Assembly (NCBI GenBank): GCA_903927465.1
Contig: CAIYMY010000175.1
Location: 1 to 56,713 of the forward strand
Direction of reading: 5' to 3'
DNA length: 56,713 nucleotides
Source: an uncultured Rhodospirillales bacterium
Lineage (GTDB): Bacteria > Pseudomonadota > Alphaproteobacteria > Acetobacterales > Acetobacteraceae
Within the stretch, counting starts at the first letter, position 1. Each line of letters opens with the position of its first letter. Positions 1-56,713 of the stretch are shown here, in pieces. The position numbers were made by a program, and so were the translations under genes. The notes beneath the pieces are model-generated. The model was not told the origin of the DNA. It was given only the letters and a program-made list of their open reading frames with translations, and ran no database searches.

Positions 1-798
1 CCCTATAAGGACAAGCCCGCTTTCGGCGCGATTGGCGAAGCCATGGGCGGGCTTCGGCACCTGACGGGCCATCCTGGCGAACAGGGGCTGCCGCCGCCGC
101 GTTGCGGGGTTTCCATCAGCGATGATCTGGCCGGGATTTACTGCGCGCTTGCCGTGGTTTCGGCCTGCTGGGCGGTAAAGGGCGATCCCACAGCCAAGGG
201 CCGCGTGGTGGATGTGGATTTGGTGAGCAGCGTGTTTTCACTCATGGAAGGCATGCTGCCGGAATATGGGCTGTTTGGCTGGGTGCGTCAGCCGCAGGGT
301 GCTGCCATCAAAACCGCCGCCCCCACCAACACCTACCCCTGCGCCGATGGCAAATGGCTTTGCGTGGCCGGCAATTCCGATTTGATCTTCCGCCGCCTGA
401 TGGCCGCGATTGGCCGGCCCGAATTGGCGGATGCGCCGCGCTTCGCCACCAATGGGCTGCGCTGCGACAATGTGGCCGAGCTTGACGCCGCCATCGCCGC
501 CTGGACCCGCACCAAGCCCGCCGCGGAGGCCGAGGCCATTTTGGAAGCGGCCGAGGTCCCGTGTTCTCGGCTTTATGACATGGCCGATTGCGCCAATGAC
601 CCGCATTTCCGGGAACGCGGCTGGGTGATGGAAGTGGCGGACCCTCTGCTGGGCCAGGTGCTGCACCCGGCGGCACCCTTCCGCTTTGATGGCGTGGCGC
701 CGCAGGATGTTGTGCGCTGGCCAGGCCCGGCGGCGGGGGCGCATAATGACCATGTGTTCAAGGAACTTCTGGCCGAAGTGAAGGAGAAGCAGGCATGA
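1..798 (+). CDS. CaiB/BaiF family III CoA-transferase, 5' end outside window
   Basis: This is the C-terminal part of a family III (formyl-CoA transferase-type) CoA-transferase, which moves CoA between organic acids through an aspartyl-CoA thioester. The reading frame is open from the first base, so the true start lies upstream. The segment GVSISDDLAGIYCAL carries the Asp expected as the catalytic nucleophile. It is followed by the usual VDLVSSVFSLMEGM helix and a C-terminal region ending in the familiar DHVFKELL-type helix. The stop codon overlaps the next gene, an HMG-CoA-lyase homologue, by ATGA, so the two are probably co-translated and act on the same acyl-CoA. The actual substrate cannot be read from the sequence. 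Confidence 0.9.
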   Translation, partial: PYKDKPAFGAIGEAMGGLRHLTGHPGEQGLPPPRCGVSISDDLAGIYCALAVVSACWAVKGDPTAKGRVVDVDLVSSVFSLMEGMLPEYGLFGWVRQPQGAAIKTAAPTNTYPCADGKWLCVAGNSDLIFRRLMAAIGRPELADAPRFATNGLRCDNVAELDAAIAAWTRTKPAAEAEAILEAAEVPCSRLYDMADCANDPHFRERGWVMEVADPLLGQVLHPAAPFRFDGVAPQDVVRWPGPAAGAHNDHVFKELLAEVKEKQA

Positions 799-1697
799 CC
801 GGCAAGGTGACCATCAGCGAAGTCGCCCCGCGTGACGGGATTCAGTCCATCACCGGCGATTTTGTCCCGACCGAGGTGAAAACCGCCCTCATCCAGGCGC
901 TCTATGATGCGGGGCTCCGGCGGATGGAAATCGGGTCCTTCGTGTCGCCCAAGGCCATTCCGCAAATGGCGGATACGGCGGCGGTGCTGGCATTCACGAG
1001 AACACTGCCGGGGCTGGAAAGCACGGTATTGGTCCCCAATCGGCGCGGCTTTGATGCGGCCTTGGCCGGGGGCGCGGACCGGCTTGGCTTTTTCATGTCG
1101 GCGACGGCGGGGCACAACAAGGCCAATCTGAACCGCACGCGGGAAGAAAGTTTTGCGGAATTAGCATCCTTGGTGCGCGATACGCCGAAGGGCACGCTGA
1201 TCCGGTTCAACCTGTCTTGCGTGTTCCATTGCCCCTTTGATGGCGTGGTGGAAGATGCGGAAGCTTTGGATTGGGTGGAACGCATTGTCGCGCTGAACCC
1301 CGATATGGAAATCGCGCTGGCGGATACCACCGGTAATGCGAGCCCCGATCAGGTGCGGCGCGTTTTTGAAAAGGCTGAGGCCGCTTGGGGCCAGCGCTTC
1401 GCCTTTCATGGTCATGATACTTACGGCATGGGTGTTGCCAATGTGGCCGCGGCCTATGCCGCAGGTTGCCGCGTGATTGATAGCGCCGCGGGCGGCATTG
1501 GCGGCTGCCCCTTTGCGCCGGGCGCCACCGGCAATGTGGCGACCGAAGACGTGGTTTGGATGTTCCGCCGCATGGGGGTTGAAACCGGCGTGGCTTGGAA
1601 TGGCCTGCTGGCGGCGGCCGATATGGCGGCGGGCATCAAGGGCGCCATTCCTGGCGGGCGGATGCGTGGCGTGCGCGCGGCGCGGCTTGCGGCCTAA
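795..1697 (+). CDS. Hydroxymethylglutaryl-CoA lyase-like enzyme
   Basis: This 300-residue TIM-barrel lyase belongs to the HMGL-like/DRE-TIM family, which cleaves 3-hydroxy-3-methylglutaryl-CoA or related 3-hydroxyacyl-CoAs such as citramalyl-CoA to acetyl-CoA and a keto acid. The first strand carries the metal-binding VAPRDGIQ motif. The metal-ligand histidine motif is HGHDTYGMGVAN, and the flexible cysteine loop is GGCPFAPGATGN near residue 240. The length matches the family. It overlaps the upstream CoA-transferase by four bases, which suggests a two-step module of CoA activation then C-C cleavage. Leucine, itaconate and citramalate routes are all possible and cannot be separated from sequence alone. 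A divergent paralogue lies at 48125. Confidence 0.88.
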   Translation: MTGKVTISEVAPRDGIQSITGDFVPTEVKTALIQALYDAGLRRMEIGSFVSPKAIPQMADTAAVLAFTRTLPGLESTVLVPNRRGFDAALAGGADRLGFFMSATAGHNKANLNRTREESFAELASLVRDTPKGTLIRFNLSCVFHCPFDGVVEDAEALDWVERIVALNPDMEIALADTTGNASPDQVRRVFEKAEAAWGQRFAFHGHDTYGMGVANVAAAYAAGCRVIDSAAGGIGGCPFAPGATGNVATEDVVWMFRRMGVETGVAWNGLLAAADMAAGIKGAIPGGRMRGVRAARLAA

Positions 1698-1709
1698 AGG
1701 GTGATTGCT

Positions 1710-1749
1710 GGCCGCGCGAAATCACGGCGCGGCCGGAATTCCTCCATTT
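1710..1749 (+). terminator. Candidate rho-independent terminator after the CoA-transferase/lyase pair
   Basis: Thirteen bases after the lyase stop there is an 8-bp GC stem, GGCCGCGC (1710-1717) paired with GCGCGGCC (1727-1734), with a 9-base loop. A run of five T begins about 10 bases downstream. The gap before the T-run is longer than ideal. Confidence 0.45.
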
Positions 1750-1817
1750 TTCGGACGCTTTTGCGGACCATAACCACTCTGCCTGATGCTTCAGTTCAGG
1801 CTTGGCGGAGTTTGCGC

Positions 1818-1970
1818 ATGTCCGATAGCGAAATTACCCGGAAATTGGCAGAGCTTGACCGGCTACTGAACGACCCGGAAACCCGCATGGATGCCGGGCG
1901 CGTTTGGGCCTTGGCGCAGGAATTGAAAGCATCGGCTGTGGGCAGCGCCGCTTTGCGCCGGGCAGGCTGA
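1818..1970 (+). CDS. Small conserved-looking protein of unknown function (50 aa)
   Basis: A 50-residue open frame starts MSDSEITRKLAELDRLLNDP and continues with a charged helix (ETRMDAGRVWALAQELK). The ATG at 1818 follows a plausible ribosome site (GGCGGAG, about 7 bases upstream). The helix-rich, leucine-repeating N-terminus resembles small uncharacterised alphaproteobacterial proteins that are sometimes mis-annotated as release-factor-like. I cannot assign a function. A longer in-frame start exists at 1701, but it falls in the terminator hairpin and lacks a ribosome site. Confidence 0.5.
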   Translation: MSDSEITRKLAELDRLLNDPETRMDAGRVWALAQELKASAVGSAALRRAG

Positions 1971-2058
1971 CAAGACGCTCCGCGAATATCGGCGGCCTTG
2001 GCGCGTTATGACCATCTGCCTTCCGGTTAAGGTTTTCGTTGTGCTCAGGGGAATACCG

Positions 2059-2080
2059 TCCTAGAAATGATCCTAGAAAT
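2059..2080. repeat. Two direct copies of TCCTAGAAAT before the methyltransferase gene
   Basis: The decamer TCCTAGAAAT occurs at 2059-2068 and again at 2071-2080, a 12-base period. It ends 17 bases before the GTG start at 2098. It could be part of a promoter or operator or a small duplication. No known regulator site is recognised. Confidence 0.35.
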
Positions 2081-2097
2081 TAGCCAAGACGGTCCCT

Positions 2098-2886
2098 GTG
2101 ATAGAAACTTCTTCTGAAACCCACCCGTGCAAGATATGTGGGAATAATTCCATCTTTTTTGGCCAAGTGGATTTCAACAAGCATTGTGACGAAGTACGCA
2201 GCGGGAAACTTCCCCCATCGGGCATTCCGGTAACCTATTTCCGCTGCACGGCGTGTGGTTTCCTTTTCACACGCGATTTTGACGCTTGGTCGCATGCTGA
2301 TTTTGGCGAGAAGATCTACAATGCCGAATACGCGTTTGTTGATCCGGATTTTGCAGAAAGGCGTCCGGCAGCCAATGCGTCCTACATTGCGCATAACTTT
2401 GGAATACACCGCCAAAAAATCCGTATTCTGGACTATGGCGGTGGCGAAGGCCGGATGATGGATTTGCTTCGCGCAGAGGGATTTCGTCTTGTGAACACTT
2501 ATGATCCATTCAGCAGCAAGCACAATGTGAGTGATGGTCAGAAATATGATCTGATCACAGCATTCGAAGTGTTTGAGCATGTGCCAGACCCGGTAGCCAC
2601 AATGCGCGACATTACCAAGCGACTTAAACCAGAATCAATGTTGCTTTTTTCGACGCTACTGCAACCTGAAGATCTGGCGCAAACTGGACTTGGTTGGTGG
2701 TATGCAGGGCCCCGCAATGGTCATATTTCTTTGCATTCGAAACTGTCGCTGGCGCTTCTGCTGAAGAAATTCGGCCTGACCTTGGCCTCTGCTCACCAGG
2801 GGCTTCATCTCGGTTTTGGCAAGTTGCCCAGTTTCGCTAGGGGGCTGATGAAGCAGCGGGAAGCGGCCGCAGCAGCAACCCCCTAA
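2098..2886 (+). CDS. Class I SAM-dependent methyltransferase with N-terminal zinc-ribbon-like cysteines
   Basis: The 262-residue protein has two CxxC pairs (C11/C14 and C50/C53) that look like a small zinc-binding module. A Rossmann-type methyltransferase fold follows, with motif I LDYGGGEG at residues 111-118 and the FEVFEHVPDP segment typical of Methyltransf_23-like enzymes. Such proteins often methylate sugars or lipids in surface polysaccharide pathways, but nothing here fixes the substrate. The start is GTG at 2098. Base composition is visibly lower in GC than the flanking genes, and codons ending in A/T are common, which suggests acquisition by transfer. It stands alone, followed by a convergent DUF4332 gene. 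Confidence 0.75.
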   Translation: MIETSSETHPCKICGNNSIFFGQVDFNKHCDEVRSGKLPPSGIPVTYFRCTACGFLFTRDFDAWSHADFGEKIYNAEYAFVDPDFAERRPAANASYIAHNFGIHRQKIRILDYGGGEGRMMDLLRAEGFRLVNTYDPFSSKHNVSDGQKYDLITAFEVFEHVPDPVATMRDITKRLKPESMLLFSTLLQPEDLAQTGLGWWYAGPRNGHISLHSKLSLALLLKKFGLTLASAHQGLHLGFGKLPSFARGLMKQREAAAAATP

Positions 2887-2925
2887 TCCGCGCCATTGAC
2901 TTTGGTGGCGGCGCAAACCCAAAGG

Positions 2926-2962
2926 CCTGATCCGAGTTGGTAATTACACAACTTGGATCAGG
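2926..2962. terminator. Inverted repeat between convergent genes
   Basis: CCTGATCCGAGTTG pairs with CAACTTGGATCAGG across a short AT-rich loop, giving a 14-bp stem with one G-T mismatch. It lies between the end of the methyltransferase and the end of the convergent DUF4332 gene, so it could stop transcription from both sides. No long T-run follows. Confidence 0.5.
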
Positions 2963-3019
2963 CGCTGGACCGTCATCAGATATGGCAGTTGGTGCCTTTG
3001 GGCTGAATGCAGCAATCCT

Positions 3020-3427
3020 TTAGTATTGCAGCACGCGCGGCATATCCTGCGCCGCTGCGATCCAGCTTTTCACGGCGCTGAGTGATGGTGTCTGACGCAC
3101 AAGCTTTTTCTCCGCATTGGTTTTGGTCAGGGCATCGAACAGGTTTTGCGCCTTGCGTTGTGCCAATTCCGGTACTGTATCCACGCCGGCGGCTTCCAGC
3201 AGGTCTGCGTATTCCTCGCCAACGCCGTTCACGCGCATCAGATCAGCACGATTGGCGAATTTGAGGATGAGCTTCCCGGAAATACCGGTTTTCGCAGCAA
3301 GCGCCTCTCGATCCTTTGGTTTCGAGGTTTTGGCCAGCAAGGCTGACGTATCGGCGACGCCGCTGGCGCGCAGCTTGTCCCCCATGACCTTGCCAATGCC
3401 TTCAATAGTTTCGATCTTGTAGTTCAT
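3020..3427 (-). CDS. DUF4332 helix-hairpin-helix protein
   Basis: This 135-residue protein contains two helix-hairpin-helix-like repeats: IETIEGIGKVMGDKLRASG near the N-terminus and ADLMRVNGVGEEYADLLEAAG in the middle. This is the pattern of DUF4332 (IEGIGxxxxxKL...VNGVGxxYADLL). Helix-hairpin-helix units usually bind DNA non-specifically through the phosphate backbone, so a nucleic-acid role is likely but unproven. No catalytic domain or signal peptide is visible. It is transcribed divergently from the RHH gene at 3583 and appears monocistronic. Confidence 0.8.
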   Translation of the reverse strand: MNYKIETIEGIGKVMGDKLRASGVADTSALLAKTSKPKDREALAAKTGISGKLILKFANRADLMRVNGVGEEYADLLEAAGVDTVPELAQRKAQNLFDALTKTNAEKKLVRQTPSLSAVKSWIAAAQDMPRVLQY

Positions 3428-3582
3428 GGCTTGATCTTTCCTTATGTGACAAAGACAATGATAACTTATCGGGAAATCACCTTATGGCAAGATGGCCAAA
3501 GACCGCTGCTTTGCGGCGCGATTCGATAGAGTGAATTGGTCGGGGCTTCAGGCCACCACGTTGAAGTTTCAGGAGATTTGGG

Positions 3583-3804
3583 GTGCCGCGCCATCTGATA
3601 AAGCGTTCCTTTCGCCTGACCGGGCACGCGACCTCGGTCGCGCTTGAGGCAGAATTCTGGGCCGAGTTGGAAGCGCTTGCGCAGGAAAATGACCAAAGCC
3701 TGGCCGCCCTGGTGGTGAGCGTAGATGAGGCGCGGGCCGCGCGGGGCTTACCGCTGGCAAGCGCACTGCGCCTTGCGGCGCTGACCCATGCGCGCGGGCG
3801 ATAA
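3583..3804 (+). CDS. Ribbon-helix-helix (RHH_4-like) small regulator
   Basis: A 73-residue protein begins MPRHLIKRSFRLTGHATSVAL, with a central EAEFWAELEALAQ helix, SLAALVVSVDEAR and a final ASALRLAAL helix. This matches the RHH_4 ribbon-helix-helix family of small dimeric DNA-binding proteins common in alphaproteobacteria. The GTG start at 3583 has an AGGAG ribosome site 8 bases upstream. It sits 93 bases in front of hyfB on the same strand, so it could regulate that operon. This is inferred from position only. Confidence 0.75.
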   Translation: MPRHLIKRSFRLTGHATSVALEAEFWAELEALAQENDQSLAALVVSVDEARAARGLPLASALRLAALTHARGR

Positions 3805-3897
3805 TCCTGCGGCGAGCTTGCAAAATTCACATGGGGACTGTCCGAATGCCGCCTAGGGGCTTAGCGTTGTCAGCATGGCTGGCAGAAGCTGCGATTC

Positions 3898-5919
3898 GTG
3901 CTGATGATCCTCGCCCTCACTTTGGGGTCGCTTGCGCTGCTGTCGCTGGCGGCGCCCTTGCTGGCGCGGTCGGCGCTTGGCGTCAGGCTGCTTTATGCCG
4001 GCGCGGCCTTGGCTTCTTTGGTATTCGCGCTGGGCGGGATTATCGGGCTGATCGCAGCACCCACCACGCTCTCCCTGCCCTTTGGCCCGCCCTGGGGGGT
4101 GATGCGGCTTGCGCTTGACCCGCTTTCCGCCTGGTTCCTGCTGATTCTGGGCCTTTGCGGCGTTGCTGCTTCCGCGTTCGCCTTTGGCCATGTGAAGGGG
4201 CCTGAGGCTGCGCGGCGGCTGGTACCTTATCCGCTGTTTCTCGCCGGCATGGCGCTGACCTTGCTCGCCGCGGATGGGTTTACCCTGGTGCTCGGATTTG
4301 AACTCATGTCCTTCGCGTCATGGGTGCTGGTCGCGCATGAACATGAACACGCGGAAAATCGCCGTGCCGCGCGGCTTTATCTGGGCTTCGCGGCATTGGG
4401 GGGCGCGGCGCTGATCCTGTGTTTTGGCTTGCTGGCCGCTGGCGTATCGGCGGGGGCGGGTTTCGCTGCCTTGCGCGCCGCGCCGCCGGATGGCTTGCGC
4501 GCTTTGGCGATATTGGTGCTGGTGTTGATCGGCGCCGGATCAAAGGCGGGGCTAGTGCCTTTGCATGTCTGGCTACCCTTGGCGCATCCCGCCGCACCCA
4601 GCCATGTGAGTGCGCTGATGTCAGCCGCCATGACCAAGGTGGCGCTATATGTGTTGGCGCGTGTGATCTTTGACCTGGCCGGCCCGGCGCAGCCGCTGTT
4701 TTGGGGTGCGGTGCTGATGGCGCTGGGCTTGGCCTCGGCCATCATGGGGGCGCTGCGCGCGGCTTTGGAGGAAGACACCAAAACGCTGCTGGCCTGTTCC
4801 ACCATCGAAAATATTGGGCTGATCACGGTGGGGCTTGGCCTGGCGCTGGCGTTTCGCGCGGCGGATTTGGGCGCGCTGGCGGCCGTGGCGGCAGGGGCCG
4901 CGCTGCTGCATGCGCTGAACCACGCCATGTTCAAGACGCTGCTGTTTTTGGGCGCGGGTGAGGTGCTGCATGGCGCGGCATCGCGGCGCATGGATCGGCT
5001 GGGCGGCCTGATCCATGCCATGCCCTGGACTGCTGGCCTGGTGCTGCTGGGTGCCGCTGCCGCCGCTGCGCTGCCACCGCTTTCGGGCTTTGCCTCAGAA
5101 TGGTTGCTGTTGCAGGCGCTGATCGCCGCCTGGCGCGTGGGGGATTTGGCGTTTCAGATTGGCGCCGCGGCGGCAACTGCCCTGGCGGCGCTGGCCGTGG
5201 CGCTGGCGGCTGCGGCGATGCTGCGCTTTTACGGTATGGTGTTTCTGGGCCGGCCACGCAGCCCGCGCGCCGCAGGTGCCGCCGAGCTTTCCGGCGTGGC
5301 ACGTGCTGCGCTGATCATGCCCGCCGCGCTGACCGTGATCTTTGGCCTGATACCAGGGCATTTGCTGGAACTCGCCGCGCCGGCGCTGCGGCTGCTGACA
5401 GGTGCTGGGGCGGGGCTATCCGCCTTGGGCGGCGTGACGGTGACCGTGGCAGAAGGCGGCGCCGGTTATGCCCCGTTGATCGTTTTTGTGTTGTTGCTGC
5501 TGCTGGGGGGTGGCGTTGTGCTGCTCCTGCGGCGGCAGGCGCCGGGCATTGTGCGTGGCCCCGCCTGGGATTGCGGCTTCATCGCGGCGCCGCATCATCT
5601 GCCCTTTGGCGATCCGGCGACGCAAGTTTCCGCCGCCGGCATGGCGCAACCACTGCGCCGCATGCTGGGCAAGACGCTGCTGGCAGCGCGGGAGAAGGTG
5701 GAAATGCCACCCCCCGGCACTACCGCGCCCGCACGTTTGCAGGCGGGGTTTCATGATCCTGTGCTGGCGCTGATTTCCGGGCCCTTGCCGCGGGTGCGTG
5801 ATAGGCTGGCGGCGCTGGCGGAACGCTTGCGTGATTTCTCGCTCAGGCAATGTCTGGCGCTTGGCTTTGCGGTGTTGCTTGCGTTGATGGCGCTGCTGAT
5901 TTGGCTGGAACGGACATGA
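3898..5919 (+). CDS. hyfB: HyfB/NuoL-like ion-translocating membrane subunit
   Basis: This 673-residue polytopic protein of the proton-conducting transporter family (NuoL/M/N, MrpA/D, HyfB) would form an antiporter-like half-channel in the membrane arm of a complex I-like enzyme. The key charged residues are present: E135 in VLGFELMSFASW, K216 in GAGSKAGLVPLHVW, K247 in MTKVALYV and K346 in HAMFKTLLFLGAGEV. Ion translocation therefore looks intact. The first of six overlapping genes, it ends ATGA into hyfC. The GTG start at 3898 is chosen for the hydrophobic N-terminus; an ATG two codons later is possible. The C-terminal extension of about 150 residues after the core is usual for HyfB. Confidence 0.88.
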   Translation: MLMILALTLGSLALLSLAAPLLARSALGVRLLYAGAALASLVFALGGIIGLIAAPTTLSLPFGPPWGVMRLALDPLSAWFLLILGLCGVAASAFAFGHVKGPEAARRLVPYPLFLAGMALTLLAADGFTLVLGFELMSFASWVLVAHEHEHAENRRAARLYLGFAALGGAALILCFGLLAAGVSAGAGFAALRAAPPDGLRALAILVLVLIGAGSKAGLVPLHVWLPLAHPAAPSHVSALMSAAMTKVALYVLARVIFDLAGPAQPLFWGAVLMALGLASAIMGALRAALEEDTKTLLACSTIENIGLITVGLGLALAFRAADLGALAAVAAGAALLHALNHAMFKTLLFLGAGEVLHGAASRRMDRLGGLIHAMPWTAGLVLLGAAAAAALPPLSGFASEWLLLQALIAAWRVGDLAFQIGAAAATALAALAVALAAAAMLRFYGMVFLGRPRSPRAAGAAELSGVARAALIMPAALTVIFGLIPGHLLELAAPALRLLTGAGAGLSALGGVTVTVAEGGAGYAPLIVFVLLLLLGGGVVLLLRRQAPGIVRGPAWDCGFIAAPHHLPFGDPATQVSAAGMAQPLRRMLGKTLLAAREKVEMPPPGTTAPARLQAGFHDPVLALISGPLPRVRDRLAALAERLRDFSLRQCLALGFAVLLALMALLIWLERT

Positions 5920-6875
5920 GTTTCGTGACCGGCTTTTTGACGCAGCTTTTGCATCTGGCGCTGCTGCTGGCGCTGGCGCCGGTGCTGACAGGTTTTGTGC
6001 GTTGGCTGAAGGCGCGGCTGATGGGAAGGCGCGGGCCGCATCCCTTGCAGCCCTGGCGCGATTTCTTGAAGCTTTTGAAGAAGCGCCCGGTGCTGGCGGA
6101 AAACGCCTCCATCATTTCGCGCGCTGCGCCTTATGTCGCGGTGGCCTCCGCGTTGCTTGCGGCGGCGCTGGTGCCGAGTTTTGCGCGTGGCATGGTGCTG
6201 GCACCTTTCGCGGATTTACTGCTGATTGCAGGGCTTTTGGCGCTGGGGCGCTTTGCCATGGCGCTGGCGGGGATGGATGTCGGCACCGCCTTTGGCGGTA
6301 TTGGTGCGACACGCGAAATGGCCTTTGCTGCGCTCGCGGAACCTGCCTTGGTATTAGCCGCGTTGATTTTCGCCATTCTGGCCGGCACAACGAATCTGGA
6401 TGTGATTACTGGGATTTTCCAGGAAGGCACGCTAGGGCTGCGTGTCTCGCTCGGCTTTGCTGCGCTTGCGCTGCTGGCGGTGGCCGTTGCGGAAAACGCG
6501 CGCATCCCGGTTGATAATCCCGCAACGCATCTGGAACTCACCATGGTGCATGAGGCCATGATCCTGGAAGCATCCGGGCGGCATTTGGCGTTGTGGGAAT
6601 TTCAGGCATCGCTCCGCCTCACGCTTTGGTTCGCGCTGCTGGCAGCGGCTTTTCTGCCCTTTGGCATGGCGGCGCCTGGCGCGGGGCCAATCGCCTGGGT
6701 GATGGGGCTATGCGTCTTCATCACGAAAATGGCCGCGCTTGCCTTTGCGCTGGCAGTGTTTGAATCCACGATTGCCAAGATGCGTGTCTTTCGTGTGCCG
6801 GAATTTTTGGGCGCGGCGCTGCTGCTTGGCTTGTTGGGCGCGTTATACCTTTTTGTCTCGACGGGGCTGTCATGA
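5916..6875 (+). CDS. hyfC: HyfC/NuoH-like membrane anchor subunit
   Basis: The 319-residue membrane protein is homologous to NuoH/HyfC. In complex I this subunit joins the membrane arm to the soluble arm and forms the quinone chamber. The signature is VAENARIPVDNPATHLELTM followed by VHEAMILEASG, the conserved loop that contacts the NuoB/NuoD-type subunits. The start is taken at 5916, an ATGA overlap with hyfB, because translation from there gives MSFVTGFLTQLLHLALLLALAP, a normal first membrane helix. An upstream start at 5850 would add residues that are only hyfB read out of frame. Coupled translation with hyfB and hyfE is expected. Confidence 0.88.
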   Translation: MSFVTGFLTQLLHLALLLALAPVLTGFVRWLKARLMGRRGPHPLQPWRDFLKLLKKRPVLAENASIISRAAPYVAVASALLAAALVPSFARGMVLAPFADLLLIAGLLALGRFAMALAGMDVGTAFGGIGATREMAFAALAEPALVLAALIFAILAGTTNLDVITGIFQEGTLGLRVSLGFAALALLAVAVAENARIPVDNPATHLELTMVHEAMILEASGRHLALWEFQASLRLTLWFALLAAAFLPFGMAAPGAGPIAWVMGLCVFITKMAALAFALAVFESTIAKMRVFRVPEFLGAALLLGLLGALYLFVSTGLS

Positions 6876-7540
6876 GTTTCGGGCAGCTTCCCTATGATCT
6901 GGCGCATTTGCTGGGTGGGGCGGTGCTGTTGCTATCTTTTGTGCTGCTGTATCAGCGGCGCATTTCTGCGGTGATCAATGCCTTCGCGACACAAGGCGCG
7001 CTGCTGGCTCTTGCCGCTGCTTGGCAAGGTTATGTGCAGGGTGCTGCAGGGCTTTACGTGACGGCGGCGATTGCCTTTGGCGCCAAGGCGGTGCTGATCC
7101 CCTATGCGCTGCATCGGCTGGTACGGCGCTTCAATTTGCACCGCGGCGTTGATCCCGCCCTTGGCATTGGCGCTTCGCTGATTGCCGGCGTGGCGCTGGC
7201 GGGCTTCGCCATGCTGGTGGTGCTGCCGGCAACTGCCGGGCAGCGCGCCTTGGCGCGGGAAGATTTGGCGCTGGCGCTTTCCGTTGTGCTGCTGGGCGGC
7301 CTGATGATGATCACGCGGCGCAATCTGATCAGCCAGGTGATCGGGCTGCTCAGCTTGGAAAATGGGTTGATCCTTGCCGCCGTGGGTGTCGCCGGTATGC
7401 CGCTTGTGATGGAACTTTCCACCGCCGCGCTAGTGTTGATGCTGGCGGTGATCGCTGGCGTCTTCGCGCTGCAAATGGGCGAGAGCTTCCAAAGCCTGGA
7501 TACGGAAAGCCTGGATACACATAGGGGGGAAGGCGAATGA
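6872..7540 (+). CDS. hyfE: HyfE-like membrane subunit
   Basis: A 222-residue hydrophobic protein matches hydrogenase-4 component E, a NuoK-related subunit with extra N-terminal helices. The NuoK-like part contains ISQVIGLLSLENGLILAAVG, where the membrane glutamate expected in the proton path is present. About six to seven membrane helices can be drawn. The start overlaps hyfC by ATGA and the end overlaps hyfF by ATGA. HyfE is found in Hyf, Ehr and some Mbh-like complexes but not in standard complex I. This helps place the cluster in the group-4-hydrogenase lineage. Confidence 0.85.
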   Translation: MSFGQLPYDLAHLLGGAVLLLSFVLLYQRRISAVINAFATQGALLALAAAWQGYVQGAAGLYVTAAIAFGAKAVLIPYALHRLVRRFNLHRGVDPALGIGASLIAGVALAGFAMLVVLPATAGQRALAREDLALALSVVLLGGLMMITRRNLISQVIGLLSLENGLILAAVGVAGMPLVMELSTAALVLMLAVIAGVFALQMGESFQSLDTESLDTHRGEGE

Positions 7541-8967
7541 TGCCGCTGCCCTGGATCATGGTGTTCTTCCCCTGGGTGGGTGCGCTGGTCTTGCTGGCCT
7601 TGCCAAGACTTCGCGCCGCCGCGGCGGTGAATATCGGCTGCGCCGCCCTTTCCTTTCTGCTGGCCTTGGCGCTGTTCACCGTGCCGCATGGTGAACAGGG
7701 CTGGACGCGCATTGATGCGCTGAACCTGCCCTTTGTGCTGCTGGCGTCTTTTGTGGCTTTGACCACCGCCATTTTCTCGGCGGCCACGCTGGCGGCGGAG
7801 GAGTTCGATCACTGGCGCATCCGTGCCTATCACGGCGCTTTTCAGGTGTTTCTCGGCGCGCAATACCTCGCGCTGCTGTCGGATAATCTTGGCGTGCTTT
7901 GGGTGGCGATTGAAATCGCAACCCTCGCCACTGTGCTGATGGTGGCGGTGCATCGCACGCCGGCGGCGATGGAAGCGGCATGGAAATTCTTCATGCTCTG
8001 TGGCTTTGGCATTGCGCTGGCACTGTTCGGTACCATCTTGCTCTATTCCGCCGCGCAAGCATTGCTGGATGCGGAAAGCGGGCTTTCCTGGGCGGCACTG
8101 CGGCGCGTGGCCGCGCGGTGTGATGCGGATACGCTGAACCTCGCCTTCGTTTTTCTGCTGGTGGGCTATGGCACCAAGGCGGGCCTGGTGCCGCTGCATT
8201 CCTGGCTACCCGATGCGCATGCCGAAGGCCCTATTGCGATTTCCGCCGTGCTATCCGGGCTTTTGCTGAACGCTGCGATGCTGGCTGTGCTGCGCGCAAA
8301 AGCCATTGTCGGCGCGCATCCCGGCACCATTGCGGTCGGGCCTTTGCTCATGACGCTCGGGCTCGCTTCAGTGCTGCTGGCATCGCTGGCACTTTGGCGG
8401 CGGCGAGACGCGCGGCGCTTTTTTGGTTGGAGTTCCATTGAACATATGGGCATTGCCGCTTTTGCCTTTGGTGTTGGTGGCCCGGCGGCGACGCTTGCGG
8501 GCTTGCTGCATATGATGGGTCATTCACTGGTGAAAAGCGCGATTTTCTTCGGTATTGGGCGCGCCGTGCAGCAGAAGGGCAGCCAGAAACTCGCGGATAT
8601 TTCCGGGCTGGTCGCGAGTGATCCCTGGCTTGGCTGGGGGCTTGCCTTGGCGATTGGCGCCATTGCCGGGCTGCCGCCCTTTCTGCTTTTTGCTTCCGAA
8701 TATGCCGTACTGAATGCGGCTATGGCAGCGCAGCCTTGGCTTGCTGTGGCACTTGCGCTTGGGCTGGTGCTGGCGGTGACGGCGCTGATCCATACGCTGC
8801 AAGCGCTATGTTTTGGTGTGGCAACACCTGATGTGGCGCCTTCTGGCAGCGCGCTTGCGGTGCTTGTGCCGCTTTGGCTGCATTTGGCGGTGGCGTTGTT
8901 GCTGGGGCTCGCCATGCCCACGCTTTTCAGCGGTTTTCTCAAGGCGGCAGCGGGGATGGTCGGATGA
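7537..8967 (+). CDS. hyfF: HyfF-like ion-translocating membrane subunit
   Basis: The second antiporter-like subunit of the cluster (476 residues) has the NuoN/HyfF architecture of about 13-14 membrane helices. E126 (VAIEIATLATVL), K214 (GYGTKAGLVPLHSW) and K333 (HMMGHSLVKSAIFF) match the conserved ion-path residues. The neighbouring LPDAHAEGPIAISAVLSG loop is typical of this family. With HyfB it gives two antiporter modules in the predicted complex, fewer than the three plus NuoK of complex I. It overlaps hyfE and hyfG by ATGA on each side. Confidence 0.87.
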   Translation: MMPLPWIMVFFPWVGALVLLALPRLRAAAAVNIGCAALSFLLALALFTVPHGEQGWTRIDALNLPFVLLASFVALTTAIFSAATLAAEEFDHWRIRAYHGAFQVFLGAQYLALLSDNLGVLWVAIEIATLATVLMVAVHRTPAAMEAAWKFFMLCGFGIALALFGTILLYSAAQALLDAESGLSWAALRRVAARCDADTLNLAFVFLLVGYGTKAGLVPLHSWLPDAHAEGPIAISAVLSGLLLNAAMLAVLRAKAIVGAHPGTIAVGPLLMTLGLASVLLASLALWRRRDARRFFGWSSIEHMGIAAFAFGVGGPAATLAGLLHMMGHSLVKSAIFFGIGRAVQQKGSQKLADISGLVASDPWLGWGLALAIGAIAGLPPFLLFASEYAVLNAAMAAQPWLAVALALGLVLAVTALIHTLQALCFGVATPDVAPSGSALAVLVPLWLHLAVALLLGLAMPTLFSGFLKAAAGMVG

Positions 8968-10478
8968 TGGGGCCGGCTTCCAGCCTGATCCGCAGCGGCA
9001 ATCCGCAAGGGGCAAAACCTTATGAGCGGTTTTTGCTCTCCCCCACCGCCTGGGGACAATTGCCGGCGGCTTTGCAGCAGGAAACGGAATTGGCGCTGCT
9101 TGGGCTTTGGGCAGATGCGACGCAGGTGCATGCCTGCTTCCTGCATGAACCAAGCGCGGAAGCGGTGCTGGCTTCAACACCGGCGGCGGGGTGGAATTAC
9201 GCCGCGCTTTCCCCCGCGCGCCCCGGCGCGGTGCGCTTTGAACGCATGATTCTGGAATTATGGGGCCATCGCGCCGAGGGTGCTGTGGATTTGCGCCCAT
9301 GGCTGGATCACGGGCGCTGGAATCTGCGCCACCCGCTTGCTGCCAAACCCATCCCCTTTGCGGGAGAAGCCCCGCAGCCGGAATTCCTGCCGGTAGAAGG
9401 GGAGGGCATTCACCAAATCCCTGTTGGCCCCATTCACGCCGGCGTCATTGAACCCGGACATTTCCGCTTTTCTGTCCAGGGGGAAGTGGTGGTGCGGTTG
9501 GAACAGCGGCTTGGCTACACGCATAAGGGCACGCTTTCGCTCATGCTTGGCACGTCGCCCCGTGCGGCGGTGCGTTATGCGGCGCGGCTTTCCGGTGACA
9601 CAACGGTTGCGCATTCCTGGGCGTTTTCTGCGGCAGTGGAAGCAGCGCTTGGCGTGACGGCGCCACCGCGCGCGCTGCATTTGCGCGCGTTGATGCTGGA
9701 ATTAGAACGCATCCATAATCACCTGAATGATTGGGGTTTTGTCTGCAATGACGCGGCCTTCGCTTTCCCCCATGCGCGCTGCGGTTTTCTGCGCGAAGGC
9801 GTACTGCGCGCAGTCGCCGCCGCTTTCGGCCACCGGTTGATGATGGACCGCGTTCTGCCTGGTGGTGTCGCGCCCGATATCGCGCCGCGCGGGGCCGAGG
9901 CGATTCTAGCCGCGCTGGATGCGGTGGAAGCGGAAATCCCATCACTGATGCAGATTTATGAGGCGCATGCCAGCTTGCAGGATCGGGTGGTAACAACAGG
10001 ATATCTGCGCCCCGATTTGGCGCGCGCCTTCGCCGCGGGTGGGCATGTGGGCCGCGCTTCTGGCCGCGGTTTTGATGCGCGCCGCCTGCCGCAAAACCAA
10101 CCCTATCCAACGCTGCGTTTCGACGTGCCGTTGCTCGAAACGAGCGATGTAGACGCGCGGGTGCGGATTCGTGTGTTGGAACTCAGTCAATCCATCGCCC
10201 TTGTGCGGCAAATCCTGGCCAGCTTACCGGCGGGCGAAACGATGGCGCCTTTGCCGGTGCGCGCCGGCGAAGGTGTGGCAATGATTGAAGGCTTTCGCGG
10301 TGAATGCCTGCATTGGATCGCGCTTGATGATGGCGGGATCATCCGTGGTCTTTTCCCGCGCGATCCTTCCTGGCTGCAATGGCCACTGCTGGAGGCAGCG
10401 ATTGAAGACAATATCGTCGCCGATTTCCCGCTATGCAATAAATCCTTCAATTGTTCCTATAGCGGGGTGGATTTGTGA
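8964..10478 (+). CDS. hyfG: HyfG/NuoCD-like large subunit lacking NiFe-ligand cysteines
   Basis: This 504-residue protein fuses a NuoC-like N-terminal domain (about 1-140) to a NuoD/[NiFe]-hydrogenase large-subunit domain. In true group 4 hydrogenases, RxCGxC and a C-terminal DPCxxC bind the NiFe site. Here the first motif reads RLSGDTTVAH, with S210 and T213 at the cysteine positions. The C-terminus reads CNKSFNCSYSGVDL, with no DPCxxC and no cleavable extension. The subunit should therefore not hold nickel. That pattern fits energy-converting hydrogenase-related (Ehr) complexes, whose reaction is unknown. The start at 8964 overlaps hyfF; the frame extends further upstream, but that part is hyfF read out of frame. 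Confidence 0.85.
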   Translation: MMGPASSLIRSGNPQGAKPYERFLLSPTAWGQLPAALQQETELALLGLWADATQVHACFLHEPSAEAVLASTPAAGWNYAALSPARPGAVRFERMILELWGHRAEGAVDLRPWLDHGRWNLRHPLAAKPIPFAGEAPQPEFLPVEGEGIHQIPVGPIHAGVIEPGHFRFSVQGEVVVRLEQRLGYTHKGTLSLMLGTSPRAAVRYAARLSGDTTVAHSWAFSAAVEAALGVTAPPRALHLRALMLELERIHNHLNDWGFVCNDAAFAFPHARCGFLREGVLRAVAAAFGHRLMMDRVLPGGVAPDIAPRGAEAILAALDAVEAEIPSLMQIYEAHASLQDRVVTTGYLRPDLARAFAAGGHVGRASGRGFDARRLPQNQPYPTLRFDVPLLETSDVDARVRIRVLELSQSIALVRQILASLPAGETMAPLPVRAGEGVAMIEGFRGECLHWIALDDGGIIRGLFPRDPSWLQWPLLEAAIEDNIVADFPLCNKSFNCSYSGVDL

Positions 10479-11005
10479 TGCTGTGGCCGAAGCTCGCCCG
10501 CGCGCTTTTCGCAAAGCCCCTCACTGATAATGCGCCGCTGGTGCCGCGTGAGACCATTCAGGCTTTGGGCGAAAGGCTGGCCGCGACTAGCCGCGCGCGG
10601 CTTGGCCGTAGCCTTGCGATCCGTGAAGTGGATAGCGGTTCCTGCAATGGCTGTGAGCTGGAAGTGAATGCGCTGCAGAATGTTGCCTATGATCTGGAAC
10701 GCTTTGGGCTGCGCTTTGTCGCCTCCCCCAAGCATGCAGATGTGCTGCTGGTGACCGGCCCCGCATGTCTGAACATGCGCGAGGCATTGGAACGCGCGCT
10801 TGCCAGCACGCCGGAGCCACGCTGGGTGGTGGCGGCGGGCGATTGCGCCGTCGATGGTGGCGTCTTCAAGGGTTCCTATGCGGTGGAAAACGGCATTGCC
10901 GCCGTGCTGCCGGTGGATTTGCTGATCCCCGGCTGCCCGCCTACGCCCGCGCAATTGCTGGAAGGGCTGCTTTCCCTGCTGGAAACAGAAGCGGCAAAAA
11001 AATAG
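10475..11005 (+). CDS. hyfI: HyfI/NuoB-like small iron-sulfur subunit
   Basis: The 176-residue small subunit would carry the [4Fe-4S] cluster nearest the large subunit. Four cysteines are in the expected places: C57 and C60 (SGSCNGCELEVNA), C124 (GDCAVDGG) and C154 (IPGCPPTP). The CxxC spacing is the hydrogenase type rather than the adjacent CC of complex I NuoB. The cluster thus looks functional although the partner large subunit has lost its metal ligands. It is the last gene of the operon, starting at a GTGA overlap (an ATG three bases later is equally possible) and followed by a terminator hairpin. No HyfH/NuoI ferredoxin-like gene is present. Confidence 0.87.
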   Translation: MMLWPKLARALFAKPLTDNAPLVPRETIQALGERLAATSRARLGRSLAIREVDSGSCNGCELEVNALQNVAYDLERFGLRFVASPKHADVLLVTGPACLNMREALERALASTPEPRWVVAAGDCAVDGGVFKGSYAVENGIAAVLPVDLLIPGCPPTPAQLLEGLLSLLETEAAKK

Positions 11006-11032
11006 GGCCGGCTGGATTTAACCAGCCAGCCC
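11005..11032 (+). terminator. Hairpin closing the hyf operon
   Basis: GGGC-C-GGCTGG pairs with CCAGCC-A-GCCC around an ATTTAA loop, starting on the last base of the hyfI stop codon. The stem has 10 pairs with one mismatch. There is no T-run after it, so termination may need Rho. Confidence 0.55.
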
Positions 11033-11168
11033 AGAGGTACCGCCCGAAGACGGACCAGTTGCGGCGCGGCATGCCGGGAATGAGCCGCGCGACGAAGTGA
11101 GAATGCCAGCCCTCACCTCTCGCCCCCGTGAGCTGCAGCTTAATTTTTATCAAGAATGTTAGGGGCCT

Positions 11169-11594
11169 TCAGATCAGGCAAAGCTCAGCCAAATCGCGCC
11201 GCAGCTTGGGCGGCAGGGCTTCCAGGCCGCGGGTTGGCGGGCGGGCCTGGTTCACATCCGCCGGCGCTTCCTCCGGCTTCAAATAGCGCCAGCCCTGGAA
11301 GGGCTTCATCTGGCGGGCTTCCACCGCCACCAGCTCAGGATCCAGCAACAGGGCCGCGCAGGGGGTTTTGTCGTCCCATTCTTCCTCGCGGATTTCCAGG
11401 ATGCGCTGGCGCACGCGGATAAAGCCGCCAATCACCCAATAGATCGAACCACCATTGCAGAGTTCCTCCACGCGCTTGGGGAACATGCGCGTCCAGGCGC
11501 GCAAGGGCGGGTCTTCCTTCAGGCGGAGCGCCTGCAACGCCGTCAGCGCCGCGACATCCTTGGGACCGACCGAGATTTTGATGAGGTTCAACAC
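11169..11594 (-). CDS. DUF1489 family protein
   Basis: The 141-residue protein fits DUF1489, an alphaproteobacterial family of unknown function. Typical stretches are LIKISVGPKDVAALTALQ, RMFPKRVEELCNGGSIYWVI and GFIRVRQRILEI. No signal peptide, membrane helix or catalytic motif is evident. It lies just upstream of purD on the other side of a 41-base gap: purD ends at 12907 and is read in the same direction, so DUF1489 follows purD and may be co-transcribed with it. Confidence 0.8.
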   Translation of the reverse strand: MLNLIKISVGPKDVAALTALQALRLKEDPPLRAWTRMFPKRVEELCNGGSIYWVIGGFIRVRQRILEIREEEWDDKTPCAALLLDPELVAVEARQMKPFQGWRYLKPEEAPADVNQARPPTRGLEALPPKLRRDLAELCLI

Positions 11595-11635
11595 AGGGCT
11601 TCAATGGCCGGAAGCGCCCCGAGTCGGCAAGTGCC

Positions 11636-12907
11636 TTATGTCAAAGCGCGCCAGCCAATATCCCGCCGGCAAAACCCGCCCGGCCAATCGAGCAGGTCCA
11701 CGGCGGCATAGGCGGCATCGCGTGCTTCGCGCAAAGTCTTGCCGGTGGCCGAGATACCCAGCACGCGGCCGCCGGTAGCAATCAAGGCGCCATCATCGCG
11801 CCGCGCCGTGCCGGCATGGAAAACCTGCACGCCCGGCACCTGCCCGGCCAATTCCAGACCGCGGATTTCGCTGCCCTTGGTATAGCTGCCCGGATAGCCA
11901 CGCGCGGCCATGACCACCAGTATGGCGTGCAGCGCTTCCCAGCGAAGGTCAAAGCGCGCCAATTCGCCATCACAAGCGGCGAGCAAGGCCGGCAGCAAAT
12001 CGGATTTCAAGCGCAGCATCAGTACCTGACATTCGGGGTCACCAAAGCGCACATTGAATTCGATCAGCTTTGGGCCTGCCGCGGTAATCATCAGCCCGGC
12101 GAAAAGCACGCCTTTGAAGGGCGCACCGCGCCGCGCCATTTCGGCCAGTACCGGGCGGATGATGCGCGCCATGACATCCTGCTGAAGTGCCTCAGTGAAA
12201 ATCGGCGGTGGCGAGTAAGCACCCATGCCGCCAGTATTGGGGCCGGTATCGCCATCCCCCACCCGCTTATGGTCCTGCGCGGCACCCAGCGGCAAAGCGG
12301 TGGCGCCATCACACAGCGCGAAGAAACTGATTTCCTCACCCACCAGGCATTCCTCGATGACTACGGAAGCCCCCGCCGCGCCATGGATGCGGTCTTCCAT
12401 GATATGGGCAATGGCGGCTTCAGCTTCGGTGATAGTCGCGGCCACCACCACACCCTTGCCGGCGGCGAGCCCATCCGCCTTCACCACAATCGGCGCGCCC
12501 TTTTCACGAATATAGGCGCGCGCGGCGGCGGCATCGGTGAAGCGCGCCCAGGCGGCCGTGGGCGCGCCGGCGGTATCCGCCACTTCCTTGGTGAAGGTTT
12601 TGCTGCCTTCCAATCGTGCAGCAGCGGCAGAGGGGCCAAAGCATTTCAGGCCCGCAGCGGCGCAGGCATCCGCAAGGCCGAGCGTGAGTGGCGCTTCCGG
12701 CCCGACCACCACCAGATCAATGGCCTTGTCCTTGGCGAAGGAAAGCAGGCTGGGAATATCCTCGGCACCAATCGCGATACATTCCGCCATTTCGGCAATG
12801 CCGGCATTGCCTGGCGCGCAGAACAGCTTGGTCAGCAGCGGCGATGCCGCCAATGCCCAGCAGAGCGCGTGTTCGCGGCCACCGCCACCCACCACCAGAA
12901 CGCGCAT
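11636..12907 (-). CDS. purD: Phosphoribosylamine-glycine ligase
   Basis: PurD (423 residues) joins glycine to 5-phosphoribosylamine with ATP, the second step of purine synthesis. The N-terminal Rossmann segment is [19 protein letters not shown]. The ATP-grasp core includes [16 protein letters not shown] and the metal-binding end [13 protein letters not shown]. Length and domain order match the family. It is read from the same strand as phoB, 67 bases downstream, but has no obvious functional link to phosphate sensing. Confidence 0.95.
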
Positions 12908-12974
12908 CTCACCCCCCGCAGCCAGTTTGAAAAGCGGTGATTACGCTTTGCGTTGCTTGGCGCCAAGGTGGGTT

Positions 12975-13709
12975 TCAGCCGAGCCGGTTCGGGTCCGAAT
13001 CCAGCGCGTAGCCGGCGGAACGCACGGTGCGGATCAGATCAACCTCATGATCCTGATTGATCGCCTTGCGCAGCCGGCGGATATGCACATCCACGGTGCG
13101 CGGTTCCACATGGATATCGCGGCCCCAAACTGCATCCAGCAATTGTTCGCGCGCAAAAACGCGGCCCGGGTGTTGAAGGAAGAATTCAAGCAGCCGGTAT
13201 TCTGTCGGGCCCAAATGCAACGGCCGCCCGTCGCGCGTCACGCGATGTGCATCCTGATCCATGGCGACATCAGCGTAAGCCAGCGTGCCCTTGGAAGCCA
13301 CGCGACCAGACCGACGCAGCAAGGCGCGGATGCGCGCAATCACATGCTCCATCGCGAAGGGCTTGGCGATGTAATCATCCGCGCCGATATCAAGCGCGCG
13401 CACCGCATCCTGGTCTTCCGTGCGGGCGGTCACCATGATGATGGGCAAATCGCGCGTTTCCGCGCGGCGGCGGAGCTGGCGGCAGACTTCAATGCCCGAT
13501 AGCGATGGCAGCATCCAATCCAGCAACATGACATCAGGCCGCGCTTCGGCCACACGCAGCAGCGCTTCCTGGCCATCTGCGGCTTCATCCACGCGGAAAC
13601 CCTGTTTTTCCAGATTGTAGCGCAACAGTGTCAGAAGGGGTGCCTCATCTTCCACGATCAGAACCGTGGGCTTGGCGAGGCTGCTGTAGTTTTCTGCCAT
13701 CATGTTCAT
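12975..13709 (-). CDS. phoB: Phosphate regulon response regulator PhoB
   Basis: The 244-residue OmpR/PhoB-type response regulator has a receiver domain with acidic pocket VEDEAPLL, phospho-acceptor Asp in DVMLLDWMLPS and switch Lys in DYIAKPFAMEHV. A winged-helix domain follows, with VWGRDIHVEPRTVDVHIRRL. It begins two bases after the phoU stop and closes the pst operon. PhoB binds Pho boxes such as the one found upstream of pstS. The partner kinase gene phoR is not in this window, so it must lie elsewhere. Confidence 0.95.
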   Translation of the reverse strand: MNMMAENYSSLAKPTVLIVEDEAPLLTLLRYNLEKQGFRVDEAADGQEALLRVAEARPDVMLLDWMLPSLSGIEVCRQLRRRAETRDLPIIMVTARTEDQDAVRALDIGADDYIAKPFAMEHVIARIRALLRRSGRVASKGTLAYADVAMDQDAHRVTRDGRPLHLGPTEYRLLEFFLQHPGRVFAREQLLDAVWGRDIHVEPRTVDVHIRRLRKAINQDHEVDLIRTVRSAGYALDSDPNRLG

Positions 13710-13711
13710 GC

Positions 13712-14428
13712 CTATTCGCCTGGTACGCGGACGACCGCGAATGCAGAGTTATCGCCTTTTGGTCGATCTTCCGGCAGGGTTTCACCGCGTACGGCGAAAT
13801 GAATACGCTCTGCGATGTTTGTAGTGTGATCGCCAATGCGTTCCAGATTCTTGGCGATGAACAGCATATGGGTCGCGGCGGTGATATTGCGCGGGTCTTC
13901 CATCATATGCGTCAGCATTTCGCGGAAAATGCCGTTGTAGATTTCATCCACCGGTTCATCCGCGCCCCAGACGCGTTCCGCCGCATCGGCATCGCTGTGC
14001 ACCAGCGAATCCATGGCGGCCTTCAGGTTTTCCTGTACCAAATGCGCCATGCGTTCAAAGCCATTCATGCTGCCAAGCGCGGGTAAGGACGCAAGAACGA
14101 TGGACCGCTTGGCCGCATTGGCTGAGTAATCGCCGATGCGTTCCAGATCATTCGAAACCTTCATGCAGGCGATGATCAGGCGCAAATCCGCGGCCATGGG
14201 CTGCCGCAGCGCCAGCAGGCGCACGCAAAAGGCTTCTACTTCACGTTCAAGCTGGTCAATCTGCACATCGCGCTGCACCACTTCGCCGGCCAAATCACTA
14301 TCCCGGCGCACCAAGGCGCGGGTGGCATCGGCCACCTGGCGTTCCACCAGCCCGCCCATGCGCGCGATCATGTCGCGCAGCTTGCGCAAATCCTCATCAT
14401 AGCTGCGGACAATATGTTCTGTTGGCAT
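13712..14428 (-). CDS. phoU: Phosphate signalling protein PhoU
   Basis: PhoU (238 residues) is a duplicated three-helix-bundle metal-binding protein that links the Pst transporter to the PhoR kinase and keeps the regulon off when phosphate is plentiful. The two repeats contain LEREVEAFCVRLLALRQPM plus SNDLERIGDYSANAAKR, and the later KNLERIGDHTTNIAERIHF. The start at 14428 (MPTEHIVRSYDEDLRKLR) is preferred because an AGGAG site lies 7 bases upstream. The frame is open for 34 more codons, but these do not resemble PhoU. Confidence 0.94.
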   Translation of the reverse strand: MPTEHIVRSYDEDLRKLRDMIARMGGLVERQVADATRALVRRDSDLAGEVVQRDVQIDQLEREVEAFCVRLLALRQPMAADLRLIIACMKVSNDLERIGDYSANAAKRSIVLASLPALGSMNGFERMAHLVQENLKAAMDSLVHSDADAAERVWGADEPVDEIYNGIFREMLTHMMEDPRNITAATHMLFIAKNLERIGDHTTNIAERIHFAVRGETLPEDRPKGDNSAFAVVRVPGE

Positions 14429-14447
14429 GTGTATGCTCCTGTCTGGC

Positions 14448-15287
14448 TCAGCCAAACCGACCGGTGATGTATTCTTGCGTCTTTGGGTGCTTGGGCGCGG
14501 TGAACAACTGCGCCGCCGGCGCCACTTCAATCAGCTCACCCAGATAGAAAAACGCGACCTGATCCGCGCAACGCGCGGCCTGCTGCATGTTGTGCGTGAC
14601 AATGGCAATGGTGAAGTCGCGCTTCAATTCGTCAATCAGCTCCTCGATCTTCAAGGTGCTGATGGGGTCAAGGGCTGAAGTTGGTTCATCAAACAGGATC
14701 ACCTCAGGCCGTACGGCGATGGTACGCGCGATGCAAAGCCGTTGCTGCTGCCCACCGGAAAGCCCAAGCGCAGATTTATCCAGCCGGTCCTTAACTTCAT
14801 TCCAAAGTGCCGCACGCGTCAACGCCCATTCAATCCGCTCACCCATTTCGGATTTGGAGAGCTTTTCATGAAGTTTAATGCCGAAGGCAATGTTATCATA
14901 AATTGTCATCGGGAAGGGCGTTGGTTTTTGAAAGACCATGCCGACCTTGGCGCGGAGTTCATTTACACCCACCGCATCCGAGATGATGTTCTGTCCGTCC
15001 AGAAGTACTTCACCGGTGGCGCGCTGGCCGGGGTAAAGGCTGTACATCCGGTTCAAAATGCGCAGCAAGGTGGATTTGCCGCAGCCGGATGGCCCAATCA
15101 TGCCGGTAACCTGGCGGTCCGGCAGATCAAGATTGATGCCCTTCAGCGCGCGGTTATCGCCATAGAAGAAATCCAGGTTGCGAATGGCAACACGCGCATC
15201 ATTCAGCGCGGCTTCAGAACGTGCCTGCATCCCGCCGAAGCTTTTCGATCCGGTGGGCTGATTTTGCGTTTCGGTGGAAAGGCTCAT
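14448..15287 (-). CDS. pstB: Phosphate ABC transporter ATPase PstB
   Basis: This ATP-binding subunit of the high-affinity phosphate importer is 279 residues long. It shows Walker [10 protein letters not shown], the ABC signature LSGGQQQR, Walker [13 protein letters not shown] and the switch histidine in [10 protein letters not shown]. Residues 20-30 carry a short N-terminal tail common in alphaproteobacterial PstB. The ATG at 15287 is chosen because GGAAGGAC lies upstream and the preceding in-frame codons belong to the end of pstA. Its position between pstA and phoU is the standard order. Confidence 0.95.
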
Positions 15288-15303
15288 GGTTCCGTCCTTC
15301 CGG

Positions 15304-16197
15304 TCATGTGCGGCTGCGCAACAGGGTGCGCGCAAGGATGTTAAGGCTAAGAACGCCAAGGGTGATCAAAAGCGCACCAGCCCAGGCCAGCGCGATCCAA
15401 TCTTCAAAAGGTGAGCCGGCGAAGGAATAGATCGTCACCGGCAGGCTCGACATCGGCTTTGAGAGATCCGTGGACCAAGCATTATTGCCGAGTGAGGTGA
15501 AAAGTAATGGCGCGGTTTCGCCCGCCACACGCGCCACGGCCAGCAGAATGCCAGTCATGATGCCGGCGATGGCGGAACGCCAACAGACCAGCACGATCAT
15601 TTTCCACTTCGGAGCGCCAAGGCCCACCACCGCTTCACGCAGCGTATTCGGGATGAGTTGCAGCATGTCTTCCGTGGTGCGCACCACGATGGGGATCACG
15701 ATGATGGCAAGCGCGGCAATACCGGCCCAGCCGGAAAACCCACCGAAGGGCAGCACCAGGATCTGATAGACAAAAAGCCCTATCAGGATGGAAGGCGCGG
15801 AGAGCAGAATGTCTGAGACAAACCGCACAGCATTACCCAGCCAGGAATCCTTGGCGTATTCGGCCAGGTAAGTACCAACCAGCATGCCGATTGGCGTGCC
15901 AATGGCAGTGCCGATAACGGATTGGATAAGGCTGCCTACAATGGCATTCAGCAGCCCACCCTCAGAACCGGGGGGCGCGGTGATGTGCGTGAAGACCCGC
16001 AGCGAAAGGGCGTCAAAGCCGCGATAGAAAAGCGTGATCAGAATTGAAGCCAGCAACACAAGGCCAATCACCGTGGCCGCGATGCAAAGCGTGCGAATGA
16101 TGATATCTGCCCGCTTGCGGGAGGCACCAAGCCGCGCCGCCATGGCGGCATCCTTGCGCGGGCCGGGATGGGGCATGGAAGAAAGCGAAAGCGACAT
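15304..16197 (-). CDS. pstA: Phosphate ABC transporter permease PstA
   Basis: This 297-residue inner-membrane permease has about six helices and the binding-protein-dependent transport domain. The EAA-like loop that contacts PstB is visible as [21 protein letters not shown]-type sequence around residues 190-210. It forms a heterodimer with PstC. The gene begins three bases after pstC ends, so translation of the two is probably coupled. Confidence 0.94.
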
Positions 16198-16200
16198 GGT

Positions 16201-17160
16201 TCAGGCCTTCAGCCGCGAACGCAGCAGATAGCGCGATGTTGCCAGCACCACAAAGGACAGCAGGAACAGGATGAAGCCAAGCGCCAGCAGCGACGACAGC
16301 TTTAGGCTACCGATTTCACTTTCGCCGAATTCAAGCGCGACAAGCGATGCAATCGTATTCCCAGGCCCAAAAAGCGAGGTTGAAATGCGGTTCGCATTGC
16401 CGATCACAAAGGTCACCGCCATGGTCTCACCCAAAGCGCGCCCAAGGCCGAGCATGATGCCGCCCACCACGGAAACCCGCGTGTAGGGAATAACGACACC
16501 CTTCATCACTTCCCAGGTGGTGGCACCAAGGCCATAGGCACTTTCCTTGAAAACAGGCGGCACTTGTTCAAAGACATCGCGCATGGTGGCGGCAATGAAA
16601 GGCAGCACCATGATGGCCAGGATGAAGGCCGCGGTGAACAGGCCGGTACCGAAGGGCGCGCCCTGAAACAGAAAGCCAATGACCGGCCATTCCCCGATAT
16701 TATCAATGATCCAGGGCTGAACATTTTGCGCGAAAGCCGGTGCAATGACAAAGAAGCCCCACATACCGTAGATGATGGAAGGCACCGCGGCCAAAAGCTC
16801 CACCGCCGTGCCGACCGGCCGCCGCATCCATGGCGGCGCCAATTCCGTCAGGAAGAAGGCAACGCCAAAGGCCAAGGGTACAGCCAGAACAATGGCGAGT
16901 ACTGCGGTGACAATGGTGCCATAAATGGAAACACCGGCGCCGAATAATTCCTGCACCGGGTCCCATTCCGTGGATGTCACGAAAGCGATACCAAAGGCGC
17001 GAAAGGCCGGCAGGCCCGCGATGAACAACTCAATGATCAGCGCGCCAAGTAGGATCAGCACTAAAATGCCGGCGGCCTGACAGATCAGGGCGAATACCTT
17101 ATCGCCCAAGCCGCTGGAACGCCGTGTTGCCTTGATGGGCATTACGCTTTCGGACGCCAA
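16201..17160 (-). CDS. pstC: Phosphate ABC transporter permease PstC
   Basis: This 319-residue permease partner of PstA has a short cytoplasmic N-terminus, a first helix near residues 24-50, and a transport domain with the EAA-like loop KESAYGLGATTWEVMKGVV. The periplasmic loop includes FVTSTEWDP, typical of PstC. It is separated from pstS by a 69-base gap that holds a strong hairpin, which may reduce expression of the membrane components relative to the binding protein. Confidence 0.94.
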   Translation of the reverse strand: MASESVMPIKATRRSSGLGDKVFALICQAAGILVLILLGALIIELFIAGLPAFRAFGIAFVTSTEWDPVQELFGAGVSIYGTIVTAVLAIVLAVPLAFGVAFFLTELAPPWMRRPVGTAVELLAAVPSIIYGMWGFFVIAPAFAQNVQPWIIDNIGEWPVIGFLFQGAPFGTGLFTAAFILAIMVLPFIAATMRDVFEQVPPVFKESAYGLGATTWEVMKGVVIPYTRVSVVGGIMLGLGRALGETMAVTFVIGNANRISTSLFGPGNTIASLVALEFGESEIGSLKLSSLLALGFILFLLSFVVLATSRYLLRSRLKA

Positions 17161-17192
17161 GGAACACCCCCGGGTTAGCCTGTGAATGAAAG

Positions 17193-17217
17193 CCCGCAGG
17201 CAAGTCCAACCTGCGGG
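17193..17217 (-). promoter_or_regulatory. Hairpin between pstS and pstC (possible attenuator)
   Basis: CCCGCAGG (17193-17200) and CCTGCGGG (17210-17217) form a perfect 8-bp stem with a 9-base loop, 12 bases after the pstS stop. On the transcribed strand it is followed by CTTTCATT, a weak T-run. Such hairpins often protect or terminate part of the message so that the periplasmic binding protein is made in excess. Confidence 0.55.
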
Positions 17218-17229
17218 TGAAGAAACGTC

Positions 17230-18249
17230 TTAGCTGCCGAAGCTTTGCCGCCAGGAAGCCCTGACCGCGTTATGCACCGATTCAGGAAGCGGGATATATT
17301 CAAGATCAGTCGCCAATTGGCTGCCATTGGCGAAGCACCAATCGAAGAAGCGGCGCACACTGGCGCTGCGCGCGGCGTCTGTCGGGTTGGTCGGCAGCAG
17401 GATGAAGGTTGGCGCCACAATCGGCCACGAATCCGTGCCCGCCTGATCAATCACATTGGCGGCAAAGCCAGGCACAGACCAATCGGCGGCGGAAGCGGCG
17501 GCCATGAAAGCCTTGTGATCTGGCTTCACGAAATTGCCGGCCTTGTTCAGCAATTGGGTGGAAACCAGCTTATTCGTGATGGCATAGGCGTTTTCCACAT
17601 AGCCGATCGCGCCGCGCACATTGCGCACTGTGCCGGCTACACCTTCATTACCACGCGCGCCGGTGCCGGCAGGGAAGCGCACTGAGGTGCCAACGCCCAC
17701 TTTTTCCTTCCATTCCGGCGAAGCCGACGCAAGGTAGGAAACCCACACAAAGGTCGTGCCGGAGCCATCCGCGCGATAGGCCGGCGCAATGGCCAGGCTC
17801 GGCAGCGGAAGCCCTGGGTTGATCGCCACAATCGCCGGGTCATTCCAGCGCGTGATCTTGCCCAAATATATATCGGCCAGGATGGGCCCGGTCAGGCGGA
17901 GCTGGTCATCCCCAACGCCCGGGATATTCACAATCGCCACCAAGGACCCCATCACGGTCGGGAATTGCAGCAGATTACCCTCGGTCAATTGCTGGGCATT
18001 CAGCGGCGCATCGGTCGCGCCGAAATCCACCGTGCGGTTGCGGATCTGGTTGATCCCGGCGCCTGAGCCCACGGATTGGTAATTCAGTTGAATGCCAGCG
18101 GCATTGCGAACCGCTTCAGCCCATTTTTGGTAAATCGGGTTCGGAAAGGACGCCCCCGCACCAGTGATCTGCGCGCCTTGGGCCTGGGCACCAAAGGCGG
18201 GAAGGGTGAGGGCGGCGCTGGCGCCAAGAAGAAGGGATCGCCTGTTCAC
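17230..18249 (-). CDS. pstS: Periplasmic phosphate-binding protein PstS
   Basis: The 339-residue solute-binding protein starts with a twin-arginine-like signal (NRRSLLLGASAALTLPAFG, then AQAQ). The mature part begins with ITGAGASFPNPIYQKWAEA, the hallmark phosphate-binding N-terminus. SVGSGAGINQI and ADGSGTTFVW provide further ligand residues. The GTG at 18249 is chosen because CGGAG lies about 8 bases upstream and it gives a proper signal peptide; the longer frame to 18384 runs through the promoter. Its leader holds a Pho box at 18334-18355. It is first in the order pstS-C-A-B-phoU-phoB. Confidence 0.94.
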   Translation of the reverse strand: MNRRSLLLGASAALTLPAFGAQAQGAQITGAGASFPNPIYQKWAEAVRNAAGIQLNYQSVGSGAGINQIRNRTVDFGATDAPLNAQQLTEGNLLQFPTVMGSLVAIVNIPGVGDDQLRLTGPILADIYLGKITRWNDPAIVAINPGLPLPSLAIAPAYRADGSGTTFVWVSYLASASPEWKEKVGVGTSVRFPAGTGARGNEGVAGTVRNVRGAIGYVENAYAITNKLVSTQLLNKAGNFVKPDHKAFMAAASAADWSVPGFAANVIDQAGTDSWPIVAPTFILLPTNPTDAARSASVRRFFDWCFANGSQLATDLEYIPLPESVHNAVRASWRQSFGS

Positions 18250-18333
18250 AGGAATGCTCCGATTGCTTTGCCAAACCGCTCCGATTAAGCGGTCCTTCGC
18301 TTCTAGAAAGGCCCCGCGACTCTTCGATTGCAT

Positions 18334-18355
18334 TTTTATGAAGGTTTTATGACAA
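18334..18355 (-). promoter_or_regulatory. Pho box (PhoB binding site) upstream of pstS
   Basis: On the pstS strand the sequence reads TTGTCAT-AAAA-CCTTCAT-AAAA: two 7-base half-sites in direct repeat with an 11-base period, each followed by A-rich spacer. This fits the CTGTCAT-N4-CTGTCAT PhoB consensus with few mismatches. It lies 85 bases before the pstS start, and PhoB is encoded at the end of the same operon. Confidence 0.8.
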
Positions 18356-18388
18356 GCATCCGGACAAGTCCCGGCGTTATCCACCGAT

Positions 18389-19183
18389 CTATTTATACCA
18401 ACCCGGCCGGCGCTTGGCCTGGAAGGCGGCCAGACCTTCCCGCCCCTCGGGCGCGGCGCGCTGCATCCAGCCCTCCTGCGCCAATTGCGCCACCTGGCGG
18501 GGGGAAAGGGTCAGTCCATTGGCCTCCAGGAAGGAGGTTTTGGTCACGGCAATGGCAGTGGGCGCAGAGAGCATCATCTGGTCAATGATGTGGGCGAGCC
18601 GCGCTTCGATGGCGTCCGCCACTATCACCTCATGCACCAGGCCGATTCGAAGGGCCTCGGCAGCGTCAAAACGCTCACCAGTGATGGCGTAGCGCCGGGT
18701 TTGGCGAAGGCCGAGCGCGTCTACCATATGCGTGCTGATGGGCGTGGGGGCGACGCCGACGCGCACTTCCGTAATGCCGAATTGCGCCGCAGGGGTGGCC
18801 AGCGCCACATCAACGCAGCAGGTAATGCCAACGCCACCGCCGAAACAGGCACCCTGGATCACGGCGAAGGTCGGTTTGGGGAATTCGTTCAGCTTGCGCA
18901 TGGCCTCGGTGGTCGCCAAGGAGGCTGCGAAGGCGGGCTCCGGCGGATAGGCCGCCACTTCCGCCAGCCAATCAATATCCGCCCCGGCCTGGAAATGCGC
19001 CCCGGCGCCGCGGATCACCAGGCCGCGAATGGCGGCATCGGGGCGGAGTTGATCAAGCCCGGCGATCAGCCCTTCCAGCATGGCGGCGTTATAGGCATTG
19101 CCCTTGTGGGGGCGGTTCAGTGTGGCGGTAGCGATGCCGCGCGCATCAATGGAAAGCAGGACGGGTGGGGCTGTTTCGGTCAT
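18389..19183 (-). CDS. Enoyl-CoA hydratase/isomerase family protein
   Basis: This 264-residue crotonase-fold protein shows the first oxyanion-hole segment in GAGAHFQAGADIDWL and the second in VIQGACFGGGVGITCCVDV. The GITEVRVGVAPTPISTHMV region sits where many hydratases carry their second catalytic glutamate (ITEV). Members hydrate, isomerise or hydrolyse acyl-CoAs; the substrate cannot be told. The ATG at 19183 is preferred because it gives the usual TETAPPVLLSIDARGIATATLNRP start, although the frame is open further upstream through the GGT gene's complement. It ends 34 bases before the Pho box of pstS. Confidence 0.87.
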   Translation of the reverse strand: MTETAPPVLLSIDARGIATATLNRPHKGNAYNAAMLEGLIAGLDQLRPDAAIRGLVIRGAGAHFQAGADIDWLAEVAAYPPEPAFAASLATTEAMRKLNEFPKPTFAVIQGACFGGGVGITCCVDVALATPAAQFGITEVRVGVAPTPISTHMVDALGLRQTRRYAITGERFDAAEALRIGLVHEVIVADAIEARLAHIIDQMMLSAPTAIAVTKTSFLEANGLTLSPRQVAQLAQEGWMQRAAPEGREGLAAFQAKRRPGWYK

Positions 19184-19282
19184 GGCAGGCTTCCTTGGCT
19201 TCGGTGCATTCTCTCCCCTTGCGGGCGTTGACGCCAGACCCGGGCGGGCTGAGGGTTGCGGCCTTGATTGCGGAGAACAGCC

Positions 19283-20983
19283 ATGCCCGCTTCCCGTCCC
19301 ACCCTCAGCGGCCCGCGCCATGCGATTTCGGCGGGGCATTATTTGGCGGCCTCTGCCGGATACGCGGTGCTGGAAGCAGGCGGCAATGCGGTGGATGCGG
19401 GGTGCGCTGCCGGTATTGCGCTTGGTGTGCTGCTGCCGGATTTGGTGAATGTGGCGGGGGTGGCGCCCATCATGATCCGGCTGGCCAATGGGCAGGTGGA
19501 AACCATCGCTGGGCTTGGCCATTGGCCGGCGTCTCTGCCGCCTGATGTCTTTATGCGCGAACATGGCGGGAAGATTCCGCAAGGCGTGCGCCGCACCGTG
19601 GTGCCGGCTGCGCCTGATGCCTGGATTACGGCTTTGGAACGCCATGGCACCATGGGGTTCGGCGATGTGGCGCAATATGCCATTCGCTACGCGGCGGAAG
19701 GTTTTGCCGTGTATCCGCTGCTCGCGGAAAGTGTTTCGGCGCATGTCGCGGAATATGCGCGTTGGCCGTCAAATGCGGCGATTTTCCTGCCTGGCGGAGC
19801 GCCGCCGAAGGTCGGTGAGCGCTTCATCCAAAGCGATCTGGCGCGCAGCCTTAGCTATATGGTGGATGAAGAAAAACGCGCAGTGTCCAAGGGCCGGCTT
19901 GCCGGGTTGGCGGCGGCGCATGCGGCGTTTTATCGCGGTGATATCGCGCGGGAAATCGTAGCCTTTCAAAGCCGCGAAGGTGGCTTCCTGACCATGGCCG
20001 ACATGGCAGGATTCCATTCTCGGCTGGAGCCCGCCATCACGCGCCGCTGGCGTGGGCATGAGGTGATTACTTGCGGCCCCTGGTGTCAGGGCCCGGCGCT
20101 TTTGGAAGCGCTGCTGCTGATGGAACGCGCGGGGCTTGATGGGCTGGAACATAATTCGTCTGAATATCTGCATCTTTTCACCGAATGCGTGAAAGCCGCC
20201 ATGGCGGATCGCGAATATCATTTCGGTGATCCTGCCTTCATTGATGTGCCGATTGATGCGCTGCTGTCAGATGCGCATCTGGCGGCGCGTGTGGCGGAAA
20301 TGGACCCGGTGCGCGCGCATCCTTCCATGTATCCACCCTTGCTTGGCGCGGGGCGCGCGGCGGATGGGCCGGTGCGACGCGATTTGCCGACGATTGAAGC
20401 CGATACATCCTATGTTGCGGTTGTGGATCGTTGGGGCAATGCCTTCAGCGCCACACCTTCCGATGGGTCCTGGAATTCGCCTGTGGTGCCGGGGCTTGGC
20501 CTGATCCCTTCCAATCGCGGCAGCCAAAGCCGGCCAGATCCCGCGCATCCCGCCGGCGTGGCCCCCGGCAAGCGCCCGCGGCTGACACCCAACCCCGCCA
20601 TGGTGGTCACGCGCGCTGGCGGTGTGATGCCCTTGGGTACGCCGGGCGGCGATGTGCAAATCCAGGCCATGTTGCAGGTCATGTTGAATGTGCTGCATTT
20701 CGGTATGGAATTGCAGGAAGCGATCGAAGCGCCGCGCGTTTCATCCTATGCCTTCCCATCATCCTTCGCGCCGTTTGATTATTTCCCTCGGCGGCTTGCC
20801 GTAGAAACGCGCATTCCTGAAGCGACGCGCAATGCACTTGCCGGGCGCGGGCATGACATCAAGGAATGGCCGGATATCACCTGGCTTGCCGGCAGTGTGG
20901 AGGCGGTCATGTCAGACCCCGCAACAGGGCTGGTGCGCGCCGGCGCCGATCCACGGCGCCCGGCCTATGCAATTGCGGGATGA
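19283..20983 (+). CDS. Gamma-glutamyltransferase family protein
   Basis: The 566-residue Ntn-hydrolase precursor would self-cleave before a catalytic threonine and then hydrolyse or transfer gamma-glutamyl groups, or act as a related acylase. Opening residues GPRHAISAGHYLAASAGYAVL and AGGNAVDAGCAAGIALGVL match the large subunit. The predicted cleavage site is T375 in EADTSYVAVVDRWGNAFSAT, in place of the classical TTHxSVVD. PLGTPGGDVQIQAMLQV corresponds to the oxyanion-loop region. No signal peptide is seen, so it would be cytoplasmic, unlike E. coli Ggt. The stop overlaps the next gene by ATGA. Confidence 0.87.
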   Translation: MPASRPTLSGPRHAISAGHYLAASAGYAVLEAGGNAVDAGCAAGIALGVLLPDLVNVAGVAPIMIRLANGQVETIAGLGHWPASLPPDVFMREHGGKIPQGVRRTVVPAAPDAWITALERHGTMGFGDVAQYAIRYAAEGFAVYPLLAESVSAHVAEYARWPSNAAIFLPGGAPPKVGERFIQSDLARSLSYMVDEEKRAVSKGRLAGLAAAHAAFYRGDIAREIVAFQSREGGFLTMADMAGFHSRLEPAITRRWRGHEVITCGPWCQGPALLEALLLMERAGLDGLEHNSSEYLHLFTECVKAAMADREYHFGDPAFIDVPIDALLSDAHLAARVAEMDPVRAHPSMYPPLLGAGRAADGPVRRDLPTIEADTSYVAVVDRWGNAFSATPSDGSWNSPVVPGLGLIPSNRGSQSRPDPAHPAGVAPGKRPRLTPNPAMVVTRAGGVMPLGTPGGDVQIQAMLQVMLNVLHFGMELQEAIEAPRVSSYAFPSSFAPFDYFPRRLAVETRIPEATRNALAGRGHDIKEWPDITWLAGSVEAVMSDPATGLVRAGADPRRPAYAIAG

Positions 20984-22839
20984 GCGCAGCAATCGATAGC
21001 GGGGCGCTGCTTGATCAGGCCATGGCGCGTCTGGGGGCGCGGGATTTCGGCGCAGCGGCAACGCTGTTCAATCGCGCCATTGCGCTTGGCCGTGACGCGC
21101 CGGAAATTCGCAATAACCTAGGGCAGGCCTTGCGATTTTCCGGTGACCGGGCGGCGGCGGAAGCGGCCTTTCGTGAAGCGCTCCGCCAGCGCCCGGCCTA
21201 TGTGCGCGCTGCCGCCAATCTGGTGGCGTTGCTTTTGCCCGCAAGCGCCGATGCGGCGGCTGAGGTGATCTCCGGCACGCTGGCTGCCGGCGCCGGAGAG
21301 GATTTGCATCGTGCTGTCGCTGGGCTTTGGCGCGATGCAGGGCGGCCAGATCGCGCCATTTTCCATTTGCAGGCGCTGCTTGAAGCAGCACCTGGCGATA
21401 CGCTGATGCGGAGTGAATTAGGCACGACTCTGATGGGATTTGGGCAGCCCAGCGCGGCCATTCCGCATCTGGCGCGCGTGGCGGCGGAGATGCCGGATCG
21501 TGCTGATGCCAAGGTGAATCATGGGCTGGCCTTGCAGCAAGCTGGTGATATTGGCGCGGCCATGGCGGTGCAGCGCCGGGCCATTGCAGAAGACCCACTT
21601 TGCCGTCCCGCCTGGCAAAACCTGTTGCTGGGGTTGAATTACATGCCGGGCATCACCGCGGAAGAGGTTGCGGCGGCGCATCGTGCCTATGCCGCGCGCT
21701 TTGCCCGCTCTGCCCCGGCGATCTTTGCCAATACGCCTGATCCGGATCGGCGGTTGCGCATTGGCATGCTCTCCGGTGATTTCCGCCAACATCCTGTTGG
21801 ATATTTTCTGGAAGCGGCGATTGCGGCGCATCAGCGCGCGGGGTTTCACCTAACGGCTTATGATGTCGGCAAGCGCGCGGATGCCACTACGGCCAGGCTG
21901 CGCGGGCTTTTCGATGATTGGCGTTCCGTGGGCGCCCTGGAAGACGCCGCGATTGTTGCGCAAATCCGCGCCGATGCGATTGATATTCTGGTGGATCTGA
22001 CGGGCCATACGGAGACCAGCCGGATAGGCGTGATGGAATATCGGCCCGCGCCGGTACAGGTAAGCTGGATCGGCTATGCCAATACCAATGGCGTGGCGGC
22101 GATGGATTGGATCATTGCCGATGGCGTGGTGCTGCCGCCGGAAGATGAGGCGCACTACATCGAAAAACCGCTCCGGCTGCCGGGCTGCTATTTGTGCTAC
22201 ACCCCGCCGAAGCAAGCCGTAGCGCCGAGCCCACCGCCTATGCTGCGCCAGGGCCATGTGACCTTTGGCTGCTTCAATAACCTGGCCAAGATCAATGATG
22301 AGGTGCTGAGCGCCTGGGCCGCGATTCTGGCCCGCCTGCCTGATGCACGGCTTTTGCTGAAAACCGCCGTGCTGCGCGAAGCGGTGACGGCGCAAAAACT
22401 CCGCGCGCGTTTCACGGCCGTGGGGGGCGATGTTACGCGCCTTGATCTGGAAGGCCATAGCCCGCGCGCTGATTACTTTGCGCGCTATGCGACGGTGGAT
22501 TTCATGCTGGACCCCTTCCCCTTTCCGGGCGGCACCACAACTGTGGAGGCGATCCATGCCGGGGTGCCAACCCTGACCCGGCGCGGGCGCGGCGGCATGA
22601 TCAGCCGCAATGGCGAAACGCTGCTGAACGCGGTGGGGCTTGCCGATTGGATTGCCGCGGATACCCCGGATTACATCGAAAAGGCCGTGGCCTTTGCGCG
22701 GGATGCGGAGGGGCTGGCCGCGATCCGGGCGCGGCTCTCACTTGGGCCCTTGGGCGATGCTGCGACCTATGCCCGGGGCCTGGAAGCCGCCTGGCGCTTG
22801 ATTTGGCGTGACTGGTGCGCGCGCCAAGGGGGCAGATGA
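20980..22839 (+). CDS. TPR protein with O-GlcNAc transferase-like (GT41) catalytic domain
   Basis: A 619-residue protein has tetratricopeptide repeats over about residues 1-245 (for example NNLGQALRFSGDRAAAEAAF) followed by a GT41/SPINDLY-like glycosyltransferase domain. Motifs seen include RLRIGMLSGDFRQHPVGYF, DILVDLTGHTETSR, RPAPVQVSWIGYANTNG and the nucleotide-sugar region FPFPGGTTTVEAIHAGVPT. Bacterial relatives add a single sugar to protein Ser/Thr, but many are untested. The start at 20980 overlaps the gamma-glutamyltransferase stop by ATGA, so the two are made together. That pairing has no obvious explanation. Confidence 0.87.
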   Translation: MSAAIDSGALLDQAMARLGARDFGAAATLFNRAIALGRDAPEIRNNLGQALRFSGDRAAAEAAFREALRQRPAYVRAAANLVALLLPASADAAAEVISGTLAAGAGEDLHRAVAGLWRDAGRPDRAIFHLQALLEAAPGDTLMRSELGTTLMGFGQPSAAIPHLARVAAEMPDRADAKVNHGLALQQAGDIGAAMAVQRRAIAEDPLCRPAWQNLLLGLNYMPGITAEEVAAAHRAYAARFARSAPAIFANTPDPDRRLRIGMLSGDFRQHPVGYFLEAAIAAHQRAGFHLTAYDVGKRADATTARLRGLFDDWRSVGALEDAAIVAQIRADAIDILVDLTGHTETSRIGVMEYRPAPVQVSWIGYANTNGVAAMDWIIADGVVLPPEDEAHYIEKPLRLPGCYLCYTPPKQAVAPSPPPMLRQGHVTFGCFNNLAKINDEVLSAWAAILARLPDARLLLKTAVLREAVTAQKLRARFTAVGGDVTRLDLEGHSPRADYFARYATVDFMLDPFPFPGGTTTVEAIHAGVPTLTRRGRGGMISRNGETLLNAVGLADWIAADTPDYIEKAVAFARDAEGLAAIRARLSLGPLGDAATYARGLEAAWRLIWRDWCARQGGR

Positions 22840-22886
22840 GGGGCGATTTCACCCGCCGCGGAAAAGGTTTAGAAAGCGCTGGCCTG

Positions 22887-22969
22887 GCCCGCCTGGCGGA
22901 ATGGTAGACGCAGCGGACTTAAAATCCGTAGCTCGCAAGGGTGTGGGGGTTCAAGTCCCCCGGTGGGCA
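22887..22969 (+). tRNA. tRNA-Leu (anticodon UAA)
   Basis: An 83-base cloverleaf without encoded CCA. Acceptor GCCCGCC pairs with GGTGGGC (one G-T), the anticodon stem GCGGA/TCCGT encloses CTTAAAA with anticodon TAA, there is a long variable arm as expected for leucine, and the T arm has GGGGGTTCAAGTCCCCC. No integrase gene or attachment-site duplication is seen beside it. Confidence 0.93.
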
Positions 22970-23141
22970 GGCATTCATCTCAGTGGATAACATGGCCCTG
23001 GCTTTTGCCGTCCTGCGAGCGATCCATTGTTTCGTTCCATCATGGTGCCACATGAACTACTGCATGGGGCTGAAGCTCTGTTGAGGCGATGACGCCCCGC
23101 GCGATATCACGGATGAGGCCCGGCACGGCATCGCCCAAGGC

Positions 23142-25497
<2,356 letters not shown>

Positions 25498-25507
25498 GAT
25501 ATTCTCC

Positions 25508-25588
25508 CATCCCCGCTTGGCGTCAGGCGCGCGGGAAAATTACTTCAAGGCGCGGGTTTCACCGCGAACGAGCGAAATCTGCCACGCC
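25508..25588 (-). promoter_or_regulatory. Candidate SAM-II-like (SAM_alpha) riboswitch in the metY leader
   Basis: Read on the metY strand, GGCGTGG (25588-25582) can pair with CCGCGCC (25555-25549) as a 7-bp P1 with one U-G pair. The loop holds the GATTT typical of SAM-II. After P1 come TTGAAGTAA and then GCCAAGCGGGG directly before the start codon. AGCGGGG could pair back to TTTCGCT in the loop as the pseudoknot P2, partly by G-U pairs. Position, order and pseudoknot logic fit, but the conserved TTAAA and GCTAAA are degenerate, so this is tentative. Confidence 0.45.
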
Positions 25589-25713
25589 ACCGCCGGTTGC
25601 GAAAGGGTTTTCCGCAGAAGGCAATGACATTGCCCGGCAACGGCGCGCGGCACCGCGCCGCTTCCCCCTGAAGCACAAAGCAGAGCATTATTTCGCTTGG
25701 GCCTGCCCAGCCC

Positions 25714-26166
25714 TTAATCGGGTGGCGTCAGGCTCAGGCGCTTGATGGCAATGCCGCGCAAAGGCGGGGCGCGATGGCCCTGCCGCGGCGCGCTATGCAA
25801 ATGCGGCACGCGGATCACCAAAAGGGTCAGCCCCTCATCGGCGCGCGGCAGGATGGGGCCGGCGATTAGATTCTTTCCGGGGCCACGCCGCAGTAATGGG
25901 TAAAGCTCCCCATCCACAATCAGCGCCAGCGCATCAAGATTGGCCGGGTGGCCGAAATCCGCCAATTCCAACCAGGCGCGCAGCGGGTAGCGGCGATCAA
26001 TCAAAATGGTCATTGCCGCTTCCGCCCCGGGGCCGGTCCAGCGAAAGGTGCCCTCAGGCCCTTCCTCGGCTGCGTGGAACTGCCCGGCTTCGGGCGGGTC
26101 GGAGGCAGCGTCGAAGACAAAGCGCTCAGGTAGCGCCGTTTCAGCGGATTGGCTCATGAAGGCCAT
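25714..26166 (-). CDS. Hypothetical protein (150 aa)
   Basis: I do not recognise this protein. It is rich in alternating hydrophobic stretches that look like beta strands (AMTILIDRRYPLRAWLELADF, DALALIVDGELYPLL, GLTLLVIRVPHL), suggesting a compact beta-sandwich. It has no signal peptide, membrane helix or obvious catalytic motif. Base composition matches the neighbours. A second ATG nine bases inside (26157) is an equally good start. It is transcribed divergently from the Bug receptor at 26267, with about 100 bases between them. Confidence 0.6.
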   Translation of the reverse strand: MAFMSQSAETALPERFVFDAASDPPEAGQFHAAEEGPEGTFRWTGPGAEAAMTILIDRRYPLRAWLELADFGHPANLDALALIVDGELYPLLRRGPGKNLIAGPILPRADEGLTLLVIRVPHLHSAPRQGHRAPPLRGIAIKRLSLTPPD

Positions 26167-26266
26167 TTAACCGGTGATGTGGGAAAGAAGCCAGAGGCGA
26201 CAAACCCAAGCTTTCCCGCTGGCACCGCTCGGCGTAGGTTTTGCTGATCAGCAGGAGCCCACCCGC

Positions 26267-27244
26267 ATGCCCCCGATCACCCGCCGCGCCAGCCTTGCCC
26301 TTTTCGCCACCGGGCTTGCCGCCCCTGCTTTGGCCCAAGCGCCTGCCTTTCCCAGCCGGCCGATCCGGATTTTTGTGCCCTTCGCCGCCGGCGGCACCAC
26401 CGACATCCTGGCCCGTGCGCTGGGCGAAAGGCTCTCCGCCGCGCTTGGTCAGCCTGTGGTGATTGAAAATCGCGGCGGCGCTGGCGGCACCGTGGCTGGT
26501 GAGGCCTTTGCGCGGTCTGATGCCGATGGCCATTCGCTGCTGGTCGCGACTGCTTCGCTTATTTGTATCAACAAGGCGTTGTATCAGCGGCTGGCCTTTG
26601 ATCCGGATACAGATTTCCTGCCGATGGCCATGCTGGCGCAGCAGCCGAACGTGCTGGTGGTCAATCCGCGTGCCTTGCCAATGGCCGACCTACCGGCCCT
26701 GATCGCCCATATCCGCGCCCGGCCCGGCCAGGTGGCCTTTGGGTCTTCCGGCACCGGATCACAGCTGCATCTGACTGGGGAGATGTTCCGCGCCGCCATT
26801 GGCGCGGAGATGACCCATGTCCCTTATCGCGGCAGCGCGCCGGCCATGACCGATCTGGTCGCGGGCAATGTGCCGATGATGTTCGATGGCCTCGGCACGG
26901 CGCTCCCGCAAATCCGTGGCGGCGCCATCCGCGCGCTGGGCGTTGCCTCCGCCGCGCCCAATGCGGCGCTGCCGGGGGTGCCGCCGATTGGCAGTGTTTT
27001 GCCAGGCTTTCTTTCCGTGAATTGGACCGGGCTTTTCGCGCTGCGTGGCACGCCGGATGCGGTGCTGGCGCGGATCGAGGCTGAGACGGCCAAAGCACTC
27101 GCCAGCCCCGAAATGGCGCGGCTTTTCACCGAACGCGCCTTTGACCCTATGCCCGTCCCGCGCGCTGAGTTACCCGCCTTTGTCGCCGGCGAAAGCCAGC
27201 GCTGGCGCGACGCGGTGCGCCAATCCGGCGCCAAGGCGGAATAG
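26267..27244 (+). CDS. Bug-family (TctC-like) periplasmic solute receptor
   Basis: The 325-residue tripartite-tricarboxylate-type binding protein has a twin-arginine-like signal (ITRRASLALFATGLAAPALA, then QA). Mature features are RPIRIFVPFAAGGTTDILAR, VVIENRGGAGGTVAGE and SSGTGSQLHL, the loops that cradle carboxylate ligands in this family. The start is set by AGGAG at 26253-26257. No TctA/TctB membrane partners are nearby, as is usual for orphan Bug proteins. It is followed after 15 bases by an MFS transporter, which may be its functional neighbour. Confidence 0.88.
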   Translation: MPPITRRASLALFATGLAAPALAQAPAFPSRPIRIFVPFAAGGTTDILARALGERLSAALGQPVVIENRGGAGGTVAGEAFARSDADGHSLLVATASLICINKALYQRLAFDPDTDFLPMAMLAQQPNVLVVNPRALPMADLPALIAHIRARPGQVAFGSSGTGSQLHLTGEMFRAAIGAEMTHVPYRGSAPAMTDLVAGNVPMMFDGLGTALPQIRGGAIRALGVASAAPNAALPGVPPIGSVLPGFLSVNWTGLFALRGTPDAVLARIEAETAKALASPEMARLFTERAFDPMPVPRAELPAFVAGESQRWRDAVRQSGAKAE

Positions 27245-27259
27245 GCCAAAGCCCGCTGC

Positions 27260-28486
27260 ATGGGCCGGCTTTCCCCAAATGTGGCGCTGCTATTGGCGCT
27301 CGCGTTACTGACCGGCCTCAGCCAGTTTCATCGCAGCGCGCTTGGCGTGATTGCGCCGGAATTGAGTGCCGATCTGGCGCTTTCACCGGCCATGCTGGGC
27401 GCGGCCAATGGCATGTTCTTTGGCGCGCTTTTGATCATGCAGCTTCCCGTCGGCATTGCGCTGGATCGGTTGGGCCCGCGGCTGGTGGTGGCAGCGCTTA
27501 GTGCCATCGCTGTGCTTGGCCTGGTGCTGCAAGGCCTCGCCACGGATGGCACCACACTGCTTGTCGCACGTTCGCTGATTGGCATTGGCTGCGCCGCTTC
27601 CTTCATGTCCGCGGTGGTGCTCTGTGCGCGTTGGTATGGCGGGGGGGAGATGACCCTCGCGCTGTCGCGGGTTTTCGCCCTCTCACAAATAGGAATTTTG
27701 CTGGCGGGTGCGCCGCTCGCCTGGTTGGCCGGCTGGCTTGGGTGGCGAGAAGCCTTTTTGGTCTCGGCCCTACTGACGGGGCTGGCTGCGCTGGCCTGGT
27801 GGCGGTTGGTACAAAATGACCCGCCGGATAAGCCCGCCCCCACACGCAAGCCAGAAAGCCTGATGGAAGCCCTGCGCGGGCAGTTTTCCATCTGGCGCCT
27901 GCCCGGCCTTTCGCGGGTGCTGGGCTTGCATCTGGTCGCCTATGCCGCCGCCGCCACGGTGATCGGGCTTTGGGCTGGGCCCTATTTCGCCGATGTGTAT
28001 GGGCTGAATGCGAATCAACGCGGGCTTGCCTTGGCAGCGATGGGAATTGCCATGCCGATCGGGCTTTTGCTGGTGGGCCCGCTGGAGCGGCGCTTCTTCC
28101 CGCGCGCCTCCATGATCAGCGCGGGCGCGGCACTTTCCGCTGCCATGCTGGTGATCCTCGCGGTCTGGCCAGCACCGCCCTTGCCCGTGGCGCTTGGCTT
28201 GCTGGTGGGGTTGGTGCTGTTTTCCAGCTATCCGGTGTTGCTGGTGACAGAAGCGCGCATGCTTTTCCCGGATCATCTGGTCGGGCGCGGCGCCAGCACG
28301 GTGAATATGGCGCAGGTTCTGGGGTCTTCTCTGCTGCCCTTGTTGGTGGGTCTCGTGATCGGTTTCTTTCCCACGGAGGAAGCCGCGCGGCCTGAGGCCG
28401 CCTATCGCGCCGGTTTCGCTGTATTGGCGGGCAGCCTGCTACTGGGGCTGGCGGGCTGGCTTTTGCTGCCACGCACCAAAGCATGA
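27260..28486 (+). CDS. MFS transporter
   Basis: This 408-residue protein has about 12 membrane helices. The first inter-helix loop carries an MFS-like [17 protein letters not shown] (GxxxDRxGxR) motif and the mid-loop is charged ([17 protein letters not shown]). It begins [19 protein letters not shown] after the first helix, the pattern seen in nitrate/nitrite-porter-like and organic-acid MFS families. Substrate is unknown; the adjacent Bug receptor hints at a carboxylate. Its stop overlaps rnhB by ATGA. Confidence 0.85.
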
Positions 28487-29115
28487 TGACGCGGCCCGAT
28501 TTCAGCCTGGAAGCGGCGCTTGGTGGCCGTGTCGCCGGGGTGGATGAAGCCGGGCGCGGCCCCCTCGCCGGGCCAGTGCTGGCCGCTGCCTTGGTGTTTC
28601 TGGTCCCGCCACCTGAAAGCCTTGCGGCGCTTTTGCAGGATTCCAAGAAGCTTAAGGAAGCGGCGCGGGATGCCGCCTTTGCCGCGCTCCGCGAAGCCCA
28701 AGCGCTGGGGCTGGTTGAAATCGGCGTCGGCGCAGCCTCGGCGACTGAGATCGGGCGGATGAATATCTTGCGTGCCACGCATCTGGCCATGTGCCGCGCG
28801 GTGGCGAAGCTGCCCCGCACCCCGGATTATGCTTTGGTGGATGGCAATCAACCGCCGCCTTTGGCCTGCCAGGTGCGCTGCGTGGTTGGCGGGGATGGGC
28901 TCAGCTTTTCCATCGCTGGTGCCTCCATCATCGCCAAGGTGCTGCGTGATCGGGCCATGCGGCTGCTTGACCCGCGCTGGCCCGCTTACGGCTTTGCGCG
29001 CCATGCCGGCTACCCAACCGCGGCGCATCGGGAAGCGCTGGCAAGGTCCGGCCCATCCCCGCATCACCGGCGCGGTTTTGGCCCGGTTGACCAGGCCGTT
29101 TTGAAACTGACTTGA
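28483..29115 (+). CDS. rnhB: Ribonuclease HII
   Basis: RNase HII (210 residues) removes ribonucleotides from DNA by cutting the RNA strand of RNA-DNA hybrids. The catalytic acidic residues are D21 and E22 in [16 protein letters not shown] and D120 in [22 protein letters not shown] and the C-terminal [14 protein letters not shown] region complete the family pattern. It sits between an MFS gene and ccrM. The RNase HII-CcrM neighbourhood recurs in alphaproteobacteria, and the stop overlaps the possible TTG start of ccrM. Confidence 0.95.
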
Positions 29116-29121
29116 CCGGGC

Positions 29122-29150
29122 GACTCGGGCGCGCGATTCTTGCCGGAGTC
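29122..29150 (+). promoter_or_regulatory. Cluster of three GANTC sites immediately upstream of ccrM
   Basis: GACTC (29122-29126), GATTC (29135-29139) and GAGTC (29146-29150) lie within 29 bases just before the likely ccrM start at 29166, and a fourth (GATTC, 29211-29215) is in the first codons. GANTC is the target of CcrM itself. In Caulobacter, GANTC sites in the ccrM promoter/leader let methylation state feed back on transcription. Confidence 0.6.
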
Positions 29151-29165
29151 ATAAGGGATTTCACG

Positions 29166-30248
29166 GTGGGAACGCAGCTTGAGCTGCTCTTGGACCAGGT
29201 TCTGGTCGGGGATTCGATTGCCATGCTGCGCCGCCTGCCGCCGGCGAGTGTGCATGCGATTTTTGCTGACCCACCCTATAATCTTCAGCTGAAGGGCGAA
29301 TTGCGCCGGCCCGATGAAAGCATTGTGGATGGCGTGGATGATGCCTGGGATCGCTTCCCCGATTTGGCCACCTATGACGCCTTCACCCGCGCCTGGCTGA
29401 CCGAATGCCGGCGCGTTTTGCGCAAGGATGGCACGATTTGGGTGATGGGCGCCTATCACAATGTGTTCCGCCTGGGGGTCGCGTTGCAGGACCTTGGCTT
29501 TTGGATCCTGAATGATGTGATCTGGCGCAAGGCCAATCCCATGCCGAATTTCCGCGGCCGGCGCTTCACCAATGCGCATGAAACCCTGATCTGGGCAGCG
29601 CATGGGCAGGAATCCAAATACCGTTTCAACTACGCCGCCATGAAGACGCTGAATGATGATGTGCAGATGCGGAGCGACTGGTTCATCCCGCTTTGCACGG
29701 GTGGTGAGCGGCTGCGCGACGAAAATGGCGACAAGCTGCACCCAACGCAAAAGCCCGAAGCGCTGCTGCATCGCGTGATCCTTTCCTGCACCCAGCCCGG
29801 AGAGGTTGTGCTTGACCCCTTCCTTGGTTCCGGCACCACGGCTGCGGTCGCTAAACGCTTGGGTCGGCGCTTCATCGGCATTGAAAGGGAAGAACGCTAC
29901 GCCCGCGGCGCGCGAGCGCGGTTGGCGGCGGTGGAGCCCATGCCGGAATCAGCCGCGCTTGCGCTGCCATCGCGGCGGGAACAGCCGCGCATTCCCTTCG
30001 GCAATCTGGTGGAACGCGGGATGGTGCCGGCGGGCAGTGTGCTGACCGATGCGCGCCGCCGCTGGCGGGCGGAAGTGGGCGCCGATGGGACGCTTCGTTG
30101 CGGGAAGGCGGCAGGGTCCATTCACCAGGTGGGGGCAGCGGTGCAGGAAGTGCCTTCCTGCAATGGATGGCTGTTCTGGCATATGGAAAACACGGCGGGG
30201 GGGCTGCGCGTATTGGATGAATTGCGCGCGGAAATCGCGGGGGGCTAA
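29166..30248 (+). CDS. ccrM: CcrM-type adenine DNA methyltransferase (GANTC)
   Basis: This cell-cycle-regulated orphan methyltransferase makes N6-methyladenine at GANTC. With the GTG at 29166 the protein has 360 residues. Catalytic [10 protein letters not shown] lies at about 35-44 and the SAM-binding [17 protein letters not shown] at 217-233, the beta-class motif order. The C-terminal 80 residues ([15 protein letters not shown]... ending [11 protein letters not shown]) form the RAMA domain that aids DNA recognition in CcrM. The frame is open back to a TTG at 29112 overlapping rnhB. I prefer GTG because AAGGGA precedes it and CcrM proteins usually start close to the LVGDSI segment. Confidence 0.92.
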
Positions 30249-30290
30249 GGCAATACGCCGCATTCCCCGCGAATTCATGCGACAAACGGC

Positions 30291-32588
30291 CTATCCATGC
30301 TTCCTGCGCATCCTCTCCAGCGCCATCAATACCACTTCCGGCGTCGCCGGCAGATCAAGCGCGGTCAGGCCCGTGGCATCACAAAGCGCATTCCAAACCG
30401 CGGTTGCCAGCATCAGCGGCGGCTCACCCACACCTTTTGATCGGAAAATCGTCTCCGCACGCGCTGGCGCATTGGCAAGCAGACGCAGGCGGAAATCCGG
30501 CGGTGCATCGCGGCTGCCTGGGATCTTGTAGGTGGAGGGTCCCAGCGTGCGCTGCCGCCCTTCCTTGTCCCAATAAAGGCTTTCCGTGGTGAGCCAGCCA
30601 AGCCCCTGGACGAAGCCGCCTTCAATCTGCCCGCGATCAATCGTGGGGTTCAGTGAACGCCCGCAATCCTGCACCAGATCAGCGCGCAACACGCGGTGTT
30701 CGCCAGTCAGCGTATCCACCACCACTTCCACCACCGCCGCGCCGTAGGAGAAGTAGAAGAACGGCTCCCCCCGCATGGATTTTGCATCCCAATGAATGTC
30801 GGGCGTGCGATAGAATCCAGTCGCTGAAAGCGAAATGCGCTGCACCCAGCAGCGATGTGCCAAATCACCAAAGCCCATGGCGCGATTATCACCAGGCTTC
30901 GCCACAAAAACGCGGCCTTCGCCAAAGCCAATCGCTTCCACCGGCACTTCCCAAAGCCGCGCGGCTTCGGCGGCCATGCGTTCGCGGATGGCGCTTGCGG
31001 CCAGATGCGCGGCCCAGCCATTCAAATCAGAACCGGTGGAAGCGGCAGTCGGCGCGGTATTGGGCACCTCTGCCGTGCTGGTGGGTGTGATGCGAATGCG
31101 CGCGATCGGCACACCAAAAGCATCCGCCACCACCTGCGCGATTTTGATATTGAGCCCCTGGCCCATTTCCGTCCCGCCGTGATTGAGCCGGATGGAACCA
31201 TCCGCATAAACATGCACCAAAGCGCCGGCTTGGTTCAGGTGCATGAGGCCGAAGGAAATGCCAAAGGCCAACACAAAACTTCCAAGCCCGCGGCGCAAGA
31301 AGGGATGGGCTGCATTGAAGGCGTCGATCTCTGCACGCCGCGCTGCCCAGCCGGCATCTGCCATGGCTTCGGCATAAACGCGGCGGATCAAATCGCCTTC
31401 AAGCGCCTGGCCATAAGGTGCCTTGCTGCCGTTATCTCCACCCGCGAAATTGCGCGCGCGCACCGCCTCCATTTCCTGCCCCGTTGCGGCAGCGACACCG
31501 CGCAGCACATCATCCATCAGCAGCACACCTTGCGGGCCGCCAAAACCGCGAAACGCCGTGTGGCTCACCATATTGGTGCGCAGCGACAGCGCGTGCAGCT
31601 TTACCGCCGGCACGTCATAGCAATTCAGCGCATGGGTCAGCGCGCGAAACACAACGCCGCCGGTCAGATCAAGACTATGCCCACCATCGGCGGCCAGCAT
31701 CGCCTCCAGCCCCGTAATCCGCCCTGTCGCGTCAAAGCCCGCGCGCCAGCGATACAAAAACGGATGCCGCTTGCCGGTGGCCGCCATATCCGCCTTGCGG
31801 GAAAGGCGCAGTTTTACCGGCCTCCCGGTGATGCGCGCGGCGAGTGCCGCCGCCGCCGCCACCCAGGACGCATTGCTTTCCTTGCCGCCAAAACCGCCGC
31901 CCATGCGCCGGCAGCGCACGGTGATGTGGTTGAAATCACAGCCCAGCACGCGGGCGGCGATATGCTGCACCTCGGTCGGGTGCTGGGTGGAGGAGGTGAT
32001 GGTGATATCGCCATCCTCGCCCGGCCAGGCGATGGCGATTTGGCCTTCAAGATAGAAATGTTCCTGCCCGCCGGCGCGAAATTCACCTGATGTCTGCATG
32101 GGGGCAGCGGCGATCGCGCCCGCCGCATCGCCCTGGGTGATTTCCTGCGGCGGCAGCAAATACGCCTCTGCCGCCAGCGCATCTTCGATTGAAAGAATCG
32201 TCGGCAGCGCCTCGATCTCTGGCTTCAACGCGGTAAGGGCCGCGAGTGCCGCATCGCGCGATTCACCCACCACCAGCGCAATGGGTTGGCCGTGATGGCG
32301 AAGCTCGCCATCGGCGAAAAGTGGCTCCACTTCGCGGCCCGAAGGCGAGATGTCATTCGCCCCCAGCACATCCCGCGCCGTCAGCACCGCAACAATCCCC
32401 GGCATGGCCCGCGCCGCCGCGACATCCAAAGCACCAAGCCGGCCATGCGCAACGGGCGAGAGAAGCAGCGCGCCATGCAGCAGCCCCGGCACTTCCGGCA
32501 CATCATCCGCGAAAGGTGCCCGGCCCGTCACATGACCAAGCGCGGAATCATGGGCCAGCGCTGCCCCCTGGGATAACGCCGCATTCAT
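30291..32588 (-). CDS. xdhB: Xanthine dehydrogenase molybdopterin-binding subunit
   Basis: XdhB (765 residues) carries the molybdenum cofactor that oxidises hypoxanthine and xanthine to urate. Domain I begins SALGHVTGRAPFADDVPEV. The cofactor-binding GGGFGGKESNAS and RGFGGPQGVLLMDD are present, as is the catalytic glutamate in SKGVGEPPLMLATAVWNAL near the end. The ATG at 32588 overlaps the stop of xdhA. The XdhC insertion chaperone and purine uptake genes are not in this window. Confidence 0.94.
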   Translation of the reverse strand: MNAALSQGAALAHDSALGHVTGRAPFADDVPEVPGLLHGALLLSPVAHGRLGALDVAAARAMPGIVAVLTARDVLGANDISPSGREVEPLFADGELRHHGQPIALVVGESRDAALAALTALKPEIEALPTILSIEDALAAEAYLLPPQEITQGDAAGAIAAAPMQTSGEFRAGGQEHFYLEGQIAIAWPGEDGDITITSSTQHPTEVQHIAARVLGCDFNHITVRCRRMGGGFGGKESNASWVAAAAALAARITGRPVKLRLSRKADMAATGKRHPFLYRWRAGFDATGRITGLEAMLAADGGHSLDLTGGVVFRALTHALNCYDVPAVKLHALSLRTNMVSHTAFRGFGGPQGVLLMDDVLRGVAAATGQEMEAVRARNFAGGDNGSKAPYGQALEGDLIRRVYAEAMADAGWAARRAEIDAFNAAHPFLRRGLGSFVLAFGISFGLMHLNQAGALVHVYADGSIRLNHGGTEMGQGLNIKIAQVVADAFGVPIARIRITPTSTAEVPNTAPTAASTGSDLNGWAAHLAASAIRERMAAEAARLWEVPVEAIGFGEGRVFVAKPGDNRAMGFGDLAHRCWVQRISLSATGFYRTPDIHWDAKSMRGEPFFYFSYGAAVVEVVVDTLTGEHRVLRADLVQDCGRSLNPTIDRGQIEGGFVQGLGWLTTESLYWDKEGRQRTLGPSTYKIPGSRDAPPDFRLRLLANAPARAETIFRSKGVGEPPLMLATAVWNALCDATGLTALDLPATPEVVLMALERMRRKHG

Positions 32589-34003
32589 GGCGAGATGAAC
32601 CGCGGCGCGTGTGGCGTTGGCAGCGCCATGATTTCTGCCGCCGCATCCGGCCGCGCTGCGCGCCAATAAAGCCGCAGCATCAAATTGCGCGCCGCCACGC
32701 GGCGATATTCTGCAGTCCCGCGCAAATCATCCATGGGAGTGATGGCGCGCGCCAAAGCATCCCCCGCCGCGCGCGCTTGCGCTTCAGTAAAGGCCGCGCC
32801 TTCCAGCACCGCTTCGGCTTCAGGCGCCCGTGCCGCCATTGGCCCGCAGCCGCCATGGGCGATGCGCGCGTGGGTGATCACATCGCCATCGCGTTCCAGC
32901 AGCACTGCAAGGCCAATGGCGCTGATATCCTGATCATGCCGGCGCGAGAGCTTCTCGGCAGCGAAAATCGCGCCCGGTGTGGGCCTGGGGATGAAGACCC
33001 GCGCAATAACCTCATCTGCGCGGAGCGCATTGCGCCGATAGCCGAGCAGGAAATCCTCAACCGCCACATCCCGCGCGCCATCCGGCCCCGCCAGCGAAAC
33101 CCGCGCGCCAAGCGCCAGCAAGGGCGGCAGCGCATCGCCAATTGGGCTCGCAGTGCCGAGGTTCCCACCAAGCGTGCCGAGCGCGCGTATCTGGCGTGAC
33201 CCCAACCGGCGCAGCAGCCCGGCAAAAGCCGCAAAATCCGCATCATGCGCCATGTGATCGAGCAGCGCGGCATAGGGTTCCGCCGCACCCACCGAAAGCC
33301 CCTCAGGCCCCGCCGTCATGCCACGCAATTCCGCAACATCGCGCAGGCAAATAATGGAGCCGGGATTTTCCCGATGCTCCGAAAACTGCAGGCCGAGATC
33401 AGTGCCGCCCGCCAAAATCCACGCCCCCGGGTGATCACGCCGGAGCCTCAGCGTTTCATCCAGGCTGCGCGGCAGGAAAAAGCGATGCTCGGGCGGGCCG
33501 AAAGCGGTGACATCAGTCGCGGGGCACAACGGCGCGGTATCCTCCGCCACCGGCAAGGCCGCCATCGCATCCAAAATCGGCCGATAGCCAGTGCAACGGC
33601 AGAGGTTCCCGGCCAATGCCTCATGCGCATCACCCCCCATGCGCGCATGGGCGTAAAGCGACATGACAATACCTGGCGTGCAAAAGCCGCATTGCGTCGC
33701 CTCCGCCGCCAGCATCGCCGCCTGCACGGGATGCGGCGCGCCATCGGGGGCGGAAAGCCCCTCAACACTCCGCAGCGCCAGGCCATGCGCCTGACCCAGC
33801 GTCATCAGGCAGGCATTGACGGGGGCGCGGGCGCCATCCGGCGCCTCAATCACCACAGTACAGGCGCCGCAATCACCCTCGGCACAGCCCTCCTTCGTGC
33901 CGGTCAGCCCCGCCGCGCGCAGCCAATCGAGCAAGGTCATCGCCGGGGGCGTTTCCGCAGGCAGACGCCGCAATTCGCCATTCAGGGTGAAGGTGATGGA
34001 CAT
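32585..34003 (-). CDS. xdhA: Xanthine dehydrogenase iron-sulfur/FAD subunit
   Basis: XdhA (472 residues) passes electrons from the molybdenum site to NAD through two [2Fe-2S] clusters and FAD. The plant-type ferredoxin cysteines are C40, C45, C48 and C65. The second cluster uses C105, C108, C135 and C137 (CGFCTPG and CRCTGY). The FAD domain contains AGGTDLGLQFSE and GGNLGTASPIGDALP. No clear ribosome site precedes the ATG at 34003 (the leader reads CTAAATAAACTTTC). A terminator-like palindromic element lies only 37 bases upstream, which is unusual. Confidence 0.93.
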   Translation of the reverse strand: MSITFTLNGELRRLPAETPPAMTLLDWLRAAGLTGTKEGCAEGDCGACTVVIEAPDGARAPVNACLMTLGQAHGLALRSVEGLSAPDGAPHPVQAAMLAAEATQCGFCTPGIVMSLYAHARMGGDAHEALAGNLCRCTGYRPILDAMAALPVAEDTAPLCPATDVTAFGPPEHRFFLPRSLDETLRLRRDHPGAWILAGGTDLGLQFSEHRENPGSIICLRDVAELRGMTAGPEGLSVGAAEPYAALLDHMAHDADFAAFAGLLRRLGSRQIRALGTLGGNLGTASPIGDALPPLLALGARVSLAGPDGARDVAVEDFLLGYRRNALRADEVIARVFIPRPTPGAIFAAEKLSRRHDQDISAIGLAVLLERDGDVITHARIAHGGCGPMAARAPEAEAVLEGAAFTEAQARAAGDALARAITPMDDLRGTAEYRRVAARNLMLRLYWRAARPDAAAEIMALPTPHAPRFISP

Positions 34004-34039
34004 GAAAGTTTATTTAGGATGGATGAAGGCGAGTTGAAA

Positions 34040-34099
34040 CCGGGGGCTTTGCCCCCGGAGCCCCCCACCGGGGTAACAGTGTTACCCCGGACCCCGCCG
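34040..34099 (-). repeat. Left arm of about 60-bp inverted palindromic element
   Basis: It contains hairpin CCGGGGGC-TTT-GCCCCCGG (34040-34058) and the palindrome CCGGGGTAAC-AGT-GTTACCCCGG (34068-34090), followed by ACCCCGCC. The reverse complement nearly matches 36037-36094. The pair brackets the methyltransferase-nuclease gene in opposite orientations. The GC hairpin lies in the leader of xdhA. Confidence 0.8.
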
Positions 34100-34379
34100 A
34101 GACTTGGCGATATTGATCGCGATGCGCACGCCGGTCATGAGGATTCTTCTTGCCAATGGCGGCCACTGTGGCTATTTCCAGCGTCGCCCTGATCCGACGA
34201 GCCGCCAACCGGCCTCGCCGCTCGGCAGGGTAGATCGGGGGCGGGTTGGCCGCCCCCGCTCATTCCCCCGATTTCCGATAAGTGATCGCGCCGTTCCAGG
34301 CCGAGCGGGTCCATAGATTGCGAAACCGGGCGCAATAAGGGCATGGTGACAGCAATCGAGGCTGGGTAAAAAAGACGAA
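34100..34379. other. Non-coding stretch before the methyltransferase-nuclease gene
   Basis: I see no convincing gene here. It contains one perfect hairpin, GGGGGCGG-GTTGG-CCGCCCCC at 34237-34257. The last 60 bases (ending GGCTGGGTAAAAAAGACGAA) should hold the promoter and leader of the gene at 34380, but no clear -35/-10 pair or strong ribosome site is evident. Together with the repeat on its left, it makes the longest gene-free interval of the window (34004-34379). Confidence 0.5.
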
Positions 34380-36035
34380 ATGAAGAACAGGCTGTTCTAC
34401 GGGGATAATCTGGCGGTGCTGCGCGGGCGAGATGCGGATGGTAAGCCGCTGATCCCGGATGAGAGCATTGACCTGATCTACCTGGACCCACCCTTCAATT
34501 CAGCGGCGACCTATAACGTGCTGTTCCGCGCCCCCGATGGCAAAATGAGCGACAGCCAATTGGAAGCCTTCGAAGATAGCTGGCATTGGGGCGACGCCGC
34601 CGCCGCTGCCTATGAAGATGTGATCACCCAGGGCGTCTATACCGATGCTTCCGTTCTGCTGCGCGGCATTGTCGCTGCACTCGGCAAGAATGACATGACC
34701 GCCTATCTGGCGATGATGGCGGTACGGCTGATTGAATTACACCGCGTCCTGAAACCCACCGGATCAATTTATCTCCACTGCGACCCAACCGCGAGCCATT
34801 ATTTGAAGATTCTGTTGGATGGGATTTTTGGCGTTGAAAATTTTGTTAACGAAATTGTCTGGAAGAGAACTTCAGCAAAGGCGGACTTCGCTCAAGGTGC
34901 AAAGCATTTTCCACGCGTTCATGACATCATTCACCGATACGCGAAAAGTGCGGACCTTATGAAATTTCAACAATCCTTCGGGCAATACGATGAAAAATAT
35001 ATAAGTCAAAAATACCCGCATACGGACCCGACAGGCCGTCGCTATGGCCTATGGGATCTCACGGGGCCTGGCGGTGCAGCAAAAGGCAATCCAAGTTATG
35101 AAGTATTGGGTGTCGTGCGCTTTTGGCGTTATTCTCAAAAGAAAATGCAAGAACTCATTGATGCGGGGCGTGTGATACAACCAAAGCCCGGCGCAGTTCC
35201 TCGATATAAGCGATACCTTGATGAAATGCAGGGCGTTCCGCACGGTGACACCTGGGATGACATCCCGCCCATCAACTCCCAGGCGCAAGAACGCCTCGGC
35301 TATCCCACGCAAAAACCCCTCACGCTATTGGAACGTATCATCAATGCCTCCTCTAATCCCGGTGACGTCGTGCTTGATCCGTTTTGTGGGTGTGGCACGG
35401 CGGTTCATGCTGCCGAAAAATTGGGTCGGCGCTGGGTCGGGATTGATGTCACGCATCTTGCCATTTCCCTCGTGGAGCGTCGGCTGAAGGACGCCTTTCC
35501 GAATATCGCCTTTGAGGTGTTGGGTACGCCGAGGGATTTGTCTGCCGCGCGGGATTTGGCGGCGCGGGACAAGCATCAATTCCAATGGTGGGCGGTTTCC
35601 TTGTTGGATGCCGTGCCGCAGGGCGGCAAGAAGAAGGGTGCGGATCGCGGCATTGATGGCATTCGTTGGGTCCGCACCGGCCCCAGGGATGGGGATTTGG
35701 ATCGGGTGATTATTTCCGTGAAGGGCGGGGAGAATGTCTCGGTCCGCGATGTGCGGGATTTGGCCGGTACGGTGCAGCGCGAAGGTGCCTTGGGTGGTGT
35801 GCTGATCACGCTGGCGGACCCTACGCGGGACATGCTGCGCGAAGCCGCTTCGCATGGCTATGCCTCAACCGGCCTTGGGCAGTTTCGCAAGATCATGGTC
35901 AAAACCATCGCCGAATTGATGGCTGGCGTGCATGATGATGCCGAACGTTTGCCCCCAATTGGCCGAGGCGAGGGCTTCCGGGCTGCCCCCCGTGAACGTT
36001 CTTCCCGCCCTTCCCAAGCCGGTCTCTTTGAGTGA
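34380..36035 (+). CDS. Beta-class DNA methyltransferase fused to an Mrr-like nuclease domain
   Basis: The 551-residue protein has an amino-DNA-methyltransferase domain in beta order: catalytic DPPF at 36-39, target-recognition region at about 146-300, SAM-binding DPFCGCGT at 333-340. The C-terminal domain (about 400-515) looks like an Mrr/PD-(D/E)xK restriction fold, with D426 in GADRGIDG and K448 in IISVKGG, then GVLITLADPTRDML. One chain may therefore both modify and cut DNA, or the nuclease part may be degenerate (Ser at the usual Glu/Gln of the ExK). Bases 34815-35225, coding the recognition region, are clearly AT-richer than the rest. The element is bracketed by inverted repeats. No separate restriction gene is adjacent. 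Confidence 0.8.
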   Translation: MKNRLFYGDNLAVLRGRDADGKPLIPDESIDLIYLDPPFNSAATYNVLFRAPDGKMSDSQLEAFEDSWHWGDAAAAAYEDVITQGVYTDASVLLRGIVAALGKNDMTAYLAMMAVRLIELHRVLKPTGSIYLHCDPTASHYLKILLDGIFGVENFVNEIVWKRTSAKADFAQGAKHFPRVHDIIHRYAKSADLMKFQQSFGQYDEKYISQKYPHTDPTGRRYGLWDLTGPGGAAKGNPSYEVLGVVRFWRYSQKKMQELIDAGRVIQPKPGAVPRYKRYLDEMQGVPHGDTWDDIPPINSQAQERLGYPTQKPLTLLERIINASSNPGDVVLDPFCGCGTAVHAAEKLGRRWVGIDVTHLAISLVERRLKDAFPNIAFEVLGTPRDLSAARDLAARDKHQFQWWAVSLLDAVPQGGKKKGADRGIDGIRWVRTGPRDGDLDRVIISVKGGENVSVRDVRDLAGTVQREGALGGVLITLADPTRDMLREAASHGYASTGLGQFRKIMVKTIAELMAGVHDDAERLPPIGRGEGFRAAPRERSSRPSQAGLFE

Positions 36036-36036
36036 T

Positions 36037-36094
36037 GGCGGGGTCCGGGGTAACACTGTTACCCCGGCGGGGTCAGGGGGCAGAGCCCCCTTTT
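36037..36094 (+). repeat. Right arm of the inverted palindromic element, terminator-like
   Basis: It begins one base after the methyltransferase stop: GGCGGGGTCC, the palindrome CCGGGGTAAC-ACT-GTTACCCCGG (36045-36067), then hairpin GGGGGC-AGA-GCCCCC (36076-36090) followed by TTTT. The last hairpin is a textbook intrinsic terminator for the upstream gene. The whole unit is the reverse complement of 34040-34099 with few differences. Confidence 0.8.
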
Positions 36095-36102
36095 AATAAC
36101 CG

Positions 36103-36495
36103 CTAATCCCCTTCTTCCAGCCTTTCGATATCCTCATCCGAAAAGCCGAAATGATGGCCGATTTCGTGGATCAGTACGTTCCGCACCAGGCGGAACAGAT
36201 CCTCCCCGGTTTCGATCCATTCCAGCAGGATGGGCTCTCGGAATAGCAGGATGCGGTCGGGTTCTTCCGGCACCATGCCGTTGCTTTTTTCGGTCAGCGG
36301 CACGCCCAAATAAAGCCCGGTCAATTCATAGGGGTTTTCGATGCCGAGTTCGCGGAGCATCTCCTCCTCCGCGATGTCATCCACCAGGATGGCGACGCCC
36401 TTCAGCATATCGCGCATCGGCTTCGGGATGGCGGCAAGCGCATCTTCGGCCAATTCGACCAGGTCTTCGGCACTCGGCGGGGTGGAAAAAAGCAT
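36103..36495 (-). CDS. Zincin-like metallopeptidase family protein
   Basis: This 130-residue protein of the small zincin-like family (PF06262/DUF1025 type) has the zinc motif HEIGHHFG at H110-E111-H114, preceded by the signature EEPDRILLFREPILLEW. The C-terminus ends SDEDIERLEEGD, as in other members. The fold looks like a minimal metalloprotease, but activity has not been shown for the family as far as I know. It is read toward the right-hand palindromic repeat. Confidence 0.87.
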   Translation of the reverse strand: MLFSTPPSAEDLVELAEDALAAIPKPMRDMLKGVAILVDDIAEEEMLRELGIENPYELTGLYLGVPLTEKSNGMVPEEPDRILLFREPILLEWIETGEDLFRLVRNVLIHEIGHHFGFSDEDIERLEEGD

Positions 36496-36570
36496 GGCGG
36501 CTCATGCGCGCCGAAGCGCCCCTTGGTCAAGCAGCGCTTCGGCGGGGGGTGTCTGAAGGTATGCTAACCC

Positions 36571-37203
36571 TCAGCCTTCAATCACATTGGAACGCTGGCC
36601 GCCGATAATGGCCAGGAATTCGCGCCGCGTGCTGGCATCATCCCGGAAGGCGCCCAGCATGCGGCTGGTCACCATGGTGACCCCCGGCTTATGGACGCCG
36701 CGCGTGGTCATGCATTGATGCGCCGCTTCAATCACCACGGCCACACCCTTGGGCTGCAGCACCTGTTCGATGGTATTCGCCACCTGTGCCGTCAGTTTTT
36801 CCTGGATTTGCAGGCGCTTGGCATAAACTTCCAGAACGCGCGCCAGCTTGCTGATGCCCACCACGCGGCCCTGCGGCAGGTAGGCGATATGCGCGCGGCC
36901 AATGATCGGCACCATGTGGTGTTCGCAATGGCTTTCCATGCGGATGTCGCGCAGGATCACCATTTCATCATAGCCATCGGTTTCTTCGAAGGACCGCGCG
37001 AGCAAATCCACCGGGTCCGTCTCATAGCCGGCGAAGAATTCCTCATAGGCGCGGGCGACGCGCGCGGGGGTATCCACCAGGCCTTCACGGGTCGGGTCAT
37101 CACCGGCCCAGCGCAGCAGGGTGCGCACCGCGGCTTCCGCTTCCGTGCGGGAGGGGCGCGGTTCCAATGTGGCATTGGCAGTGGCGAGGCCAGTGGCAGG
37201 CAT
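36571..37203 (-). CDS. folE: GTP cyclohydrolase I
   Basis: FolE converts GTP to 7,8-dihydroneopterin triphosphate at the entry to folate synthesis. Zinc ligands appear in [19 protein letters not shown] and in [30 protein letters not shown] is the conserved core. The ATG at 37203 gives a 210-residue protein of typical length. A GTG at 37215 is also possible; the frame reaches 37311, but the extra N-terminus is not like FolE. Unconnected to its neighbours. Confidence 0.94.
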
Positions 37204-37388
37204 TTGAATATTCACGGTGATGGTCTTTCCCAAAGTCGAGGCAACGCCCAGTGGCAGGGGGCTTAAGGGCGCCTTCGAACATCTATGTGGGCGATGTCCC
37301 GAAAATGGCAAGGATTTGCCCCCGCTTGGCGTAAGGGGCCGGTGCGAGTTAGATTATTGACCCAACCAGCCAGAATGAAGAATCCGCC

Positions 37389-39029
37389 ATGCTTGATGCC
37401 ATAAGCCCCCTGGCCGCCACCTCGACCGAGGCGAAGCTCTATGACGCGCTGATCATCGGCGCTGGTTTCGCCGGCATGTATCAGCTCCATTCCCTGCGCG
37501 ACGGCCAAGGGCTTTCCGCCCATGTGCTGGAAGCGGGTGATGGTGTGGGCGGTACCTGGTATTGGAACCGCTACCCGGGCGCGCGGTGTGATTCCGAAAG
37601 CCATAGCTATTGCTATCATTTTTCGGATGAGTTGGTGCAGGGCTGGGAATGGTCCGAACGCTACCCGAGCCAGCCGGAGATTCTGCGCTATCTGAATTAT
37701 GCTGCGGATAAGCTTGACCTGAAGCGCGACATTACCTTCGGCGCGCGCGTGGTGGCGGCGCAGTATGATGAGGCCGCCAATCTGTGGCGCGTGCGCACGG
37801 AACGGGGCGCGGAATATGCCGCGCGCTATTTGATCACGGCGGTGGGCTGCCTTTCTTCCGCCAATCTACCGAAGGTTGAAGGCATCCCAGATTTTAAGGG
37901 CAAATGGTACCATACCGGCGAATGGCCGCATGAAGGCGTGGATTTCGCTGGCAAGCGCGTTGGCGTGATTGGCACGGGTTCGACCGGCATTCAGGCCATT
38001 CCGGTGATTGCCGCAGCCGCCAAGCACCTGACCGTATTTCAGCGCACGGCGAATTATTCGATCCCCGCACGCAATGCGCCGCTGACCGATGATTTCAAGA
38101 AATATGTGCGGGAGAATTTCGCCGAAATCCGCGATGTAATGCGCTCCACTGTCAATGGCCATCCTTGGCGCATTGCGGATCGTTCCGTCTTTGATGTTTC
38201 CGATGAAGAACGGAATGAGATTTTCGAAAAAGCCTGGGAAAAGGGCGGGCTTCGGCTGCGCGCTGAATTCCGCGATGTGCTGACGAATGAGGAGGCGAAT
38301 GAGATTGTCTCCGCCTTCCTGCAGAAAAAGATCGGCCAGATTGTGAAGGACCCTGCCAAGGCCGCGATCCTTGCCGATATTGATCACGGCTTCGGCACCA
38401 AGCGCCCGCCGATTGATACCGGCTATTTTGAGGCCTATAACCGCGACAATGTTGCCCTGGTGAATTTGCGGGCCGAGCCGATTGAACGCATCACCGCCAA
38501 TGGCGTGAAGACCAGCAAGGGCGAATATCCGCTGGATATCATTGTCTTCGCGACGGGCTTTGATGCCATGACCGGGCCGCTATTCAATTTGAACATCGCC
38601 GGGCGCGACGGCTTGGGCTTGCGTGATGTGTGGCGCGAAGGCCCGCGCAGCTATCTGGGGCTGCAAGTGGTGGGCTTCCCCAATCTGTTCACCGTAACCG
38701 GGCCTGGCAGCCCTTCAGTGCTGACCAATATGCCGGTGGCAATTGAACAACATGTGGAATGGATCACCCGCTGCATCGCGGATATGCGCAAAGCTGGTCA
38801 AACCCGCATTGAAGCCAAGCCTGATGCGGTGGATGATTGGATGGTGCAGGTGCAGGAAGTGGCCGACCGCACGCTTTTCACGAAAACGCTGCATTCCTGG
38901 TATCTGGGCGCCAATGTGCCGGGCAAGCCGCGCGTGTTCATGCCCTATATCGGCGGCATGGCGCGGTATCGGCGAATTTGTGATGAGGTGGCGGAGAAGG
39001 GGTATGAGGGGTTTGCTTTGGGGGCGTGA
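37389..39029 (+). CDS. Baeyer-Villiger-type flavin monooxygenase
   Basis: The 546-residue flavoprotein is of the cyclohexanone/phenylacetone monooxygenase type, which inserts oxygen next to a ketone carbonyl using FAD and NADPH. FAD-binding LIIGAGFAGMYQLHSL is at about 21-36. The BVMO fingerprint FKGKWYHTGEWP (169-180) matches FxGxxxHTxxWP with one difference, and the second Rossmann motif GVIGTGSTGIQ is at 192-202. Substrate is unknown. It is followed on the same strand by an AT-rich gene of unrelated composition. Confidence 0.88.
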   Translation: MLDAISPLAATSTEAKLYDALIIGAGFAGMYQLHSLRDGQGLSAHVLEAGDGVGGTWYWNRYPGARCDSESHSYCYHFSDELVQGWEWSERYPSQPEILRYLNYAADKLDLKRDITFGARVVAAQYDEAANLWRVRTERGAEYAARYLITAVGCLSSANLPKVEGIPDFKGKWYHTGEWPHEGVDFAGKRVGVIGTGSTGIQAIPVIAAAAKHLTVFQRTANYSIPARNAPLTDDFKKYVRENFAEIRDVMRSTVNGHPWRIADRSVFDVSDEERNEIFEKAWEKGGLRLRAEFRDVLTNEEANEIVSAFLQKKIGQIVKDPAKAAILADIDHGFGTKRPPIDTGYFEAYNRDNVALVNLRAEPIERITANGVKTSKGEYPLDIIVFATGFDAMTGPLFNLNIAGRDGLGLRDVWREGPRSYLGLQVVGFPNLFTVTGPGSPSVLTNMPVAIEQHVEWITRCIADMRKAGQTRIEAKPDAVDDWMVQVQEVADRTLFTKTLHSWYLGANVPGKPRVFMPYIGGMARYRRICDEVAEKGYEGFALGA

Positions 39030-39088
39030 AGCATTTTCAAGCCAAGTGGAAGAGCAGGATTGAATCTGTTGGTTTGGGGAGGGGCGAT

Positions 39089-39652
39089 ATGAGTTGGTTA
39101 GCTTCGATAGATATGAAGGATTGGCTAGTTGTGATCGCGACCCTCTTGTCTCCACTGATTGCGGTTCAAGTGACAAAATTGCTGGACCGACGAAATCAAG
39201 CGCGAGAGGAGCAGATAAAAATTTTTAAGACCCTCATGGCAACGAGAGGTCTTAGGCTTGACCCGCGACATGTCGAAGCGCTGAATTTAATTGATGTAGT
39301 GTTTAGTTCAAAAAAGCGAACAGAAATGGTAATTCGGAACTCCTGGAAGGAGTATCTTGATCACTTAAACAAATTCTACCACGGCGAAAGCTGGATCAGT
39401 AAGCGAGATGAGTTATACGCCAATCTCTTGCATTCAATGGCGAATCACCTGAGATTTAAATTCGGTAAAGTCAATATCAAGAATGAGTCGTACCTCCCTC
39501 TAGCCTACTCGACACTTGAGGATGAACACAACGCAATCAGAAAGGGTATTCTTGACCTTTTGGATGGAAAAAAGAACCTCCCTATGTTTGTGGTAAACTT
39601 GCCTGTTCAGGAGTTGAATCCTTCCAATTCTAGAGGTTCGCCTCGCGCGTGA
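39089..39652 (+). CDS. DUF6680-like membrane-anchored protein, AT-rich
   Basis: The 187-residue protein has an N-terminal membrane segment (DWLVVIATLLSPLIAVQVTK) and a soluble domain with KIFKTLMATRGLRLDPRHVE, ALNLIDVVFSSKK and SWKEYLDHLNKF. I recall this as the pattern of DUF6680, whose function is unknown. Codons are strongly A/T-ending and the GC content is well below that of all its neighbours, pointing to recent horizontal acquisition. The ATG at 39089 has GGGGAGGGG upstream. No phage or restriction genes are adjacent, although proteins of this sort often occur in islands. Confidence 0.7.
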   Translation: MSWLASIDMKDWLVVIATLLSPLIAVQVTKLLDRRNQAREEQIKIFKTLMATRGLRLDPRHVEALNLIDVVFSSKKRTEMVIRNSWKEYLDHLNKFYHGESWISKRDELYANLLHSMANHLRFKFGKVNIKNESYLPLAYSTLEDEHNAIRKGILDLLDGKKNLPMFVVNLPVQELNPSNSRGSPRA

Positions 39653-39851
39653 GTGGCGCCCGCTTTAAAGTTGACTGGAGGGCAAGGCTTTGAAGCTAAA
39701 TCCGTCATGCCTAAACTGGTTCCAACACGTTGGAGCGGGGCGCTTTTGCCGCATTCCCGGGGAGTCCGGGGTTTCCTGCAGCCCGTGATCACTCACGAAG
39801 CAGCGGCCGCCCGGCCAGCTGACGCTTGGGGCATCCGGGGGTGGGGGATGG

Positions 39852-40418
39852 TCAAGCTGAATCGCCAAGCCCAACCACGCGCAACCCCGGCCAGCGCGTG
39901 AGCCAGCCCTTCGCTTCAAGCCGCGCCAGCGGAATTTCCGGCTTGGTGCGAAAAGCCGGCGTTGGGCGAATAATCAGCTCCAGCACATCATCCACACCAA
40001 AGGGTGCGAGAATTTCAACACCCTTTGGCCCAAGGCGCGCGGCGATGGCGGTTGCGGTTTCAACCCAATGGGTCAAGGCATCCGCAACATCACGATAGGG
40101 GCGATGCCCGTTCCGTTCATGCATGCGCGCTTGGTTGCGCACGGACCACGGAAGGTCAGGCGCGGCGACGCTCAGCGCGGCCTCAATCCTTGCATCATGC
40201 TCAGCGGTTGCGATGTCCGGATCATGAAACACCACATCCAGATCAGCGAGTGGCGTGGGTTCCGTATCCTTTCCGGAAAGATGATCCCACACGGCGTTGC
40301 GCACAAAGCCCGCGCCAATCCAGGCGCCCGCAGGTCCATGCGTCGCGAGTACCGCAAGGCAGTGCATCATGCGCGGGTTACGCGCGATAAAATCAGCGAT
40401 ATCGGCGGCGTCGCGCAT
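39852..40418 (-). CDS. Nucleotidyltransferase family protein (NTP_transf_6-like)
   Basis: This 188-residue protein shows WIGAGFVRNAVWDHLSG followed by PLADLDVVFHDPD, where the paired acidic residues (DLDVVF) are the expected metal site of a small nucleotidyltransferase (DUF925/PF06042). The middle part has WSVRNQARMHERNGHRPY and the usual IEILAPFG-like strand. Substrate is unknown. The ATG at 40418 is chosen from family N-termini; the frame is open further upstream, but that is the complement of the amidase gene. The 200 bases between it and the DUF6680-like gene hold no recognisable gene. Confidence 0.82.
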   Translation of the reverse strand: MRDAADIADFIARNPRMMHCLAVLATHGPAGAWIGAGFVRNAVWDHLSGKDTEPTPLADLDVVFHDPDIATAEHDARIEAALSVAAPDLPWSVRNQARMHERNGHRPYRDVADALTHWVETATAIAARLGPKGVEILAPFGVDDVLELIIRPTPAFRTKPEIPLARLEAKGWLTRWPGLRVVGLGDSA

Positions 40419-40422
40419 GCGC

Positions 40423-41103
40423 CTAGGCAAACAGGCTCGCCACCGCCGCCACCCGCGCCCGTGTCGGCGCATCCGCAATCCCATCCGCGCGCCCTGGCAG
40501 CCAATGGCGCTGAAACGCCGTCAGCAGAACGGAAAGCGGCAAATCGGTGCGATAGCCAATGGCGCCAAGCAAGGGCAGCAACGCAGCCTCATCCACCGGC
40601 GCCGCATCAGCGCCCGGCCAAAGCCCAACGCCATTCGCAGCCATTCCCTGCCAATCAAACAACTCCCCCGGGTCCTGCTTGCGATCAGGCGCGATATCCG
40701 AATGCGCCACCACATTACGTTGATCAATCGGGTGGCGCGCCATGATCTCAAGACACAAATCACACACCGCCGCCATTTGCAGCGCGGGAAAGGGCCGATA
40801 GCCCCATTCATGGCCAGGATTCACAATCTCGATCCCGATGCTGTTGGCGTTCAGCGCGCTACGCCCGCGCCAGTGCGAAATGCCGGCATGCGCCGCGCGG
40901 CGGGTTTCCGCCACCAGACGAAACACCGCGCCATCTTCTTCCACCACATAATGCGCGGAAACCTTGGCGCCAGCGTCGCATAGCCGCGCAATCGCCTCCT
41001 GCCCCGAACGCATGCCCGTGTAATGCAAGACCAGCGTATCAATCACCGCACCATCGGGCCGCGCTTCGTGATTGGGGCTGGGCAAGTCGCGGATACGAGG
41101 CAA
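40423..41103 (-). CDS. N-acetylmuramoyl-L-alanine amidase (AmpD-like)
   Basis: The peptidoglycan amidase has an Amidase_2 domain: zinc ligands in VLHYTGM and VAHSDIAPDRKQDPG, plus SIGIEIVNPGHEWGY. The C-terminal part (PVDEAALLPLLGAIGYRTD...) is a peptidoglycan-binding-like extension. It probably recycles muropeptides in the cytoplasm, because no signal peptide is seen. There is no ATG in a suitable place. The best start is TTG at 41103, one base beyond the end of the DjlA-like gene, giving 226 residues. This start is uncertain. Confidence 0.82.
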   Translation of the reverse strand: MPRIRDLPSPNHEARPDGAVIDTLVLHYTGMRSGQEAIARLCDAGAKVSAHYVVEEDGAVFRLVAETRRAAHAGISHWRGRSALNANSIGIEIVNPGHEWGYRPFPALQMAAVCDLCLEIMARHPIDQRNVVAHSDIAPDRKQDPGELFDWQGMAANGVGLWPGADAAPVDEAALLPLLGAIGYRTDLPLSVLLTAFQRHWLPGRADGIADAPTRARVAAVASLFA

Positions 41104-41104
41104 G

Positions 41105-41878
41105 CTACAAGCCCCGCTGACGCTTGATCTTGTCCCAGGCAGCGTTGATCTGCGCCACTTGTTCCGTGGCGCGCTTGACGAATTCCTGCGGCACACCGCG
41201 GGAAGCCAGGCTATCCGGGTGGTTTTCCCGCATCAGCTTGCGCCAAGCCAGGCGCACTTCCTCATCACTCGCCTGGCGGGTCAGGCCCAGCATTTGATAG
41301 GGGTCTTCGCCTTGCGTTTCCGGCGCCACGGCACGGCGCGTGCCGCCCTTGGCGCGTTCCCAGGCGGCGGCATCCAAGGCGAAGCGCGCATGAATGCCGC
41401 GCAGCATATCGCCCTCGGATTTCGCAACCGGCCCATCAGCGCGCGCAATTTGCACCAAAGCGACCAGCACATCTTCCAGCATAGCCTTGTTGTCGGCGAA
41501 GGCCTCGCCCAATTTTTCCGCGAAGGGTTCCCAGCCTTCGGCGGATTCCCGTGCCTGATCGAACAGGCGCCCCACTTCGCCCAGCGCTTCTGCCGGCACA
41601 TGGAACAGGTTGCGGAAGGCCGCGATTTCTTCCCGCTTGATCGGCCCATCCACCTTGGCAAGCTTGGCGGAGAGCACGACGACCGAGAAGGAAAACAGGT
41701 TTTCCTTGCTGCCGAAAAACGCCATCAGATCGGGTGTGGCGGCGGAAATGGCGCCCGCCTTGCCGCCAAGCGCCCCGGCATCCGCGGCATGGCCAAGCGC
41801 GGCCCCCACCATGGCGCCCAAGGGGCCACCCATGGCGAAGCCCGCCACACCGCCCAACATCTTACCCCAGAAACCCAA
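41105..41878 (-). CDS. djlA: DjlA-like TerB and J-domain co-chaperone
   Basis: The 257-residue protein has a glycine-rich hydrophobic N-terminus (KMLGGVAGFAMGGPLGAMVG), a TerB-like helical domain at about 55-165 with ALVQIARADGPVAKSEGDML, and a C-terminal J domain with HPD at 220-222 (ENHPDSLASRGVP). J domains stimulate the ATPase of Hsp70/DnaK. The architecture matches DjlA, an inner-membrane-associated DnaK partner. It immediately precedes the AmpD-like amidase in the same operon, so both may act at the envelope. Confidence 0.88.
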   Translation of the reverse strand: MGFWGKMLGGVAGFAMGGPLGAMVGAALGHAADAGALGGKAGAISAATPDLMAFFGSKENLFSFSVVVLSAKLAKVDGPIKREEIAAFRNLFHVPAEALGEVGRLFDQARESAEGWEPFAEKLGEAFADNKAMLEDVLVALVQIARADGPVAKSEGDMLRGIHARFALDAAAWERAKGGTRRAVAPETQGEDPYQMLGLTRQASDEEVRLAWRKLMRENHPDSLASRGVPQEFVKRATEQVAQINAAWDKIKRQRGL

Positions 41879-42036
41879 AACGCCTCCTGCTCGCTTTAGC
41901 CTTGTTTGAGCGACTGATTCACCGCTTCGGCGATGCCGCCTACGCGGATCAGGCGCTAAGCCTCGCGGCTTGCTACCACAAAAGCCTTGCCAGGCTGTAG
42001 ATGTGCCGGATGGCCGGGCGCGGCAAGCTTTGGGCG

Positions 42037-43341
42037 TTAAAGATCAAGCGCAGTGGCGGTGGCCGAGAACAGGAAGGACGCCATGGTCGCATCCGCCCCG
42101 GGCCGGGCAAACAACAGCGCACCAACCGGCATGCCCGTATCGGCGGCCAAGCCAGCCCGCAGCGTGACAACCGGCCCACCGAGCACTGTGGTTGGGATGA
42201 CAAAGGAAGGATCGCCCGTGCTGCCGGCATCCGGCGCCACATCCGGCGCGGCGGGCACCAGGATGAAATCATCTGATCCAAAGCCCGCCCAGAACCGCGC
42301 CCGAAAACCCGCCAGGTCACGTAGTGCCGCATGATATTCCTCATCCGGGATGGCCAGGCCCTCGGTAATGCCATCGGCGATATGGGGAGAGATGCGATCA
42401 CGCGGCAGCCCGGCATGGGTGCGGCCAAGCTCGGCCAACATCACGCGGCGATGGCGCGCGATCATTTCCTCAAATCCTGCGCCGGCGCTGGCGCGATGCA
42501 GCGTGAGGCCGGCGGCGCCGAGCTGTTCGGCAAGGGCGGCGACGCGCGCTGCCGTTGTAGGTTTTTGCAGCTTTTCAATCAGCGGGTCTTGCAGCAGCAC
42601 AATGCGGGGCGTGGTGGCGGGGCGGCTGACAAGGCGCAGATGATCCGCCGCGTAACCCGCCGCCAAATAAGCCGCATCCTGTGCGCTGACCCCAAACGCG
42701 CCGACCGTGTCGAAGGAAGGCGCCAGCGGCACCACCCCAACGCCGCCAATCGCGAGCGTTGAGGGTTTGAAGGCGCAGACGCCGGTATAGGCAGCGGGGC
42801 GATTGACGCTGCCTGCAGTTTGCGTGCCAAGCGCCAGCGGCACCATGCCGGCGGCAATGGCAGCACCGGACCCAGCCGAAGAACCGCCCGGCGTGCGTGC
42901 CAAATCCCACGGGTTGCGCGTGGGCGGCAGGCTTTGGAAGAAGGCGTATTCCGTGGTGTGCAGCTTGCCCAGAACAATCGCCCCCGCCGCGCGCAGATGC
43001 GCGACCACGGTGGCATCCGCGCTGGCGGGTGCAATATCAGCGCGAGAGGGGCTATTGGCGCGTGTCGGCAGGCCGCGCACATCAATCACATCCTTGATGC
43101 CAACGGGGATGCCATGCAGCGGCCCGCGCAGCCGCCCCGCCTTTCGTTCCGCATCCAGCGCGCGCGCTTCGGCAAGCGCGGTATCGGCCAGCACATGAAT
43201 CCAGGCTTTCACCTGGCCATCAACGGCGGCGATGCGGTCCAGATAGCGGTGGACCAGGGCTTCGGCAGTAAGGCTTCCTTGCGCCATGGCGGCGGAAAGA
43301 TCGCGGATTCGGCCGGGGTTTTGGATCAGGGGGTTGGTCAT
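42037..43341 (-). CDS. Amidase signature family hydrolase
   Basis: This 434-residue enzyme has the amidase signature TPGGSSAGSGAAIAAGMVPL with the Ser-Ser-Lys catalytic elements; the lysine is in IVLGKLHTTEYAF and the serines in GGSSAGS. TQTAGSVNRPAAYTGVCAFKPS completes the core. Substrates in this family range from simple amides to aryl amides and deamination substrates. The neighbouring CnbZ-like gene suggests a deamination or amide-hydrolysis context. A 38-base gap separates it from the methyltransferase on the same strand. Confidence 0.88.
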   Translation of the reverse strand: MTNPLIQNPGRIRDLSAAMAQGSLTAEALVHRYLDRIAAVDGQVKAWIHVLADTALAEARALDAERKAGRLRGPLHGIPVGIKDVIDVRGLPTRANSPSRADIAPASADATVVAHLRAAGAIVLGKLHTTEYAFFQSLPPTRNPWDLARTPGGSSAGSGAAIAAGMVPLALGTQTAGSVNRPAAYTGVCAFKPSTLAIGGVGVVPLAPSFDTVGAFGVSAQDAAYLAAGYAADHLRLVSRPATTPRIVLLQDPLIEKLQKPTTAARVAALAEQLGAAGLTLHRASAGAGFEEMIARHRRVMLAELGRTHAGLPRDRISPHIADGITEGLAIPDEEYHAALRDLAGFRARFWAGFGSDDFILVPAAPDVAPDAGSTGDPSFVIPTTVLGGPVVTLRAGLAADTGMPVGALLFARPGADATMASFLFSATATALDL

Positions 43342-43379
43342 TTTTGGCCTTTCGGCGCGTCAGATGAAACGCGCAGCTT

Positions 43380-44045
43380 TCACGGAGCCATCTTGCGCGC
43401 ATAGAGCTGACGCAGCGGCAAGCCAGGGTAAACCACCATCTTGCGCTGATAAAGGTTCATGAAAGCATCAATCGCAGGTTTTGGCATACGCAGCACATCC
43501 TGCGCCCCTGGACGATCCATGGACCAGAGGTAATCATCGAAAATCATTGTACCGCCAACACGAAGAAGTGGAAACGCCATGGTTGCGTCAGCCAAGACAT
43601 CCGGCGCCTCATGCGACCCATCAATATAGATCAGATCGAAACTTTCGCCGGCGCCAGAGGTGATGAGGCCAGCCAGGGCATGCTGCGATTTCTGCTTCAG
43701 CTTGCGTAAGGCAACCGGCTTGGCCGCTTTTTCCAGCGCGATGCGGGTATTATGGTCAAAGCGGCGTTCCACATCGCTCATCGCCGCTTCTGCGGGACCC
43801 CCTTGGCGATGTTCGATGCTGCCTTCCCACGTATCAACGCAGGTCAGCGAAACTTCGCCATCCGCCACAGCCGACCCATATTCGATGATGTGGCAGGCGG
43901 AACGACCTTCAAAAGATCCAATTTCCAGGATTTTTCTGGGCTTTTCCTGATCAAGGATGCGCTTCCACACGGGGATATAGATCGAAAACCAATCGCGCGT
44001 GAATGCGTAAGTGGCATTTTCGGCCGCTGGGTGTGTATCTGGCAT
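43380..44045 (-). CDS. Class I SAM-dependent methyltransferase (Methyltransf_24-like)
   Basis: The 221-residue enzyme has motif I as KILEIGSFEGRSACHIIEY (about 37-55) and acidic motif DLIYIDGSHEAPDVLAD, as in CmcI/cephalosporin hydroxylase-like O-methyltransferases. GGTMIFDDYLWSM fits post-motif II. The ATG at 44045 is used; the frame also has a TTG three codons upstream. GC is somewhat lower than in the adjacent amidase. Substrate is unknown. Confidence 0.8.
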   Translation of the reverse strand: MPDTHPAAENATYAFTRDWFSIYIPVWKRILDQEKPRKILEIGSFEGRSACHIIEYGSAVADGEVSLTCVDTWEGSIEHRQGGPAEAAMSDVERRFDHNTRIALEKAAKPVALRKLKQKSQHALAGLITSGAGESFDLIYIDGSHEAPDVLADATMAFPLLRVGGTMIFDDYLWSMDRPGAQDVLRMPKPAIDAFMNLYQRKMVVYPGLPLRQLYARKMAP

Positions 44046-44087
44046 GCAGGTCAACCTTCATCATTGCGGGATCGGTCCGAACGCTGT

Positions 44088-44834
44088 TCACGTGAGCACG
44101 ATCTCCCGCGCAATGCCCCTGCAATCCATTTCAAATTCTAAATCTTTCACCGGCGGGCGGCAATATTGCCAGGTCAGCCCATGCCGCGCGGCATCGCGGC
44201 GGACGATCTCCTCCGCGAAAAATGGCGTCATGTCATGCACCGTATAGGCCTGCACACCTGTCGTTGCGCGCCAATCGGCGCCAAGTAACCCCATGCGCCG
44301 TTCCATTTCCCCCAATACCCAGCGGGCCTTGGCGCGCATCCCGGCGGGCGAGATATCCCCAAGTGCCACCGTATTGCTGCGGTAATCGCCCTTGCCTTCC
44401 GCCGCTTCACCACTGCCCGCCACGGCGAAGGATGGCGCGGCGCCAGCATCCGGCACGGTATAGACAAAGGCGTGAAAGCAGGGCTCGGCGGGCGGGTCGA
44501 TTTCCGGGCAGACATTGCTGCGCGCAATCGGGTTCAACCCATCCCGAAACAAGCCCCATTCCGTCAATACGCCGCCATAAACCCGATTAAACGCCGCGAA
44601 CCCTTCTTCCGTGAAAGGCGCGGGGGAGCGTAATTCGCAGGCCGCAAAAGCCGCTTTCGGGCGGCCAATGGCATCAAGATACGCGGCGATGCGCGCAAAC
44701 CCCGCCATCAAGGGTATGGGTTCGGCAAAACGCACGCGTTCCAGCCGAAAGCCAGCTTCAGCCGCCACGCCGGCGCTATATTGATAGACGCCTGGGATGA
44801 AGCGGAACCCGCCTTCAGCAACCTTTTGTGTCAT
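44088..44834 (-). CDS. CnbZ-like (2-aminomuconate deaminase-type) protein
   Basis: The 248-residue protein begins KVAEGGFRFIPGVYQYSAGV and contains CELRSPAPFTEEGFAAFN, ARSNVCPEIDPP and QAYTVHDMTPFFAEEIVRR. I recall this pattern from CnbZ-type proteins described as 2-amino-(5-chloro)muconate deaminases, but the match is from memory and the assignment is tentative. The C-terminal half (AGSGEAAEGKGDYRSN...) has a YjgF/RidA-like feel. The ATG at 44834 is chosen because the longer frame is the complement of the next gene. It is divergent from the Gfo/Idh gene. Confidence 0.6.
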   Translation of the reverse strand: MTQKVAEGGFRFIPGVYQYSAGVAAEAGFRLERVRFAEPIPLMAGFARIAAYLDAIGRPKAAFAACELRSPAPFTEEGFAAFNRVYGGVLTEWGLFRDGLNPIARSNVCPEIDPPAEPCFHAFVYTVPDAGAAPSFAVAGSGEAAEGKGDYRSNTVALGDISPAGMRAKARWVLGEMERRMGLLGADWRATTGVQAYTVHDMTPFFAEEIVRRDAARHGLTWQYCRPPVKDLEFEMDCRGIAREIVLT

Positions 44835-44925
44835 ATGCGTGCCTTTCGTCATGGTATTGAACCAGCGCCATGGTGCTGGCACTGAGTGTCTGAACGCAAG
44901 CCCGCAACGCGGAAGGAAAGCACCC

Positions 44926-45885
44926 ATGCCCACCCCCACCAAGCTTGGCATTATCGGCTTAGGCATTATGGGCGAAAGGCTGCTGCGCGCCGCGCTGGAA
45001 CACGCCGCAGAAAGCGTAACACCAGTTGCCGTCTGGGACCCATCGCCAGCCGCCGCCGCACGAATTTCCGCCATTCCGGGCGCACCGCCCATGCTCACTT
45101 CAGCAGAGGCGGTGATCAGCGCTTGCGATTGCCTTTATATCGCCGCGCCACCTGCGGCGCATATTCCCTTGGCCGAGGCCGCAATTGCCGCAGGGCGGTC
45201 GGTTTTTATCGAAAAGCCTCTGGCGACTTCACTTTTGGAGGCGCGCGCCTTCGTCGCCCGGGCGGAAGCGGCTGGTGCTAGGGCGGCGGTGAATTTCCCC
45301 ATGGCATCCTCCCCCGCCGTGGCGCAGCTTGCGGCCTGGCGCGCCGGACTCACGCCAGAATCCCTGGCCATTGAGGTTGCCTTCGCCACTTGGCCGCGCG
45401 GCTGGCAGCAGGCGGCGGCAAGCTGGCTGGCGAAGCGGGCCGAAGGCGGCTTCACGCGCGAAGTCGTCTCCCACTTCCTGTTCCTGACGCGCCGGCAATT
45501 GGGGCCGCTCAAGCCGGTCTCGGCCGGCACCACCTATCCGGCAGGTGACGGGGCCGAAACGGCCATTCACGCCACATTGACCGCCGGCGGCTTGCCCGTG
45601 ACGCTGCAAGGTAGCGTCGGTACCACCCCCAAGGATGACCACAATACCTGGACGCTGAATGGCGCCATCCGACTGCGCGATTGGTCCTTTGCCGAAAGGC
45701 TGGGCGCGGATGGCCATTGGGCGCAGGCGCCGGATGCGCTGCCCAATGAGAAAATGCGCCCCATGGTGCTGCGCGGCCAATTGGCGCAAGTCGCGGCCAT
45801 GACGCGTGGTGAGGCGCATCGCCTGGCGACATTGCGCGAAGCCTTGGAAGTGCAGGAAATTGTTGAGGCCATTTTGGCCGCATAA
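44926..45885 (+). CDS. Gfo/Idh/MocA family oxidoreductase
   Basis: This 319-residue NAD(P)-dependent dehydrogenase has the Rossmann start KLGIIGLGIMGERLLRAAL and the conserved lysine region VFIEKPLATSLLEARAFV. The C-terminal domain (GAETAIHATLTAGGLPVTLQ) is of the GFO_IDH_MocA type. It could oxidise a sugar, an inositol or another cyclic alcohol; the sequence does not tell which. The ribosome site GGAAGGAAAG precedes the ATG at 44926. The 91-base gap to the divergent CnbZ-like gene probably holds both promoters. Confidence 0.85.
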   Translation: MPTPTKLGIIGLGIMGERLLRAALEHAAESVTPVAVWDPSPAAAARISAIPGAPPMLTSAEAVISACDCLYIAAPPAAHIPLAEAAIAAGRSVFIEKPLATSLLEARAFVARAEAAGARAAVNFPMASSPAVAQLAAWRAGLTPESLAIEVAFATWPRGWQQAAASWLAKRAEGGFTREVVSHFLFLTRRQLGPLKPVSAGTTYPAGDGAETAIHATLTAGGLPVTLQGSVGTTPKDDHNTWTLNGAIRLRDWSFAERLGADGHWAQAPDALPNEKMRPMVLRGQLAQVAAMTRGEAHRLATLREALEVQEIVEAILAA

Positions 45886-45905
45886 GTCATGGCGCGGTCG
45901 GCCGA

Positions 45906-47036
45906 TCAGCCGCCGCCCAAAATTTCCTTGTTATGCGCACCAAGCCGCGGCGCCGGGCCGGCCATGCGCGGCCTTTCGCCATTGAAGGAAAGTGGCATGG
46001 CGACCAGCGAAAAATCCTCGCCCGGCACCGGCTGCACCATGCCAAGCGCCAGGGTTTGTGGTTCTGCCAAAACTTCCGGAATGCTGTTTACTGGCGCGCA
46101 GGGCACACCAATCCGCGCAAGCCGCTCCAGCCATTCTGCACGCGGCGTGATACGCATGAGCGCCGCGATCATCGGCAGCAGTAGGGGCTTGTGTTTGAGC
46201 CGCGCGCGATTGGTGGAAAACCGCTCATCGCTTGCCCATTCCGCATGGCCCAATTCAGCCGCGAATTTCGCAAAAAGCCGGTCATTGCCGCAGCAGACCA
46301 GCACCGGCCCATCAACGGCATCGAACGCCTCATAGGGCGTCAGGTTTGGATGACCGGAAGCATGGCGTTCTGGCAGTTTGCCCATATTCACATAGGCACT
46401 TATTTTCTGCCCTGCCCACAGCAGCGCCGTTTCAAACAGCGAGGTATTCACCACGCCGCCCTGGCCCGTGCGGTGGCGCCGTTCCAACATGGAAAGCGCG
46501 CCGAGCACGGTCCAAAGCCCCGTCCCCTGATCCACGACGGAAGCCCCCATGCGCACCGGCGGGCCATCTGGTTCCCCGGTAATGGAAGAAAGCCCGCCAA
46601 AAGCCTGCAACAGCGGTTCATAACCAGGCCGCAGCTTTTCCGGCCCGATATGTCCAAAGGCCGACATTTCACAATAGATCAAATGCGGATGCCGCGCTGT
46701 GACTGCTTGCGCGCCAATCCCCAGAGCCTCCGCCGCGCCGGGGCGAAGATTATGCAGCATGATATCGGCATGGGCGAGCAGACCATGCAAAACCTCTACC
46801 CCTTCCGGCGATTTCAAATCAAGGGTCACGGATTTCTTGCCGCGATTGAATTCATGGAAATTCAGCGCATCGCCATGGCGGAAATCGGGGCCCATGCGGC
46901 GCGCATCATCGCCGCCATCGGGTTTTTCTACCTTGATCACATCAGCGCCGAGGTCAGCGAAAATCGCGCCCGCGAAGGGTCCTGCCAATACTTGGCCAAG
47001 TTCCACCACGCGCACGCCAGACAATACGCCTGTCAT
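45906..47036 (-). CDS. CaiB/BaiF family III CoA-transferase
   Basis: The 376-residue enzyme starts GVRVVELGQVLAGPFAGAIF and keeps DLGADVIKVEKPDGGDDAR, NRGKKSVTLDLKSPEG and the catalytic-Asp region PPVRMGASVVDQGTGLW. It uses an acyl-CoA donor to activate an organic acid. It overlaps the downstream end of the Bug receptor at 47033 by four bases: the Bug gene is read first, then this one. The shared operon suggests the receptor brings in the acid that is then activated. Confidence 0.92.
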   Translation of the reverse strand: MTGVLSGVRVVELGQVLAGPFAGAIFADLGADVIKVEKPDGGDDARRMGPDFRHGDALNFHEFNRGKKSVTLDLKSPEGVEVLHGLLAHADIMLHNLRPGAAEALGIGAQAVTARHPHLIYCEMSAFGHIGPEKLRPGYEPLLQAFGGLSSITGEPDGPPVRMGASVVDQGTGLWTVLGALSMLERRHRTGQGGVVNTSLFETALLWAGQKISAYVNMGKLPERHASGHPNLTPYEAFDAVDGPVLVCCGNDRLFAKFAAELGHAEWASDERFSTNRARLKHKPLLLPMIAALMRITPRAEWLERLARIGVPCAPVNSIPEVLAEPQTLALGMVQPVPGEDFSLVAMPLSFNGERPRMAGPAPRLGAHNKEILGGG

Positions 47037-48016
47037 TGCAATTCAATCCCTGATTCGCGCACCAGGCGCTTCCATTTCTCGATCTCGCTTGCCTGGAAAC
47101 GCGCCAGATCATCCGGCGCGCCAGGGCGCAGCACCATGCCGCTTGCGGTCAGGCGATCTCGCACCGCGGGGCGCGCCATGATGTCATTCACCAGGCCATT
47201 GACGCGCGCCACAATATCAGGCGGCGTGCCGGACGGCGCATAAATCGCATTCCAGGAAAGCATTTCATAACCTGGAAAACCCTGTTCTTCGACTGTCGGC
47301 ACATCCGGCATCATGGAAACGCGCTGGCGGCTGGTAACACCAATCGCGCGCACCCGCCCTTCCCGCGCTTGCGGCATGGAGGTGGTGGCATCCACAAACA
47401 TCACCTGCGCCACGCCGCCAATCACATCCGTGATGCCCAGCGGGTTTGAGCGATAAGTGACATTCACCATATCCACCCCCGCCATGGATTTGAACATCTC
47501 CCCGGCGACGCGGGATGAAGCACTGCCGGAGGCGAAATTGAGCTTGCCCGGATTGGCGCGACCATAAGCGACCAAATCCTGCATGGAACGCACCGGCAGA
47601 TCATTATTCACCACCACCAGCAGCACGCCCACGCCGATCAGCGCGACAGGTGCGAAATCCGCTACCGGATCATAGGGCAGGCGATGAAATAAAGCAGGGT
47701 TTGATCCATGCGTCGTATTGGCCGTGGCCAGGAAGGTATAGCCATCCGGCCGCGCGCGCGCGACGGCTTCTGATGCGATAAAGCCATTGGCGCCGCCGCG
47801 ATTATCCACCACCACGGGCTGGCCCAATTCGCTGCTCATGGCTTCGGTGAAATGCCGTGTTGTCACATCTGTCCCACTACCGGCGGGAAAGGCGACGATG
47901 AAGCGGATGGGCCGATCCGGCCAGCGCCCGACCGGTTGCGCCATGGCGCTACCTGCCCCCGCCAAGCTCAAAGCTCCCAAAAGCGCCGCGCGGCGCGGCA
48001 TAATGTTGTGTTTCAT
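47033..48016 (-). CDS. Bug-family (TctC-like) periplasmic solute receptor
   Basis: The 327-residue receptor has a signal peptide (PRRAALLGALSLAGAGSAMA, then QPVG), then RPIRFIVAFPAGSGTDVTTR, VVVDNRGGANGFIASE and FASGSASSRVAGEMFK, the ligand loops of the Bug family. It is divergent from the HMG-CoA-lyase-like gene at 48125, with 108 bases between them, and co-transcribed with a CaiB gene. No TctA/TctB genes are present. The likely substrate is a small carboxylic acid. Confidence 0.9.
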   Translation of the reverse strand: MKHNIMPRRAALLGALSLAGAGSAMAQPVGRWPDRPIRFIVAFPAGSGTDVTTRHFTEAMSSELGQPVVVDNRGGANGFIASEAVARARPDGYTFLATANTTHGSNPALFHRLPYDPVADFAPVALIGVGVLLVVVNNDLPVRSMQDLVAYGRANPGKLNFASGSASSRVAGEMFKSMAGVDMVNVTYRSNPLGITDVIGGVAQVMFVDATTSMPQAREGRVRAIGVTSRQRVSMMPDVPTVEEQGFPGYEMLSWNAIYAPSGTPPDIVARVNGLVNDIMARPAVRDRLTASGMVLRPGAPDDLARFQASEIEKWKRLVRESGIELQ

Positions 48017-48124
48017 GGCGTTTTCCTCGGCTCTGGCGCAGCGTCGCGTGCAGCGCCATAGTCACGCGTAAGCGTCATCGCGCCGCGCCGCGCTGTCAAC
48101 GCCTGCAAGCAAGGAAGCACCGCG

Positions 48125-49090
48125 ATGTCCGATCTGCCGAAACATGTCCATTTCCACGAAGAAGGCCCGCGTGAGGGGTTTCAAATTGAACCCGTGATCT
48201 ATCCTTTGGCGGATCGCGTGGCGTTGGTGGAAGCGCTGGCGGAAACCGGGCTCACGGCCATTCAGGTGGCGTCTTTCGTCTCGCCCAAGGCGGTGCCGCA
48301 AATGGTAGATTCGGCGGCGTTTTTCGCGGCCATCAAGAAACGCCCCGGCGTGCGCTATGAAGCGCTTTGGCTGAATGAACAGGGTTTCAACCGTGCGCGC
48401 GCGGCCACAGGCGTGGATCTGGTCGGCAAGATCAGTCTTTACACATCTGATGCCTTCGCCAAGCGCAACAATAACTGCACGGCGGCGGAAATGCGGGAAC
48501 GTGTGGTGCGCTGGCTTGATCTTTACGCGGAAGCCGGTGTCACGGTGGAACGCGCTTTGGTGATGACCGCCTTTGGCTGCAATTATGAAGGCGAGATTCC
48601 GCCCGAAAGACCAGTGCAGGAATTGCTCTGGGCGCATAGGGTCTGTGCGGAACGTGGCATAAACCTGAAGAAGCTTTATTTCGCCGACACCATGGGCTGG
48701 GCCAATCCGCAGGCGGTGCGGCGCCTGGTTGGGATGCTGCGCGAAAGGCTGCCAGATGTGGAAGTAGGGCTGCATTTGCATGATACGCGCGGGCTAGGCA
48801 CCGCGAATGTGCTGGCCGCGCTTGAAATGGGGGTTTCGCTTTTGGATAGCTCCGTCGCCGGGCTGGGTGGTTGCCCCTTCGCCGGGCATGGCGATGCGCG
48901 TGGTGCGGGGAATATCTGCACGGAAGATATGGTGTTTCTATGTCACGAGATGGGCATCGAAACCGGCATTGATCTTGACCGGTTGATTGAGGCCGCGCGG
49001 CTTGCGGAACGCATCATTGGCCGCCCACTTGCGGGGCGGATCATGCATGCCGGATCGCTCCGGCAATATCGCGCGGCTGATCCCGGCTGA
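48125..49090 (+). CDS. Divergent hydroxymethylglutaryl-CoA lyase-like enzyme
   Basis: This 321-residue DRE-TIM lyase differs from the paralogue at 795. The first-strand motif is EGPREGFQIE, with Glu where the classical RDG has Asp. The histidine motif is LHLHDTRGLGTANV, and the cysteine loop GGCPFAGHGDARGAGN is longer. It is therefore a separate subfamily and may prefer a substrate other than HMG-CoA. Placement between a Bug-CaiB pair and a second CaiB gene fits a pathway of uptake, CoA activation and C-C cleavage. Confidence 0.85.
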   Translation: MSDLPKHVHFHEEGPREGFQIEPVIYPLADRVALVEALAETGLTAIQVASFVSPKAVPQMVDSAAFFAAIKKRPGVRYEALWLNEQGFNRARAATGVDLVGKISLYTSDAFAKRNNNCTAAEMRERVVRWLDLYAEAGVTVERALVMTAFGCNYEGEIPPERPVQELLWAHRVCAERGINLKKLYFADTMGWANPQAVRRLVGMLRERLPDVEVGLHLHDTRGLGTANVLAALEMGVSLLDSSVAGLGGCPFAGHGDARGAGNICTEDMVFLCHEMGIETGIDLDRLIEAARLAERIIGRPLAGRIMHAGSLRQYRAADPG

Positions 49091-49221
49091 TGTCATGGCC
49101 GAAACCTGGGCAGCACAGCGGATGTTGGAAAGGACGCGCGGCAAGGCGGGTCCCGTCATCATCATCGGTATCTGGGCCTTGGGATGTCCCGATGCCCGGC
49201 ACAGATCGTGCACTTGAGGTT

Positions 49222-49578
49222 TTAGGGAATGCCGGGCGGGAATTGATGGAGCCCATCTGCGCCCAGCGGCAGCGGCACAACCTGTTGCACGGCGGCAAGC
49301 GGCAGCACGCCATAAAGATGCGGAAACAAGCCCGCGCGAGAGCCGCCGCTGGCAGCTTCCCATTTCAGCGCCGCACCCAAAGCTGCCGTTGAAGCCTCCA
49401 CCATCAGCAAATCGGCAATACCCGCGCGATGCTTGGCAGCACTGGCGCGAAGCTGTGCCGCGGTTGAAAAATGCAAGAAGCCATCGCGCCGATCATCTGC
49501 GCTGCCGTGATAGGCACTGACCTGTTCTGCGGCGCGCCAATCAGCAGCGCGCACTAATGTGTAAATCAGCTTTTCCAT
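49222..49578 (-). CDS. DUF952 family protein
   Basis: The 118-residue protein has IYTLVRAADWRAAEQVSAYHG, GFLHFSTAAQLRASAAKHR and the strand LLMVEASTAALGAALKWE, followed by FPHLYGVLPLAAVQQVVPL. This is the DUF952 (glutathione-S-transferase-domain-like small protein) pattern, whose biochemical role is not established. The ATG at 49578 (MEKLIYTLV) is chosen from family starts. It lies between two organic-acid genes but on the opposite strand. Confidence 0.82.
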   Translation of the reverse strand: MEKLIYTLVRAADWRAAEQVSAYHGSADDRRDGFLHFSTAAQLRASAAKHRAGIADLLMVEASTAALGAALKWEAASGGSRAGLFPHLYGVLPLAAVQQVVPLPLGADGLHQFPPGIP

Positions 49579-49734
49579 GTCGTGTGCATAGACGATCACG
49601 CCTGCCTGGCAAAGCATGCGATGATCCCACGTCCTTCCTGCTTTACCTTGCGGTGAAATCGCCTAAGCTTCGGGCAAGGATGCGCCTTCGGGCGGGCGCG
49701 CCGCCATTTCCAACGCCGCCCGCAGGTCCTTCTG

Positions 49735-50877
49735 ATGCATCCGCTTCCGCTTGCCGGCATTCGCGTTGTCGAATTCTCTCACATGGTGATGGGGCCCACT
49801 TGCGGCCTGATCCTGGCTGATCTTGGCGCCGAGGTGATCAAGATCGAACCGCCCGGCAAGGGGGATCGCACCCGCTATCTTGTGGCTTCGGGCACGGGCT
49901 TCTTTCCCGCATTCAGTCGCAACAAGAAAAGCGTGGCACTGGATACTGAAAATGCCGAGGATCTAGAATTGTTGCAGCGCCTGATTGATACGGCCGATGT
50001 GGTGGTGGAGAATTTCCGCCCCGGCGGCCTGGCAGCAAAGGGCCTGGGCTATGAAGCACTTTCCGCGCGCAATCCACGGCTGATCTATTGCTCGCTCAAG
50101 GGATATCTGCCGGGGCCTTATGAAAATCGTACTGCCCTGGATGAGGTGGTGCAGATGCAATCGGGGCTGGCTTACATGACCGGCCCGCCTGGTCGGCCTC
50201 TGCGTGCCGGGGCGCCGGTGAATGACATGATGGGCGGCATGTTCGGCGTGATTTCGATCCTTGCTGCGCTCCGCCAACGCGATGCCAGTGGGCGCGGCCA
50301 ATATTTGCAGGCAGGGCTGTTTGAAAACGCGGCTTTTCTGGTCTCCACAGCGATGCTGCAACAGGCCATCACCGGCAAGGCGCCAGACCCGATGCCGGCC
50401 GGGCGGCGCGCCTGGGGCGTTTATGATGTTTTCAACACCGCCGATGACGAGCAGATTTTCATTGGCGTGGTGACGGAACGCCAGTGGGAAATTTTTACGC
50501 GCGAATTGAATGAACCAGCCTTGAGCAACCCGGATTATGCCAGCAATACGGAACGCGCCAAGTGCCGCGAAACCCTGATCCCGCTGGTGCAATCCTTCCT
50601 GAAGAAACGCAGTGTGGCGGAGCTTGAGGAAATGTGCGCGCGTGCCGGCCTGCCTTATTCACGCATCGCCAAGCCTTGGGATTTGTTCGAAGACCCGCAT
50701 CTGCTGGCGAGCGGCGGCTTCCATGAAGTGACACTCAGCGATGGCAGCCGCGCCAAGGTGCCGGCCCTGCCTATGCAATTCGGCACAGACCGCCTGCCCT
50801 TGCGCCATGATCTGCCAAGCCCTGGGCAGCATAATGCGGAGATTCTCGACCCGCTCCGAAAGGCAGCGGGCGCCTGA
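49735..50877 (+). CDS. CaiB/BaiF family III CoA-transferase
   Basis: This third CoA-transferase of the window has 380 residues. It begins PLAGIRVVEFSHMVMGPTCG and has DLGAEVIKIEPPGKGDRTRY, SRNKKSVALDTENAED and the catalytic Asp in LRAGAPVNDMMGGMFG. It is followed after 38 bases by a gamma-carbonic anhydrase on the same strand. Its substrate is unknown. It is closer in style to the first (1-798) than to the one at 45906, judging from the MGP/NDM motifs, but no distance was computed. Confidence 0.92.
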   Translation: MHPLPLAGIRVVEFSHMVMGPTCGLILADLGAEVIKIEPPGKGDRTRYLVASGTGFFPAFSRNKKSVALDTENAEDLELLQRLIDTADVVVENFRPGGLAAKGLGYEALSARNPRLIYCSLKGYLPGPYENRTALDEVVQMQSGLAYMTGPPGRPLRAGAPVNDMMGGMFGVISILAALRQRDASGRGQYLQAGLFENAAFLVSTAMLQQAITGKAPDPMPAGRRAWGVYDVFNTADDEQIFIGVVTERQWEIFTRELNEPALSNPDYASNTERAKCRETLIPLVQSFLKKRSVAELEEMCARAGLPYSRIAKPWDLFEDPHLLASGGFHEVTLSDGSRAKVPALPMQFGTDRLPLRHDLPSPGQHNAEILDPLRKAAGA

Positions 50878-50915
50878 AAAACCCCTCACCATTTCGATCC
50901 AGAAGGATAGCCACC

Positions 50916-51446
50916 ATGCCGATCTACGCGCTTGATGATCTTGTTCCCCAAACCCCGGGCAATGGGAAATTCTGGGTGGCGCCCGATGCGCATGTGATGG
51001 GCAACGTGATCCTGGCCGAGGATGTCGGGATATGGTTCGGCGCTGTGATCCGTGGTGACAATGAACCCATCAGCATCGGCGCGCGTAGCAATATCCAGGA
51101 AGGTTCCGTGCTGCATTCCGATGTGGGTTTTCCATTGACGATCGGCGCTGACGTGACGGTGGGGCACCATGCCATTCTGCATGGCTGCACCATTGGCGAT
51201 GGCGCCTTGATCGGCATGGGGGCCACCGTGATGAATGGCGCGCGCATTGGGGCGGGCAGCATCATTGGCGCCGGTGCCTTGGTGACGGAAGGCAAGGAAA
51301 TCCCCGAACGATCCCTGGTCATGGGCGCACCCGCCAAGGTGATCCGCGCACTTGATGCAGAAACCGCCGCGCGCCTGCTGGCCTCAGCCGCGCATTATGT
51401 GGATAACGCGCGGCGCTTCGCCCGCGGCTTGCGGCAGATTGATTAG
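50916..51446 (+). CDS. Gamma-carbonic anhydrase family protein (hexapeptide repeat)
   Basis: The 176-residue left-handed beta-helix protein has hexapeptide repeats across residues 15-150. Probable zinc histidines are in GSVLHSDVG and TVGHHAILHGCTIGDG. It resembles the YrdA/CaiE-like gamma-CA subfamily, many of which have unproven CO2 hydratase activity. C-terminal helix KVIRALDAETAARLLASAAH is typical. AAGGA precedes the ATG at 50916, and it is co-directional with the CaiB gene. Confidence 0.9.
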   Translation: MPIYALDDLVPQTPGNGKFWVAPDAHVMGNVILAEDVGIWFGAVIRGDNEPISIGARSNIQEGSVLHSDVGFPLTIGADVTVGHHAILHGCTIGDGALIGMGATVMNGARIGAGSIIGAGALVTEGKEIPERSLVMGAPAKVIRALDAETAARLLASAAHYVDNARRFARGLRQID

Positions 51447-51450
51447 GGGG

Positions 51451-51510
51451 TCTAGAGCAGATCACGTTCAGATGGAATCATCTGAACGTGTGAAGATGCT
51501 CGAAAAACAA
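51451..51510. repeat. Dispersed-type palindromic repeat between convergent genes
   Basis: A perfect 12-bp inverted repeat, CACGTTCAGATG-GAAT-CATCTGAACGTG (51463-51490), sits in a larger unit: TCTAGAGCA before it, TGCTCGAAAAACAATGATGTAGAG after it. GAGCA pairs with TGCTC as an outer stem. The TAGAGC...GGAATC...TCGAAAAACAAT skeleton is like repeats scattered through many alphaproteobacterial genomes. It may also end transcription from both flanking genes. Confidence 0.7.
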
Positions 51511-51567
51511 TGATGTAGAGTGGGTTGTGTGAACCCATGTGAACGCAACACGCTCGAAGGCGGCCCT

Positions 51568-52551
51568 TCAGCTTGCGTCTATCTGCAAGCCTTCCTTCTT
51601 GATCACATCGGCCCATTTGGTGATTTCGCTGGCAACGAAAGCACCGAATTGCTGCGGGCTGCCAATCATCGGCATGCCGCCCAATTCCTCAAAACGCTTT
51701 ACCGTTTCGGGCAAGGCGAGCATCGCCATCACATCGGCGTTGATGCTGTTGATTATCTCAGCTGGCATGGCGGCCTGACCGAAAAGGCCGAACCAGGTAT
51801 TCACTTCGTAATTCGCAAGTTCCGGCATGGTTTCGCGCATGGCCGGCACATTGGGAAGTAGTGGGTGGCGTTCCTTGCTCGTCACCGCCAAGGCGCGCAC
51901 GCGGCCGCCCTGGATATGGCCCATGATGCCGGTCAGGTTATCAATCAGGAAGGTGACATTGCCGGCGAGCAATTCAATCTGCGCCGGGGCCGATCCGCGT
52001 GTTGGCACATGAATGGCCTGGGCGTTCAGCATTTGCAGAAACAGCACCGGCGAAAGATGCGTGGATTGGCCCACACCTGTTGAGACATAGGGGATTTCAC
52101 CCGGCTTGGCGCGCAGCATGGCGGCAAGTTCCGCCACATTCTGCGCTGGCACATTGTTGTTCACCACCAACACATTCGGCCCCGCGATGGTGCCGGCGAT
52201 GGCGGCCAATTGTTCTGGCCGATATTGCAGATTGCGGAACAGGGAATAGCCGATGGCCTGCGGGCCGATATTGCCCATAAGCAGCGTGAGGCCATCTGGG
52301 CGCGCGCGCACGGCTTCCACGGTGCCGATGGTGCCGCCAGCGCCGGTGCGGTTTTCCACCACCACGGGCGTGCCCCAGCGCGGCTGGAGAAACTGCGCCA
52401 TCAGCCGGGCCATAATATCCGTGGTGCCACCCGCCGCAGCGGGGACGATGATGCGCACCTGCCCCGTTGGGCGCCAGGATTGCGCGCGGGCCAGCGCGGG
52501 CGCGGCTAGAAGCGGCAGGGCAAGGGCGGCGCGGCGGTTAAGCAATGTCAT
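51568..52551 (-). CDS. Bug-family (TctC-like) periplasmic solute receptor
   Basis: The third receptor of this family has 327 residues, starting at the ATG at 52551 with GGAGG upstream. The signal is NRRAALALPLLAAPALARA, followed by QVRIIVPAAAGGTTDIMARL, VVVENRTGAGGTIGTVEA and STGVGQSTHLSPVL. Lacking adjacent transport proteins, it is probably an orphan receptor. It is separated by the palindromic repeat from the carbonic anhydrase gene and stands alone beside the rhamnose operon. Confidence 0.9.
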   Translation of the reverse strand: MTLLNRRAALALPLLAAPALARAQSWRPTGQVRIIVPAAAGGTTDIMARLMAQFLQPRWGTPVVVENRTGAGGTIGTVEAVRARPDGLTLLMGNIGPQAIGYSLFRNLQYRPEQLAAIAGTIAGPNVLVVNNNVPAQNVAELAAMLRAKPGEIPYVSTGVGQSTHLSPVLFLQMLNAQAIHVPTRGSAPAQIELLAGNVTFLIDNLTGIMGHIQGGRVRALAVTSKERHPLLPNVPAMRETMPELANYEVNTWFGLFGQAAMPAEIINSINADVMAMLALPETVKRFEELGGMPMIGSPQQFGAFVASEITKWADVIKKEGLQIDAS

Positions 52552-52617
52552 GGTTTTTTCCTCCCCGGGGATTTGGTTCAGCATGGCCCGAGCTTGTCTT
52601 GAGGGAAAGATGCTGGG

Positions 52618-53508
52618 TCACCCAGCCTTACGCAGCGCGGCCATGACGCGTTTCATGCCCTGTTCCCAGGGTGGCAGGGTCACGCCGAAAACGCGGCTGA
52701 GCTTGCCATTATCCAGCCTGCCATCGGCCGGGCGCGTGGCCTTGGTGGGGTAATCTGCGGTCGTGATCGCGTGGATCTTTGGGCAGGGTCCGCCATGCGT
52801 GGCGGCTTCGGCAAAAATCGCCTCGGCAAAACTGTGCCAGGTGGTGAAGCCACCGCCAGTGGCGTGGAACACATCGGCGCATTCATCCCGCCAGCCTTGG
52901 GTGCGGATCTGGGCCAGAATGGCGGCAATGGCATCCGCCAAATCCGGCGCGGCGGTGGGGCTGCCCCATTGGTCGGCCACCACGCGGAGTTCCGGGCGCT
53001 GTTCACCCAGCGCCAGCATGGTGCGCAGGAAGTTCCGGCCCATGGGGGCGAAGACCCAGGCCGTGCGTAGGACGGTGCAGCGCGGATTGGCGGCGCGTGC
53101 CGCCCATTCCCCGGCAAGTTTGGTGCGGCCATAGGCGCTGAGCGGATTGGGCGCATCGCTTTCCAGATAAGGCGCGCCTTTCAACCCGTCATACACATAA
53201 TCAGTGGAAATCTGGATGATCGGAATGCCCGCTTCGCGCGTGAGCTGCCCAAGCAAGGCGGGCCCCAGCGCATTGGCACGAAAGGCGCCCGCTTCATCAT
53301 CTTCCGCCGCATCCACCGCAGTCCAGGCGGCACAATTCACCACCGCATCGGGCTTCAGCGCATGAAAGGCGGCTACCACGGTTTCGGGCTTGTCGAATTC
53401 GAATTCCGGCTGGCCGACCAACAGCGCTTCAAACCCCAGCGCCGGCAGGGCCGCTTCCAGGCCGGTCGCCAATTGCCCGCCACGACCAGTGACGAGGATG
53501 CGGCGCAT
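52618..53508 (-). CDS. rfbD: dTDP-4-dehydrorhamnose reductase
   Basis: RfbD (296 residues) makes dTDP-L-rhamnose in the final, NADPH-dependent step. It has the short-chain dehydrogenase fold: RRILVTGRGGQLATGLEAAL at the N-terminus, STDYVYDG and the catalytic YGRTK, then RTAWVFAPMGRNFLRTML. It is the last of four overlapping genes rfbB-A-C-D. The ATG at 53508 shares one base with the rfbC stop; a GTG three bases upstream is also possible. Confidence 0.94.
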   Translation of the reverse strand: MRRILVTGRGGQLATGLEAALPALGFEALLVGQPEFEFDKPETVVAAFHALKPDAVVNCAAWTAVDAAEDDEAGAFRANALGPALLGQLTREAGIPIIQISTDYVYDGLKGAPYLESDAPNPLSAYGRTKLAGEWAARAANPRCTVLRTAWVFAPMGRNFLRTMLALGEQRPELRVVADQWGSPTAAPDLADAIAAILAQIRTQGWRDECADVFHATGGGFTTWHSFAEAIFAEAATHGGPCPKIHAITTADYPTKATRPADGRLDNGKLSRVFGVTLPPWEQGMKRVMAALRKAG

Positions 53509-54068
53509 CACCAAGACCCTTTCGGGAAGGGGGGCTGGATATCGGCAAGGCGCGGCGCCTTGCGGTCCTTGTCAGACAGGATCGGGTCCTTCACCGGCCA
53601 ATCAATGCCAAGCGCCGGGTCATCCCAGGCGATGCCGGCATCGGTTTCCCGATCATAATAGGCGTCGACCTTATAGAGCACCTCGGTATCTTCTTCGAGC
53701 GTCACAAAACCATGCGCGAAGCCCGCGGGTATCCAAAGCTGCTGCCAATTGGCGGACGATAATTCACACGCCACATGCTGGCCGTAAGTGGGTGAGCCTT
53801 CGCGAATATCCACCGCCACATCCAGAATGGAACCGCGCACCACGCGCACCAGCTTGGCCTGGGCTGTGGGTGGGCGCTGAAAATGCAGGCCGCGGACCAC
53901 GCCCTTCTGGCGTGACAGCGAATGATTATCCTGCACGAAATCAGCCGTGATCCCATGCGCCGCAAGCGTACGGCGCGACCAGACTTCGCTGAAAAAGCCG
54001 CGATCATCGCCAAAGCGTGCTGGTTCGATCAGGATCAGATCAGGAATGGCAAGGCGTTCGACCTTCAT
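53508..54068 (-). CDS. rfbC: dTDP-4-dehydrorhamnose 3,5-epimerase
   Basis: RfbC (186 residues) is a cupin-like epimerase with the catalytic region [16 protein letters not shown] (His), [17 protein letters not shown] and the substrate-binding [20 protein letters not shown]. Length is normal. Start and stop overlap both neighbours in the operon. Confidence 0.94.
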
Positions 54069-54946
54069 GCAAGCCGCCCCTCAGCCAGGTCACGCAAATA
54101 GACCCCATAAGCGGTCTTGCCCAAACGTCCCGCCTGGGCGCGCAAAGCCGCCGCATCAATGAAGCCCATGCGGAACGCGATTTCTTCCGGGCAGCCCACT
54201 TGCAGCCCTTGGCGTTCTTGTACGGTCTGCACGAAAAGCGCTGCCTGCAGCAGGGAAGCCGGCGTGCCGGCATCAAGCCAGGCGCAGCCACGGCCCAATT
54301 GCTCAGCGCGTAGTGTTCCATCCGCAAGATAGACCTTATTAAGATCAGTGATCTCAAGCTCGCCGCGCGCGGATGGCTTCAGGTCGCGCGCCATTTGCGT
54401 CACGCGCTTGTCGTAGAAATAAAGTCCAATCACTGCCCAATCGGATTTCGGCTTGGCCGGCTTTTCCTCGATGGACAGCACGCGCCCGTCAGCGTCGAAT
54501 TCTGCCACGCCATAGCGTTCCGGATCAGCCACGCGATACCCAAAGACCGATGCTTGACCATTTAGCGCATTGGTCGCTGCCGCCTTTAAACTATCGACCA
54601 GGCCATGGCCGTAGATGATGTTGTCGCCCAAAGCCAAAGCGCAGGCTTCGCCGCCAATCCATTCCGCGCCGATCTGAAAGGCTTGCGCAATGCCATCTGG
54701 GCTCGGCTGTTCGGCATAGCTGATGTGAACGCCGAATTGCGAACCGTCACCCAGCAAGCGCTTGAATGCCGGCAGATCAGCCGGCGTTGAGATCAGCAGA
54801 ATATCCTTGATCCCCGCGAGCATGAGCGTGCCCAAGGGGTAATAGACCATGGGTTTGTCATAAACGGGCAGCAATTGCTTGGACGCTGCCAATGTCATCG
54901 GGTGCAGCCTGGTGCCGGACCCGCCGGCGAGCAGAATACCCTTCAC
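54065..54946 (-). CDS. rfbA: Glucose-1-phosphate thymidylyltransferase
   Basis: RfbA joins dTTP and glucose-1-phosphate to give dTDP-glucose. It has 293 residues: [20 protein letters not shown] at the N-terminus, with [27 protein letters not shown] and the metal region [13 protein letters not shown]. The GTG at 54946 overlaps the rfbB stop as GTGA, and upstream codons do not fit the family, so the start is fairly firm. Confidence 0.95.
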
Positions 54947-56004
54947 GATTTCACACCCCCAAGCCTTTGGCCCGCATAGCGTTTGTCGCGAATTGGCCGC
55001 CACCAGGCTTCATTGTCCAGATACCAGCGAATTGTTTGATCAAGCCCGGCCTCAAAATCATAGCGCGCCTTCCAGCCAAGGGCTGCTTCCGCGCCGCTTG
55101 GGTCCATGGCGTAGCGGAAATCATGGCCCGGGCGATCCTTCACATAGGTGATCAACCGCTCACGCGGGCCAGCGGGATCAGGGCGCAGCCGGTCAAGCGT
55201 TCGGCAAATGGCCTGCACCACTTCCAGATTAGTCCGTTCCTGGCGCGGGCCGATGCAGTAAGTCGCACCCGGCACACCGCGCATCAGCGCCAGCACCAGG
55301 GCTTCGGCGTGATCCTGCACATGGATCCAATCACGGATATTCGATCCATCGCCATAAACAGGCAAAGGCTGGCCTTCCAGCGCATTCAGCGCGACCAGCG
55401 GGATAAGCTTTTCCGGGAATTGCCACGGTCCGTAATTATTCGTTGTGTTCGAAACAAAAGATGGAAAGCCATAAGTGTGCTGCCAGGCGCGCACCAAATG
55501 GTCTGACGCGGCCTTGGAAGCGGAATAAGGGCTGCGCGGATCATAGCGCGTATGCTCATCGAAGGGCGCATCATCAGCGCTTTCGAGTGACCCGAAAACC
55601 TCATCCGTCGAGACATGATGGAAGCGGAAATCCGCCTTCGCGCCGGCCTCCAACCCTTGCCAATATTCCCGCGCGGCTTCCAGCAATACCTGCGTGCCGA
55701 CAACATTGGTCTGGATGAATTCCGCCGGGCCATCAATGGAACGATCCACATGGGATTCGGCGGCCAGATGCATGACGCGCGCCGGCTTGAAGCGGGTGAA
55801 GGCATCGCGCATCGCGGCCGGGTCGCAGATATCCAGCGCCAGATGCTGATGGCGCGGCGATTTCAGCCAATCGCCAAGGGAATCAGGGCTCGCGGCGTAG
55901 GTGAGTTTATCGATATTCACCACAGTTGCGTCGGTGGTGGCCAGCAAATGCCGCACCACTGCAGACCCGATAAAGCCCATACCACCTGTCAGAAGAATGA
56001 CCAT
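54943..56004 (-). CDS. rfbB: dTDP-glucose 4,6-dehydratase
   Basis: RfbB (353 residues) starts the rhamnose branch by oxidising and dehydrating dTDP-glucose. NAD-binding [19 protein letters not shown], the catalytic [17 protein letters not shown] and the [15 protein letters not shown] segment are clear. The first gene of the rfbB-A-C-D operon. A promoter is expected between it and rho, but the 90-base gap holds only a hairpin I can identify. Rhamnose probably goes to O-antigen or exopolysaccharide. Confidence 0.95.
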
Positions 56005-56024
56005 GAAGCGCCCCACCCATTGAA

Positions 56025-56054
56025 GATGCCCGAATGCACCTTCATTCGGACATC
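56025..56054 (-). terminator. Hairpin between rho and rfbB
   Basis: GATG-C-CCGAATG (56025-56036) pairs with CATTCGG-A-CATC (56043-56054), giving an 11-bp stem with one mismatch and a 6-base loop. It lies 40 bases after the rho stop on the minus strand and may end the rho message. Only weak T-richness follows. Confidence 0.45.
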
Positions 56055-56095
56055 TCTTTATGTCAGCAGCATGACCAAGCGCTATCCCGCCCTGG

Positions 56096-56713
56096 TCAGG
56101 TATTCATCGCGTCGAAGAAATCCTGATTGGTCTTGCTGTACTTCAACTTGTCCAACAGGAATTCCATCGCATCCTGCGTACCCATTGGGTTCAGGATACG
56201 GCGCAGCACCCACATCTTGGATAGCGTGCCGCGATCCACCAGCAATTCTTCCTTGCGGGTGCCGGATTTAGTGATGTCAATCGCGGGGAAGGTGCGCTTA
56301 TCGGAAAGCTTCCGATCCAGCACGATTTCGCAATTGCCCGTGCCTTTGAATTCTTCGAAAATCACTTCATCCATGCGGCTGCCGGTATCAATCAGCGCCG
56401 TCGCAATAATGGTGAGTGACCCGCCTTCTTCGATATTGCGCGCCGCACCAAAGAAGCGCTTCGGGCGTTGCAGCGCATTGGCATCCACACCGCCAGTCAG
56501 CACCTTGCCGGACGACGGTACAACCGAGTTATAGGCGCGGCCCAGGCGCGTGATGCTGTCCAGCAAAATCACCACATCGCGCTTATGTTCCACCAGGCGC
56601 TTGGCTTTTTCCAGCACCATTTCGGTCACTTGCACGTGGCGGGTCGCCGGTTCGTCAAAGGTGCTGGCCACAACATCACCGCGCACGGTGCGGGCCATAT
56701 CGGTCACTTCTTC
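56096..56713 (-). CDS. rho: Transcription termination factor Rho, 5' end outside window
   Basis: This is the C-terminal half of Rho, the hexameric RNA helicase that terminates transcription. It includes [20 protein letters not shown], Walker [18 protein letters not shown], the Q-loop/R-loop region GALRFF-like ([20 protein letters not shown]) and the typical end [12 protein letters not shown]. The frame stays open to the last base, so the start lies outside. The final residues agree with known Rho length. Confidence 0.95.

Follow-up and report, generated by a model that had tools for sequence, protein, structure and literature searches.

What does a complex of the hydrogenase and complex I family do when its large subunit carries none of the ligands of a NiFe centre? 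The question is raised by a stretch of 56,713 nucleotides (hereafter the window) from an uncultured Rhodospirillales bacterium of the Acetobacteraceae, in which the open reading frame listed at 8964-10478 (+ strand, 504 amino acids) encodes HyfG, a NuoC-NuoD/HycE-like large subunit without NiFe ligands.

The hyfBCEFGI operon

HyfG belongs to an operon of six genes, hyfBCEFGI, whose nearest named record is a Roseomonas MAG. Ahead of it on the + strand lie HyfB (3898-5919), a NuoL/HycC-like antiporter-type subunit whose exact start is uncertain; HyfC (5916-6875), NuoH/HycD-like, with a start inferred from the 4-base overlap of ATG 5916 with the HyfB stop; HyfE (6872-7540), a membrane subunit that matches NuoK weakly; and HyfF (7537-8967), a NuoM/N-like antiporter-type subunit. 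The listed HyfC ORF opens at 5850, and HyfC residues are numbered from that position. HyfI (10475-11005, +), the NuoB/HycG-like small subunit, follows with a GTG start that overlaps the HyfG stop. HyfA, HyfD, HyfH and HyfJ of the E. coli operon have no counterparts in the window's operon, which therefore encodes no Fe-S relay reaching HyfI. The initial annotation had described the rest of the complex as well kept, which is right for HyfB, HyfC, HyfE, HyfF and HyfI and wrong for these four absent subunits.

Loss of the NiFe ligands in HyfG

The initial annotation had also reported RLSGDTTVAH, with S210 and T213, in place of the first cysteine motif, together with a replaced DPCxxC at the C terminus, and both are present as claimed. 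RLSGDTTVA (R208-A216; 9585-9611, +) stands in place of RVCGICGFA, and the C terminus, C491-L504 (10434-10475, +), reads CNKSFNCSYSGVDL in place of IIGSLDPCYSCTDR, with the canopy Asp changed to N496, the third ligand to S498 and the fourth (C4) to G501. Because the alignment maps C241, C244, C531 and C534 of E. coli HycE to S210, T213, S498 and G501, the four ligand cysteines do not occur elsewhere in register. Among 127 distinct sequences, counted with the window included after removal of rows shorter than 430 amino acids and two duplicates, 126 are free of Cys at all four ligand columns; the sole exception (L098) has a Cys at column 210. HyfG thus lacks the RxCGxC and DPCxxC ligands that are hallmarks of group 4 [NiFe] hydrogenases, and it also lacks their protease-removed C-terminal extension: all 127 sequences stop three residues past the C4 column (G501), whereas E. 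coli HycE and HyfG continue for 35 residues. HycE has a cleavage site for this processing.

Of the Hyp proteins, the genome-wide search covered HypD, which was not found in the source genome (98.5% complete). It is encoded in only 8 of the 69 genomes with such a HyfG, the other 61 (the source genome among them) having no match above the family cut-off; the two fetched relatives whose group 4 subunit does carry Cys have HypD. At the level of the aligned sequences, the loss of every NiFe-centre anchor is confirmed as a real observation. HyfG is not a decaying gene: its dN/dS against five congeners is 0.06-0.09, it is carried by 35 of 35 sampled genomes of the genus, and its ligand-free state is shared by 126 of the 127 sequences; the loss of ligands is therefore not a sign of decay.

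Assignment of HyfG to the Ehr family

The proposed assignment to the Ehr class is supported by the lost CxxC motifs, by a six-gene operon as published and by pocket letters identical to those of strain CH34. As in Ehr, a group 4-homologous large subunit without the NiFe CxxC is encoded alongside Mrp/Nuo-like membrane subunits, and excerpts on Nitrospira, A. ferrooxidans and Cupriavidus report the same six genes in an operon. The published operon lies on a replicon of Cupriavidus metallidurans CH34 whose HyfG (L172) shares its pocket letters with the window's HyfG; since the CH34 record comes without a gene table, this match is based on the replicon and a single hit. A tree was built from 91 rows by a quick method; its branches are long, it includes no independently named Ehr reference (Geobacter, Nitrospira, archaea), and the CH34 row was dropped by 70% thinning. 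In it, a branch with a support of 100 separates all 84 rows of the core and acetic-acid type from the 7 rows of NuoD and Cys-bearing group 4 subunits. Two plasmid rows (L174 and L177) lie nearest the Cys-bearing and NuoD rows, on long branches.

Published Ehr complexes, as far as the cited excerpts describe them, resemble that of the window in their six-gene operon, in a large subunit that lacks NiFe motifs or is not assigned to the hydrogenases, and in a complex I family membrane arm (PMC6349859, PMC10284858, PMC5596200, PMC7735108, PMC2864759, PMC12342949). We found no feature that distinguishes the window's complex from them; the Asp-to-Asn change in the canopy, D212, the HyfC channel mouth and the missing relay are all family traits. 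HyfG scores at least 476 bits in 47 of 299 Pseudomonadota genomes (an even draw, source genome included), well apart from the next score, 278. The hyfBCEFGI-type HyfG is a widespread and already named family, of which the window's gene is one example. Ehr complexes, which stand between hydrogenases and complex I, are common, and databases still name them hydrogenase or NADH dehydrogenase; in the excerpts returned by our literature search, no demonstrated function was found for the hyfBCEFGI type.

Replacement residues in the pocket

The fold of HyfG is confirmed by its AlphaFold model, whose nearest solved structure is HycE of formate hydrogenlyase (FHL; TM 0.80). The pocket loops 137-175, 177-187 and 481-486 have pLDDT values below 50 and are too uncertain for use, so the pocket geometry was read from homologous columns. 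In the beta1-beta2 loop, where the roles of positions are taken from excerpts of PMC9474812 and PMC7684303, I162-E163 (9447-9452, +) occupy the complex I H38/HycE D192 and the HycE E193/MbhL E21 columns, respectively. The donor Glu E163 is kept in 125/127 sequences, the canopy Arg R445 (HycE R478; 10296-10298, +) in 127/127, and H253, E406 and R364, which match the HycE H284/E437/R395 chain, in 127/127 each. The canopy Asp (HycE D529, called strictly conserved) is replaced by N496, an Asn in 124/127, and a new Asp, D212, lies within the old CGxC loop and is invariant (127/127). Judged by these columns, the pocket is re-specified, with the canopy Asp gone, D212 gained, and the canopy Arg and the proton-donor Glu kept. 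E. coli HycE and HyfG share with the window's HyfG the NuoC-NuoD-like fusion, the canopy Arg, E193, the His/Glu/Arg chain and the CxxC proximal cluster site; only E. coli FHL and hydrogenase-4 have the four Cys, the canopy Asp, the 35-residue tail after C4, relay and maturation genes, and HycD E199/E201.

NuoD/Nqo4 (49 kDa) of complex I likewise has no NiFe Cys, has the same fold and ends three residues past the C4 column. HyfG might belong to a quinone reductase or quinol oxidase whose former NiFe chamber takes the quinone head, with other residues binding it. The unchanged position of the chamber, the NuoC-NuoD-like architecture, the intact antiporter-type subunits and the origin of complex I through the same ligand loss (an excerpt of PMC7684303) all agree with such an enzyme. 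Both residues that bind the quinone headgroup in complex I are missing, however, H38 being replaced by I162 in 124/127 sequences and Y87 by G211 in 126/127; complex I has a canopy Lys and Asp where HyfG has Arg and Asn, and mutation of that Asp impairs its quinone reduction (PMC9474812, in the excerpt available). The HyfC charges D122, R134, D143 and E215 are moreover those of E. coli HyfC/HycD and not of NuoH. We consider a quinone enzyme possible, if rather unlikely. The NADH module and NuoI, which complex I possesses, were not found encoded with HyfG. H158 is not the counterpart of the quinone-binding H38; the Nqo4 alignment places H34 on H158 and H38 on I162.

The thiols C491 and C497 had been suggested to have a new role. 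They are present in only 104/127 and 101/127 sequences, respectively (both in 97, only one in 11, neither in 19), and do not occupy ligand positions, C497 aligning with Pro and C491 with Ile of PLIIGSLDPCYSC. On a tree of 72 core rows C491 changes 9 times and C497 11 times, and their co-occurrence in phylogenetically independent pairs, which were few, showed no significant link (median p 0.625). A new site formed by the two is not upheld.

Conservation of the partner subunits

The four cluster cysteines of HyfI, C57, C60, C124 and C154, have the hydrogenase-type CxxC spacing of a putative [4Fe-4S] site. They are kept in 120 of 122 scored core sequences; L058 lacks the fourth Cys, and the ORF of L092 ends before it. 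In acetic-acid-type relatives the HyfG pocket has decayed and the complex is retained, with all four HyfI cysteines present in 11 of 12 genomes (G035 has lost one). Four of their loci have no local HyfI; it was located elsewhere in each genome, which rules out its absence, and the cysteines persist even in genomes in which HyfI is encoded apart from the operon and HyfG no longer has its pocket.

In the membrane arm, HyfB keeps E135, K216, K247, K346 and E401, and HyfF keeps E126, K150, K214, H329, K333 and E388; these pump residues are at least 95% conserved (HyfB in 98 sequences, HyfF in 120), and complex I has such antiporter-type pumping charges as well. Counted among them are HyfB K216 and K295, both of which E. 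coli HycC has lost. At the channel mouth of HyfC, two of the three Glu needed by FHL are replaced, HycD E199 by Ala, Ser or Thr and E201 by His; coupling to the arm may therefore be altered or lost. E163 and E181 of HyfE are conserved and common to E. coli HyfE, and are out of register with E36/E72 of NuoK. Given these changes in HyfC and HyfE, to call the E-channel intact is too strong.

The same subunits bear on whether the complex could simply transport ions, with a peripheral HyfG-HyfI arm that has a structural or regulatory role and no redox activity. An operon without an electron-input gene, the intact charges of HyfB and HyfF, the pocket decay in acetic-acid-type relatives and the single cluster Cys missing from each of G035 and L058 would all fit a transporter. 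The retention of the HyfI cysteines across core and acetic-acid-type sequences, even after relocation and pocket loss, and the invariance of D212 and R445 in the core argue against it, and we judge it unlikely. Sulfane sulfur reduction, as in the archaeal MBS complex (Mbx), has a slighter chance still. MBS too has lost its NiFe site and quinone residues, but it keeps two of the four NiFe Cys and has a three-Cys proximal cluster, a relay subunit and no equivalent of MbhL E21 (PMC7684303, in the excerpt available), whereas the window's complex has none of the four Cys, a four-Cys CxxC site in HyfI, E163 and no relay gene.

Genomic surroundings and possible electron partners

Ferredoxin-like neighbours were seen at two loci, L100 (a weak match) and L249 (about 4 kb away). 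Excerpts of PMC6349859, on Ehr in other lineages, and of PMC7735108, on A. ferrooxidans, suggest a formate-linked pump that works with formate dehydrogenase and without H2, and elsewhere in the source genome other contigs have FdhA-like matches that score below the family cut-off. The flanks fetched, however, contain only two weak FdhA-like matches (23-24% identity, L096 and L114) besides a true hydrogenase locus (L073), 20 further loci contain none, and HyfA/HycB was not found in the core loci; a formate-linked function is very improbable. Formate dehydrogenase and carbonic anhydrase, reported as neighbours in A. caldus (PMC3826726, in excerpt), were not seen as constant neighbours in the flanks fetched, the carbonic anhydrase query being E. 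coli Can alone. A hydrogenase with unusual ligands, as implied by product names in public records (nickel-dependent hydrogenase large subunit, for instance), or a decaying pseudogene, is contradicted by the ligand columns, the absence of HypD, the missing C-terminal extension and the dN/dS values, and has practically no chance of being right.

A proposed redox-driven pump

We tentatively favour, with a little less than even confidence, the reading that HyfG serves as large subunit in an Ehr-type complex of the complex I family, predicted to act as a redox-driven proton pump on a small substrate, neither H2 nor quinone in the manner of complex I. A soluble carrier would dock at the HyfH/NuoI position and give its electrons straight to the HyfI cluster. 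The cluster would exchange electrons, in either direction, with a small organic substrate held by S210, D212, R445, N496 and S498 where the NiFe centre used to sit, and a proton would be moved by E163 and the H253/E406/R364 chain. The charge change would drive pumping via HyfC, HyfE, HyfF and HyfB, through a HyfC channel mouth unlike that of hydrogenases and complex I.

Several observations sit uneasily with a redox pump. The Glu residues at the HyfC mouth are replaced, and with the relay gene absent there is possibly no electron donor at all. The pocket has decayed in acetic-acid-type relatives that keep the complex, and G035 and L058 have lost a HyfI Cys.

A broader claim, which we regard as doubtful, is that, within the complex I family, the hyfBCEFGI Ehr complexes form a catalytic branch of their own. 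The canopy carboxylate would have moved from the DPCxxC loop (Asp to N496) to the CGxC loop (D212), with the canopy Arg and donor Glu kept, the HyfC mouth changed from Glu to Ala and from Glu to His, and no relay ahead of the proximal cluster, where electrons would enter directly. Such a branch would couple proton pumping to the proton-coupled redox chemistry of a small substrate used by no characterised member, and acetic acid bacteria would represent a second loss of the pocket, one in which the membrane arm stays and the cluster ligands survive in nearly every case. Given the pocket residues, H2, quinone in the manner of complex I and sulfur in the manner of MBS are unlikely guesses for Ehr; the fixed residues D212, R445, N496, S210/S498 and E163 and the missing relay make point mutants and a search for the donor possible.

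Components encoded on other contigs

HyfG is the only PF00346 match in the source genome; in most congeners there is also a second match, which is NuoD-like. The source genome also has NuoF-like and NuoI-like pieces on another contig (C130), with the NuoF match starting at the fifth base of that contig. Its apparent lack of complex I is rejected on these grounds, and nuoD was probably lost in an assembly gap. A complex without a membrane arm, suggested by one genome (G045) in which HyfG and HyfI stand alone on one contig, was likewise rejected, as a second contig carries HyfB and a HyfF-like match.

Operon organization and distribution

Six genes, hyfB, hyfC, hyfE, hyfF, hyfG and hyfI, lie in this order on the forward strand of the window (3898-11005). 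Four adjacent gene pairs overlap by 4 bases (6872-6875, 7537-7540, 8964-8967 and 10475-10478), as does a fifth (5916-5919) when the second ATG of hyfC is taken as its start, and these overlaps lead us to read the stretch as one translationally coupled operon. The initial annotation had matched its product to the Ehr class, an identity that is secure by the published Ehr description. The same B-C-E-F-G-I order is found again in those named loci that are long enough to show it and in annotated plasmid stretches; the exception is a Rhodococcus plasmid with the HyfI-like gene first. One family member (L036 and G045:C2:261673) has a split complex, in which the contig with HyfG and HyfI is separate from the one that carries HyfB and a HyfF-like match.

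The window's own genome measures 3.78 Mb and is 98.5% complete; among named records a Roseomonas MAG comes closest, with 95% identity in HyfG. At a cut-off of 320 bits, core-type HyfG was counted by hand in 35/35 sampled genomes of the genus, 27/54 of the rest of the family and 7/57 of the rest of the class. An even draw of Pseudomonadota gave 47 of 299 genomes, our own included, with HyfG at 476 bits or more, the next score down being 278 bits. HyfG has a dN/dS of 0.06-0.09 against five congeners. The labels given to HyfG of this family in public records (for example H10, H12 and H16) are misleading: nickel-dependent hydrogenase, HypE, or subunit C of NADH-quinone oxidoreductase.

The HyfG pocket and its missing NiFe ligands

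HyfG (8964-10478, +; 504 aa) joins a NuoC-like front to a NuoD/HycE-like core. Its reported lack of NiFe ligands was borne out, as the four NiFe cysteines of E. coli HycE align to S210, T213, S498 and G501. The survey comprised 127 distinct sequences: the window and loci L033-L187 gave 129 rows with a length of 430 aa or more, from which the duplicates L052 and L173 were removed; the genus members L003-L031 lie outside it. Cysteine is absent from all four ligand columns in 126/127, window included, the single exception being a Xanthobacteraceae MAG (L098) with Cys in the first, column 210 (Ser 120, Ala 6, Cys 1). Column 501 is Gly throughout.

Roles for the surrounding residues were taken from the E. 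coli formate hydrogenlyase (FHL) and archaeal MBS structure papers (PMC9474812, PMC7684303). The canopy Arg (HycE R478) is kept as R445 in 127/127, as are H253, R364 and E406 (HycE H284, R395 and E437), and the proton-donor Glu (HycE E193) as E163 in 125/127. The canopy Asp, HycE D529, which they call strictly conserved (PMC9474812, PMC7684303), is N496 in the window, with Asn in 124/127 and Asp in none. In contrast to the Ile of hydrogenases and the Val/Leu of NuoD (three rows each), column 212 holds Asp in all 127. Taken together, these columns suggest a pocket that was rebuilt rather than eroded, resembling a hydrogenase canopy minus the metal, with its carboxylate shifted to the other loop; an AlphaFold model of HyfG is poor in precisely the pocket loops. 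The quinone-headgroup residues H38 and Y87 of complex I are replaced by I162 (124/127) and G211 (126/127). Complex-I-style quinone binding and MBS-style chemistry both fail the residue tests, while a new mode of either may operate.

All 127 sequences end three residues past column 501, like the three NuoD rows, whereas E. coli HycE and HyfG extend 35 residues beyond it. Window-type HyfG would therefore be made at roughly the size that a hydrogenase has after its C-terminal cleavage, and should need no maturation protease. HypD was not found in the own genome. Of 146 genomes searched, 69 (hand count, own included) have HyfG of at least 320 bits against P0001, and in 61 of these no HypD match passes the family cut-off; G052 has a piece below the cut-off. 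G063 and G109, the two fetched genomes whose group 4 subunit bears the cysteines, both have HypD. H2 chemistry is excluded for the window complex as far as sequence can exclude it.

The membrane arm

Charged residues or His occupy the columns of HyfF E126, K214, H221, K333 and E388 (n=120) and HyfB E135, K216, K247, K346 and E401 (n=98) in at least 95% of sequences, rows incomplete or below 40% identity to the window being excluded. These align with NuoL/M/N residues that have roles in pumping. FHL HycC has Leu208 and Gln285 where HyfB has K216 and K295, losses remarked on in the FHL paper (PMC9474812). HyfC retains counterparts of HycD R108, E130, E138, E189, E203 and E206 (n=115), and the Y102 column is Ala/Gly (n=115). 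At the channel mouth (around residues 225-227, counted from the ORF opening at 5850), E199, replaced by Ala/Ser/Thr, and E201, replaced by His (112/115), are two of three Glu conserved in HycD and NuoH; joint mutation of HycD E199/E201/E203 costs FHL 99% of H2 production, according to the same paper (PMC9474812). HyfE conserves E163 and E181, common to E. coli HyfE, and NuoK E36/E72 were not in register. The antiporter-type subunits thus look pump-ready, while the HyfC mouth facing the pocket has changed along with it and may or may not still couple. The best mechanism is a predicted redox pump, in which the re-specified HyfG pocket would run the redox chemistry that drives pumping.

Electron supply and divergent relatives

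HyfI (10475-11005) carries four cluster cysteines in 120 of the 122 core sequences scored; L058 lacks the fourth, the L092 ORF stops before it, and five further core loci had no HyfI inside the fetched stretch. C98 (TGPAC) is an extra cysteine in this genus, not seen in most relatives. E. coli protein queries for HyfH, NuoI, HyfA, HycB, NuoF and NuoG found no homologue in core loci L033-L187, bar one weak HyfH match (L100, 26%); in the control loci, both those of complex I and those with a Cys-bearing subunit, they did find homologues. In a further set of 20 loci, L249 alone has a HyfH-like ORF (31%), about 4 kb beyond the operon; the sole HyfH match in the own genome lies on contig C130, which also bears a NuoF piece. 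As a rule, then, the feeder of HyfI would be encoded away from the operon.

In 12 acetic-acid-type loci of the same family (L068-L072 and L075-L081), the pocket is gone: the D212 column is G/S/A/V, R445 persists in 6/12 and E163 in 1/12, with R364 and E406 retained in 12/12. A rapidly built tree places them inside the family's core HyfG (group support 100), its long branches leaving the precise position unsure. The loci read (L068, L072 and L077) show a divergent membrane arm. HyfI, away from the operon in 4/12 genomes, keeps four cysteines in 11/12 (in G035 the first is Ser). That the cluster mostly outlasts the pocket speaks for continued electron transfer at this site.

Operon neighbours

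Genes beside the operon provide leads. Of 109 complete loci, among which two records figure twice (as L121/L173 and L052/L124), 47 have a small helix-turn-helix regulator next to the operon, 42 of them upstream on the same strand, and in some annotated loci it overlaps the hyfB start; searches of the window and its close relatives did not turn it up. As raw counts, spermidine-synthase-like proteins or related methyltransferases lie near 14/109 and 2/20 further loci, and DUF1275 (YoaK) near 8/109 and 1/20. The spermidine-synthase-like and DUF1275 neighbours span different Pseudomonadota classes (L175, L179, L182, L263, L265, and the L100 and L172 flanks). A small XRE-type regulator lies immediately 5' of hyfB in many Alphaproteobacteria (L173, L176, L178, L184, L186, L187 and others). 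A distinct ORF, L258:15240-15794, is XRE-cupin-regulator-like by eye and clusters in 12 of the 20 later loci. On a Methylovirgula plasmid (L176:1-3219) the operon adjoins genes for an F0F1 ATP synthase, small subunits of AtpZ/AtpI type among them, in an order resembling that of the sodium-type N-ATPase.
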